Source of the DNA: an uncultured Roseburia sp.
GTDB lineage: Bacteria; Bacillota; Clostridia; Lachnospirales; Lachnospiraceae
Length of the DNA: 40,679 nucleotides
Direction of reading: 5' to 3'
Assembly (NCBI GenBank): GCA_947383215.1
Contig: CANDCP010000028.1
Span: 1-40,679, forward strand
Both the position numbers and the translations under genes were made by a program. Within the stretch, counting starts at the first letter, position 1. Each line of letters opens with the position of its first letter. Positions 1 through 40,679 of this stretch are shown piece after piece. Under the pieces are notes generated by a model. That model was not told where the DNA came from. It saw only the letters and a list, made by a program, of their open reading frames with translations, and did not search any database.

Positions 1-1333
1 CAAGCGCCGACTGAAACGCAAGAATCGTAAGCGCGGCTCCTTTCACCGGCTTTCGTTTCTCGTAAACGCCGTTCTCTCCAAATATGTACTCATTTCCCGC
101 CGCGTCCGCATACTCCCCCTGCGTCATCCGCCCAAGGCGTTTCCCCTTAGGATACAGTACCGTTCGGCCGGCGTCCGCCCCGACGCCCTCGAGCGTCACA
201 TCTTCATCCCCGCAGATCACGGTATACGACTCCCGCATCTCCTCATTTTTCCCGTTTACCGTAAAAACGGTGAGCGTATCCGCCTCAAGGACATAGCGGC
301 CCGCCGTCTCAAGCTGTGTGGTTCCAAGCGCCCCGGAACTGGCGATACACAGTCCCGTAATTGTGCATACAACGATTGTATCCCAGAAAGTTCCCGTCAT
401 ATTAACGTAACCCTGGCGTACCGGACTGTCCGTTATGGCGGCCGCGGACGTAATCGCCGCCGATCCCATTCCCGCTTCATTGGAAAATATGCCGCGCGCC
501 ACGCCGTAATGCACCGCATTCGCCATTGCCGCCGTAATGCTTCCGCAAAGTCCGCCGCCCACCGCCTGAACGGAAAACGCCATCTTAAAGATCATGGAGA
601 TCCCTTCCGGCAAATTCCGGTAATTGCATATAATAACTATCAAACCGGCGACGACATAGAACACCGCCATAAGCGGAACAACCACGGAGGATACCCGCGA
701 TATCTTTTTAATTCCGCCCACAATAATAATTGATGCAAGTACCGTCAAAATAATTCCACTTATTGAGACGGAAAAACCAAACGAAGAAAAAAGCGCATCG
801 GAAATGGAATTTGCCTGCGTCATATTGCCGATTCCAAATGACGCGAGTACCGCAAAAAGAGCAAACAGCCAGCCAAGCCACGCGCCGAGCCTTCTGTTGC
901 GAAACGCCTTTTTCATCGTGTACATCGGCCCGCCGGACATCTCCCCCTTTTCATTTACCTCACGATACTTAATCGCCAGCATACACTCCGAAAATTTGGA
1001 GGACAGCCCGAAACAGGCGGACAGCCACATCCAAAAAAGCGCGCCGGGGCCGCCGGATACCATCGCCGTCGCAACTCCCACAATATTTCCGGTGCCGATT
1101 GTCGCCGCGAGCGCAGTGGTCAGCGCTGCAAACGGCGAGACGTCTCCCTCCCCCTCTTTCGTTGTCCTCGCCTCTTTGCTCAATGTGATTTTGAGCGCAT
1201 AGCCGAGATTTCTCCATGGCAGAAAATGCAGGCGGACGGTCAAAAAAATCCCTGTCCCGACTAGCAGTATTAGCGTAAAAGGTCCCCAGACAAAATCATC
1301 TATCCGGCTGATAAGCCTCGCAAATCTATCCAT
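1..1333 (-). CDS. Sodium:alanine symporter family (AGCS) transporter, C-terminus beyond window
   Basis: Inner-membrane symporter that probably imports alanine or glycine with sodium. The start is ATG at 1333, preceded by AGGAG nine bases upstream. Family signatures are clear: an N-terminal stretch ending in WGPFTLILLVGTG, the GTGNIVGVATA motif near residue 75, SGGPMYTM, and GIFSNEAGMGSAAI near residue 275. After the helix FWDTIVVCTITGLCIASSG the reading frame carries roughly 80-85 hydrophilic residues (about 70-320 in the window) before the helix resumes at KGAALTILAFQSAL. In the family as I know it this junction is a short loop. The insert has no stop and no frame change, so it is part of the protein. 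The gene lies 27 bases after the large membrane-anchored gene and is probably cotranscribed with it. The C-terminal helices lie beyond the left edge. Confidence 0.9.
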   Translation of the reverse strand, partial: MDRFARLISRIDDFVWGPFTLILLVGTGIFLTVRLHFLPWRNLGYALKITLSKEARTTKEGEGDVSPFAALTTALAATIGTGNIVGVATAMVSGGPGALFWMWLSACFGLSSKFSECMLAIKYREVNEKGEMSGGPMYTMKKAFRNRRLGAWLGWLFALFAVLASFGIGNMTQANSISDALFSSFGFSVSISGIILTVLASIIIVGGIKKISRVSSVVVPLMAVFYVVAGLIVIICNYRNLPEGISMIFKMAFSVQAVGGGLCGSITAAMANAVHYGVARGIFSNEAGMGSAAITSAAAITDSPVRQGYVNMTGTFWDTIVVCTITGLCIASSGALGTTQLETAGRYVLEADTLTVFTVNGKNEEMRESYTVICGDEDVTLEGVGADAGRTVLYPKGKRLGRMTQGEYADAAGNEYIFGENGVYEKRKPVKGAALTILAFQSAL

Positions 1334-1360
1334 CGCTGATAACTCCTGTTCTCTGTCTTT

Positions 1361-3883
1361 CTATTCCTTCAGATATGCAAAAAAGAGATTACCCGCCTGC
1401 GAAAACAGCTCTTTTGCCTCCTCCAACGTCTTGCGGGTTGCGACGCCGCTGTCAAAGAGCGTCACCGTACTCGCATCATATCCCGTCAAAAGCACAGCCT
1501 CGGTCTGACTCACCATAGCAAACACCGGCGTCCCGCAGTTCACATAATAGAGAACCTCGTCCAGCTCACATCCCGCAAGATCCAAAACGGTCATGCCCTG
1601 CATCGCGTCGCTTAGCACGGCTTTCGGCGTATCTCCTCTGTCCAAAAGGCCCTGCACGCTGATCTTTAAGTTCTCAAACCCAAGCATCGCGCTTAAATTT
1701 TTTGCAACGGAGCTTCCGTCGGCATCCGCCTCCCCCACAGTCACCTCAATCGCCCTCTGGTACGTCTTTTTTGCACGTTTCCAAATATATTGCTGTTTTG
1801 CTCCAACTACAATCCCCATATTTTCATTCGCAACAGAAATCGCCTCCGCCACATCTTTTGTCACGGCAAGCGCCTCCCCCCACGCATATGCATAATAATA
1901 TTCCCCGGTGTTTTCGACATTTAGCGCGATACTCTTCGGCGTCGTTAACACGATCTGCTTTGGCGTCAGAAGTTTTCTCGCCTCAATCTCCTCCTGTGAC
2001 TTTAACACCAGCTGATGGCGCGTCTGCTTCTCCTTCATTACCGTCGTGTCCACCTCAACGAGGCTCTCTGTATCCGCCTCTCTGTTCATAATCGTATCCT
2101 GATTCACACCCACATACGCAACTCCGTTGTGCTGTATCCGCTCCAGATAAATCGTATAATCCGCAACTTCAATATCCGAAACGTAATATCCTTCTTTTTT
2201 ATACTCTTTTAAAATTCCATGATCTTCACCGGCCGTATCCACAATTCGAACGCTGTACATCGGGAATACCGTATTGCCGGCCGCGTCTTCCTCAACGTCT
2301 GCTGCGCGCGCAATTCCGTAAATAAAATCATCCTCCATAAATCCCAGTGTCCTGACATACTCGCCGCTCTTTGCATTTATCTGAAAGTTCTCTCCCATCT
2401 CAAGATCCAAAACGCGGATCGAAGAACTGCGATCTTTATTCTCGCCCTCCAGATACGCGACATACCGGTGGGATTCGGAAACCGCATACGCCCCCTCCTC
2501 AAGTCCGCTTTGTATCTCTTTATAATCCATGGTGTTCATGTCAATCTCATACAGACTGCTTCCGAGAACAAGGTAAAATTTATTCGCCTCACTCTCATAC
2601 ATCATCTGTCCAAGCTGCGCTTTCATAATCTCATACGAACGGGAAAACGGCAAAAACAGCTCCTCCTCCACCGTGTTCGCCACACTGTCGTAGTGATATA
2701 CGCAGATACCGACTTCCCCCTCGTGATTCCCCCGGTTCATGTACCCATAAACGACAAAGTCCGCACTTCCCGACTCATTCACCTTTACGATCCGAATCTC
2801 ATGATTCCCGTTATTTTCCCTGTCGTCAATTCCCTCGTATCCGCGGAAACTAAACACCTGTGACAGACGCTCCTCCTGCGCATTGTAGCTCCAAAGTTCG
2901 CCCTCCTGCACAAAGCAGACAATATTCCCCGTTTCATTTGAAACATACTGAATATCGCCGTCCCGAATTCCAAGCTGTATACAGTTTGCATAGAAATTGG
3001 CATTTTCCCCCCTGAAAATCTGGTTCATTTTCCGCTCATAATTGAGCAGGTACATCCTGTCGCTCGTATGACGCACCCTGAAATACTCCGTCGTATTATA
3101 ATACTCCAGCTCGCCGTTCTCCCCCTCCGACGTCATAATATAGTCCAACATAATTACATTATATGATGTATTAATCTCTTTTATGGATATAACCGGCTCT
3201 AAAAGCCGCTGCCCCTCAAAATCGGCCCACGAAATCTGATTTAAGGTCGAATGGATCGTCACATGTGCCAGAGAACTGTTATCGCCCGACGCGTTCGGCT
3301 CCACATAAGTAGCCAGCGCCGCCGCCGCCTCTTTGCTGAAAGATTTATCGTGGAAATCCGTCACAAAATCAAGGCTCTCCTTTACATAACAGTCTGCGGG
3401 CTCCATAATTCTTGTATAATAGCAGATGGATTTATCGCCGCTGTGAAGCCTTAAAATAAAAAGATATTCCTCACATGCCTCCAGCAGATTCTCAATTTCC
3501 AGATCGGCGCGGATGACTCCCCTCTCATTTTTATACCCTGTCACCTCCGAATCCGCAATCAAACGCGACGTATCCAGACTTCGAATCTCGTAAGAAACGG
3601 CGTCGATCGGATATCCGTACGTCTGTATCCGCATCGGCAAAATCCGGTCCGTATCAAGCGGCAGAATAGAATCCCTCATATAGGAAGCTTCCATCTCCTG
3701 CGCATAACCGAACAGTTCGCTTACCTGCCGCTCCTGGTAAAAAAAACTGACCACCGGAAGCGTCGCCTCTTTCATTTCCGTCGTCAAATCCTCATTTGTA
3801 TGATTCATGGCAAAACTAAATAATATTACGGCGACAAGAAATATCGCGCTAAAAACTATTGTCTTGATAATACCTTTGCTCAT
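1361..3883 (-). CDS. Membrane-anchored extracytoplasmic protein with beta-propeller-like middle and degenerate C39-like end
   Basis: I do not recognise a named family. From the ATG at 3883 (GAGG eight bases upstream) the protein is about 840 residues. It opens with a short basic stretch and one hydrophobic helix (about residues 5-27), and the rest looks extracytoplasmic. The middle (about 300-640) has repeated short beta-strand segments with W/Y and D-rich turns, as in WD40/DPP-like propellers. The last 80 residues (CGTPVFAMVSQTE, LLTGYDASTVTLFDSG) resemble the second half of C39-like papain-fold peptidases, but the usual histidine is absent and no upstream catalytic cysteine block is seen. 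It may therefore bind rather than cut. The frame continues upstream to a TTG at 3949, but that stretch has no ribosome binding site and contains a hairpin, so I reject it as coding. It precedes the AGCS gene by 27 bases. Confidence 0.7.
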   Translation of the reverse strand: MSKGIIKTIVFSAIFLVAVILFSFAMNHTNEDLTTEMKEATLPVVSFFYQERQVSELFGYAQEMEASYMRDSILPLDTDRILPMRIQTYGYPIDAVSYEIRSLDTSRLIADSEVTGYKNERGVIRADLEIENLLEACEEYLFILRLHSGDKSICYYTRIMEPADCYVKESLDFVTDFHDKSFSKEAAAALATYVEPNASGDNSSLAHVTIHSTLNQISWADFEGQRLLEPVISIKEINTSYNVIMLDYIMTSEGENGELEYYNTTEYFRVRHTSDRMYLLNYERKMNQIFRGENANFYANCIQLGIRDGDIQYVSNETGNIVCFVQEGELWSYNAQEERLSQVFSFRGYEGIDDRENNGNHEIRIVKVNESGSADFVVYGYMNRGNHEGEVGICVYHYDSVANTVEEELFLPFSRSYEIMKAQLGQMMYESEANKFYLVLGSSLYEIDMNTMDYKEIQSGLEEGAYAVSESHRYVAYLEGENKDRSSSIRVLDLEMGENFQINAKSGEYVRTLGFMEDDFIYGIARAADVEEDAAGNTVFPMYSVRIVDTAGEDHGILKEYKKEGYYVSDIEVADYTIYLERIQHNGVAYVGVNQDTIMNREADTESLVEVDTTVMKEKQTRHQLVLKSQEEIEARKLLTPKQIVLTTPKSIALNVENTGEYYYAYAWGEALAVTKDVAEAISVANENMGIVVGAKQQYIWKRAKKTYQRAIEVTVGEADADGSSVAKNLSAMLGFENLKISVQGLLDRGDTPKAVLSDAMQGMTVLDLAGCELDEVLYYVNCGTPVFAMVSQTEAVLLTGYDASTVTLFDSGVATRKTLEEAKELFSQAGNLFFAYLKE

Positions 3884-3912
3884 CTGCCTGTCCTCATTTT
3901 CTCTGTTTTTAA

Positions 3913-3939
3913 GCTCAGACAGGGCGTCCCCGTCTGAGC
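3913..3939. repeat. Inverted repeat just upstream of the membrane-anchored gene
   Basis: Perfect 8-bp arms GCTCAGAC and GTCTGAGC surround an 11-nt loop. The repeat lies between the small conserved gene ending at 4076 and the start at 3883. No strong T-run follows on the minus strand, so it is at best a weak terminator for the upstream gene. It could equally be a leader hairpin or an operator. Confidence 0.5.
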
Positions 3940-4075
3940 CGTTTTGCAAACATAACAGCTATATTGTAATTCCTCCGCGAAAAAACCTCAACCGTTATTT
4001 TCTTCTACCAAACATTTTTGCCGCTATTGCCCGGTTTATTCCGACATATTGCAATTGCGCCTGCGTCCCCCGAAA

Positions 4076-4567
4076 CTACCACCATCTGCGGCAGCGTTTA
4101 TAACGACAGCGCCTCTTATACATTTCATTGTACAAGAGCACCTCTATCAAATTCCATTTCGCGTCGTCTCTCGGCGGCCTTACCGCGGGCGGCAAAGGCG
4201 GTCCCTGCGGCCGGCAGTCCCTGCAATACTGCTGCGCGGACACATGCTCCTTTGCGACCTTCCCGTAAATTCTGTCGCAAATCCGGCGAAGCATCAGACG
4301 GTCCGGATACTCGTCGAACATCAGGCTGCCGTCGTACTCCATCCTGTCGCACTCCTCCTCGACGTATTCCAAGATCTCTTTCGCCTCCGTAGGATACAGT
4401 TCCTTCATCCGCTCCATATCCTTTTCATATTCCATCTCCGTCATATATAAACTCTGTACAGGATATGTCATATAAAAAGGCTTCTTAGCTCCATAGTCCC
4501 CTGCGCCATATGCCTGATTCGCCAGCATCTGCTGCATCTTATAGTATTGCTCTTTGCTATACTCCAC
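4076..4567 (-). CDS. Conserved hypothetical protein with basic, aromatic C-terminus
   Basis: A 163-residue soluble protein starting at GTG 4567, with AGGAG seven bases upstream. The central block (LYPTEAKEILEYVEEECDRM, then a DGSLMFDEYPDR segment) reads like a strongly conserved clostridial family that I have seen only as hypothetical. The N-terminal third is Met/Gln/Tyr-rich and the end is strongly basic (KRRCRYKRCRRWW). There is a proline-rich linker before the tail. There is no signal peptide or membrane helix. The basic tail suggests nucleic-acid or spore association, but this is only inference. Confidence 0.75.
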   Translation of the reverse strand: MEYSKEQYYKMQQMLANQAYGAGDYGAKKPFYMTYPVQSLYMTEMEYEKDMERMKELYPTEAKEILEYVEEECDRMEYDGSLMFDEYPDRLMLRRICDRIYGKVAKEHVSAQQYCRDCRPQGPPLPPAVRPPRDDAKWNLIEVLLYNEMYKRRCRYKRCRRWW

Positions 4568-4638
4568 TGACTCGCTCCTATTGTGCTATCAGTTTACTAT
4601 ATGCCGCAATTTTCCTTTCGTGCCACTTGCGCATCATT

Positions 4639-5943
4639 TCACTCCCCCTGTACGCAGCGAACGAAAAGCGCCGCGGCTAATTCTTCCGGAAACAGCGACA
4701 ATAACGGCAAAATCAGACGCCATTCGCCGTTTTTCTTTTCCGCAAGCGCATAGCAGACGCATCCGAAAATATACTCTCTGCTCTGCCGAATCTTAAGCTC
4801 CGTGAGTTTTGCCGCAAGCTCTACCCCTTCTCTTCCCGCAAGAAGCGAGGCGTCCTGATACTGTTCTTTCCCCCCGAGCCCGTCTCTGATTAACCGGATA
4901 AATTCTTCCATATCATATATCCTGTCCGCCTCAATCTTTAGAAACTGCCCGCACAGCTCCGCTCCCCGCACAAAATACTGCTCTCTGCTCATCCGCCTCC
5001 CCTGCGCGCACTCCTGCAGCAGAGCGAACACGCGATTGAAGTCTCCTTTTGTGAACTTCTTCGCCGACGTCTCATCCATCAGATATAAATCCGTCTTTGC
5101 GAGAAACGCGATATAAGTTTCTACTTCCCTCTCCAGCTTCAAAACGCTCTCCCGCTTAAATGTATAGCGATAGCCGAGGTATTTCCCAAACAGCTTCATC
5201 GTATCGCAGTAACCCATTCTGACGTTTTCCATCAAAAGCGCATGATCAAAATTCATCATCGTGCCCAACGGGCGGCTCGGTTTGATATACGTGACATACG
5301 GACGGTTGGCGTAAGCCGCATGCTCCGGCGTCGTGTGAAGATCCACGGCAATCACCTCCTGCGCGCCCATGCGCATCGCAAGATTAATCGGAAGATTGTC
5401 ATGATAGCAGCCGTCCAGATACATCTGTTCCCCGATTTTATGCATCGGGAATAACGGAAAAATCGCCGCGGACGCAAGGATATAGTCTTTCAGGAGCCCT
5501 TCCGGTATCTCTTTCTTTGTCACCTCGCACGGCCTCAGAGACGGGAACTGCACGGTTACCAAACCAAAATCCGTACTCGCGCCGCGTATTCTTTCTTCGT
5601 CGATCAGCGCCTCGATAAACGCTGTAAAAGGAGAGATATCGGCTCCCCTGTTTTTCACATATTTTTTCAAAAACGGCCGGATCGCGTCTCTTTGATCATA
5701 CATTCCCTCTATTGTAGTCGTCAGATTGATGCCGTCCTCCATCATATCTTCCATTGTGATTGTATTCCAAAGCTCCTCCGCCCGCTCAAAATCCCCCGTC
5801 GTCATCAACGCCCCGTTAATCGACCCGATCGAGGTCCCGGTCACAATCTGATATTCTATGCCAAGCTCCCTTAACGCTTTCCAGACGCCAAGCTCATAGG
5901 AGCCCTTTGTCCCTCCCCCGCTGAGCGCGATTCCTCGTTTCAT
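4639..5943 (-). CDS. Patatin-like phospholipase (RssA/NTE type)
   Basis: Predicted serine lipid acyl hydrolase with the Ser-Asp dyad of the patatin fold. The oxyanion loop SGGGTKG is at residues 8-14, the nucleophile motif GTSIG at about 36-40, and the catalytic aspartate in LDGCYHDNLP near residue 176. The protein is 434 residues from ATG 5943. I chose this start because GGAGGG lies six bases upstream and the protein then begins MKRGIALSGGG, as is usual for the family. The frame extends 11 codons further upstream but without a site. The C-terminal 200 residues are helical and unassigned. It begins 23 bases after the stop of the GH31 gene, so the two are probably cotranscribed. The substrate is not predictable; membrane phospholipid turnover is the family role. 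Confidence 0.88.
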   Translation of the reverse strand: MKRGIALSGGGTKGSYELGVWKALRELGIEYQIVTGTSIGSINGALMTTGDFERAEELWNTITMEDMMEDGINLTTTIEGMYDQRDAIRPFLKKYVKNRGADISPFTAFIEALIDEERIRGASTDFGLVTVQFPSLRPCEVTKKEIPEGLLKDYILASAAIFPLFPMHKIGEQMYLDGCYHDNLPINLAMRMGAQEVIAVDLHTTPEHAAYANRPYVTYIKPSRPLGTMMNFDHALLMENVRMGYCDTMKLFGKYLGYRYTFKRESVLKLEREVETYIAFLAKTDLYLMDETSAKKFTKGDFNRVFALLQECAQGRRMSREQYFVRGAELCGQFLKIEADRIYDMEEFIRLIRDGLGGKEQYQDASLLAGREGVELAAKLTELKIRQSREYIFGCVCYALAEKKNGEWRLILPLLSLFPEELAAALFVRCVQGE

Positions 5944-5966
5944 TTTAATCCCTCCAGCCTGCCGCT

Positions 5967-8267
5967 CTAAAGCCATATTGTAAGGGGATCTCCCTTAAAC
6001 GCAAACTCCTGCTCCCTCCCCCTGTACCGGATAATAAATTTCCGGTACAGCTTTTCATATCCGCGGTGAAGCAGTTCTATTTTCAATGTGCCGTCCGCGA
6101 GCGTCACAAACTCATATTTATTATACGCTCCGTCCCGATACGCAAAATCTTCCCCGTTATCCTGAAAATGCACATACCTTCCATTCCCGCCGTACACATC
6201 CAGAATAAGCTCATCCATCTCATGCTCCCCCACATACTGCATCGGCTTAAAGTTCGGCAGAACGCTTCCCGCCCGCACATAAAGCGGGCACACATCTATC
6301 GGCGCCTCTGTGACAAACCAGCAGCCGCCCGTCTTCTTTTCTTTGGTCCAGTAATCATACCACTCCCCCCTCGGCAAATAGACAAGCTTGCGGTCTGCCC
6401 CCTGCTCCACAACAGGCGCGACAAGCACGCGCTCCCCGAGAAGAAACTCCCCGTTCATATCCCTTACTTCCTCATCCCGCTCATAATGAAGCGCCAGCGG
6501 ACGCACCGGCGGCAGCCCTTTTTCCTCGCACTCCCAAAACAGATCGTAAAAGTACGGCAGAAGGCGGTATCTTAATTCAATATATTTTTTATTGACCGCA
6601 AGCGTCTCTTCCCCAAACAGCCAGGGCTCCTGCCGAATCGAGCCTCTGGAGGAATGGTTGCGAAACAGCGGTGAAAAGCACCCCACCTGCACCCAGCGGC
6701 AGAGAAGCTCCGGCGTTACGTCCGCCCCGAATCCTCCCACATCCGTTCCGATAAACGCAAGGCCGCTAAGCCCCATATTGCACATCTGCGGGATTGCCAT
6801 CTGAAGATGCGCCCACAGACTTTGATTGTCTCCGGTCCATGCCGCCGCATACTTCTGCGAACCGCTGTAACAGGCCCTTGTAATGACAAACGGCCTCCTT
6901 TCGTCATATTTTCTCCACCCCTCGTAGGACGCTTTCGACATCAAATGCCCGTAAACATTATGCATCGCTTCATGGTTTGAACGTTCATCCTCGTCGGTAA
7001 ATACGACGTCGTCCAGCAGCCCTCCCCGAAAGCTCGCCGGCTCATTCATATCATTCCAGACGCCCCTCGCCCCCAGCTCAATGAGAAACTTCTGTTTGTC
7101 CGCCCACCATTCTCTCGTCTGAGGATTCCCGAAATCGGGAAATACGGCGTCCCCCGGCCACACCGCGTTCTCATAGACCTCCCCCGTCTGCGCAACCGCA
7201 AAATAACCGCCGGCAAGCCCCTCCTCGTAAATCTCATATCCGGCCTCTGCCTTCACTCCCGGATCAATAATTGTCACAACCTTAAAACCGGACTTCCCTA
7301 ACTCCTCAATAAGCGCCCCCGGCTCTCCGAAATCCGCCTCGTTCCAGGTAAACACCTTATATCCGTCCATATAATCAATATCAAAATGAATCGTATCAAT
7401 CGGGATTTTAAGCGCACGGTATTTTGCGGCAACCTCGCGCACATCCCCCGCGTTTTCATATCCCCATCGCGACTGATGATATCCCAGCGTAAAAAGCTGC
7501 GGCAGCGGCGCGCGTCCCGTCAGATACGTGTAATTTCTCACAATATCCGGCATCGCCTCCCCACCGATAAAATAATAATCCAAATTGCCGTTATCGGCTC
7601 CAAAATAATAATAATCGTCCTTCTCTTTGCCCATATCAAAATAAGAATGATACGTGTTGTCAAAAAAGATTCCGTATACGCAGCTTTTCCGAAGCGTTAT
7701 AAAAAACGGAACCGACTTGTAAAGCGCCTTAAACGCGTCCGTATGCGCGGCCGGCAGATCCGAGTTCCACATTTCATAATCATAATGACGCTTATTCAAA
7801 AATCCTGTCTTATCTCCGAGCCCGTAAAAAGCTTCATCGCCCTCCATGCGCTTAACGACCTGAATCTTATAGTTGATATCTCCAAGCCTTGGCAGCTCAT
7901 GTCCCTCCGCCCTCAAAAGCGCAAGAAATTTCTCGCTGATCTGGCGGCTGCCGCGCCTGCTCCCCCGGTAATCCGCGCACAAAAGCTCGCCGGACGCGCT
8001 GTAAAAATCCACCTTATAGCCGTCGTACACCCGAACGCGCAGCGCACGCGTCTTTATCTCGAGATACTCAGCTCCGTCGTTTACTTTAAAGTCTACGCGC
8101 TCCGCCTTCTCCCCCTCGATCGCCTTTGAGCGGTGTCCCCGATTCGAAACCGGTGAAAAGACATTGATAATTTCATCGGTAATTACCGATATCACGCCCT
8201 CGCCGCCCTCAAAGCAGACTCTGACCGAACCGCCTTTTGTATTGTATGATTTCCTTTTTCCGTACAT
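5967..8267 (-). CDS. Glycoside hydrolase family 31 (alpha-glucosidase type)
   Basis: Retaining alpha-glycosidase with an N-terminal galactose-mutarotase-like domain, then the TIM barrel, then C-terminal beta domains. The nucleophile motif WNDMNEP is at about residues 402-408 and the acid/base motif WTGDN near 476. Other GH31 marks are GYHQSRWGY, HFDIDYMDGYKVFTW, FIGTDVGGF and PLFRNHSSRG. At 766 residues it has normal length. The start ATG 8267 has GGGAGGG about eight bases upstream. There is no signal peptide, so it acts in the cytoplasm, probably on imported alpha-glucosides such as maltose or isomaltose oligomers. Alpha-xylosidase activity cannot be excluded from sequence alone. No sugar transporter lies nearby. 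It leads the segment that continues into the patatin gene. Confidence 0.95.
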   Translation of the reverse strand: MYGKRKSYNTKGGSVRVCFEGGEGVISVITDEIINVFSPVSNRGHRSKAIEGEKAERVDFKVNDGAEYLEIKTRALRVRVYDGYKVDFYSASGELLCADYRGSRRGSRQISEKFLALLRAEGHELPRLGDINYKIQVVKRMEGDEAFYGLGDKTGFLNKRHYDYEMWNSDLPAAHTDAFKALYKSVPFFITLRKSCVYGIFFDNTYHSYFDMGKEKDDYYYFGADNGNLDYYFIGGEAMPDIVRNYTYLTGRAPLPQLFTLGYHQSRWGYENAGDVREVAAKYRALKIPIDTIHFDIDYMDGYKVFTWNEADFGEPGALIEELGKSGFKVVTIIDPGVKAEAGYEIYEEGLAGGYFAVAQTGEVYENAVWPGDAVFPDFGNPQTREWWADKQKFLIELGARGVWNDMNEPASFRGGLLDDVVFTDEDERSNHEAMHNVYGHLMSKASYEGWRKYDERRPFVITRACYSGSQKYAAAWTGDNQSLWAHLQMAIPQMCNMGLSGLAFIGTDVGGFGADVTPELLCRWVQVGCFSPLFRNHSSRGSIRQEPWLFGEETLAVNKKYIELRYRLLPYFYDLFWECEEKGLPPVRPLALHYERDEEVRDMNGEFLLGERVLVAPVVEQGADRKLVYLPRGEWYDYWTKEKKTGGCWFVTEAPIDVCPLYVRAGSVLPNFKPMQYVGEHEMDELILDVYGGNGRYVHFQDNGEDFAYRDGAYNKYEFVTLADGTLKIELLHRGYEKLYRKFIIRYRGREQEFAFKGDPLTIWL

Positions 8268-8406
8268 TGCGCCGCCCTCCCGTCCGAATGAATCTTTATC
8301 AGAAAATTATAACACACGCTCCCAAAAACTTCCATGAAATCATATATTTCCCTTTTCTTATTTTTGTGTTAAGATTGAGAAGAATTTATAAAAACGGAGA
8401 ATTTTT

Positions 8407-8730
8407 ATGCACGCAGATCATACGAAGACAACGATTTTGCCAAACGAAAATGGACATGCAAAAAAGCATGTCCACGAAAATACAAAAGCGGTTCTAAACC
8501 GGATGTCCCGCGCCATCGGCCATATGGAGTCCATCAAACATATGATTGAAGACGGGCGGGACTGCAGCGAAGTCTTAATTCAGATCGCCGCGGTCCGCTC
8601 CGCGATCAACAATATCGGAAAAATTATTTTAGAAGACCATATCAACCACTGCGTCGTCGACGCCGTAGAAACCGGCGATGAGCAGGTGTTAAAGGATCTG
8701 CAGGATGCGATCAATAAATTTATCAAGTAA
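8407..8730 (+). CDS. CsoR/FrmR-family metal-sensing repressor with His-rich N-terminus
   Basis: A 107-residue all-helical repressor of the DUF156 family. The copper ligands of CsoR are present with exact spacing: Cys53, His78 and Cys82 (25 then 4 residues apart), in RDCSEVLIQIAAVRSAI and EDHINHC. This supports Cu(I) sensing over formaldehyde (FrmR) or persulfide (CstR) sensing. The first 25 residues are a His-rich extension (HADH, GHAKKHVHE) that is not part of the usual fold and may add metal sites. GGAG lies seven bases before the ATG. No copper ATPase or chaperone lies next to it, so its targets are elsewhere. Two inverted repeats lie within the gene, one in the His-rich codons and one across the stop codon. 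Confidence 0.88.
   Translation: MHADHTKTTILPNENGHAKKHVHENTKAVLNRMSRAIGHMESIKHMIEDGRDCSEVLIQIAAVRSAINNIGKIILEDHINHCVVDAVETGDEQVLKDLQDAINKFIK
8451..8474. repeat. Perfect 9-bp inverted repeat inside the CsoR-like coding sequence
   Basis: TGGACATGC and GCATGTCCA flank a loop of six A. The repeat encodes the His-rich residues NGHAKKHVH. In RNA it would be a stable hairpin about 45 bases after the start codon. In DNA it is a dyad that a tetrameric repressor could bind. Confidence 0.7.
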
Positions 8731-8738
8731 ATTTATTG
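8712..8738. repeat. Perfect 11-bp AT-rich inverted repeat across the CsoR-like stop codon
   Basis: CAATAAATTTA and TAAATTTATTG are separated by five bases and include the TAA stop. The next gene runs convergently 30 bases on. This is a possible weak bidirectional terminator, but it is AT-only in the stem and has no T-run. Confidence 0.5.
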
Positions 8739-8759
8739 TCTCATACCGCGGCTCTTTGT

Positions 8760-9218
8760 TTATGACATTCCGTTTACCGTCTTGTATTTATAGATCATTT
8801 CCGCATGGTTCTGCTCTTCAATCTGGATATCCGCGAGAAGCTTGCGCACATCCGGCTCCGAAAATACAAACACATTCGAATTGTATTCGGAAGAAACCAT
8901 TTTTTCGGTTCCGATGCAGTCCGTCGCGAGGAAACAATCCGACTTTTTGTCCGCCGTTTCGCTCATCGTATCGTACGTCGCCGTCGGCTGGTATTCCTTT
9001 CCGTCCTTATCGTTGCAGTTGCAGGAAGGCACCGTACCGGAAAGAACCTGTCCCAGCGAATCATAGTGCTCCTGCTCCTTTTTCTCCAGAGTCTGAAATA
9101 AATCCTTCAATACCGGATCCTTCGCTTCCTGTCCGTACTTTTGATACTTTTGAATACAGGTCTTCTCCTGTGTCTGCAAATCCTGAATTGCCGTCGCTTC
9201 TTTTTCCGTTAAAATCAT
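8760..9218 (-). CDS. Spore-coat-like protein with ferritin-like fold (CotF type)
   Basis: A protein of about 150 residues resembling clostridial proteins annotated as spore coat protein (CotF/ferritin-like). It opens with MILTEKEATAIQDLQTQEK, followed by CIQKYQKYGQEAKDP and a helical EQEHYDSL segment. The centre contains a Cys/Asn-rich linker (SCNCND), and a final helix has EEQNHAEMIYKY. The helical pairs with E and H residues suggest a ferritin-like bundle, but a complete diiron site is not certain. I chose ATG 9218 because AGAGGG lies nine bases before it; the in-frame ATG at 9227 directly abuts that site. A longer frame to 9329 has no site. It probably belongs to the spore coat or its assembly. 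Confidence 0.75.
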   Translation of the reverse strand: MILTEKEATAIQDLQTQEKTCIQKYQKYGQEAKDPVLKDLFQTLEKKEQEHYDSLGQVLSGTVPSCNCNDKDGKEYQPTATYDTMSETADKKSDCFLATDCIGTEKMVSSEYNSNVFVFSEPDVRKLLADIQIEEQNHAEMIYKYKTVNGMS

Positions 9219-9345
9219 GACATTCATCCCTCTTTCTTTCTGATTTCCGGATGGGCCGCACACAACCGTTTTAAAAAGCCGTCCGCTTCTATTTCCCATC
9301 TTCTCTCTTAGTATGGGGATAATTGCCAATTTTTATGTGAGCTTT

Positions 9346-9933
9346 TTAAATTAACTCTCTGATTGTTTCAAAATCCTCACAAAAAACATGGCCCTGCATT
9401 CCCGCCGCCCTTGCCCCCTCCACGTTTTCTTCCCGGTCGTCAATAAAAAAGCATTCCTCTGCCTTCAACTCATACTTCCTCAAAAAATAACGATAAATTT
9501 CAATATCCGGCTTTATCAGACGAATATCCGACGAGACGACAATCCCGTCAAAATAGTTAAGCGGGGCAAACTGCGGAAAATACTGATAAAAGGCGTCGCT
9601 GGCATTTGAGAGCACGTAAATGCGGTAGCCCTTTTCTTTTACATAGGCGCAAAACCTCTGCGCCTCGGGCTTTACCGCCATGTACACCGGCCAGCCGTCC
9701 ACGCATTTGCGCAGCGCCTTGTGCAGACGCGGCGGAACGCGCTTGCTGACGCCCTCAAAACGGTCCGTATCCGCAATATAACCAAGATCCCCCTGTATCC
9801 ACTCCGGCCCCTCAAAAAGTTCCCTCCGAATCAAAGCTTTATCCTCCGGCGTCTCCAAAAACGCGTCTAACGCCCGGTCGGGATTATATTCCATCAAAAC
9901 ATTTCCCATGTCAAATACGATATTTTTAATCAT
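9346..9933 (-). CDS. HAD-superfamily phosphatase, YihX-like
   Basis: Haloacid-dehalogenase hydrolase of subfamily IA. Motif I is VFDMGNVL with Asp8 as nucleophile. The second position is Gly, as in YihX (alpha-glucose-1-phosphate phosphatase). Motif II is YVLSNAS, motif III is the Lys of IKPDIEIY, and motif IV is FFIDDREENVEGA. A helical cap lies between residues 18 and 85. The start ATG 9933 has GGAG seven bases upstream; the upstream ATG of the frame does not. Length (195 residues) matches YihX. It ends about 130 bases from the coat-like gene. A sugar-phosphate substrate is likely by family but not shown. Confidence 0.88.
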   Translation of the reverse strand: MIKNIVFDMGNVLMEYNPDRALDAFLETPEDKALIRRELFEGPEWIQGDLGYIADTDRFEGVSKRVPPRLHKALRKCVDGWPVYMAVKPEAQRFCAYVKEKGYRIYVLSNASDAFYQYFPQFAPLNYFDGIVVSSDIRLIKPDIEIYRYFLRKYELKAEECFFIDDREENVEGARAAGMQGHVFCEDFETIRELI

Positions 9934-10044
9934 CTCTTTGCTCCGTTTCATTGTGATAGCCGGGCGGCGCCGCCAGGCTAATCAAAATTATATCATTCCG
10001 TAAAAAAGGATACAAGAATGCCCGGCTAAAATTTTTCATAACGC

Positions 10045-10073
10045 TTGTTACGGTTAAAATTTTGTGATAAACT
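10045..10073 (+). promoter_or_regulatory. Candidate sigma-A promoter of the giant flagellin gene
   Basis: TTGTTA, a 17-base spacer and TAAACT lie 48 bases before the flagellin ATG. The match is four of six at each box. Flagellin genes often use sigma-28, but I could not find a convincing TAAA-N15-GCCGATAA match here. Confidence 0.4.
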
Positions 10074-10120
10074 GATTAATAACTAATTTACCGTATTTTT
10101 ACAGGAAAAGGGGACTGTCT

Positions 10121-11614
10121 ATGAACATCAGTATTGTACATAATATGCAGATGATGGCGGAATCCCGGCATCTTAAAACGAATAGCAGGGCCGAAGAAAA
10201 GGCCACAGAAAGACTCGCCTCCGGCTACCGCATTAACCGCGCGGCCGACGATGCGGCGGGGCTTAGTATTTCGGAAAAGATGCGGCTGCAGATTCGTGCC
10301 CTGAAACAGGGAACAAACAACGCGATGGACGGCGTTTCATGGGTACAGATCGGAGACGCCGCCTTAGAAGACGTACACAGTATTCTGCACCGCATGAATG
10401 AGCTTGCGATCGCGTCCGTAAACGATACCAACACCCACGCGGACCGCGCGGCCATGCAGGATGAATTTGAACAGCTTCAGCAGGAAATCGATCATATCAC
10501 AGACAATGCGAATTTTAATACAAAACATATCTTTGACGACCACGAAGCGACGTATTACCAGTTTGAGGGCAACGTAAAGTGGGATTACAGGCAGGCGCAC
10601 AAAATTACGGACGACAATAATGATCTTTTGATCAAATACCGCGAGAAAAAAGACGGACCTGCAAAGGAGATCCAGATCAAAGTAAACAACGGCGTATACA
10701 CCACACAGGAGCTGATCGATGAGATCGACGACGCGATGTTCGCATCCGGATTAAAGAAGGACGGAATTTATCTGGAATACACGTCGGAGGGCTTCTGCAA
10801 TGTCAACTATGAGGGCGGAGAGACCATCGACGCAGTCACGGGCGGGCTTTCTTATCTTCTGTACAATATGCACGGTGGCGGCAGTCTCGGCGCTTTGATC
10901 GGAACGACCGTATTTTCTACGGAAGACACGCCGCTTGATATTACAAACCAGAACAACAAAATGACGTTTACGATAGAAAAAACGGACGGCTCCTCGCGGG
11001 AGGTCAACATTACGTTAAATCCCGGCCAATCCTATTCCAAAACGGAACTGATGAATGAGCTTAACAAACAGCTTGAGGCGCAGCTGAAGGACGAGGGAAT
11101 TACGGTCGAGGCGACCAATTACGGCAAAAGCATACGTCTTGCCAGCCAGGACTGTATTATTTCCGGACTTAAGGGGAATATGTTTAAGATCGACGAAGGA
11201 AAAGACGTCTATACCTCCGTCTTCTACGACAATATTAAATACGGAACCGTAAAAAGCCAGGCCGCCAGCCTTACCGGCGGCGCGGTTTTGGCAATGCGCA
11301 ACAGCTCCTCCACACAGGGGATCGATCCGAAATACAGCGTCTTCCGTTTTGATTCCAGCAACGACACTCTTGTTTTTTCGCCCAACGGAAGTAAGGACCC
11401 GAAAGAACTGAAATTCGACCACAACAGGACTTACAGCCTTTACGACGTCCAGAGCACGCTCGCGAAATTTTTTGCGGATAATAACATGGCTCTGTCGGTC
11501 TCCGCGACTCCGCAGACGTCCGTCTACGTGGGCGGAAGCAACGGCTATGTCTATTTCAGCGGTTTAAAAATTACATCCTTAAGAATCCGGAATCGAAAGC
11601 GACGTGGGAATTGA
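10121..11614 (+). CDS. Giant flagellin, N-terminal part, ends at a frameshift
   Basis: The first 140 residues are a typical flagellin N-terminal D0/D1 region: an amphipathic start, RLASGYRINRAADDAAGLSI, ISEKMRLQIRALKQG, and a HRMNELAIASVN segment. The Arg-x-x-Glu-Leu pattern that TLR5 contacts in other flagellins is kept. Three repeat units follow (about 10660-10750, 10950-11150 and 11360-11565) of the form N-D-x-hydrophobic strands, then Y-x-x-x-E-L, then a helix ending L-N-x-Q-L. The frame then leaves the protein's sense (ITSLRI, then RNRKRRGN) and stops at 11612-11614. The rest of the protein continues in the next frame. The start has AGGAAAAGGGG about eight bases upstream. Exported and polymerised as flagellar filament if the break is not real. 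Confidence 0.88.
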   Translation: MNISIVHNMQMMAESRHLKTNSRAEEKATERLASGYRINRAADDAAGLSISEKMRLQIRALKQGTNNAMDGVSWVQIGDAALEDVHSILHRMNELAIASVNDTNTHADRAAMQDEFEQLQQEIDHITDNANFNTKHIFDDHEATYYQFEGNVKWDYRQAHKITDDNNDLLIKYREKKDGPAKEIQIKVNNGVYTTQELIDEIDDAMFASGLKKDGIYLEYTSEGFCNVNYEGGETIDAVTGGLSYLLYNMHGGGSLGALIGTTVFSTEDTPLDITNQNNKMTFTIEKTDGSSREVNITLNPGQSYSKTELMNELNKQLEAQLKDEGITVEATNYGKSIRLASQDCIISGLKGNMFKIDEGKDVYTSVFYDNIKYGTVKSQAASLTGGAVLAMRNSSSTQGIDPKYSVFRFDSSNDTLVFSPNGSKDPKELKFDHNRTYSLYDVQSTLAKFFADNNMALSVSATPQTSVYVGGSNGYVYFSGLKITSLRIRNRKRRGN

Positions 11615-14600
11615 CAGGGCAAAAAGCAGCGCGTACGACACGCTGTTTGTCAACCAGAACTACACCAGCTACGGCTATAAAGTAAATCCGACGCGCGATA
11701 CGACGGACGACCGCGACGCGTACGTCTGCGGCACAAAAACCTTTTCCCCCTCCTCGCTTCCGTTAAAAATCGAAGCGGGAAAAAACGATACGTTTCGTTT
11801 GACCGTCACAACGTATTCCTCCGGAAGTTACACGCCAAAAGCGTACGACATCCGGCTAGACGAGGCGGAATATAACACAGTCACCGATATCGTCGACGCC
11901 CTTAACGACAAGCTCAACGGCAACAGCGAGTTAAAGGGAAAAGTGGAGGCAACGGAAAACAACGGCAAAATTCAGCTGAACGGGATCGATAGCTCTGTCT
12001 ACTCGCTGGGAGTGAGCAGAGTGCCGTCAAATACGATCAACCTGAAAGACACGGGATATTACCAGATCTTTATCGGAGAAAACGTAACGATGCAGACCAC
12101 CCTGTCGAACGGCTCCACCACGATGACGACATGTAATACCAAGGTCTTAAAGGACGACGGCACGGTGACGATCGCCGCAGGCGAGACGGATTTTCGCGTG
12201 ACACTGGACAACAAAGAATATAAAGTTACGCTGGACGCAAAGACATATACGCAAGACGAACTAAAGCAAACGATTAACGACCAGCTAAAAGCCGGAAAAT
12301 CGCCGGAAAATGTTGAATTTACCACCACAAGCAATACCGGGCGGGCCTGCAGCTTCGACTTTTACGCACATGGAAATACGAGCTATACAAAAACAGACTC
12401 CTATACCGGCGTGGGCGATTCCGACCCTCATCAGGGAGAAGCCGGCAAATACGATAACAATGTCGCGGCAGAGGTCACGCTTACGAGCATGCGTTCCCTC
12501 CCTACCGTTATCGACGATACGAACGATAAGCTCACAATCAAGATCAACGGCGACAAAAAGGAACTTACGCTCGCCCATACCACGTCGGCGAACGACATTG
12601 TAAAAAATATTCAGTCCGCAATTGACGACGCATACGGCACGAACGGTACCGGCGCGATTGTCTCCCTGAAAAACGGAAAGCTTGTTTTTACGGCAAGGCT
12701 CACCTACACAAGCGGGGCCCAGGTCAACGGCGCCGCCACAAGCATCGATATCGCGGCGACCGGAAGCAGTTTCATGCAGGCGCTTCATCGAGCCGATACA
12801 CAGGGCTCCTTTGGCACGGCTACTTACCCGAACAGTATGTATGTCCAGAATTCGTTTACAATTGAAAAAGGGAAAGAAACCTTTTCACTGGAATACGAGA
12901 GCAACGGCGTAAAGGAGACGCTGACCGTAACCTTAAACGCCGGCGAGACTTATGATCCGGCCAAGCTTCGAAAGGCAATCAACGACCAGCACGGCACAAA
13001 AATCATTGCCGGCGGGAGCGGCTCTAATTTGCAGCTGACGACGGTCGGAGCGGGGAGCGACAAGAAAATCTATTTTAAGAGCGAAAATAACAAGAATAAC
13101 GCTACCGCCGCAATTTTCGGGGCAAAGGAAGCGAAAATAAGCCTTGACAAGGATATTCAGAACAATATAAAAATTACAAGCAGCAACAACCGGTTTGCGA
13201 TTACGATCAACGGGCGCAGACAGAATATCTACTTAGACACTAATACCAGCGGTTATTCGCGGGCGGACTTTATTACCCAGCTGAACACGAAGCTAAGCGG
13301 AAAAGGCGTAACAGCCGTTGCAAACGGAAATTCCATTGACCTTATCGCGGATCCCTATGCCGGAGTAAGCTCCATCGGCATGGAATACGATAAAGCCAGC
13401 GGCAGCGCAATGCCGGCGATTTTCGGACAGGAGGATGTTCCCCATGAGGGTCTGACCGCAGACTTCAACTCGGAAGGTCAGCTGACGCTGACAAGAACCG
13501 CACCGGGCGGGACCGTCCGCGTCTCTTCCACTTACGGAAGCGCGTTCCAGAAGCCGACCCCGCTGTCCTCCCCGGTCTACCCGACGCCCGTAGCGGGACA
13601 CCACTCCACGCAGCACGCGAAGATCGACGGCAATAACCTTGCCGGACCGGTAAAAATCGACGATTGGAATAACCGGCTGAAATTCACACTGTACGAAAAA
13701 AATGCGTCCAATACTTACGATCCGACCTCGATTGACATTACGCTCACCAACGGAACATACAGCTTTGACGGTTTAAGACAGGAGCTTCAGGCAAGGCTGG
13801 ATGAAGTCGCCGGCGGAAAGCTGGAAGCGTTTGTCGACAAAAACGGCGTCGTCATTCAGACAAAGGCCACCGGAACCGCCGCCCATATGGGCACGAGCTA
13901 CTCGAACTTTTCCGGAAGCTTTTATGACAAAGTAATCTGCGGATCGACAGAAATTATGAACAAGCAGAATCCAAACGAGGTTCCCGGCACTTACGGCCAA
14001 GATGCGGCATACGCGGTCGGCAGAAAAGACGTAAAGAACCACCCGGTTCGCATTCAAAAAGGCGTAAACGACAGCCTGCACCTGGATCTGACTGCCGGAT
14101 CTACGGCCTATCCGCTTGATCTGACGCTCGACGCAGGCAGCTACAATTCCGACGCCTTAGTGAAAATGCTGCAAAAGAAGTTAAATGAAGCCCTGGTTGC
14201 CAAAGGTCTCAAAGAGAATACCATCCTGGCAGGCATCGGCGAAAAGCTGTCAGATATTGAAATTATCGGTTCCAACGACGCCAACGCGCTCAGCTTCCGT
14301 CTCAACACAAATGTCAAGCTTCCGACCGACGGCGAGTATGTCATCGACGGTATCAGCGGAACGGCCGCATTTAGCGTTTTCTACTATACGGAAGGCGATA
14401 TATCTATCGCAAGCGTACAGGGAACCGTTCCGATCAGCGGCGGAGTCACGCTCAAGGAAGGGCAGACGGATCTTGCGTTCTCGGTAGACGGCACAGAATA
14501 TACGTTTGACTTTGAGGCGAAGACCTATACATCGACCGAGCTGGTCGATGAGCTCAACGCGCAGCTGAAAACGCAGGATGCGCCGATTGTTGCAAAATTG

Positions 14601-15110
14601 GAAGACGGCGCGCTGAAGCTGGTCCATACAAAATACGGCAACCACAAAATTTCAGACTTCTCCGGCGGTGCAAAGCAGGCGCTGCTTTTCCGCGAAAATT
14701 ACAGAGCGCGTGATCCGGAAAAAATCCATATCCAGTTCAGCAATCTGAGGGAAGATAATTTGGAGATTGACAAACCGTATGTAAATACCTTGTCGTTAGA
14801 AGTAAATTCTCTTGCAGTCACGAAAGCGAAATACGCAGAAAAAGCCATGCTGCATATACAGGTAGCGATTGAAAAGATTTCCGCGATTCGAAGCTATTTT
14901 GGCGCAATGCAAAACAGGCTGGAAAAGGCTGTAATGGGAAATGAAAATAAAACGGAAAATACACAGGCCTCGGAATCCAAAATCCGCGACGCCGAAATGT
15001 TTGACGAGGTTCTGAAAAACAGTACAAACAATATTCTAAAACAGGCGGTTGAATCCATTATGGCACAGTCAAGCTCACAGCAGAAAGATATTGTGAAACT
15101 GCTGTTCTGA
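11583..15110 (+). CDS. Giant flagellin, central repeats and C-terminal part (shifted frame)
   Basis: Open from just after a TAA at 11580-11582 to 15110. The only internal start candidate is a GTG at 11604 without a ribosome binding site. It reads on smoothly if one base (C at 11587/11588) is skipped, giving LRI-GIESDVGIDRAKSSAYD. Eight further repeat units lie at about 11782-11990, 12187-12355, 12523-12695, 12875-13040, 13186-13350, 13668-13865, 14068-14230 and 14467-14630. Each has two or three beta strands, Y-T-x-x-E/D-L, and a helix such as VDELNAQL. They resemble the FlgIN/FliD-type motif. The last 120 residues are the flagellin C-terminal domain: ISAIRSYFGAMQNRLE, SKIRDAEM, ILKQAVESIMAQ, and the hydrophobic end VKLLF. 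The combined protein would be about 1,660 residues. Confidence 0.85.
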   Translation, partial: ESGIESDVGIDRAKSSAYDTLFVNQNYTSYGYKVNPTRDTTDDRDAYVCGTKTFSPSSLPLKIEAGKNDTFRLTVTTYSSGSYTPKAYDIRLDEAEYNTVTDIVDALNDKLNGNSELKGKVEATENNGKIQLNGIDSSVYSLGVSRVPSNTINLKDTGYYQIFIGENVTMQTTLSNGSTTMTTCNTKVLKDDGTVTIAAGETDFRVTLDNKEYKVTLDAKTYTQDELKQTINDQLKAGKSPENVEFTTTSNTGRACSFDFYAHGNTSYTKTDSYTGVGDSDPHQGEAGKYDNNVAAEVTLTSMRSLPTVIDDTNDKLTIKINGDKKELTLAHTTSANDIVKNIQSAIDDAYGTNGTGAIVSLKNGKLVFTARLTYTSGAQVNGAATSIDIAATGSSFMQALHRADTQGSFGTATYPNSMYVQNSFTIEKGKETFSLEYESNGVKETLTVTLNAGETYDPAKLRKAINDQHGTKIIAGGSGSNLQLTTVGAGSDKKIYFKSENNKNNATAAIFGAKEAKISLDKDIQNNIKITSSNNRFAITINGRRQNIYLDTNTSGYSRADFITQLNTKLSGKGVTAVANGNSIDLIADPYAGVSSIGMEYDKASGSAMPAIFGQEDVPHEGLTADFNSEGQLTLTRTAPGGTVRVSSTYGSAFQKPTPLSSPVYPTPVAGHHSTQHAKIDGNNLAGPVKIDDWNNRLKFTLYEKNASNTYDPTSIDITLTNGTYSFDGLRQELQARLDEVAGGKLEAFVDKNGVVIQTKATGTAAHMGTSYSNFSGSFYDKVICGSTEIMNKQNPNEVPGTYGQDAAYAVGRKDVKNHPVRIQKGVNDSLHLDLTAGSTAYPLDLTLDAGSYNSDALVKMLQKKLNEALVAKGLKENTILAGIGEKLSDIEIIGSNDANALSFRLNTNVKLPTDGEYVIDGISGTAAFSVFYYTEGDISIASVQGTVPISGGVTLKEGQTDLAFSVDGTEYTFDFEAKTYTSTELVDELNAQLKTQDAPIVAKLEDGALKLVHTKYGNHKISDFSGGAKQALLFRENYRARDPEKIHIQFSNLREDNLEIDKPYVNTLSLEVNSLAVTKAKYAEKAMLHIQVAIEKISAIRSYFGAMQNRLEKAVMGNENKTENTQASESKIRDAEMFDEVLKNSTNNILKQAVESIMAQSSSQQKDIVKLLF

Positions 15111-15116
15111 CAATTT

Positions 15117-15169
15117 ACGGGCGACGCGTCGACTCTGATCATCAGAGCCGCGCAACGCCCGTACTTTTT
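15117..15169 (+). terminator. Rho-independent terminator after the flagellin gene
   Basis: The outer stem ACGGGCG/CGCCCGT encloses an inner perfect stem CTCTGAT-C-ATCAGAG, followed by ACTTTTT. It starts seven bases after the stop codon. Confidence 0.85.
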
Positions 15170-15172
15170 GCT

Positions 15173-15727
15173 TTAATCCTTCAACTCTTCGGCCAACGCC
15201 AAAAGCAGCATAATATGGTATTCTTCGTCCTTTATAATCCTTGCCAGAACGGCTCTCACGCCGTTGTCGCCGATCGCTCTCATATGTAACTTATATTGAT
15301 TGATCGCCGCCTTTTCACTTTCAATATCCTCCCGGATCATCTCCTGCGCCTTCTTCGGTATCGCAAGATACGAAGGCGTCCACATCTTCTGCCCTCCACG
15401 CGGCTGCCTCGCCACAAAATCAACCTCGCCGCCAAGCAAATATATCATCTCGCCCAGCTTCTGCAGATGCATCATCTCCGCAACCGCAATCCCGAGAATC
15501 GTTTTCGCCATAGAACAGTGTTCGCATGACAGGCGGTTTTCATTGTTGATGTATTGCGTAATCGCCGAAAGCTCCGATACCGCCCCGCAATAATCGACGC
15601 TCAGCAGGTCCGCGTAATTCTTATTTTTCTGCCTCACCTGAATCGGCGGATACGGAAGTTCCGCCATCGCCGGCTTCACGCCTGCAAAACTGCAGTTATT
15701 TACAAAATTTCTCTCCTTATTTTCCAC
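15173..15727 (-). CDS. Ferritin-like / rubrerythrin-fold diiron protein
   Basis: A 184-residue protein with a four-helix ferritin-like pattern. The ligand-bearing segments are ELSAITQY (about 51-58), AEMMHLQKLG (about 83-92), ESEKAAINQY (about 136-145) and KDEEYHIM (about 165-172), i.e. the E, ExxH, E, ExxH arrangement of a diiron site. The N-terminal 40 residues are proline-rich (LPYPPIQVRQ), recalling coat-associated catalase-like proteins. It starts at GTG 15727 with GGAG seven bases upstream; thrS ends 44 bases before. Possible roles are peroxide or iron handling, or a spore-coat component; sequence alone does not decide. Confidence 0.8.
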   Translation of the reverse strand: MENKERNFVNNCSFAGVKPAMAELPYPPIQVRQKNKNYADLLSVDYCGAVSELSAITQYINNENRLSCEHCSMAKTILGIAVAEMMHLQKLGEMIYLLGGEVDFVARQPRGGQKMWTPSYLAIPKKAQEMIREDIESEKAAINQYKLHMRAIGDNGVRAVLARIIKDEEYHIMLLLALAEELKD

Positions 15728-15771
15728 AAAACAGCTCCAAATACTTTTTATTATAGTATATTGAATTTTTT

Positions 15772-17532
15772 TTATCGTGTGCGTATTTCCTGTCTCAGAA
15801 GGCCGGCAAACTGCTCTACCGTCATACTTCCCAGATCCCCGCCGTCACGTTTGCGGACAGATACCGTCTGCGCGTCTATCTCATTTTGTCCGACAATCGC
15901 CATATACGGTACTTTATCAAGCTGCGCCTCTCGAATTTTAAACCCGATTTTCTCAGATCTTTCGTCCGTCTCACAGCGGATTCCCATTCGCGACAATTCA
16001 TCCGCAACCTCTTTCGCATACTCATTAGACCGTTTTGCAAGCGACAAAACCTTCACCTGCACCGGAGCAAGCCACAGTGGAAATTTTCCCGCGTAATGTT
16101 CCAGTAAAATTCCGATGAAACGCTCAATTGATCCAAACAAAACACGGTGAATCATAACCGGACGGCGCGTTTTCCCGTCCTCTCCCGTATACTCCGCTCC
16201 AAAGCGCCGCGGCAGCTGAAAATCAAGCTGAATCGTTCCGCACTGCCACGTCCTTCCGATCGAATCCTGCAAATGAAAATCAAGCTTCGGCCCGTAGAAC
16301 GCCCCGTCGCCTTCATTAATTTTATAGGCCACATGGATTGCATCCATCGCCTCTTGCAGCGCCTTCGTCGCCTGCTCCCACTCTTCATCGCTGCCGATGC
16401 TGTCATCCGGTCTTGTGGAGAGCTCTACATGATAGGAAAAGCCAAATCTCGAATACACCTCGTCGATCAGCCTCGCGACATTCTGTATCTCCGGAATCAT
16501 CTGTTCCTCCGTCATAAAAATGTGCGCGTCGTCCTGCGTAAACGCCCGTACCCGCATCAGACCGTGAAGCTGCCCCGACTTTTCGTATCTGTGACAAATC
16601 CCAAGCTCGCCGAGGCGCATCGGAAGCTCCCTGTAAGATCTTGGCGCGGACTGGTACACTAACATCCCGCCCGGACAGCTCATCGGTTTGATTGCAAAAT
16701 CAACGCCTTCAATCTCTGTCGTATACATATTTTCCCGGTAATGCTCCCAGTGCCCCGACGTCTCCCAGAGCGTTCTCTCAAGCATAATCGGCGTGGAAAT
16801 TTCCATATACCCCTCTCTGCTATGAACTTCTCTCCAGTAATCGATCAGGATATTTTTCAATACCATTCCCTTTGGCAAAAAAATCGGAAATCCCGGCCCC
16901 TGCTTCGCGAGCATAAATATACCCAGCTCTTTTCCAATCTTTCTGTGATCGCGCAGCTTAATCTCCTCCCTCATCTTTAAAAACTGCTCCAACTCGGATG
17001 CTTTTGGAAAGGAAATACCGTAAATCCTTGTGAGCATCCTGTTTTTTTCGTCTCCCCGCCAATAGGCGCCCGCAATTGACAGCAGCTGAAACGCTTTGAT
17101 ATGACACGTATTGGAAATATGCGGGCCTGCGCAAAATTCCGCGTACTCTCCCTGTCGATAAAAGGAAATCGCCGCGTCCTTCGGCAAGTCGTCGATCAGG
17201 CTTAGCTTATAGCTCTCCTCCCGCTCCCGCATATACCGGACAGCCTCCTCGCGGCTCACTTCATACGCATTCAGCGAAAGGGATTCCTTTACAATCTTTC
17301 TCATTTCCTCTTCTACGGCCTTTCGGTGCTCGTCGCCAAACGGAAAAGAAAATTCGAAATCATAATAAAATCCCTGCTCAATCGCCGGACCAATCGCGCA
17401 TTTCGTGTCGGGATACAGCCGCTTTACCGCCTGCGCCAGAACATGCGCCGTCGTGTGCCAGAACGCCTCTTTTACCCACGCCTCTTCAAAACTCCCCTCA
17501 CGCACTTCGTTGTCTCTGTAAATTACCTTCAT
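15772..17532 (-). CDS. thrS: Threonyl-tRNA synthetase lacking the N-terminal TGS domain
   Basis: Class II aminoacyl-tRNA synthetase that charges tRNA-Thr. The editing domain begins almost at once, with HTTAH at residues 26-30 and Cys in FCAGPH near 134. The catalytic core has STPIMLERTLWETSGHW, AIKPMSCPGGM, RLGELGICHRYEKSG (motif 2) and PVMIHRVLFGSIERF (motif 3), then the anticodon-binding domain from about residue 490 (APVQVKVLSL). Usual ThrRS proteins have about 640 residues with a TGS domain of some 60. This one has 586 and only about 25 residues before the editing domain. AAGGAG precedes the ATG. It is controlled by the T-box leader at 17563-17829. Confidence 0.96.
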   Translation of the reverse strand: MKVIYRDNEVREGSFEEAWVKEAFWHTTAHVLAQAVKRLYPDTKCAIGPAIEQGFYYDFEFSFPFGDEHRKAVEEEMRKIVKESLSLNAYEVSREEAVRYMREREESYKLSLIDDLPKDAAISFYRQGEYAEFCAGPHISNTCHIKAFQLLSIAGAYWRGDEKNRMLTRIYGISFPKASELEQFLKMREEIKLRDHRKIGKELGIFMLAKQGPGFPIFLPKGMVLKNILIDYWREVHSREGYMEISTPIMLERTLWETSGHWEHYRENMYTTEIEGVDFAIKPMSCPGGMLVYQSAPRSYRELPMRLGELGICHRYEKSGQLHGLMRVRAFTQDDAHIFMTEEQMIPEIQNVARLIDEVYSRFGFSYHVELSTRPDDSIGSDEEWEQATKALQEAMDAIHVAYKINEGDGAFYGPKLDFHLQDSIGRTWQCGTIQLDFQLPRRFGAEYTGEDGKTRRPVMIHRVLFGSIERFIGILLEHYAGKFPLWLAPVQVKVLSLAKRSNEYAKEVADELSRMGIRCETDERSEKIGFKIREAQLDKVPYMAIVGQNEIDAQTVSVRKRDGGDLGSMTVEQFAGLLRQEIRTR

Positions 17533-17562
17533 CTCTTACATCTCCTTGCTTTTTTGTTTACA

Positions 17563-17606
17563 CAAAAAAACCCTTAGATATGCATATAAAATACATATCT
17601 AAGGGT
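17563..17606 (-). terminator. Regulated terminator of the thrS T-box
   Basis: Thirteen-bp perfect stem (17570-17582 with 17594-17606, ACCCTTAGATATG) with an 11-nt loop, followed on the minus strand by seven T. It lies about 30 bases before the thrS start. Confidence 0.92.
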
Positions 17607-17829
17607 GCAGTCATCGCACGGTTCCACCTTAACTTTTCACTTCAGATTCTGTCAAATCCTATCCTTTAACGCAGGCGTACGGCAATGCTTAACAATTCTC
17701 TCATCTTCGGCATTACGGCTCTGGAATGGTTTTCATCTATCTTCTCCCATAAAAGGCTTCCACCGACAACCGCCCTTCTCTCTGTATGTCTCCGATAAAC
17801 TACTCTTTCCGTCTTTGCTTTTTGTGCTA
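17563..17829 (-). promoter_or_regulatory. T-box riboswitch leader of thrS
   Basis: Read on the minus strand, the leader holds a stem I with AGAGAGAAGGG-type AG-rich bulge, then the T-box motif AAGGTGGAACCGTGCG at about 17616-17631, then a terminator. A likely specifier codon is ACC (Thr) at 17730-17728, in GATGAAAACCATTCC. Uncharged tRNA-Thr would pair with it and, by its acceptor end, with the T-box to stop termination. Confidence 0.9.
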
Positions 17830-17835
17830 AGCATG

Positions 17836-17864
17836 ATTTTAAACGATGTTTTATAAAATGTCAA
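17836..17864 (-). promoter_or_regulatory. Sigma-A promoter of thrS, overlapping the end of clpA
   Basis: A perfect -35 TTGACA (17864-17859), 17-base spacer, and -10 TAAAAT (17841-17836). The -35 box lies within the last codons of clpA. Transcription would begin near 17829. Confidence 0.85.
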
Positions 17865-20073
17865 TCCATATCTGAAAATTCCCGTCAGCCACAGTCAGTC
17901 TGCACTTTCCGCCGTCCTTTAATCTTCCAAACAATATCTCGTCCACGAAAAGCGGCTTAATCTCATTTTGGATCACACGCGCAATTTCCCTCGCGCCGTA
18001 TTCCACGTGAATGCCTTTATTTTTCAACAGATTTCTTGCCTCCGCATCGACAGACAGCTCCACTTTCTTTTGCAAAAGCGTCTGCTTTAGCTCCTCTATT
18101 TTTTTATCTACAATCTGTCCGGCCATCTTGTCGTTTATCCCGTGAAACACGACGATCTTGCTCAAACGATTGCGAAATTCCGGCTGGAAAATACGTTTTA
18201 CCTCCTCCAGAATCACCTCCGCAGTTGCATCGCGTCCCCCAAAGCCGATCCCCGGCTTTCCGACGCGGCTTGCCCCCGCGTTCGACGTCATAATGATGAT
18301 TACATTTCGAAAATCCGCCTTCCTGCCCTGGTTATCCGTCAGCGTCGCATAGTCCATGACCTGCAAAAGAACATGGAAAATGTCGGGATGCGCTTTCTCA
18401 ATCTCATCCAGCAAAAGAACGGCGTGAGGATGCTTTCGGATTTCCTCGGTGAGAAGTCCGCCCTCCTCGTAGCCCACATACCCCGCCGGCGCCCCGATCA
18501 GCTTGGCCACCGCATGTTTTTCCTCATACTCGCTCATGTCAAACCGTAAAAGGTCTATTCCGAGTTCCTCTGCAAGGCTGCGCGCAATCTGGGTTTTTCC
18601 AACGCCGGTCGGCCCGACAAACAACAGACTCGCCAACGGCCGGCCCTCCTCCAAAAGACCGGCTCTTGCGCATTTTACCGCGTTGACCGCCTGCGCAATC
18701 GCCTCGTCCTGTCCGTACACAAGACGGCGCAGACGCCCCTCGAGCGTCGCAAGCGACCTCGTCTCGTCCCGCTCTACCTTCTGTTTCGGAATATGGCAGA
18801 CCTTTGACAAAATTTCATCGATCAGCTCCGCGCCGACAGACTGACGCCCGCCGGCAAGCGGATGCATTCTGCGGTACGCACCCGCCTCGTCGATCAAATC
18901 AATCGCCTTGTCCGGCAAAAAACGCTCATTGAGATACTTCGCGCTCATCTCTGCGGCGTATTCCAACACGCCCTCATCATACGTTACGCCGTGGAATTTT
19001 TCATATCTCTCCCTCAGGCCCTCCAGGATGGAAACGGTATCCGCAATACCCGGCTCTAAGATATCCATATTCCAGAAGCGTCTCACTAAGCTCTTGTTTT
19101 TTTCAACATGTTTTTTGTACTCCTCATAAGTCGTCGCGCCGATGAAACGGACGCGGCCCGCCGCAAGATACGGCTTGAGCATATTCGAAATATCGAAGGT
19201 TCCGCCGTTTACCGCTCCTGCCCCCACAACATTGTGAATCTCATCGATATAGATAATCGGCTTTTCCTCCAGGCAGATACTGTCCATCACCTTTTTGAAA
19301 CGCTTCTCAAGATCTCCACGGTACTGCGTCCCCGCAAGCAGCCCTGCAAGATCTAACGAATAAATTTTTGCCCCCAAAAGAGGCTCGCAGACCCTTTTCT
19401 CATTCAAAAGCCTGGCAAGCCCATAGGTGATCGCCGTCTTACCGACCCCCGGCTCCCCGATATGCAGCGGATTGTTTTTTTCCCTGCGGCAGAGAATCTG
19501 CATCGTCCGCTCAAGCTCCTCCTCCCTTCCGATCAGAGGATTCCTGTCTTCGACCTCGTCATTTAAACAAACCGCGTATCTGCGCCAGTATGCCTTTTTC
19601 GAATCGTCCTCCCCTTCGCATGCGCTATCCGCCCTCCCGTCTTCATCGCAGCCGGCGGACATCTCACGCAAAAGCTCCGCGCGCTCGACCCCCTGTACCT
19701 GCATATAATAGCAGGCATAGCTCTCTCTTAGCTCATATATCGCATAGATGATATGGGACAGCTCCACGACACACTTACCGCCGCCCTGCGCAAACTCCCA
19801 TGCATAGGCCAGCACGGTCCCCATGCTCTGCGAAAACTCCGGCATATCCTGCGATTCTATGGAACACGTCCCCACATATTCATCCAGGTAAAATCCCAGC
19901 TTGCGATTTAATTCCTCCACGCTCCCGCCGCAGCTTTCGAACGCCCGCGCAAACAAATGATTCTGGCAGATCACACACAAAAGCAGCTCCGGCGTCACAT
20001 ACTCCAAACGCGCATTTTTCGCCTCGGCAAACACGACGCTCATAATATCTTCTACTTCACCAGATACCTGCAT
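17851..20073 (-). CDS. clpA: ATP-dependent Clp protease ATPase subunit ClpA
   Basis: Two-AAA+ unfoldase that feeds substrates into ClpP. The N-terminal Clp-N repeats are at about 1-140. The first Walker A is GEPGVGKT at about residue 206 with Walker B IIYIDEIHN; the second Walker A is GPTGVGKT at about 485 with Walker B VLLLDEIEKAHP. The ClpP-docking loop appears as GIGFG, near residue 600. The protein has 740 residues and lacks the long coiled-coil middle domain of ClpB or ClpC, which fits ClpA. GGAGG lies eight bases before the ATG, inside the end of clpS; the two genes are two bases apart. No clpP is in the window. Confidence 0.93.
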   Translation of the reverse strand: MQVSGEVEDIMSVVFAEAKNARLEYVTPELLLCVICQNHLFARAFESCGGSVEELNRKLGFYLDEYVGTCSIESQDMPEFSQSMGTVLAYAWEFAQGGGKCVVELSHIIYAIYELRESYACYYMQVQGVERAELLREMSAGCDEDGRADSACEGEDDSKKAYWRRYAVCLNDEVEDRNPLIGREEELERTMQILCRREKNNPLHIGEPGVGKTAITYGLARLLNEKRVCEPLLGAKIYSLDLAGLLAGTQYRGDLEKRFKKVMDSICLEEKPIIYIDEIHNVVGAGAVNGGTFDISNMLKPYLAAGRVRFIGATTYEEYKKHVEKNKSLVRRFWNMDILEPGIADTVSILEGLRERYEKFHGVTYDEGVLEYAAEMSAKYLNERFLPDKAIDLIDEAGAYRRMHPLAGGRQSVGAELIDEILSKVCHIPKQKVERDETRSLATLEGRLRRLVYGQDEAIAQAVNAVKCARAGLLEEGRPLASLLFVGPTGVGKTQIARSLAEELGIDLLRFDMSEYEEKHAVAKLIGAPAGYVGYEEGGLLTEEIRKHPHAVLLLDEIEKAHPDIFHVLLQVMDYATLTDNQGRKADFRNVIIIMTSNAGASRVGKPGIGFGGRDATAEVILEEVKRIFQPEFRNRLSKIVVFHGINDKMAGQIVDKKIEELKQTLLQKKVELSVDAEARNLLKNKGIHVEYGAREIARVIQNEIKPLFVDEILFGRLKDGGKCRLTVADGNFQIWIDIL

Positions 20074-20075
20074 GG

Positions 20076-20375
20076 TTACGCCTCCTCAACCGTCATCCGA
20101 AACGGAAATCCGTTATCCTTCGCCCGCACCGCAGCCGCCTGCACCTTCGTCATCGCAATATCGTAGGGATACATCCCTACGGCCGCCCGTCCTCCCTCAT
20201 GTACCATCATCATAAGGCGCTGCGCCTCCGTGATATTTTTGTGAAAGATATCTATCAGAATCTGCACGACAAATTCCATGGAGGTAAAATCATCATTATG
20301 CATAATCACCCGATAATGCTTCGGTCTTCGAACATTGATCCTTATTTCTTCCCGTGTCTCACCCTGTAACGCCAT
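20076..20375 (-). CDS. clpS: ClpS adaptor protein
   Basis: A 99-residue N-degron adaptor that binds the ClpA N-domain and delivers substrates with bulky hydrophobic N-termini. The family core is clear: RPKHYRVIMHNDDFTSMEFV at residues 18-37 (the NDD of the binding pocket), LMMMVHEGGRAAVG, and the end YDIAMTKVQAAAVRAKDNGFPF. An acidic N-terminal tail precedes the core. AGAGGAG lies before the ATG. It is immediately upstream of clpA and starts 37 bases after the mannonate-dehydratase-like gene. Confidence 0.95.
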   Translation of the reverse strand: MALQGETREEIRINVRRPKHYRVIMHNDDFTSMEFVVQILIDIFHKNITEAQRLMMMVHEGGRAAVGMYPYDIAMTKVQAAAVRAKDNGFPFRMTVEEA

Positions 20376-20411
20376 CGTTTTCTCCTCTTATCTCAATGGT
20401 ATTTTATTCTC

Positions 20412-21626
20412 TTACGGCCTCACCGCCGTTCCGTCTTCCAGACGGCTGAACATCCAGCCAAAATCCATATCGACAGGCGGATATTTTTTCGCGGCTTTCT
20501 CGTCAAAGCCTACGCCGATCCCCGGAGCGTCATTTAAATAGACATACCCCTTCCGCACTACCGGACATCCCGGGAAAACCTCTTCCTCCGCCTCGTTAAA
20601 TCCGGCAAATTCCTGTATGCCAAAGTTCGGGCTGTTTAAATCCAAATGCATCTGCGACGCCATACCGATGGGCGAGAGGTCATTTGGCCCGTGCCACGCC
20701 GTCCGAACCTGAAACGCTTCACAAAACGCGGCAATTTTCCGCGCCGGGGTCAATCCTCCCACATCGCTTAAATGGCAGCGGATAAAGTCAATCCACTGAT
20801 TCTGCACAACGCTCCTCCACTCCAGCGGATGCGTGAAGAGTTCTCCCATCGCCAAAGGCACGGCCGTCTGACGGCGCAGCGTCTCAAAGTAATTCACCTG
20901 CTCCGGAGGAAGCGCGTCTTCTATAAAAAACGGATGAAACTGTTCCAGCTCCTTTACAAACAAAAGCGTGTCCGCCAGAGAAAGCCTCTCGTGAATGTCG
21001 TGCATAATTTCCAGATTCCAGCCGATATCGGTACGGATACGGTCAAACAGCTTCACGACGCTGCGCATATACATCCTCGGGGAATAATACGCGCCCGACA
21101 GAGCGTTGTCGGGGCACGTCATTTTCTGAATGCTTCCGTCAAAGTTTCCCCCGTAAGTTCCCATATGGCAGCGGATATAACGGTATCCCTCTTCCATAAA
21201 CGCGCGAATCTTCTCCTCTACTTCCTCCGGGCAACTGCCGTCCGCATGGCGGTAGACCGCGATTCCCTCTCTCGCCTTTCCACCGAACAAACAGTAAAGC
21301 GGCATCTTGGCAAGCTTGCCCTTGATATCCCAAAGCGCCTCGTCCACGCCCGAAAGCGCGTTATTTAAAACCGGCCCGTTCCTCCAGTAAGAGCTTCCCA
21401 TCATAGACTGCCAGATATCCTCGATATCGTGAACAGATCTCCCTTTCAGCATCGGACACAGATATTCTTCAATGGCCGTCACAACCGCCTTATATCTCCA
21501 GGTAAACGTAGCGCATCCCAAACCGTACAATTCCGGCTCTGACGTCTCCACTTTCACCACGACAAGATTGATTCCGTGCGGCGCCGTAATAAATACTTTT
21601 ATGTCTCTGACAGTGATCGCTTTCAT
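20412..21626 (-). CDS. Enolase-superfamily dehydratase, D-mannonate dehydratase/RspA-like
   Basis: A 404-residue member of the mandelate racemase/muconate-lactonizing group, closest by motif to ManD/RspA. The metal ligands fall in MHDIHERL (Asp), FFIEDALPP (Glu) and MGELFTHP (Glu). AWHGPNDLSPIGMASQMHLDL and the final FGWMFSRLEDG match the ManD C-terminal barrel, with the acid/base His in HGPNDLSP. The reaction would be removal of water from a sugar acid such as D-mannonate. Many ManD-like proteins have low or no activity, so the true substrate is open. AGAAGGAG precedes the ATG. It is upstream of clpS, with a 37-base gap. Confidence 0.88.
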   Translation of the reverse strand: MKAITVRDIKVFITAPHGINLVVVKVETSEPELYGLGCATFTWRYKAVVTAIEEYLCPMLKGRSVHDIEDIWQSMMGSSYWRNGPVLNNALSGVDEALWDIKGKLAKMPLYCLFGGKAREGIAVYRHADGSCPEEVEEKIRAFMEEGYRYIRCHMGTYGGNFDGSIQKMTCPDNALSGAYYSPRMYMRSVVKLFDRIRTDIGWNLEIMHDIHERLSLADTLLFVKELEQFHPFFIEDALPPEQVNYFETLRRQTAVPLAMGELFTHPLEWRSVVQNQWIDFIRCHLSDVGGLTPARKIAAFCEAFQVRTAWHGPNDLSPIGMASQMHLDLNSPNFGIQEFAGFNEAEEEVFPGCPVVRKGYVYLNDAPGIGVGFDEKAAKKYPPVDMDFGWMFSRLEDGTAVRP

Positions 21627-21670
21627 TGCGCTTCTCCTTCTGTTTTAATTCAATTATATTATACTATGCT

Positions 21671-21950
21671 CCCCGGGCATCAGGGCTCTTCCCTGCTTCG
21701 TGAGGCTCGGGGCATCAGGGCTCTTCCCTGCTTCGTGGGGCCCGGGGCATCAGGGCTCCTCCCAGCTTCGCTGGGTCCCTCCTCATGCCAAATCCCCTCA
21801 TGCCATTGGGCATCAGGACTCTTCCCACTTCGTGGGGCCCGGGGCATCAGGGCTCCTCCCAGCTTCGCTGGGCCCCTCCTCATGCCAAATCCCCTCATGC
21901 CATTGGGCATCAGGACTCTTCCCACTTCGTGGGCCCCTCCTCATGCCATA
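21671..21950. repeat. GC-rich self-complementary intergenic repeat array
   Basis: Six units begin with GGGCATCAGG (at about 21675, 21709, 21744, 21808, 21841 and 21905). They contain hairpins CCCAGC-TTC-GCTGGG or CCCAC-TTC-GTGGG and often end CCTCATGCC, which pairs with GGCATCAGG except for one C-C mismatch. A block of about 93 bases is tandemly duplicated with a period of 97 (21744 and 21841). The array sits between the start of the ManD-like gene and the DUF1016 relic. Its composition is far more GC-rich than the flanks. Open frames through it on both strands are by-products of the repeats. Confidence 0.85.
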
Positions 21951-22059
21951 TTATACCATACTATTGTCGGTTGTCTTCTGCTAATTATGCCTTTAAAATT
22001 ACAAATTATGATTGCGATCTGACGTTTTTATATAGAATAAAAAGCTAAATATCAGGTAA

Positions 22060-22173
22060 ATACAAAAAAAAATAGGTCTTTATTGGCAAATTGGTTCTTA
22101 TGTATCTGAACGCGCGGCAACCGGCGGATGGGAGAAATCTACAGTAGAAACGAAAAACTCTCAACGAGGATGA
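22060..22173 (+). pseudogene. Relic of a DUF1016 (YhcG-type) nuclease gene
   Basis: About 37 codons read IGLYWQIGSYVSERAATGG followed by WEKSTVE. This matches the N-terminal DUF1016 helix region found in PDDEXK nucleases of the YhcG type (LYWxIGxxI...WGxxxV). A stop precedes it at 22057 and a stop follows at 22171. No start codon or rest of the gene is present, so it is a fragment. Confidence 0.6.
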
Positions 22174-22311
22174 GATTATCGAAAATCAGTATAACCACCT
22201 TTTATGCAACTTATAGGTGCGAGATTTAATTAAAAGGCACCTTGGAATATATAGACTAAAACAAATATCTGCGAGATACTGTTCTCATCAAAAAGATTGG
22301 AGGAAGTTTGA

Positions 22312-22950
22312 ATGAATTTCGGAAAGAATTTACAAATTTTAAGAAAGATGACGAATATGACGCAGGAGGAATTAGCAGAGAAAATGGATATCAGCCGGCA
22401 AACCATTTCAAAATGGGAGCTTGGAGCAATATTGCCGGAAGTTGAAAAGCTGGTTGAACTTTGTGAGACATTTCATTGTTCCATTGACCAAATGTTAAAG
22501 GGAAATATGGATTATAGCAATAAGGCATATTCTGATATCAGAATTGTCACAGTCGAACCTTTTCGTTATATCAGTTATGTAGTAATAAGCTGCGAACCGG
22601 AAACTGATGCAATTTCTCATGTGGAGAGCTGGGCAAAACATTTAAAAATTGAAAATCCATATGTTATCGGATGGGATTTCCCGCAGGTATCTCAAGAGCA
22701 GAGAAATGTATATCATATGCGTGGTTATGGGGCAGGATTAATCCTTGACGCGGAACAAAATCCTAGTGGCCTTGGCGTGGAAATCGTAAGTCAGAGCAAA
22801 CAAAACTATATTACAATCACTTTGGAAGAAGTACAGGATGAAGGAGAATTTGCAATCATTCCAAACGCTTATAAGGCTTTAATGACATACATGGCCATAA
22901 ACGGAATCAAAGAAAAACATGATCCGGCAATTCCTGCCAAACAAGAGTGA
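22312..22950 (+). CDS. XRE-family regulator with GyrI-like effector-binding domain
   Basis: A 212-residue regulator. Residues 1-60 are a Cro/C1 helix-turn-helix (LRKMTNMTQEELAEKMDISR, then QTISKWELG). Residues 75-205 look like a GyrI-like/AraC effector-binding domain (VEPFRYISYVVISCEPE, then AIIPNAYKALMTYM at the end), which in other proteins binds small hydrophobic ligands. GGAGG lies seven bases before the ATG. The gene and its upstream region are more AT-rich than the neighbours and sit beside repeats and a relic, which suggests acquisition. The target is unknown. Confidence 0.88.
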   Translation: MNFGKNLQILRKMTNMTQEELAEKMDISRQTISKWELGAILPEVEKLVELCETFHCSIDQMLKGNMDYSNKAYSDIRIVTVEPFRYISYVVISCEPETDAISHVESWAKHLKIENPYVIGWDFPQVSQEQRNVYHMRGYGAGLILDAEQNPSGLGVEIVSQSKQNYITITLEEVQDEGEFAIIPNAYKALMTYMAINGIKEKHDPAIPAKQE

Positions 22951-23000
22951 AATACCCATTACATAAACGAAGCTTATGCAATGGGTGTATTTCTCTCTCA
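22950..23000 (+). terminator. Terminator after the XRE regulator
   Basis: AAATACCCATT pairs with AATGGGTGTATTT (two-base bulge) and is followed by CTCTCTC. It begins at the stop codon. The convergent gene ends 68 bases beyond. Confidence 0.6.
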
Positions 23001-23067
23001 TATGCGTAGATCTTATTCTTGATGTTCAATAATCCATTGTAAGATTTCCTTTGAAAAATTCCGATTG

Positions 23068-25665
23068 TTAATTGTTGCCGTCATATTTTAACTTGTCAAT
23101 ATTCTCCTTTGACAAGTTCGAAAACGTAAGCTCTATCGTCTCGGCCCCGCCGATATACGCATCCCTCCACGCAAAGTATTCGTCCCCGTCGACATACGTC
23201 TCCTGTTCTTCTGTCCTTATACCGTATACAATGCCGTCCCCGTCGACGTCCGCCTCCGCCGGAAACGGACTTCCGTCCAAATCTTCATCAAGAATTGAGC
23301 CGTCCCATTTTGATACATCCGCAACACACACATACTCCTCTTTTTCCCTCTCATATTGATATAAGGAATAGGATACATCTGACTCATCGTCGTCCGGATA
23401 AAAGGACACTTTGACGACTCCGTTATTATAAAAGGTAGTGTAAAACGGTCCGCGAAGCATTTCGACAAGATTCCCCGTCTCCTCTTCATAATCATAAATC
23501 CGGTATCCGTCCCTAGACACCGAAATACTTCCATGCACATCAAAAATAAGCTCGTCTTTCCCGTCGAAATCAATATCATATAAGGTAAATTTCCAATCTC
23601 CCTCGTCCGGAGATATCCCCTGCTCCATCAAACCCTCCAACGCAGATATATACGCCTGTCTCCGGAAACTTTGCTCAATTTCTTCAATCTCCGTACCGGC
23701 TACCGCTTCCACCAGATTTCCGGCTTCCTCAGCCACCTTCTCATATCCGCCGTCGTCAGACTTTGCCAAAATCTGCGCATAACGGATTAACGTATCCCGA
23801 TACCCGTCCTCTCCCCGGTATCCCCACTGCTCCACCCGAAAAAGAACATCCTCTCCCTTCCGCTCTACGTCGCGAAAGACAAACTTATCGTGCGCCTCAC
23901 TTTCCCAGTTTAACGACGCCGTATCAAAAAACGTCCGCTCATTTTGTCCGTTCAAATCCACGCGCACAAGCCGCTCCCCATTTTGTTCACCGGACGCCTT
24001 TGCCGCAAACAGGCTTCCGTCCGCCTCATCCCATAACAGAAACGACAATCCTTCCCCTACCTGCACCTCGTTTAAAAAAGCAAGGTCCATACGGTAAAGC
24101 CCGCTCTTTTCGTTGTCTTCTTCCCCCACTGCCCAATACTTCTGGTAATAGACGTTACCTTTTATAACGCCTGCAAACCCCGGCGCATCCGTCACATACC
24201 GCTCTTTTAACGCGCCGCTCTTTCGGTCGTAAGAATAAAACATACTGTTTGTAAGTCCAAGACTTCCGTCCGTCTCTCCCGCTGCGTATACGAGATAGCT
24301 TTCGTTCGCATAAAAGGAAAAAATCTCCGGTTCCTTTATCGCCTGTCCCATAAGGTCGCTTTCCACATAACCGTTTACTTTCCGGACGCTGTCGATGAAT
24401 AACCCCTCCGCTTCCCTGCGGCTTACATACAGGCGCGCCTCATCCTCCCAGAGCAGTTCAAAATCTCCAGCAAGCAGCAGCGCGGGCTCTTTTTCCCCTT
24501 CCGCACGGCTGTATATTCCGGCCTGAGCCAAGCCTCCCGCATCTTCCACGTAATACCGCCTTTGTTCCCCCGTCACGTTTTCCGGCACTCCCAGCGCCAC
24601 TCCCTGCGGCTCTATCCCGAGCTCCCCAGGATGTACCGTAATCCCAAACGCTGCCACCGCAACCGCAAATGCAGCCGCCGCAGTCAGCAGGACATTCCGC
24701 TTCCGGTAACGCAGCACATTTTTTATCCGCGCTTTCACGGACGGCTCACCAAATGTCACCGGCGTCATCAGATAGCCGCTCTGCGACGCCGCATATTTCA
24801 AAAGACTGCTTGCGTATTCCTTTTTTATCGTTCCCCCGGCCGCCTCAAGCACGGCCTCGTCGCAGGATGCCTCCATATCCCTGCAAAACAACGCCCAGGC
24901 CGCCCATACGAGCGGATTAATCCAGTGCAGCGCCGTCACCGCAAAGACCGCTATTTTGCACAGAGAATCCTTCCTCTTTCTGTGGCAGCTCTCATGCGCG
25001 ATTATATATTTTTTCTCCTCCGGATCAAGTCCCGTCGGAAGATAAATGACCGGCCGGAAGATTCCCCAAAGAAACGGCGCGGCAAGCCCCGTTACTTCCG
25101 CTATTCGATTCCCCTCATCAAAGCTTGCCCATCGCTTCTTAGATATCATCTTCTTTAACCGCACGGTATGAAACACATTAAACAATACAAGCAGCGTCAA
25201 CCCCACAAGCCATACAATCTCCGTCACCTGTCTTACAATGCTTGTGACATCCGCATTCGAAACCGGCAGTTCTGACAGTTCATTTTCTCCGCTGACAAAA
25301 GGCTGACTGTCCACGGCTTTCTTCTCCGGCTGCACGCTCTTTTTCTGACCGCCCGCACTGCCGCCCTCCCCGCCGGTACGCGTATCATCTCCGGTCGCGG
25401 CCTTTGTCTTTAACGGCTGTACAGACGCTTTTGCCCCTTGCGCGCCGACGGTTCGCTCCCCGGTCACGGAAATCTTCGCCACCTGCCTCGGAATCAGACT
25501 GTACTCCCCCTGCGGCGCAAACGGCAGCGCAAGATTTAAAAATACCGCTATCCACAGATAATACGCATACTTTCTCCCGCACTTTAACAGCGGAACCCGC
25601 AAAATAAGCGCCAAAATGATACAATAACTGCCCACAATTCCCATATCCAACACTTTCCCAAACAC
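23068..25665 (-). CDS. BlaR1-like M56 metallopeptidase sensor with non-penicillin-binding sensor region
   Basis: An 865-residue membrane protein paired with the BlaI-type repressor. The N-terminal part has several hydrophobic helices and the M56 zinc motif HESCH at about 223-227 with the downstream glutamate in CDEAVLEAAGG. A further membrane helix lies near residue 330. After it, where BlaR1/MecR1 carry a beta-lactam-binding domain, there is an extracytoplasmic region of about 500 residues. It has propeller-like strands, then a segment with Asp-rich turns (DIDFDGKDEL, DVDGDGI). No SxxK-type penicillin-binding motif was seen. The start is GTG 25665 with GGAGG eight bases upstream; blaI ends four bases before. 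It probably cuts or releases the repressor when its outer domain senses an unknown signal. Confidence 0.88.
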   Translation of the reverse strand: MFGKVLDMGIVGSYCIILALILRVPLLKCGRKYAYYLWIAVFLNLALPFAPQGEYSLIPRQVAKISVTGERTVGAQGAKASVQPLKTKAATGDDTRTGGEGGSAGGQKKSVQPEKKAVDSQPFVSGENELSELPVSNADVTSIVRQVTEIVWLVGLTLLVLFNVFHTVRLKKMISKKRWASFDEGNRIAEVTGLAAPFLWGIFRPVIYLPTGLDPEEKKYIIAHESCHRKRKDSLCKIAVFAVTALHWINPLVWAAWALFCRDMEASCDEAVLEAAGGTIKKEYASSLLKYAASQSGYLMTPVTFGEPSVKARIKNVLRYRKRNVLLTAAAAFAVAVAAFGITVHPGELGIEPQGVALGVPENVTGEQRRYYVEDAGGLAQAGIYSRAEGEKEPALLLAGDFELLWEDEARLYVSRREAEGLFIDSVRKVNGYVESDLMGQAIKEPEIFSFYANESYLVYAAGETDGSLGLTNSMFYSYDRKSGALKERYVTDAPGFAGVIKGNVYYQKYWAVGEEDNEKSGLYRMDLAFLNEVQVGEGLSFLLWDEADGSLFAAKASGEQNGERLVRVDLNGQNERTFFDTASLNWESEAHDKFVFRDVERKGEDVLFRVEQWGYRGEDGYRDTLIRYAQILAKSDDGGYEKVAEEAGNLVEAVAGTEIEEIEQSFRRQAYISALEGLMEQGISPDEGDWKFTLYDIDFDGKDELIFDVHGSISVSRDGYRIYDYEEETGNLVEMLRGPFYTTFYNNGVVKVSFYPDDDESDVSYSLYQYEREKEEYVCVADVSKWDGSILDEDLDGSPFPAEADVDGDGIVYGIRTEEQETYVDGDEYFAWRDAYIGGAETIELTFSNLSKENIDKLKYDGNN

Positions 25666-25668
25666 GCT

Positions 25669-26037
25669 CTACTCCTCCTTCTCACGGTATTCCTCTATCA
25701 TCCTTGCCAATTCTTCTACCTCTCTCCTGCTCAGCCTTTTCCGCTTTAAGAATGCGGCCACAAACCCGGGCAGCGAACCGTTATAATTCTCCTCAAGATA
25801 GCGCTCTCCCTTTCGCCTCGCATACTCCTCCTTGCTGATCTTAGAAGATACAATCGCATTTTCATTTTGAAAAATACCATTGCCGCAAATCTTGCGAAGC
25901 ACAGTATACGTCGTAGATTTCTTCCATTCCAGTCTCTTTTGCGCAATTTTAACAAGCTCCCCGCTGCCCACCGGCTCGTTTTCCCAAATAATATTGGCAA
26001 GCTGCATCTCCGCCTCCGTCATCACATAAGTAACCAT
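25669..26037 (-). CDS. BlaI/MecI/CopY-family repressor
   Basis: A 122-residue winged-helix repressor. The DNA-binding domain is at residues 1-70 (MTEAEMQLANIIWENEPVGS, then KKSTTYTVLRKICGNGI). A dimerisation helix follows (GFVAAFLKRKRLSRREVEEL). In family members the sensor triggers cleavage in the linker between the two parts. AGGAAGG precedes the ATG. It is the first gene of the two-gene operon with the M56 sensor, and its promoter carries an inverted repeat that it probably binds itself. Confidence 0.92.
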   Translation of the reverse strand: MVTYVMTEAEMQLANIIWENEPVGSGELVKIAQKRLEWKKSTTYTVLRKICGNGIFQNENAIVSSKISKEEYARRKGERYLEENYNGSLPGFVAAFLKRKRLSRREVEELARMIEEYREKEE

Positions 26038-26085
26038 CCGCTTTTTTCCTTCCTTTTTGGTCTATATTCTTTAAACCTTTATATT

Positions 26086-26114
26086 AGTTTATGATTTATA
26101 AACCATTTTGTCAA
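26086..26114 (-). promoter_or_regulatory. Promoter and operator of the BlaI/BlaR1-type operon
   Basis: On the minus strand: TTGACA (26114-26109), 17-base spacer, TAAACT (26091-26086). An inverted repeat GTTTAT-N5-ATAAAC at 26087-26103 covers the -10 box and most of the spacer, so a bound repressor would block polymerase. The start codon is about 50 bases downstream. Confidence 0.8.
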
Positions 26115-26298
26115 GAAAAAACTGAGATACTTTCCTGCGCGTTTTCTTAACTTAAAAACTCCGTCAAGTAGAATTAAAAATACTGTACAAAAAAATCAAC
26201 TTACTATATCATGATATTATCGACAAAAATTCTTGCGCAGTTTTATACGAACTGAAAAAGACAAACACGTCGTTTTAAAAAATCAAAGGAGAAGATAT

Positions 26299-27894
26299 AT
26301 GACACAAAAAAAAGCAAGAAAAACAAGAACAATGCGATTACCGTCGCTGTTTTTGGCGGCAATTATATTTGCCTCCATACCGGGCATTTCTTCGTATGCA
26401 GGCGCGGCTCGCTCAAATGACGCCGGCAACGCTTCTGCGGCACAGAGCAATCGCTCCCTGCCGGCAAATCCGACGCATCACTGCACAATGGCCGGCCTGG
26501 AAAAAGATACCGCCACATGGAGCTATATCTGCTTTGGAAGCTATCCGCAGTCAGAAGTGACAAACGCCGCCACAATGGCCGCTATCGACAAAGCCATTGC
26601 CGCCGGGAACGGTATAAAGGGCGCCGCCGGCACAGACGTTTTAGTAAAAGGCACGAAATACCGCAGAATATCCACAAATGACTTCGTCTCCGACGCTGCC
26701 GACGACGCATTCCGCTATTTTAAATGGCAACCGATTAAATGGAAGGTGCTCAACAACAATGAAGACGTCTCCCTGTTTGTCATGGCGGAGCGCGCAATCG
26801 ACTGCGCAAAATACTGGGACAACGACCTACCATCCGTTTCAACGATCACATGGGAAAACAGCACAATCAGAAGCTGGCTGAACGACAGCTTTTATCAGAC
26901 TGCCTTTTCCAAAGAAGAACAGAACGCGATTTTAAAGTGGAACGTCATAAATGAAGACTATCCCGATTGCGACGCAGAGGGCGGCAACGACACGACAGAT
27001 AACGTCTACCTCCTCTCTCTCCGCGAAATGACCAATGCGCTCTATGGCTTCTGCGGTAACGACTCAAGCTCCAGAAGCCGCCAGGTACAACCCAGCGCGT
27101 ATGCATATGCAAGAGGCTTATCAAGAATTAATGACCCATCCTTCTACGAAAACTACGACACATGTTCCGGCTGCTGCACATGGTGGCTGCGAACTTCGGG
27201 CTTTCGGGCAGGCGGATATCCAGGCGCCGTAAGCGTCGACGAACAAGGCAGACTCTGGGAAACCGACAATTATTCTTATGAAACCCTCGGCGTGGCGCCT
27301 GTCTTACATATCAATCCGTCGTCCGCCCACTGGTCGCCGACAACGGCAGAAAACGCCAATAAAAAAGAAGTGTTAAATATTCAGATCGACGCCCCTTCCG
27401 GTGAGCTGGCTGTCGGCAAGCCGATCAAGCTCAAGTTAAAATTTACGCCAAAAAACGCGGCAAATAAAAAAGTCAGATGGCGCACAAGCAACCCAAAGTA
27501 TGCCACAATCGATAAAAATAACAGGTTAAAGCTCAAAAAGGCCGGCGCGGGAAAAAGCGTAATCATCACAGCCATAGCGGCCGACGGAAGCGGAAGCTAT
27601 GGAGACTATCTTATCTGCATTATGAAACACGCCGTCAAACGCATTAAGCTGTCGGCTCCGTCAACAACCGTCAAAGCGGGCGACTCCGTCAAAATCAAGG
27701 CTACCGTCAAGGCAACCGGAAAAAAAGCGAATAAAAATTTAAAGTGGACAAGCTCCAACAAAAAATATGCCACGGTAACAGATTCGGGCATGGTAAATAC
27801 AAAAAAAGCCGGGAAAAACAAAAGTGTAACCATCACGGCAAGAGCTACGGACGGAACAAATAAAAAGGCGAAAATAAAACTGACAATCGAATAA
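26299..27894 (+). CDS. Secreted DUF6273 protein with two BIG2-type Ig-like repeats (first paralogue)
   Basis: About 531 residues from ATG 26299 (GGAGAAG upstream). A signal peptide (basic start, LPSLFLAAIIFASIPGISSYA) is followed by a DUF6273 domain. Its marks are CFGSYPQSEVT, FRYFKWQPIKWKVL, WENSTIRSWLNDSFYQTAF, VYLLSLREMTNA and WWLRTSGF near residue 300. Two BIG2/bacterial Ig-like repeats follow (about 355-445 and 450-531), ending TDGTNKKAKIKLTIE. No LPxTG or other anchor is seen, so it is released or held non-covalently. The Lys-rich C-terminus suggests binding to wall polymers. It is followed 49 bases later by a close paralogue, most likely a tandem duplication. Confidence 0.85.
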   Translation: MTQKKARKTRTMRLPSLFLAAIIFASIPGISSYAGAARSNDAGNASAAQSNRSLPANPTHHCTMAGLEKDTATWSYICFGSYPQSEVTNAATMAAIDKAIAAGNGIKGAAGTDVLVKGTKYRRISTNDFVSDAADDAFRYFKWQPIKWKVLNNNEDVSLFVMAERAIDCAKYWDNDLPSVSTITWENSTIRSWLNDSFYQTAFSKEEQNAILKWNVINEDYPDCDAEGGNDTTDNVYLLSLREMTNALYGFCGNDSSSRSRQVQPSAYAYARGLSRINDPSFYENYDTCSGCCTWWLRTSGFRAGGYPGAVSVDEQGRLWETDNYSYETLGVAPVLHINPSSAHWSPTTAENANKKEVLNIQIDAPSGELAVGKPIKLKLKFTPKNAANKKVRWRTSNPKYATIDKNNRLKLKKAGAGKSVIITAIAADGSGSYGDYLICIMKHAVKRIKLSAPSTTVKAGDSVKIKATVKATGKKANKNLKWTSSNKKYATVTDSGMVNTKKAGKNKSVTITARATDGTNKKAKIKLTIE

Positions 27895-27943
27895 GAAAAA
27901 TTTCGTTACATCAAAAACTTAACAAGCTTGAAGGAGAAGACTT

Positions 27944-29548
27944 ATGACACAAAAAAATTCAGGAAAAACAAAGATTACACGGCCGCTGTCGCTGTTTTTG
28001 GCGGTAATTCTGCTGGTTATTGCCCCCGGCATTCCTTCCTATGCAGATACCGCTCTCTCAAATGACACAGACAATCCTTCTGTCACGCCGCAGGAGGACA
28101 GCCTTCCTGCAAATCCGGTTCATCACTGCACTTACAACGGCAACAAAGAAAATACCGCGAACTGGGAAAAGGACGCCGCCACATGGAGCTACATCTACTT
28201 TGGAAGCTATCCGCAGACCGAAGTGACAGACGCCGCTACCATGGCCGCCATCGACAATGCCATAGCCCAAAAACGCGGCGTACGGAAATCGTGTACGGAC
28301 GTATGGGTAAACAACACAAAGTACCGCAGAATTTTAGCAGGCAAATTTGCCGGTTACATCGAAGATACTTACCGCTATTTTAAGTGGCAGCCTATCAAAT
28401 GGAAGGTTCTTGACAACAACGATAACGGCGCTTTGTTTGTCCAGGCAGTCCGCGCGCTCGATTGTATACAGTATTTTGATAATTTGAACTTTCCGGATAC
28501 TACTACCTATTCATGGGAAATCAGCAGCATTCGCAGCTGGCTTAACCGCAGCTTTTATCGAGACGCTTTTTCCAAAGAAGAACAGAACGCCATTTGTGCC
28601 TGGAATGTGATAAATAACGAAAAGAATCCCTATTGCGACACAAACGGCGGCAAAGACACAACGGATAAAGTTTACCTCCTCTCAATTAAGGAAGCAACCA
28701 ATGCGCGTTATGGGTTCTGCGACATCGACGGTTCTTCACTGAGCCGCCAGACACGCCCAAGCGCTTATGCGCACGCAAGGGGCGCATTAAAAGACACAGA
28801 TCCGATGTACGGTTGCTGCACCCTATGGTGGCTGCGCTCCATAGGATGGAACAAAGACGACAATGAAGATACCCCTTCCGCAGCGCTTATCGACCAATAC
28901 GGATCCGTGTACAATGGTTATACTTATGACGGGCAGGGCGTTGCGCCGGCGATTCATATTCAGGCGTCATCCTCTCTCTGGTCGCCTGCCGAGCCGGACA
29001 ACGACGCAAAAACCGAAGTCGCCGGGATTGAAATCGGCGTTCCCTCCTACGAGCTGGCGGCAGGAAAATCCGTCAAGCTGAGCGTAGATATTGAACCGAA
29101 AACCGCCGTAAATAAAAATGTCATATGGGTGACAAGCAACAGCAAATATGCCACCGTAGACAAAAACAACAAACTGACTCTCAAAAAAGCGGGCGCCGGC
29201 AAGTCTGTGGACATCACGGCAATCGCCGCAGACGGCAGCGGAACCACTTCCGGATACGGCTGTGAGATTACCATCATGAAGCACGCCGTCAAACGCATTA
29301 AGCTGTCGGCGTCGTCAAAAACCGTAAAAGCAGGCAAATCCGTCAAAATCAAGGCTACCGTCAAGACAACCGGAAAAAACGCCAATACGACTTTAAAATG
29401 GACGAGCTCCAACAAGAAATATGCTACGGTAACAGACACCGGCAAGGTAAAAGCAAAAAAAGCGGGAAAGAATAAAAGAGTAACCATCACGGCAAGAGCT
29501 ACGGACGGAACAAACAAAAAAGCCAAAATAAAATTAAAGATCAAATAA
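27944..29548 (+). CDS. Secreted DUF6273 protein with two BIG2-type Ig-like repeats (second paralogue)
   Basis: A 534-residue paralogue with the same plan as its neighbour: signal peptide MTQKNSGKTKITRPLSLFLA, DUF6273 domain (YFGSYPQTEVT, FKWQPIKWKVL, IRSWLNRSFYRDAFSKEEQN, WWLRSIGW), and two C-terminal BIG2 repeats ending in TDGTNKKAKIKLKIK. The BIG2 parts and the ribosome-binding leader (GGAGAAG before MTQK) are nearly the same in both genes, while the ligand-facing middle differs more. The second copy has extra residues after the signal peptide (NGNKENTANW). The two are probably cotranscribed. Function on the cell surface is unknown. Confidence 0.85.
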   Translation: MTQKNSGKTKITRPLSLFLAVILLVIAPGIPSYADTALSNDTDNPSVTPQEDSLPANPVHHCTYNGNKENTANWEKDAATWSYIYFGSYPQTEVTDAATMAAIDNAIAQKRGVRKSCTDVWVNNTKYRRILAGKFAGYIEDTYRYFKWQPIKWKVLDNNDNGALFVQAVRALDCIQYFDNLNFPDTTTYSWEISSIRSWLNRSFYRDAFSKEEQNAICAWNVINNEKNPYCDTNGGKDTTDKVYLLSIKEATNARYGFCDIDGSSLSRQTRPSAYAHARGALKDTDPMYGCCTLWWLRSIGWNKDDNEDTPSAALIDQYGSVYNGYTYDGQGVAPAIHIQASSSLWSPAEPDNDAKTEVAGIEIGVPSYELAAGKSVKLSVDIEPKTAVNKNVIWVTSNSKYATVDKNNKLTLKKAGAGKSVDITAIAADGSGTTSGYGCEITIMKHAVKRIKLSASSKTVKAGKSVKIKATVKTTGKNANTTLKWTSSNKKYATVTDTGKVKAKKAGKNKRVTITARATDGTNKKAKIKLKIK

Positions 29549-29558
29549 AGCGGAACAA

Positions 29559-29581
29559 AGGGGCTGTCATTGACAGCCCCT
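29559..29581. terminator. Shared hairpin between convergent genes
   Basis: Perfect arms AGGGGCTGTCA and TGACAGCCCCT. The hairpin lies ten bases after the surface-protein stop and overlaps the stop codon of the DegV gene on the other strand. T-richness after it is modest in both directions (TTTGTT on the minus strand). Confidence 0.7.
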
Positions 29582-30491
29582 AAATTGCGTGATATGCATT
29601 TCTTTTGATAATTCCAAATCCGAGCGGATGCGGCCCTGTATGGACGCCGATTGTCGCTCCGATCTGGTAGAGCGGAATCTGTTCTTCTGTAATCGTATAT
29701 CCCTTCTCTCGCAGTACGCTTACCGCCCTCTCCCGAAACCTCTCGCCCTCTTCCTTGTCATAGCCATACCCGATCGCCAGTCTGTATTTCTCGCAATCCA
29801 CTTGAAATTCCTGCAGATATTGAAGCAGCAGATTGATTACCCGCTCTAAGGACTTTTTCCTTGTTCTCGCAATTCCCGAAGGAAATATCTCTCCTTTTTG
29901 CAGGGTTATAACCGGACGGATACCCAAAACCGAACCGGCGATACCCGCCAGTTTCCCGATTCGTCCGCCATGCTGCAGATACTCGATTCCTCCCACGGTA
30001 AAGAAAATTCTTCCCGTGCTCTTGATCCTCTCCAACTCCTTTACCGCGTCCTCATAGGAAACCCCGATCCGCTGCATTTCCGCCGCCTCAAGCACGTACA
30101 GCCCCTGCAATACCGTATTGACCGTGGCGTCTATCACGGTAATCGCGGCTTCCGGATAGCGTTCCATAACCAAATTTTTCGCATTTAACGCCGACTGCAT
30201 AGAACCGCTGAACTTGGTGGTGATGCAGATACAGATGACCGCCTCCTTCTCTTTTACCATCGGCAAAAAAACATCCGCATAATCCTGCACGGACGGCATA
30301 GACGATTTGGGATAAACTTTCGGATTTTGCACCATCTGTTCATAAAATCTGCGTATCGGCATTTCCGTAATCTCTTTTTGATAACGTTCTCCGTCAAACG
30401 ATACGTAAAACGGTACAACGGTAATGTTTTTTTCTTTTGCAAGCTCCGGCGGAAGGTCACAGGAACCATCCGTTACAATTCTATATTTCAT
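29580..30491 (-). CDS. DegV family fatty-acid-binding protein
   Basis: A 303-residue DegV-fold protein; relatives bind a fatty acid and serve as the FakB subunit that presents it to the kinase FakA. Seen here: an N-terminal IVTDGSCDLPPELAKE, the SSMPSVQDY motif near residue 63, ITTKFSGSMQSA near 90, FFTVGGIEYLQHGGRIG near 162, and HTGPHPLGFGI at the end. These cover both DegV sub-domains. A GGAAGGGATTGAT leader precedes the ATG. No FakA-like partner is in the window. The TAG stop lies within the shared terminator hairpin. Confidence 0.93.
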   Translation of the reverse strand: MKYRIVTDGSCDLPPELAKEKNITVVPFYVSFDGERYQKEITEMPIRRFYEQMVQNPKVYPKSSMPSVQDYADVFLPMVKEKEAVICICITTKFSGSMQSALNAKNLVMERYPEAAITVIDATVNTVLQGLYVLEAAEMQRIGVSYEDAVKELERIKSTGRIFFTVGGIEYLQHGGRIGKLAGIAGSVLGIRPVITLQKGEIFPSGIARTRKKSLERVINLLLQYLQEFQVDCEKYRLAIGYGYDKEEGERFRERAVSVLREKGYTITEEQIPLYQIGATIGVHTGPHPLGFGIIKRNAYHAI

Positions 30492-30680
30492 ATCAATCCC
30501 TTCCCTCTTTTTTATTTGCAGCCTGCTTACCCGACGGCGTCAACTGCGGCCCGGCCGCGCAAATATATATATGATGTTATGATACCAAAATGACAAACTA
30601 AAAATCAACCAAAAAACTCTGAAACAGCGCTGCAGTCCCGGAATTTTTTATAAATAGCGTCAATTTTAACGCTGCATTGC

Positions 30681-31592
30681 TCATCGCATTCCTGCGCGGG
30701 CCTTTTTCACGGGCCCATCGCTCCGGGACTTGCGTGAACCGGAACTCAAAATCGCATTCACCGGACATACCTCCTTACAGGCTCCGCATCGAATGCATTC
30801 CGGATCGTTCGCATTTTTCACCGGATCCACCTGCATTTTACAGACTTTTGCGCAGGCGCCGCAAGCTGTGCATTTTTCCCTATCCACACGATAACCGAAC
30901 ACCGCGACGGAATTAAACGCCGAGTAAACGGCGCCCAGCGGACAGATATATTTGCAAAACGGCCGGTAAATTAAAATCGATAGGATCCCCGTAATCAAAA
31001 GCAGCACATTTTTCCACAGATATAACCCTCCCAGCGCGCTCCTCATGGATTTATTCAGAAGTACCAGCGGAATTCCGCCTTCCAGCGTACCCGCCGGACA
31101 GATCAGCTTACAAAAGTAAGGAGCTCCCTGCCCGAGGACATCCACCAGCACAAGCGGGAGCAGCACGACAAATACGGCAAAAATAATATACTTCAACTTC
31201 CTTAATAACCTGTCCCCTCGAAATGTTCCAATCTTCCCGGGGAAGGGAATTTTATTTAAAAGTTCCTGTATCAACCCGAAGGGACACAGCCATCCGCAGA
31301 CAAATCTTCCCGTCAGCGCGCCTGCAAACATCAGAAATCCCGCCGCATAGAAGGCAAACTTAAAATTCCAGTTTCCGATCACCGCCTGCATCGCCCCGAT
31401 CGGGCAGGAGCCCAGCGCCCCCGGGCAGGAATAGCAGTTGAGGCCGGGAACACAGAGGTTCTTTAATTTTCCTTTATAAATTTTTCCCCGGGCAAAGCCA
31501 ACCAGGTAACTGTTCGTAAGAAGGGCCCACAGCGCCTGTATTCCATGGCGTCTCCATTCGCCTGCGCCCCTTTTTCTCTTATCCAATTCCAA
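30681..31592 (-). CDS. Membrane polyferredoxin (NapH/YccM-like 4Fe-4S protein)
   Basis: An integral membrane electron carrier of 303 residues. Cysteine motifs alternate with helices: CPGALGSCPIG, CGWLCPFG, CKLICPAG and CKYICPLG. Two C-terminal 4Fe-4S ferredoxin motifs follow, CTACGACAKVC and CIRCGACKEVCP. About five hydrophobic helices are visible. The likely start is a TTG (31592, or 31586) with GGAG just upstream, inside the end of the preceding 49-codon gene, so translation is probably coupled. By context it passes electrons across the membrane towards the thioredoxin-like lipoprotein encoded two genes upstream. Confidence 0.88.
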   Translation of the reverse strand: MELDKRKRGAGEWRRHGIQALWALLTNSYLVGFARGKIYKGKLKNLCVPGLNCYSCPGALGSCPIGAMQAVIGNWNFKFAFYAAGFLMFAGALTGRFVCGWLCPFGLIQELLNKIPFPGKIGTFRGDRLLRKLKYIIFAVFVVLLPLVLVDVLGQGAPYFCKLICPAGTLEGGIPLVLLNKSMRSALGGLYLWKNVLLLITGILSILIYRPFCKYICPLGAVYSAFNSVAVFGYRVDREKCTACGACAKVCKMQVDPVKNANDPECIRCGACKEVCPVNAILSSGSRKSRSDGPVKKARAGMR

Positions 31593-31728
31593 TACACTCC
31601 ATACAGATATTTACCGCTTTTTCCAGCACCACGGACATCTCCCCCCGGAAAATGCCCCAAACCATCATCATAATCCCGATTATGGCCAGACCGAAGCCTC
31701 CGCGCAAGGTCTGCATAAATTTCCTCAC
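31579..31728 (-). CDS. Small CXXC membrane protein, CD1871A type
   Basis: A 49-residue protein beginning at GTG 31728 with AAAGGGG seven bases upstream. One hydrophobic helix (GLAIIGIMMMVWGIF, about 13-27) is followed by RGEMSVVLEKAVNICMECIGIG with a CxxC near the end. This ending matches the small CXXC family named after C. difficile CD1871A, as I remember it. The GTG overlaps the stop of the TlpA-like gene (GTGA), and its stop overlaps the start of the polyferredoxin gene. The two cysteines could relay thiol-disulfide or electron exchange between the two larger partners. Confidence 0.8.
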   Translation of the reverse strand: MRKFMQTLRGGFGLAIIGIMMMVWGIFRGEMSVVLEKAVNICMECIGIG

Positions 31729-32327
31729 TGTACCGCCCCTTTCAACTCCGTCTCTACAATTTCCTTCCAATCCTCATAAGAACGGCTTCCGGAATACGTC
31801 TCGCCGACAATATTGCCCTCCTTATCCACAAAAAATGTCTCCGGGACGGCATTGATTTCGGAAAGTCTGCCGTTCAAATAGCCCGCGTCCGGAAGCAAGA
31901 ATGGATAGGCCGCTTTCGTACTCTCCGCCAAAATCTTAGCTTTTTCGATCGCCTCCGCATTGGCGTTGCCCAAACCATCGACACTGTCAAGTACGATCCC
32001 TACCACATTGACGCCCTGATCCTTCATTTCCTCCCATAATTTCTGCAAATCGGGAATCTCATTGACGCACGGAGTACACCAGGTCGTAAACGCATTTACC
32101 ATCGTCAAATCATACTCCGCAAACATCTCCTGCGTGTAAGCCTGTCCTTCCACATCCCGCGTAGAAAACTCCCCTACCGAAAAAAACGATCCCGAAGCCG
32201 CGCCTTCAGATTCCGTATCCCTTTCGGATTCTGATTTTTCCGCGGATGCACAGCCGCCCAAAAGCAGAAAACAACAGGACGCGGCAGACAGTGCGAGCAT
32301 ATATAAGTTTCTCTTTTTTAATCCCAT
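31725..32327 (-). CDS. TlpA/ResA-like thioredoxin lipoprotein
   Basis: A 200-residue extracytoplasmic thiol-disulfide oxidoreductase. The signal ends in the lipobox LLGGC with lipidated Cys26. A Ser/Glu-rich linker leads to the thioredoxin fold with active site WCTPC at residues 83-87. The cis-proline segment is AVPETFFVDKEGNIVG. The redox pair and the Glu after it (CVNEIPDL) match the ResA/TlpA group, which keeps other thiols reduced outside the membrane. AAAGGAAAG lies before the ATG. It is the first gene of a three-gene overlapping operon, with an extended -10 promoter and a leader dyad upstream. Confidence 0.92.
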   Translation of the reverse strand: MGLKKRNLYMLALSAASCCFLLLGGCASAEKSESERDTESEGAASGSFFSVGEFSTRDVEGQAYTQEMFAEYDLTMVNAFTTWCTPCVNEIPDLQKLWEEMKDQGVNVVGIVLDSVDGLGNANAEAIEKAKILAESTKAAYPFLLPDAGYLNGRLSEINAVPETFFVDKEGNIVGETYSGSRSYEDWKEIVETELKGAVQ

Positions 32328-32364
32328 ATCAAACTTTCCTTTCTATCGGCTCATAAAACAGACG

Positions 32365-32382
32365 TTTCCGAAACATCGGAAA
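32365..32382. repeat. Inverted repeat in the leader of the TlpA operon
   Basis: TTTCCGA-AACA-TCGGAAA, 7-bp perfect arms, lies between the -10 box and the ribosome binding site of the TlpA-like gene. It could be an operator or a short RNA hairpin. Confidence 0.55.
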
Positions 32383-32393
32383 TCATACAATAT

Positions 32394-32402
32394 AGTATAA
32401 CA
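32394..32402 (-). promoter_or_regulatory. Extended -10 promoter of the TlpA operon
   Basis: On the minus strand TGTTATACT matches an extended -10 (TGnTATAAT). No good -35 at the usual distance. It lies about 70 bases before the start codon. Confidence 0.5.
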
Positions 32403-32465
32403 CACAATACCCGGCAATAGTTCATCGATTATAGCGGGTTCAAGAAAAAATATATTTACGCCTTT

Positions 32466-32669
32466 TTATGGGCTTGCTCCTCTCCCTTCCGCATCCCCGC
32501 CCGCCGTTACGGTTATCGGTCCGCCGCATCCTTTGAACGCATACCACAGCATATCATAAATATTGTTTAACCTATTTATTATTTGCTCATTAACCTCTAT
32601 CGTCTTATCCGTAAACTGCATACCCCGCTCACCCATAAAATCTACACAGTACATTAATGTATAGAACAA
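32466..32669 (-). CDS. Doubtful small open frame in the 32.3-32.9 kb gap
   Basis: Within a stretch of about 565 bases without a certain gene there is one open frame of 67 codons with a TTG start (or an internal ATG at MQFTDKTIEVNEQII). The ATG has only a weak GGGG near it. The centre (EVNEQIINRLNNIYDMLWYAF) looks like a real amphipathic helix. The end GPITVTAGGDAEGRGASP looks like read-through. The rest of the gap (32670-32893) is AT-rich and I see nothing definite in it. Confidence 0.25.
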   Translation of the reverse strand: MFYTLMYCVDFMGERGMQFTDKTIEVNEQIINRLNNIYDMLWYAFKGCGGPITVTAGGDAEGRGASP

Positions 32670-32893
32670 GAACGCCTTTCGTTCAACTAAAAATATTATT
32701 TCCTTAAATTCTCCTTCCGCATAAATATAAAATGGAAATCAACGAAGGCCTCGCTTTTCAAAAACAGACCAGCATGAAATATCGATATTTATAAAAAACT
32801 TGGGAAACGATCTCTTTTGAATAAATTTACGATTAGTCCGATGACATACATACATTCTACATCATGACATTAGAATAGCGGCAAAATGCAATT

Positions 32894-33463
32894 TTATGAA
32901 GATAGATCGTGCTCCTCTATCCCTATACATTTTGTGTTTTCATCGAAAACAAACTCCACAATCCACGGCATAACATTTTTAATCCTTTCAAAATCGTTAT
33001 ACCCGAAAGAATGGTCATAATAATTAATAATCGTACTCAGCGCCGTTCCGTGGCTTCCTACCACAATATTCTTGCCCGCGTATTTATATATCACCTGCTG
33101 CAATGCGGATATGTTTCTCGTTTGAACTTCCTGAAGACATTCTCCATCTGACAATTTGTATGCAAAATCACTCCATTGCATTTTTGCAAAAGTTGCAAAA
33201 TCTTCAATCCATCCGCTTTCTACTTTTCTTTCCCTAAAATCATGTATCATTTCAATTTCAAAACCATAGCTGTCTGCAAAATCCTTGACTGTATCCACCG
33301 CTCTTTTAAATGGACTTGATAAAACAACGTCAATATGCTTATCTGCTAAGAATTTTGTAACCAATTTTCTATCTTCCATTCCTTTTGATGATAATTCTCG
33401 AAGAGCGTCATTATGATTGCTATAATTTGGCTCTGCATGGCGAACGAAAAATACTTTTGTCAT
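32894..33463 (-). CDS. Histidine phosphatase family protein
   Basis: A 189-residue member of the phosphoglycerate-mutase-like superfamily. The catalytic RHAEPN begins at residue 8 (His9 would carry the phosphate). The second motif SSPFKRAVDT is near 49-58 and the second His sits in VGSHGTALS near residue 138. This group covers broad-specificity phosphatases. The gene is AT-rich compared with the first 30 kb. It lies 35 bases after the PPOX-like gene and is probably part of the same cluster. Confidence 0.9.
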   Translation of the reverse strand: MTKVFFVRHAEPNYSNHNDALRELSSKGMEDRKLVTKFLADKHIDVVLSSPFKRAVDTVKDFADSYGFEIEMIHDFRERKVESGWIEDFATFAKMQWSDFAYKLSDGECLQEVQTRNISALQQVIYKYAGKNIVVGSHGTALSTIINYYDHSFGYNDFERIKNVMPWIVEFVFDENTKCIGIEEHDLSS

Positions 33464-33498
33464 AATAACATCCCCTCACATGCAAACGGAACTTTTTC

Positions 33499-33918
33499 CT
33501 ATTTCAATGCAAAACTTTCCGTTTTTAAATCACAATAGTATCTTCCACTTATAGCGGTAAATCTCAACACGCAATAATCCGGATCCGTAACACCTTTTTT
33601 ATAAAACCTCGTATCACCTTTTTTCCAAATCATATTTTTTGTTTCTTGGTCGGTCAATATCTCCATTTTCCCCTTCAGCATAACGCCCGTATATTTCATC
33701 AATCCTTTGTGATAGAAGTAAATACAAGCATTTGCATTTTCTGTATATTGTTTTACTCTCATGGAAGAAGTGTTCGTAGAAAAATAGAATTCATTTATAC
33801 CATTCCTTCTTCTTGGCTTCAACATTGCTTTCACATTTGGAAATCCATCTTCATCAACAGAACAAATAAAACTTACTTTTTGTTTGTCTATAAATCGAAT
33901 TATCTTATTTAACTCCAT
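33499..33918 (-). CDS. Pyridoxamine 5'-phosphate oxidase-fold protein (general stress type)
   Basis: A protein of 139 residues from ATG 33918, chosen because GGAG lies six bases upstream and the protein then begins MELNKIIRFIDKQK. The split-barrel flavin fold is suggested by VSFICSVDEDGFPNVKAM, EFYFSTNTSSMRVKQY, NACIYFYHK and YTGVMLKGKMEIL, a typical general-stress-26-like pattern. It probably binds FMN or a related cofactor. The start overlaps the end of the small membrane gene by 14 bases, so expression is coupled. Confidence 0.85.
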   Translation of the reverse strand: MELNKIIRFIDKQKVSFICSVDEDGFPNVKAMLKPRRRNGINEFYFSTNTSSMRVKQYTENANACIYFYHKGLMKYTGVMLKGKMEILTDQETKNMIWKKGDTRFYKKGVTDPDYCVLRFTAISGRYYCDLKTESFALK

Positions 33919-34195
33919 GGAGCTCTCCTTCATAAATTTGCTTCTGTCCGTATTCAATTATTTTTTTATCGCCAAAGTATTGGAGCAGTATTAAAATCAA
34001 AGCACTTCCGGCAAATAACCCATCCATAATTCCGACAGACAATAACATCATCAGGGTAATCGTAATCACACAATTAATTGCAGATAGCGCCAATCCCCAC
34101 ATTCTATTTTTTAGCAATCCGATTACCCCAATAATCCTAAAGCTTCCATAATATTGCCCCCATGTATTATCATTATTTGTAAAACTCAAACGCAA
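33905..34195 (-). CDS. Small multi-pass membrane protein of unknown family
   Basis: A 96-residue protein with two or three hydrophobic helices (FRIIGVIGLLKNRMWGLALS, then ITITLMMLLSVGIMDGLF, then GSALILILLQYFG) and a charged tail. I do not recognise a named family. Its start overlaps the end of the Nudix gene by 23 bases and its stop overlaps the PPOX gene. This shows a compact operon, but no function follows from it. The first residues (MRLSFTNNDNTWGQYYG) have no clear signal. Confidence 0.6.
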   Translation of the reverse strand: MRLSFTNNDNTWGQYYGSFRIIGVIGLLKNRMWGLALSAINCVITITLMMLLSVGIMDGLFAGSALILILLQYFGDKKIIEYGQKQIYEGELHGVK

Positions 34196-34715
34196 AGAGT
34201 AATGCTAAAATAGAAACTCCGTCTTTCGTTTCATTATTTTTTAACATCTTCAAAACATGATCTCTTGAAACCCACTTTTTCATCTTTACTTCATTTTCAT
34301 CAAAATTCATAGATTCTGTATCCACTTTTGCCGCAAAAACATGACATATACAATCAGACATTCCATTCGCCGGATTTTGAGTACATAAAAACTTTAAATC
34401 TTTCACCGTACAGCCTGTTTCTTCCATGCATTCTCGACGTGCAGCATCTTCTATTGATTCTCCATCTTCAATACGTCCTGCCGGAATTTCCCATTCCAGA
34501 CGCATTACTGTATATCTCTTAGATTGAATCAGCAAAACCTCATCATTTTCATTAAACACTACAATGCTTATTGCTTCATGGGGATAATGAATCTGATGAT
34601 ACTTTTCTATAATATATCCATCTGGTAGTTTTATTTTGTCAGCATACAGACACACATAATCACTTTCATAAATAACTTCTCTATCTAATCGTTCCGGCAA
34701 TTCCCTGTAATTCAT
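34173..34715 (-). CDS. Nudix hydrolase (ADP-ribose pyrophosphatase type)
   Basis: A 180-residue hydrolase of nucleoside diphosphates linked to another group. The Nudix box runs from Gly80 to Gly101 and fits G-x5-E-x7-REUxEExGU: GRIEDGESIED, then RRECMEETG. The preceding WEIPAG is typical of ADP-ribose pyrophosphatases, as is the later LCTQNPANGMSD. The length fits. It is the first gene of the Nudix - membrane protein - PPOX overlap chain, with the histidine phosphatase just after. Confidence 0.92.
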   Translation of the reverse strand: MNYRELPERLDREVIYESDYVCLYADKIKLPDGYIIEKYHQIHYPHEAISIVVFNENDEVLLIQSKRYTVMRLEWEIPAGRIEDGESIEDAARRECMEETGCTVKDLKFLCTQNPANGMSDCICHVFAAKVDTESMNFDENEVKMKKWVSRDHVLKMLKNNETKDGVSILALLFAFEFYK

Positions 34716-34824
34716 ATTTTTCCTCCGCCCAACTTATTTTTTAACTTGATTATATCATTTTTAATTTCCGCTTACTACAAAAATTTAGAACATAGCAATT
34801 GCAATTCTGCAAATTTTAATTGTA

Positions 34825-35565
34825 TCAGCTTTGCAGATATTCAATCAGTTTATTTGCATATTCATCGCTATGTTCGTGTAAATACTGTCCATGTCCCATA
34901 TGTTTAATCTCTATATCTATTATATTAGGCAGATATTTTTTTAACAAAGTAACACTCTTCCTCGGATATCGCTCATTTGAGCCTCGCCAAAACAGAACCG
35001 CCCCCTTGTAACTTCTTATACTTTCAGGAATATTATACCCATACACAAATTTACACGCATTTTTTATAGTATTTGAAGTAATGCCTATGTAAAGCGTTTC
35101 GATAATACTATTGTTATCTTTTCCCATAACGGCATCCATCATAACTTTAGGGATTGCTTTTCCATTTTGAATCCGCTTTATCGCTTTGCAGAACATATAT
35201 CCATACGGCTTTGTCAACAAACCCATTTTTGTGAGAAACGCCGCATCCAAATGTGTCTTAACAACATTAACATTGCCCCTTCCAATAATCTCAACAGCCA
35301 TTGTTGCTCCCATCGAAAATCCCGATAGACAATACAAATTACCAGATAGATTATTTATTATGTAATTTTCTATTTCGTCACAGTCGTTCTCGAGACTGAC
35401 AAGTTCATCTGTCCCTTCGCCGTGGCCATCCACTTCTGCCAGTATCACATAGTAATCTGACAAATGTTTTAAAATCGGTTCATAGCAAAGCATTGCTGTG
35501 GAAGCCATTCCATGTATAAATAGTATTGACTTATTATTTTTATCGCCAAAACATAAAAAATTCAT
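34825..35565 (-). CDS. Alpha/beta hydrolase
   Basis: A protein of 246 residues from ATG 35565, where GGAG lies nine bases upstream. The frame extends to 35613 without a site. Hydrolase-fold marks: SILFIHGMAST (oxyanion loop), DGHGEGTDE, the nucleophile elbow GFSMGATMA near residue 93, and the terminal His in KHMGHGQYLHEH. The acid residue is not clear. The substrate is unknown; esterase or lipase activity is likely. AT-rich and located at the left side of a relic-rich stretch. Confidence 0.88.
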   Translation of the reverse strand: MNFLCFGDKNNKSILFIHGMASTAMLCYEPILKHLSDYYVILAEVDGHGEGTDELVSLENDCDEIENYIINNLSGNLYCLSGFSMGATMAVEIIGRGNVNVVKTHLDAAFLTKMGLLTKPYGYMFCKAIKRIQNGKAIPKVMMDAVMGKDNNSIIETLYIGITSNTIKNACKFVYGYNIPESIRSYKGAVLFWRGSNERYPRKSVTLLKKYLPNIIDIEIKHMGHGQYLHEHSDEYANKLIEYLQS

Positions 35566-35591
35566 AACGCGCGTCTCCATAAATACCATTT

Positions 35592-35822
35592 TTATTCTAA
35601 GTATAACACACATATATACAGTTCACCATAAAAATATAGGGTGTGCGAAATGTTTATATTGCGCCACAAAAGGGCTGGAATTGCATTGATCCAATAAATA
35701 AAACCCATAACCGTTTCGGCAATTGTCAGCCAATATTTCTTCATGTGTAAACTCGGGAGCATCTTTCTAAAACTTTTCCCATTGTCAGAATCTACCCAAT
35801 CGCAAGGAGTTTGTAATAACAA
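35592..35822 (-). other. Open frame of uncertain status, possible gene remnant
   Basis: A 76-codon frame with an aromatic-rich end (YWINAIPALLWRNINISHTLYFYG). It overlaps the upstream region of the alpha/beta hydrolase and has no convincing ribosome binding site. It may be the tail of a lost gene. From 35614 to 36971 I see no intact gene: the stretch holds this frame, a second remnant, an IS end, a repeat copy and a palindrome. Confidence 0.2.
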
Positions 35823-35846
35823 CAGCGCACGATCAAGAGCGGTTGA

Positions 35847-36056
35847 GTCAATACCAATGATTCAGTTTTTATTGAAGCAGACGTACTCGAATACAATAGG
35901 ATTATAAAAAATCAAGAAAACGGCGAAGGATTCACACCACGTGACAAACGCTTTATTAGCGGTTATTCTGATAAAATTCCTCTTGTTGGGGAATCATTTA
36001 TTGAGAATGGCTTAAAATCAAAAGAAAAACTAAAGCGCATACAAACATCTAAATAA
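35847..36056 (+). pseudogene. C-terminal remnant of an unrecognised gene
   Basis: Sixty-nine codons open after a TGA at 35844, without a start codon, read like normal protein (VFIEADVLEYNRIIKNQEN, then GEGFTPRDKRFISGYSDK and IPLVGESFIENGLK). The composition and length suggest the end of a longer gene whose front has been lost. I do not recognise the family. Confidence 0.35.
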
Positions 36057-36321
36057 CGAGGGACGCGAAGAAGCTGCCGTTTCGAATATCGGTTTAACCA
36101 ACCTCCAAAACTGGCGCATCTAATCAGATACAGGGGTACCGCGGAATTTTCCGCTCTATTTGCCCCATTACAGGCGATTTAAACTGTCTTTGATAGAATC
36201 CGTCAACAGGCATTTCGACCGCATATGGGCAAATGGGAGTACCACACGGCATCCTGCAAATTAAGGTATGCCCCCGAAGTTACCGGATGGGGTCTAATCA
36301 GCTCCATCTTTGTCGGTTTGT

Positions 36322-36522
36322 TCTGGTCAAGCATTTTTGTAACATTTATGGCTAAAAAAATCAATTTTTATATTATAATGCGGTTCGTGCCTGATAGGAT
36401 GTTCGGTATTCATTATAGCTGTGTGAACGCATATGGTTATACGTGACATAAGAAAATTCTTCCACCGCCTGATACAGCGCCTCCTCTGTCTGGAAATCGT
36501 ACAGATTGACGCATTCATTTTA
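36322..36522 (-). mobile_element. Truncated end of an IS3-family element
   Basis: About 200 bases closely match the left end of the IS at 38472, from TGGTCAAGCATTTTTGTAAC through the last 50 or so codons of the transposase (shared phrase CATAAGAAAATTCTTCCACC). The match stops at CGCATTCATTTT; the rest of the element is missing. Several point changes show it is an old copy. Confidence 0.85.
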
Positions 36523-36662
36523 CATCGTTTTAACATTTTTGAATAGCCGGAACATTTAGTCTGTTTTTTACCCTCTTAATAATCAAGTTACAAATAAATT
36601 AACAAAGCTCATGTCATCGCTTTCCACTTTTTAACTATTGCAGAAATTCAAAAAGGGCTTCC

Positions 36663-36704
36663 CGATTTCTCGGAAAACCCCATAAAATCTAATAAGCGCC
36701 CCTC
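36663..36704. repeat. Direct repeat copy A (42 nt)
   Basis: Begins CGATTTCTCGGAAAACCCCA and ends AATAAGCGCCCCTC. It matches copy B at 39612 in 40 of 42 positions. Both are followed within 30 bases by CCTCGG. Confidence 0.85.
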
Positions 36705-36866
36705 ACGAGTCCTCGGAAATAAAATCTAAATGTTTTTACTGCGTTTTCTTGCCTGTTTTTCTTTATATTATCCAATTTATCCCTACGTTTTTACTGTTCT
36801 GAAAAATTTTAGAGCCAAAACAGAGCCAGTGGCAAAATACCGATTTTCTTCTTATCCACCCTTATT

Positions 36867-36886
36867 ACATGGTGCTAGCACCATGT
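36867..36886. repeat. Perfect 20-bp palindrome
   Basis: ACATGGTGCTAGCACCATGT is fully self-complementary with no spacer. It stands about 85 bases beyond the end of the GNAT gene in AT-rich sequence. This shape fits a binding site for a symmetric protein such as a ribbon-helix-helix or TetR-type regulator, left without its gene. Confidence 0.7.
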
Positions 36887-36971
36887 CTATACCTGATTAA
36901 CAAGAGAAAATACATACATATTCCGCTTAACACTACAAACCAGAGTTCTCAAGTGCATTGCTAAACTGGAA

Positions 36972-37424
36972 TTATCTATGAATATACACTCTTGACATCT
37001 CCGGTTCACCATCTCCCTGTACCATGCACAAAAACTCCCAACCATATCTTTCATAAAATGTTGTATGGTCTGTTATTAAATATATGGGTGTTATTCCCTT
37101 ATTCTTCATATCTACCACTACCATATTTAATAAATTCCCAGCAATTCCTTTACGGCGGTATTCTTCTTCTGTATAAACAGCACATACATTTGGCGCAAGA
37201 TCTTTTCTGTTATGAAAATCATTTTCAATTACTCCCAGTCCAGCAACAATCTTTTCACCATCAAGACATAGATACCAGCCATACTCTGTCTCTTTATTCA
37301 AATATGCATTCATGTATTCCATATATTCTTCTTTCGGTATACCCCATTTACTATGAAACCATTCTGCTGCTAAATTTTTTATCATTGGTTTTTCCATTAG
37401 TGTAATATATCTATATTTTTTCAT
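36972..37424 (-). CDS. GNAT-family N-acetyltransferase
   Basis: About 150 residues from the second ATG of an ATGATG pair at 37424, placed five bases after TTGGAGGAT. The acetyl-CoA-binding pattern is EEEYRRKGIAGNLLNMVVVDM (R-x-x-G-x-A/G), after the strand VCAVYT. The final strand and loop (YERYGWEFLCMVQ) are standard. The substrate is unknown. The gene is AT-rich. It follows the DUF1062-like and CD3324-like genes on the same strand, about 50 bases downstream of the former. Confidence 0.88.
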   Translation of the reverse strand: MKKYRYITLMEKPMIKNLAAEWFHSKWGIPKEEYMEYMNAYLNKETEYGWYLCLDGEKIVAGLGVIENDFHNRKDLAPNVCAVYTEEEYRRKGIAGNLLNMVVVDMKNKGITPIYLITDHTTFYERYGWEFLCMVQGDGEPEMSRVYIHR

Positions 37425-37477
37425 CATATCCTCCAAATGCAACAATAAGCCGAATAGAAACTATCCGGCTTAACATC

Positions 37478-37774
37478 TTAACTAAATTCAGCATTATTTC
37501 TTTTTAGAAAAGATATATCTTTTCCATATTTTGAAGCAAGCTCACAATCATTCTCTATAAAAAGTTCATAATCACCCTGTTTGATTTTTGAAAGTCTCAT
37601 TCTTTCATAAATTGCCAAATTCCAAGAATGTTTACATTTTTTACATCTGTATATAAGCCAAACGTCCACTTGATTACCATTGGCATTTACTCTGAACTTT
37701 CCCGAATTAATAAACTCCTGCTTCTTCCCGCATCCCCCACAGCGATGATATACTTTTATCAAATCCAATCTCAT
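37478..37774 (-). CDS. DUF1062-like zinc-ribbon protein (short)
   Basis: A 98-residue protein with two CxxC pairs, CGGCGKK near residue 12 and CKKCKHSW near 44, and the DUF1062 phrase FRVNANGNQVDVWLIYRCKKC. The zinc-ribbon part and a helix after it (RMRLSKIKQGDYELFIEND) are present. Full DUF1062 proteins, as I recall, are clearly longer, so this is a short form. Its ATG overlaps the TAA of the CD3324-like gene by one base, which implies one transcript and coupled translation. Confidence 0.75.
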   Translation of the reverse strand: MRLDLIKVYHRCGGCGKKQEFINSGKFRVNANGNQVDVWLIYRCKKCKHSWNLAIYERMRLSKIKQGDYELFIENDCELASKYGKDISFLKRNNAEFS

Positions 37775-38052
37775 TAAATAGAATCGTCTATCTCATTAGT
37801 TATTCTTATGATTCTTTGTATACTCTTTTCTGATAGGGAATACATAGTGGCAAGTATTTTTACTGGAATCCCATTTTTATACTTTGTACATATTTCATGG
37901 TTTCGTATTTTGTAATACTGCTTTATTTTAGTCCGGCTTCCCCAGACTTTTTTCTCTTTGCATGGAATATATATACTTTGTCCACTTACATACTGCTGAA
38001 TAGTTTCTATAAGTTCTTTTGGCAGAACATCTTCTGCACTAACATAGCTCAT
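37774..38052 (-). CDS. CD3324-family (Mor-like) helix-turn-helix protein
   Basis: A 92-residue protein beginning MSYVSAEDVLPKELIETIQQ, the usual start of the CD3324 family. A YIPCKEKKVWG segment follows, and a C-terminal helix-turn-helix (GIPVKILATMYSLSEKSIQRI) like the Mor activator family. AGGAGG lies seven bases before the ATG. It probably binds DNA, but its targets are unknown. It overlaps the DUF1062-like gene. Confidence 0.85.
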   Translation of the reverse strand: MSYVSAEDVLPKELIETIQQYVSGQSIYIPCKEKKVWGSRTKIKQYYKIRNHEICTKYKNGIPVKILATMYSLSEKSIQRIIRITNEIDDSI

Positions 38053-38289
38053 TATAATCCTCCTGTTATTTTATGGGGATTCATCCGAGCTTAACTATTC
38101 ATCTTATTCTAAGCCCAGACTACTGAGCAATAATATATCTTTTACACATAAAACATTCTCTCCTTTCAATGTTTCTATCTCAACAATACATATTTCAAAG
38201 AACGATTGCAACCTCATTCTTGGTTATAAATAAATTTGTTCCGCACGGAATTCTAATTTCCTGTTCTGAACATACCAAGCCCTTACTCT

Positions 38290-38471
38290 TTATCGTTCTA
38301 ACGACTTCTCAATTTTCCACTTCTGCCCTTTCAAGTCGTTCTGCTTCTCATACAGATTATTTCGCTCTTTGCACAATTCTTTCATGCGCTCCAACTGCGC
38401 CCGTACTCCCTCCCGGCAATCCGACTCTATCTTCTTATATTCCCCGGTCAGATTGCGGATTGTATTATTGT
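38290..38471 (-). pseudogene. Gene fragment interrupted by the IS element
   Basis: About 60 codons of charged, coiled-coil-like sequence (YKKIESDCREGVRAQLERMK, then LCKERNNLYEKQNDLKGQKW) end at 38290 and run upstream into the left end of the IS. The front is not found on the far side of the IS (39609 onward), so it is a remnant. The family is not recognised; a tail of a mobile-element protein is plausible. Confidence 0.5.
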
Positions 38472-39608
38472 TGTGGTCAAGCATTTTTGTAACACTTATG
38501 GCTAAAAAAATCAGCTTTATGCTACGATGCAGTTCGTGCCTGATAGGGAGTGCGGTATCCATTATAGCTGTGGGGACGGATATGATTATACGTCACATAA
38601 GAAAATTCTTCCACCGCCTGATACAGCACCTCCTCTGTCTGGAAATCGTACAGATTCACGCATTCATTTTTCAATGTATTGAAATACCTTTCCATAGGAT
38701 CATTGTCATATGGACATCCTGCTTTGCTCATACTCTGTGTCACATGGACAGATTCACAGAATTCTACGAATGCCTTTGACGTATACTGGGAGTCCTGGTC
38801 ACTGTGAAGAATCAATTTTCCCTTGATCCGTGGCTGTATTTCCAGCGCTTTTTTCAAAGTTCGGATCGCAAGGCTGCTGGTGATTTGACGGGCCGTCACA
38901 CTTGCAATAACGCTCCGATCAAATAGGTCAACAATGCTGCAATTGTAGCGCACTTCCTCGTTTTTTAAAAACAGATACGTGAAATCTGTACACCACTTAT
39001 GGTTTGCCCGGTCTGCATGAAATTTCTGCTGCAGCTTGTTTTCAAAGATTTTGTACGGTTTTCCGTGCCGGTAACCCGGTTTCTTCGGGCGGACAAGTGA
39101 ATACAGTCTCATTTCCGTATTCATGTATTTATGTACTGTAACCATACTGTAATGACAACCCCTGCGCGCCAGATAGACGGCCATGGTCCGGTATCCCGTC
39201 ACCCCGTTATGTGCATGGTAAATTTCCTTGATCAGCGCTTTTGCCGCTTCTTTTTGGGCATAATAATCCGCCTTTCGGTATTTCCGATAGTTGTAATAAG
39301 CATTCGGGCAGAGACCAGGCCGCCTTAGCAGCTAGCGGACACCGAATTCTCTGTTATGCTGTTCCATAAACCGATAACTTTGGACTTGGCATTCTTTTTG
39401 GAATTCATTACACCACCGACGGACACTTTCTTTGGAGATGCCATACTCTGTGGTGATGCTGTTGGTCGTTCTTCCTTCCTCCAGACGGAGGCGGACAATT
39501 TTCTTTTTAAATTCAGGGGTGTAATTCTGTAGCATAATAAGTACCTCTTTTTTCCATAGTTGAATTATATCTTATTAGCCACTTCCGTTACAACTTTAGT
39601 TTATCACA
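38472..39608 (-). mobile_element. IS3-family insertion sequence, inactive, about 1.14 kb
   Basis: The ends are TGTGGTCAAGC at the left and the complement TGTGATAAACT at the right, with imperfect inverted repeats that share TTGTAAC and TGGCTAA further in. They follow the TG...CA rule of IS3 elements. It carries a damaged transposase. The flanking bases show no clear target duplication. The element is shorter than expected because part of the first gene is missing. A second left end lies at 36322. Confidence 0.85.
38522..39535 (-). pseudogene. IS3-family transposase with internal deletion and in-frame amber stop
   Basis: The first part (39332-39535) is a helix-turn-helix OrfA start (MLQNYTPEFKKKIVRLRLEE, YGISKESVRRWCNEFQKECQ) that passes straight into what is normally the OrfB start (YRFMEQHNREFGVR). 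The leucine-zipper end of OrfA is missing. At 39332-39334 a TAG stands where related transposases have Trp (FGVRWLLRR); after it the same frame continues LLRRPGLCPNAYYNY to the rve integrase core. The core shows WCTDFTYL, HSDQDSQYTS, and ENECVNLYDF-like KNECVNLYDF, i.e. the DDE residues. The frame ends at 38522. Confidence 0.85.
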
Positions 39609-39611
39609 ACA

Positions 39612-39653
39612 CGATTTCTCGAAAAACCCCATAAAATCCAATAAGCGCCCCTC
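39612..39653. repeat. Direct repeat copy B (42 nt)
   Basis: Begins CGATTTCTCGAAAAACCCCA, four bases beyond the right end of the IS, and ends AATAAGCGCCCCTC. Two mismatches to copy A at 36663. Confidence 0.85.
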
Positions 39654-39700
39654 GAAAATGCTTCGCATTTCCTCGGTCACGGGCATTCGCCAAATGCCCG
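39653..39700. repeat. Two adjacent hairpins between repeat B and the tuf terminator
   Basis: Hairpin one: AAATGC-TTC-GCATTT, extended by CGA/TCG. Hairpin two: CGGGCATT-CGCCA-AATGCCCG (39680-39700). They lie just beyond the tuf terminator and abut the direct repeat, so they may belong to the same interspersed element. Confidence 0.6.
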
Positions 39701-39703
39701 CAA

Positions 39704-39747
39704 AGGCAATAAAACAGGGACTTCCAAGTAAACTTGAAGTCCCTGTT
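39704..39747 (-). terminator. Rho-independent terminator of tuf
   Basis: On the minus strand AACAGGGACTT pairs with AAGTCCCTGTT, followed by TTTTATTGCC. It begins about 43 bases after the tuf stop codon. Confidence 0.85.
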
Positions 39748-39789
39748 ATTATCGCCTTTTATGCGCTTATCTCATTGCTTTCGCGCAGA

Positions 39790-40679
39790 TTACTCAATAA
39801 TCGTAGCAACCCTACCAGAACCAACTGTACGACCACCCTCACGGATAGCGAATGTAAGTCCCTGCTCCATAGCGATTGGATGAATCAATTCAATTGTCAT
39901 CTCTACGTTATCTCCAGGCATACACATCTCTGTTCCGTCCGGCAAGTTACATACGCCTGTTACGTCTGTCGTTCTGAAGTAGAACTGCGGACGATAGTTA
40001 TTAAAGAACGGAGTATGACGTCCACCCTCGTCTTTTGTCAATACGTAAACCTGTGCAGTAAACTTTGTATGGCATGTTACTGTACCCGGTTTTGCAAGAA
40101 CCTGTCCTCTTTCAATTTCTGTTCTCTGGATACCACGAAGCAGAGCACCGATATTATCGCCAGCCTGTGCCTCATCCAATAACTTACGGAACATCTCGAT
40201 TCCGGTTACAACCGTCTTCTTCGTCTCCTCTTTGATACCTACGATTTCAACTTCCTCATTTACATGAAGAACTCCACGCTCTACTCTACCGGTAGCAACT
40301 GTTCCACGTCCTGTAATCGTAAAGATATCCTCGATTGGCATCAGGAACGGCTGATCTGTTGCACGCTGCGGATCCGGAATATGGCTGTCTACCGCATCCA
40401 TTAATTCCATGATCTTATCGCCCCACTCTCCTGAAGGATCTTCAAGAGCCTTTAATGCGGAACCTTTGATAATCGGGCAGTCTTCAAAATCATACTCTGC
40501 AAGCTGCTCTGTAATTTCCATCTCTACCAGCTCAAGTAACTCCTCATCGTCTACCATATCGCATTTGTTCATGAATACAACGATGTAAGGAACGCCTACC
40601 TGACGTGACAGTAAGATATGCTCTTTTGTCTGAGCCATAACACCGTCAGTAGCGGCAACAACAAGGATAGCTCCATCCA
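39790..40679 (-). CDS. tuf: Elongation factor Tu, N-terminus beyond window
   Basis: Translation factor that brings aminoacyl-tRNA to the ribosome as a GTP complex. The window holds most of the protein from [20 protein letters not shown] in the G domain onwards. The NKCD nucleotide motif ([14 protein letters not shown]) and GSALKAL are present. Domain II begins at [15 protein letters not shown] and domain III ends in [14 protein letters not shown]. The frame is open to the right edge, so the first 110 or so residues, including the P-loop, lie outside. Codon use is less GC-rich than in the left half, as expected for a highly expressed gene. Confidence 0.98.

Follow-up and report, generated by a model that had tools for sequence, protein, structure and literature searches.

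An interrupted gene of a giant-flagellin lineage with eleven FliD-like domains in an uncultured Roseburia

Analysis of a 40,679-nucleotide window of DNA from an uncultured Roseburia sp. revealed, at positions 10121-15110, a gene of a flagellin lineage that is separate from the ordinary flagellins. Here eleven FliD-like beta domains form an ordered array between the flagellin ends, and whole copies are found elsewhere. The copy in the window is not whole: its reading frame is interrupted, so the genome in its assembled form does not encode a full-length giant subunit. The reading that we favor, at a probability of roughly 60%, is that an old giant-flagellin lineage, sporadically kept in the Lachnospiraceae and their neighbours, is represented here by an interrupted copy, and that its whole copies would build a coated filament.

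The initial annotation of this DNA had described one giant flagellin of about 1,660 residues. Its flagellin ends and repeats stand; the single protein does not, since the 4,990 bases are not a multiple of three and hold two open reading frames in different frames, which rules out one open frame for the region. The features are as follows (coordinates in the window; units were delimited by repeat profile).

10121..11614, plus strand: first open frame, 497 aa, with the Flagellin_N D0/D1 part, r1, r2 and most of r3; its stop lies just past the frame change
10133..10543, plus strand: Flagellin_N (PF00669) region, E 4.7e-39 in one scan and 3.2e-38 (profile positions 1-137 of 139) in another, stop-free
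10592..10933, plus strand: unit r1
10928..11272, plus strand: unit r2
11336..11569, plus strand: unit r3, incomplete owing to the frame change
~11560..11614, plus strand: frame-change stretch, inside r3, the flanks of which adjoin in whole relatives
11604..15110, plus strand: second open frame, 1,168 aa, with r4-r11 and the flagellin C-terminal D1/D0 part
11757..12122, plus strand: unit r4
12159..12473, plus strand: unit r5, its position read as absent from 8-unit relatives
12498..12836, plus strand: unit r6, its position likewise read as absent from them
12849..13157, plus strand: unit r7, its position likewise read as absent from them
13161..13475, plus strand: unit r8, modelled alone (repeat profile and structure prediction)
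13644..13979, plus strand: unit r9
14040..14423, plus strand: unit r10
14439..14729, plus strand: unit r11
14856..15104, plus strand: Flagellin_C (PF00700) region, second-frame residues 1085-1167, E 2.7e-14, profile positions 4-86 of 86

Both flagellin ends were recognized, PF00669 scoring 131.4 bits in the first frame (cut-off 26.6) and PF00700 scoring 53.7 bits in the second (cut-off 23), and they lie in separate frames. The frame bearing Flagellin_N has only 497 residues, short of the more than 1,000 of a giant flagellin in the sense of PMC6248924. The segment HRMNELA, in which the initial annotation had seen the Arg, Glu and Leu of the TLR5-facing region retained, begins at first-frame residue 90 and does carry these three residues. 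A flagellinolysin, with a metallopeptidase in the variable region, was considered and rejected: NF033876 gave the first frame 26.3 bits against a cut-off of 205, over residues 113-144 only, and was absent among the second-frame matches.

Between the ends lie eleven related units of ~105 aa, r1-r3 in the first frame and r4-r11 in the second. When each unit was scored against a profile of its ten fellow window units, none of 497-500 shuffles reached the real score for any of the eleven; against a profile that drew on all other positions in eight proteins, no shuffle did so for ten of the eleven, and 1 of 500 did so for r3. The window pieces bear out the initial annotation's count of about eleven copies of one beta-beta-helix unit in a giant flagellin, and so do the whole relatives. 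Its term "FlgIN-like" holds only indirectly, the unit profile falling on the outer part of FliD and, in one FliD, over the very stretch matched by Flagellin_IN (PF07196). PF07196 itself matched 0 of the 11 units, was not reached by either window piece at E<=10 in the search of this genome, and matched one of seven relatives at E 0.066, which we do not count as membership. Pfam scans of the eleven units and of eight r9-r11 segments returned scattered weak matches and no unit identity; a DUF5901 match (E 3.2e-05) was seen in one member. A PDB sequence search with r9-r11 gave two matches, at E 0.2 and 0.38. The units were not shown in ordinary flagellins, where a 487-aa frame of this genome scored E 1.7 and the best congener flagellin 0.083, with shuffles reaching 0.33. 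In L033, a 431-aa frame (1678-2973) matched the unit profile at E 0.004.

In a tree of the units, clustering followed position rather than genome for r1 (100/97), r2 (100/100), r9 (100/98), r10 (100/98) and r11 (99/95), and this behaviour of the outer positions indicates an old, ordered array. Units r3, r4, r5, r7 and r8 were not cleanly split by position, and r7 of L036 paired with r8 of the same protein in a join flagged as unsafe by the program; hence there is less certainty about the order in the middle of the array and about whether r5-r7 are precisely the units missing from the short forms. Identity at the successive positions, among four whole 11-unit proteins, was 51, 48, 34, 33, 27, 30, 32, 34, 40, 45 and 33%. 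This drop towards the middle suggests a chain that runs out and back, a symmetric reading that is weakened by r11 (33%) being no better kept than r3, r4 or r8.

Predicted alone, r8 adopts a beta-helix-beta fold (pLDDT 81-92 over residues 1-70, mean 73.7). A fold search ranked phage tail and baseplate proteins at the top and also returned D2/D3 of FliC (8erm, E 0.16) and D2-D3 of FliD (5xlj, E 0.38, TM 0.44), none at E<=0.001. A complete 8-unit relative that occurs naturally in Anaerocolumna aminovalerica (L050, residues 40-1220, 16 rows) was modelled with AlphaFold (pLDDT 82.4, pTM 0.47). The model begins and ends with D1 helices, which enclose eight main helices spaced 110-130 residues apart, each flanked by strands. 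The best PDB match of this model was 9au6, a flagellin of 792 residues (E 1.2e-15), with a TM of 0.18-0.25 and an rmsd of 44; given this bad superposition and the pTM, the model does not fix how the domains are arranged in space.

Searches with the unit profile led to the filament cap. All three weak order-level hits were FliD, and of the 17 hits outside the order, the four examined were three FliD proteins and one flagellin of 929 aa. The FliD of genome G302 contains five tandem unit stretches (14.4, 18.9, 18.4, 12.7 and a weak 9.0 bits), totalling 52.4 bits against at most 12.6 in 250 shuffles, a score to which a large composition correction was applied; the FliD of the window genome gave no match to the profile. 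By profile similarity, then, the units resemble the outer domains of FliD.

Whole copies range from 1,254 to 1,814 aa and occur in Lachnospiraceae and other Clostridia, one of them, of 1,259 aa, in the cultured type strain A. aminovalerica DSM 1283. The gene is open in 20 of the 26 copies examined; since the other six are interrupted, truncated or cut, it may be dispensable. Phylogenetically, 19 giants, including the first piece from the window, form one clade against 32 other flagellins (100/99); the giants L048, L051, L052, L054, L056, L060 and L068 were missing from the trees, as were the flagellins of L014, L017 and L019 (missed by the selection) and the FlgL-like proteins, which were left out. 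A genome scan with the second frame as query found no relative, and one with A2 found 20. At the family level, 8 of 200 genomes carry a giant flagellin, and all eight have an FlhA match, as do 111 of the 200 overall (chance ~0.008). A ninth candidate, in G090 (E 5.5e-4), was discarded as a 629-aa frame without a Pfam match and with neighbours that look, by eye, like prophage-tail genes.

Comparison with the nearest congener (G007) places the gene in an extra segment:

~9933..15808, no strand: extra segment, its ends set by where the local alignment breaks off, slightly within the genes on either side
15173..15727, minus strand: ferritin-like gene within the same segment (gene scan and congener comparison)

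On its 3,533-base contig, G007 has 72 bases at this site, between genes for a HAD-hydrolase and threonyl-tRNA synthetase, and the giant gene was not found in any of the seven congeners searched (83-99% complete). A foreign composition of the gene was rejected, its codon-position G+C being close to that of its neighbours. The search for other flagellin genes, also suggested at the outset, found two ordinary ones in this genome (353 and 486 aa), both with sigma-28-like promoters; none was detected within 250 bases of the giant gene. For this genome only, these predicted promoters would come close to the situation that the initial annotation had named as contrary to its proposal, a silent gene with ordinary flagellins building the filament. 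Together with the negative congener search, the empty site and the three other copies that are also interrupted, they speak for a real and recent loss, a pseudogene forming in a lineage that has no need of the giant flagellin, and we rate this just short of an even chance. Against it, the interruption is single, and neither piece shows other decay.

Somewhat less probable, in our estimate, is an assembly or sequencing error as the cause of the frame change, in which case this genome would possess a complete and functional giant flagellin. The second frame runs for 1,168 codons without a stop, where 200 shuffles of the same DNA reach at most 198, and G+C by codon position is alike before (0.50/0.36/0.63) and after (0.50/0.41/0.61) the change; the interruption is therefore either recent or a sequence error. 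The genome is a draft of 77 contigs, and among the relatives an interrupted copy stands beside a near-identical open one (L048 and L049, 99.4% at the protein level). However, there is no long homopolymer in 11540-11620, where the longest run is five A, and the FliD, flagellin and FlgL-like genes of this genome that were examined are open. Homopolymer phase variation was rejected, the longest run near the frame changes of the window gene, L051 and L054 being at most five.

A different role for the whole protein, as a minor or secreted flagellin-like product, such as an adhesin exported by the flagellar apparatus, rather than a filament builder, appears unlikely. Of the 18 giant loci inspected by eye, 13 have no other flagellin nearby. 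Furthermore, 16 of the 20 giant genes tested, that of the window included, have no sigma-28-like site, and many giants may therefore be produced separately from the ordinary filament. A precedent exists in FlaC of the Campylobacterales, a secreted flagellin-like protein with no part in motility (PMC4863622). Nevertheless, both D0/D1 ends are present and kept across genera, and every carrier among the family genomes has FlhA. Programmed ribosomal frameshifting is highly improbable and was rejected: in alignments to whole relatives the match of the first piece runs to its residue ~486 and that of the second begins with its residue 1 at the adjoining position, so that the two are colinear with one protein, but each of the 20 whole relatives is a single open frame that needs no shift.

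The favored reading remains an old lineage whose whole copies would build filaments, interrupted here. A whole copy would be threaded through the flagellar export gate, and its D0/D1 ends would place it in a filament that consists of it alone or also contains ordinary flagellins. Also in favor, three giants (L057, L058 and L059) have a further large flagellin directly upstream. The chain of the giant might leave the core via r1-r2, turn in the r5-r7 region and come back via r9-r11, giving a thick coat in which the outermost domains would be the most variable and could be dropped, as in the 8-unit form. The thick filament of the initial annotation is a reasonable expectation for whole copies and does not extend to the window genome, which, as assembled, would form its filament from its two ordinary flagellins instead. 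A bolder proposal, which we hold to be doubtful, is a second filament or coat of the Lachnospiraceae, made of a dedicated giant flagellin that repeats a cap domain eight or eleven times in an out-and-back chain with interchangeable r5-r7, and switched not through the flagellar sigma factor, as is usual, but by gain, loss and interruption of the gene.

The window and the whole copies in related bacteria point to an old and little-studied oversized flagellar subunit, tie the outer domains of flagellin to those of the cap protein, and show that Clostridia can have, alongside their ordinary flagellins, one of a very different kind. The lesson for the window is one of caution, as a single giant protein is obtained here only by a join across the frame change.

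Giant flagellins as such are already known. Thomson et al. 2018 (PMC6248924) report giant flagellins of 1,020 aa in Bermanella marisrubri and 1,190 aa in Oleibacter marinus, with filaments at least 30 nm wide, and list Eubacterium plexicaudatum among the Firmicutes that have such proteins; the subject is also touched on in PMC9254593. No report of this eleven-unit lineage, and no paper on the flagellar filaments of Geovibrio thiophilus, was found in the literature searched, a scope outside which most subscription papers fall. The Bermanella and Oleibacter proteins of PMC6248924 likewise combine flagellin ends with a middle enlarged by tandem domain duplication; they have two tandem DE regions, against eight to eleven units here (DE region and unit being set side by side by description), and each is predicted to be the sole flagellin of its cell, whereas the giant described here sits beside ordinary flagellins. 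The same paper raises the question of how an out-and-back subunit folds when its middle is a tandem repeat; the present family, with its eleven units in order, its naturally occurring 8-unit form and a whole copy available in a cultured type strain, makes that question testable. FliD, the outer part of which is matched by the unit profile in several genomes, differs in having FliD_N and FliD_C, neither of which appeared in the scan of the window pieces. The 792-aa flagellin of G. thiophilus (9au6), the best fold match of the L050 model, is a large flagellin with a solved filament, and its best sequence stretch lies in the flagellin ends. Finally, the 270-aa flagellin of Roseburia hominis (9hpz), the best solved sequence relative (E 1.3e-105), has D0/D1 ends that are alike and is without the outer array; it is not itself in the tree, where flagellins of the same family lie on a branch apart from the giants.

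The giant flagellin gene of the window (10121-15110; 4,990 bases) extends over more than one reading frame, so that the single protein described in the initial annotation is divided between two ORFs:

10121-11614: first ORF, 497 aa, carrying Flagellin_N
11604-15110: second ORF, 1,168 aa, in a different frame from the first, with Flagellin_C at its C-terminal end

The frame change was placed between approximately 11,560 and 11,614. The two pieces were used separately, not joined, in sequence searches; BLAST against the relative L046 matched the first to residues 12-481 and the second to residues 490-1654, and such alignments to whole relatives show that the pieces are neighbouring portions of one protein. 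The second frame contains 1,168 codons without a stop, the longest open run among 200 shuffles being 198, and G+C by codon position is similar before and after the frame change. Hence, no decay of the gene is visible, which suggests that the interruption is either recent or an error. As assembled, the window genome cannot make the full-length giant, and ordinary flagellins would serve there.

Eleven units of ~105 aa (r1 to r11 from the N-terminus) occupy most of the region between the flagellin ends, with r1-r3 in frame 1 and r4-r11 in frame 2. The relatedness proposed for these units was borne out by leave-one-out profiles, in which the left-out real unit was scored against 497-500 shuffles: all eleven exceeded every shuffle with window-only profiles, and ten of eleven did so with profiles from all other positions. 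The only unit reached by a shuffle (one of 500) was r3, the unit cut by the frame change. The structure predicted for r8, using the other ten window units as the alignment, comprises four strands followed by a helix and then three further strands (pLDDT 81-92 for residues 1-70; mean 73.7; tail 79-102 below 50).

An AlphaFold model of a whole natural relative, the eight-unit L050 protein of Anaerocolumna aminovalerica (residues 40-1220; mean pLDDT 82.4), displays D1 helices at each end and eight main helices every 110-130 residues with strands on either side. This spacing is consistent with eight unit domains, with borders read from secondary structure; the pTM of 0.47 means that their spatial order is inferred. 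The best solved-structure match was the 792-residue filament flagellin of Geovibrio thiophilus (E 1.2e-15, but TM 0.18-0.25). PMC6248924 discusses two folding schemes, the first with separate domains and the other with domains shared between distant stretches; the individual profile of each unit and the compact predicted fold of r8 favour the first. In a chain running out and back, held inner domains and free outer ones would yield conserved ends and a variable middle. Mean identities from r1 to r11 in four whole 11-unit proteins (51, 48, 34, 33, 27, 30, 32, 34, 40, 45 and 33) are high towards the ends and low mid-array, as such a chain would give, although r11 (33) fits poorly.

Outside the giants, a profile of r9-r11 produced three weak matches within the order, all to FliD. 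In the class beyond the order, 17 genomes matched weakly, and the identities cover the four with loci: three FliD and one 929-aa flagellin. The FliD of genome G302 contains five unit stretches, the last weak, totalling 52.4 bits, with 250 shuffles giving at most 12.6. The remaining two FliD proteins scored 18.3 and 18.2 bits (shuffle maxima 9.2 and 3.7). The FliD of the window genome did not match the unit profile. The earlier label "FlgIN-like" is supported mainly by a PF07196 match at residues 444-493 of the G302 FliD, within one unit-matching stretch. Foldseek with the unit model returned no match at E<=0.001; the top matches, all with E >0.001, include proteins of phage tails and baseplates along with FliC D2/D3 and FliD D2-D3. 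An 824-aa FliD (L072:524-2998, -) has an enlarged outer array for a cap protein, with four or five tandem units mid-protein, and a 431-aa frame close to a giant flagellin (L033:1678-2973, +) has a weak unit match (E 0.004).

The repeat part was matched in 9 of 200 family genomes, the window genome included, or 8 of 200 after removal of G090, whose 629-aa frame (L040:9509-11398, -) is apparently no flagellin and has no Pfam match. Its unit match is weak, and the surrounding genes resemble a prophage tail module by eye. In seven congeners (83-99% complete), matches were limited to the conserved C-terminus of other flagellins. A further scan yielded 20 loci, most of them metagenome-assembled, labelled Lachnospiraceae, Roseburia, Butyrivibrio, Lachnospira, Lachnoclostridium, Anaerocolumna, Eubacterium, Clostridium and others, one being labelled Bacillus and one belonging to a type strain, A. 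aminovalerica DSM 1283. Together with the window, three others and two from a single genome in a different family within the order, 26 copies were examined. The whole gene is open in 20. Four copies carry an interruption, namely that of the window, L048 (a stop), and L051 and L054 (a frame change in each); L052 is cut off by the contig start and L068 lacks its N-terminal part. The L048 and L049 giants are 99.4% identical, one with the in-frame stop and the other open. Among whole copies, those of the long form measure 1,519-1,814 aa and have ten or eleven units; those of the short form measure 1,254-1,286 aa, counted from the earliest possible start, and have eight, being read as without r5-r7.

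A tree of 81 units from eight proteins recovered supported groups by position, spanning all eight, for r1 (100/97), r2 (100/100), r9 (100/98), r10 (100/98) and r11 (99/95). In the middle of the array, r6 grouped wherever present and r3, r4, r5, r7 and r8 only in part; r7 of L036 pairs with its own r8, a join marked unsafe by the program. This grouping indicates that at least the array ends were fixed before the giant-bearing genera split or swapped the gene. In a tree of N-terminal flagellin sequences, 19 giants are separated by one branch (support 100/99) from 32 other flagellins, some of them encoded in the same genomes as giants; the giant is a separate flagellin lineage.

In the nearest congener, whose two flanking proteins are 84 and 85% identical to those of the window, a HAD-hydrolase gene adjoins the threonyl-tRNA synthetase gene, and 72 bases on a 3,533-base contig correspond to window 9933-15808, which holds the giant and a ferritin-like gene. 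Gain in the window genome or loss in the congener would each be compatible with this difference. The following were also observed:

8760-9329 (-): ferritin-like gene, also with a Coat_F domain
15173-15727 (-): a different ferritin-like gene, within the segment absent from the congener
23068-25665 (-): large BlaR1-like sensor, under the NCBIfam curated cut-off
26233-27894 and 27944-29548: adjacent genes of the same architecture, DUF6273 then Big_2
38522-39202 (-): integrase core domain (rve) protein close to the contig end
39790-40677 (-): elongation factor Tu gene after the rve gene, running past the contig end
G000:C5:4218-5993: second threonyl-tRNA synthetase, 46% identical to that of the window

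The window genome encodes FlhA, FliD, a 539-aa Flagellin_N protein read as FlgL by position, and two ordinary flagellin ORFs (353 and 486 aa), which answers the earlier call to look for other flagellins. FlhA was matched in all eight giant-bearing family genomes, versus 111 of 200 overall. Sigma-28-like sites were sought up to 250 bases upstream of starts assigned by eye, using a 12-position consensus and 200 shuffles. The ordinary flagellins have sites of 11/12 and 10/12, reached by one and three shuffles, respectively; the best match upstream of the window giant was 9/12, reached by 52, and 4 of 20 giants tested reached 10 or 11. Among 18 giant neighbourhoods read by eye (7 and 11 from two sets), five contain a second flagellin or fragment, some kilobases away in L037 and L069 and directly upstream in L057 (2351-4510; 719 aa), L059 (2408-4477; 689 aa) and L058 (4012-5730; 572 aa); these last three have no convincing unit of the giant type. 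By eye, L059 also holds CheC-like and CheD-like genes, and L069 a chemoreceptor-like gene.

The anatomy, relatives, lineage and interruption of the giant gene are matters of observation. An intact giant would presumably be exported through the flagellar apparatus, may assemble via D0/D1, and could form a thick filament coat with the middle units outermost. Flagellins of giant size, including a Firmicutes example, are already described in PMC6248924, as are thick filaments and outer domains in tandem. Our literature search found no published account of the present lineage, in which arrays of eight to eleven FliD-like units in conserved order coexist with ordinary flagellins.
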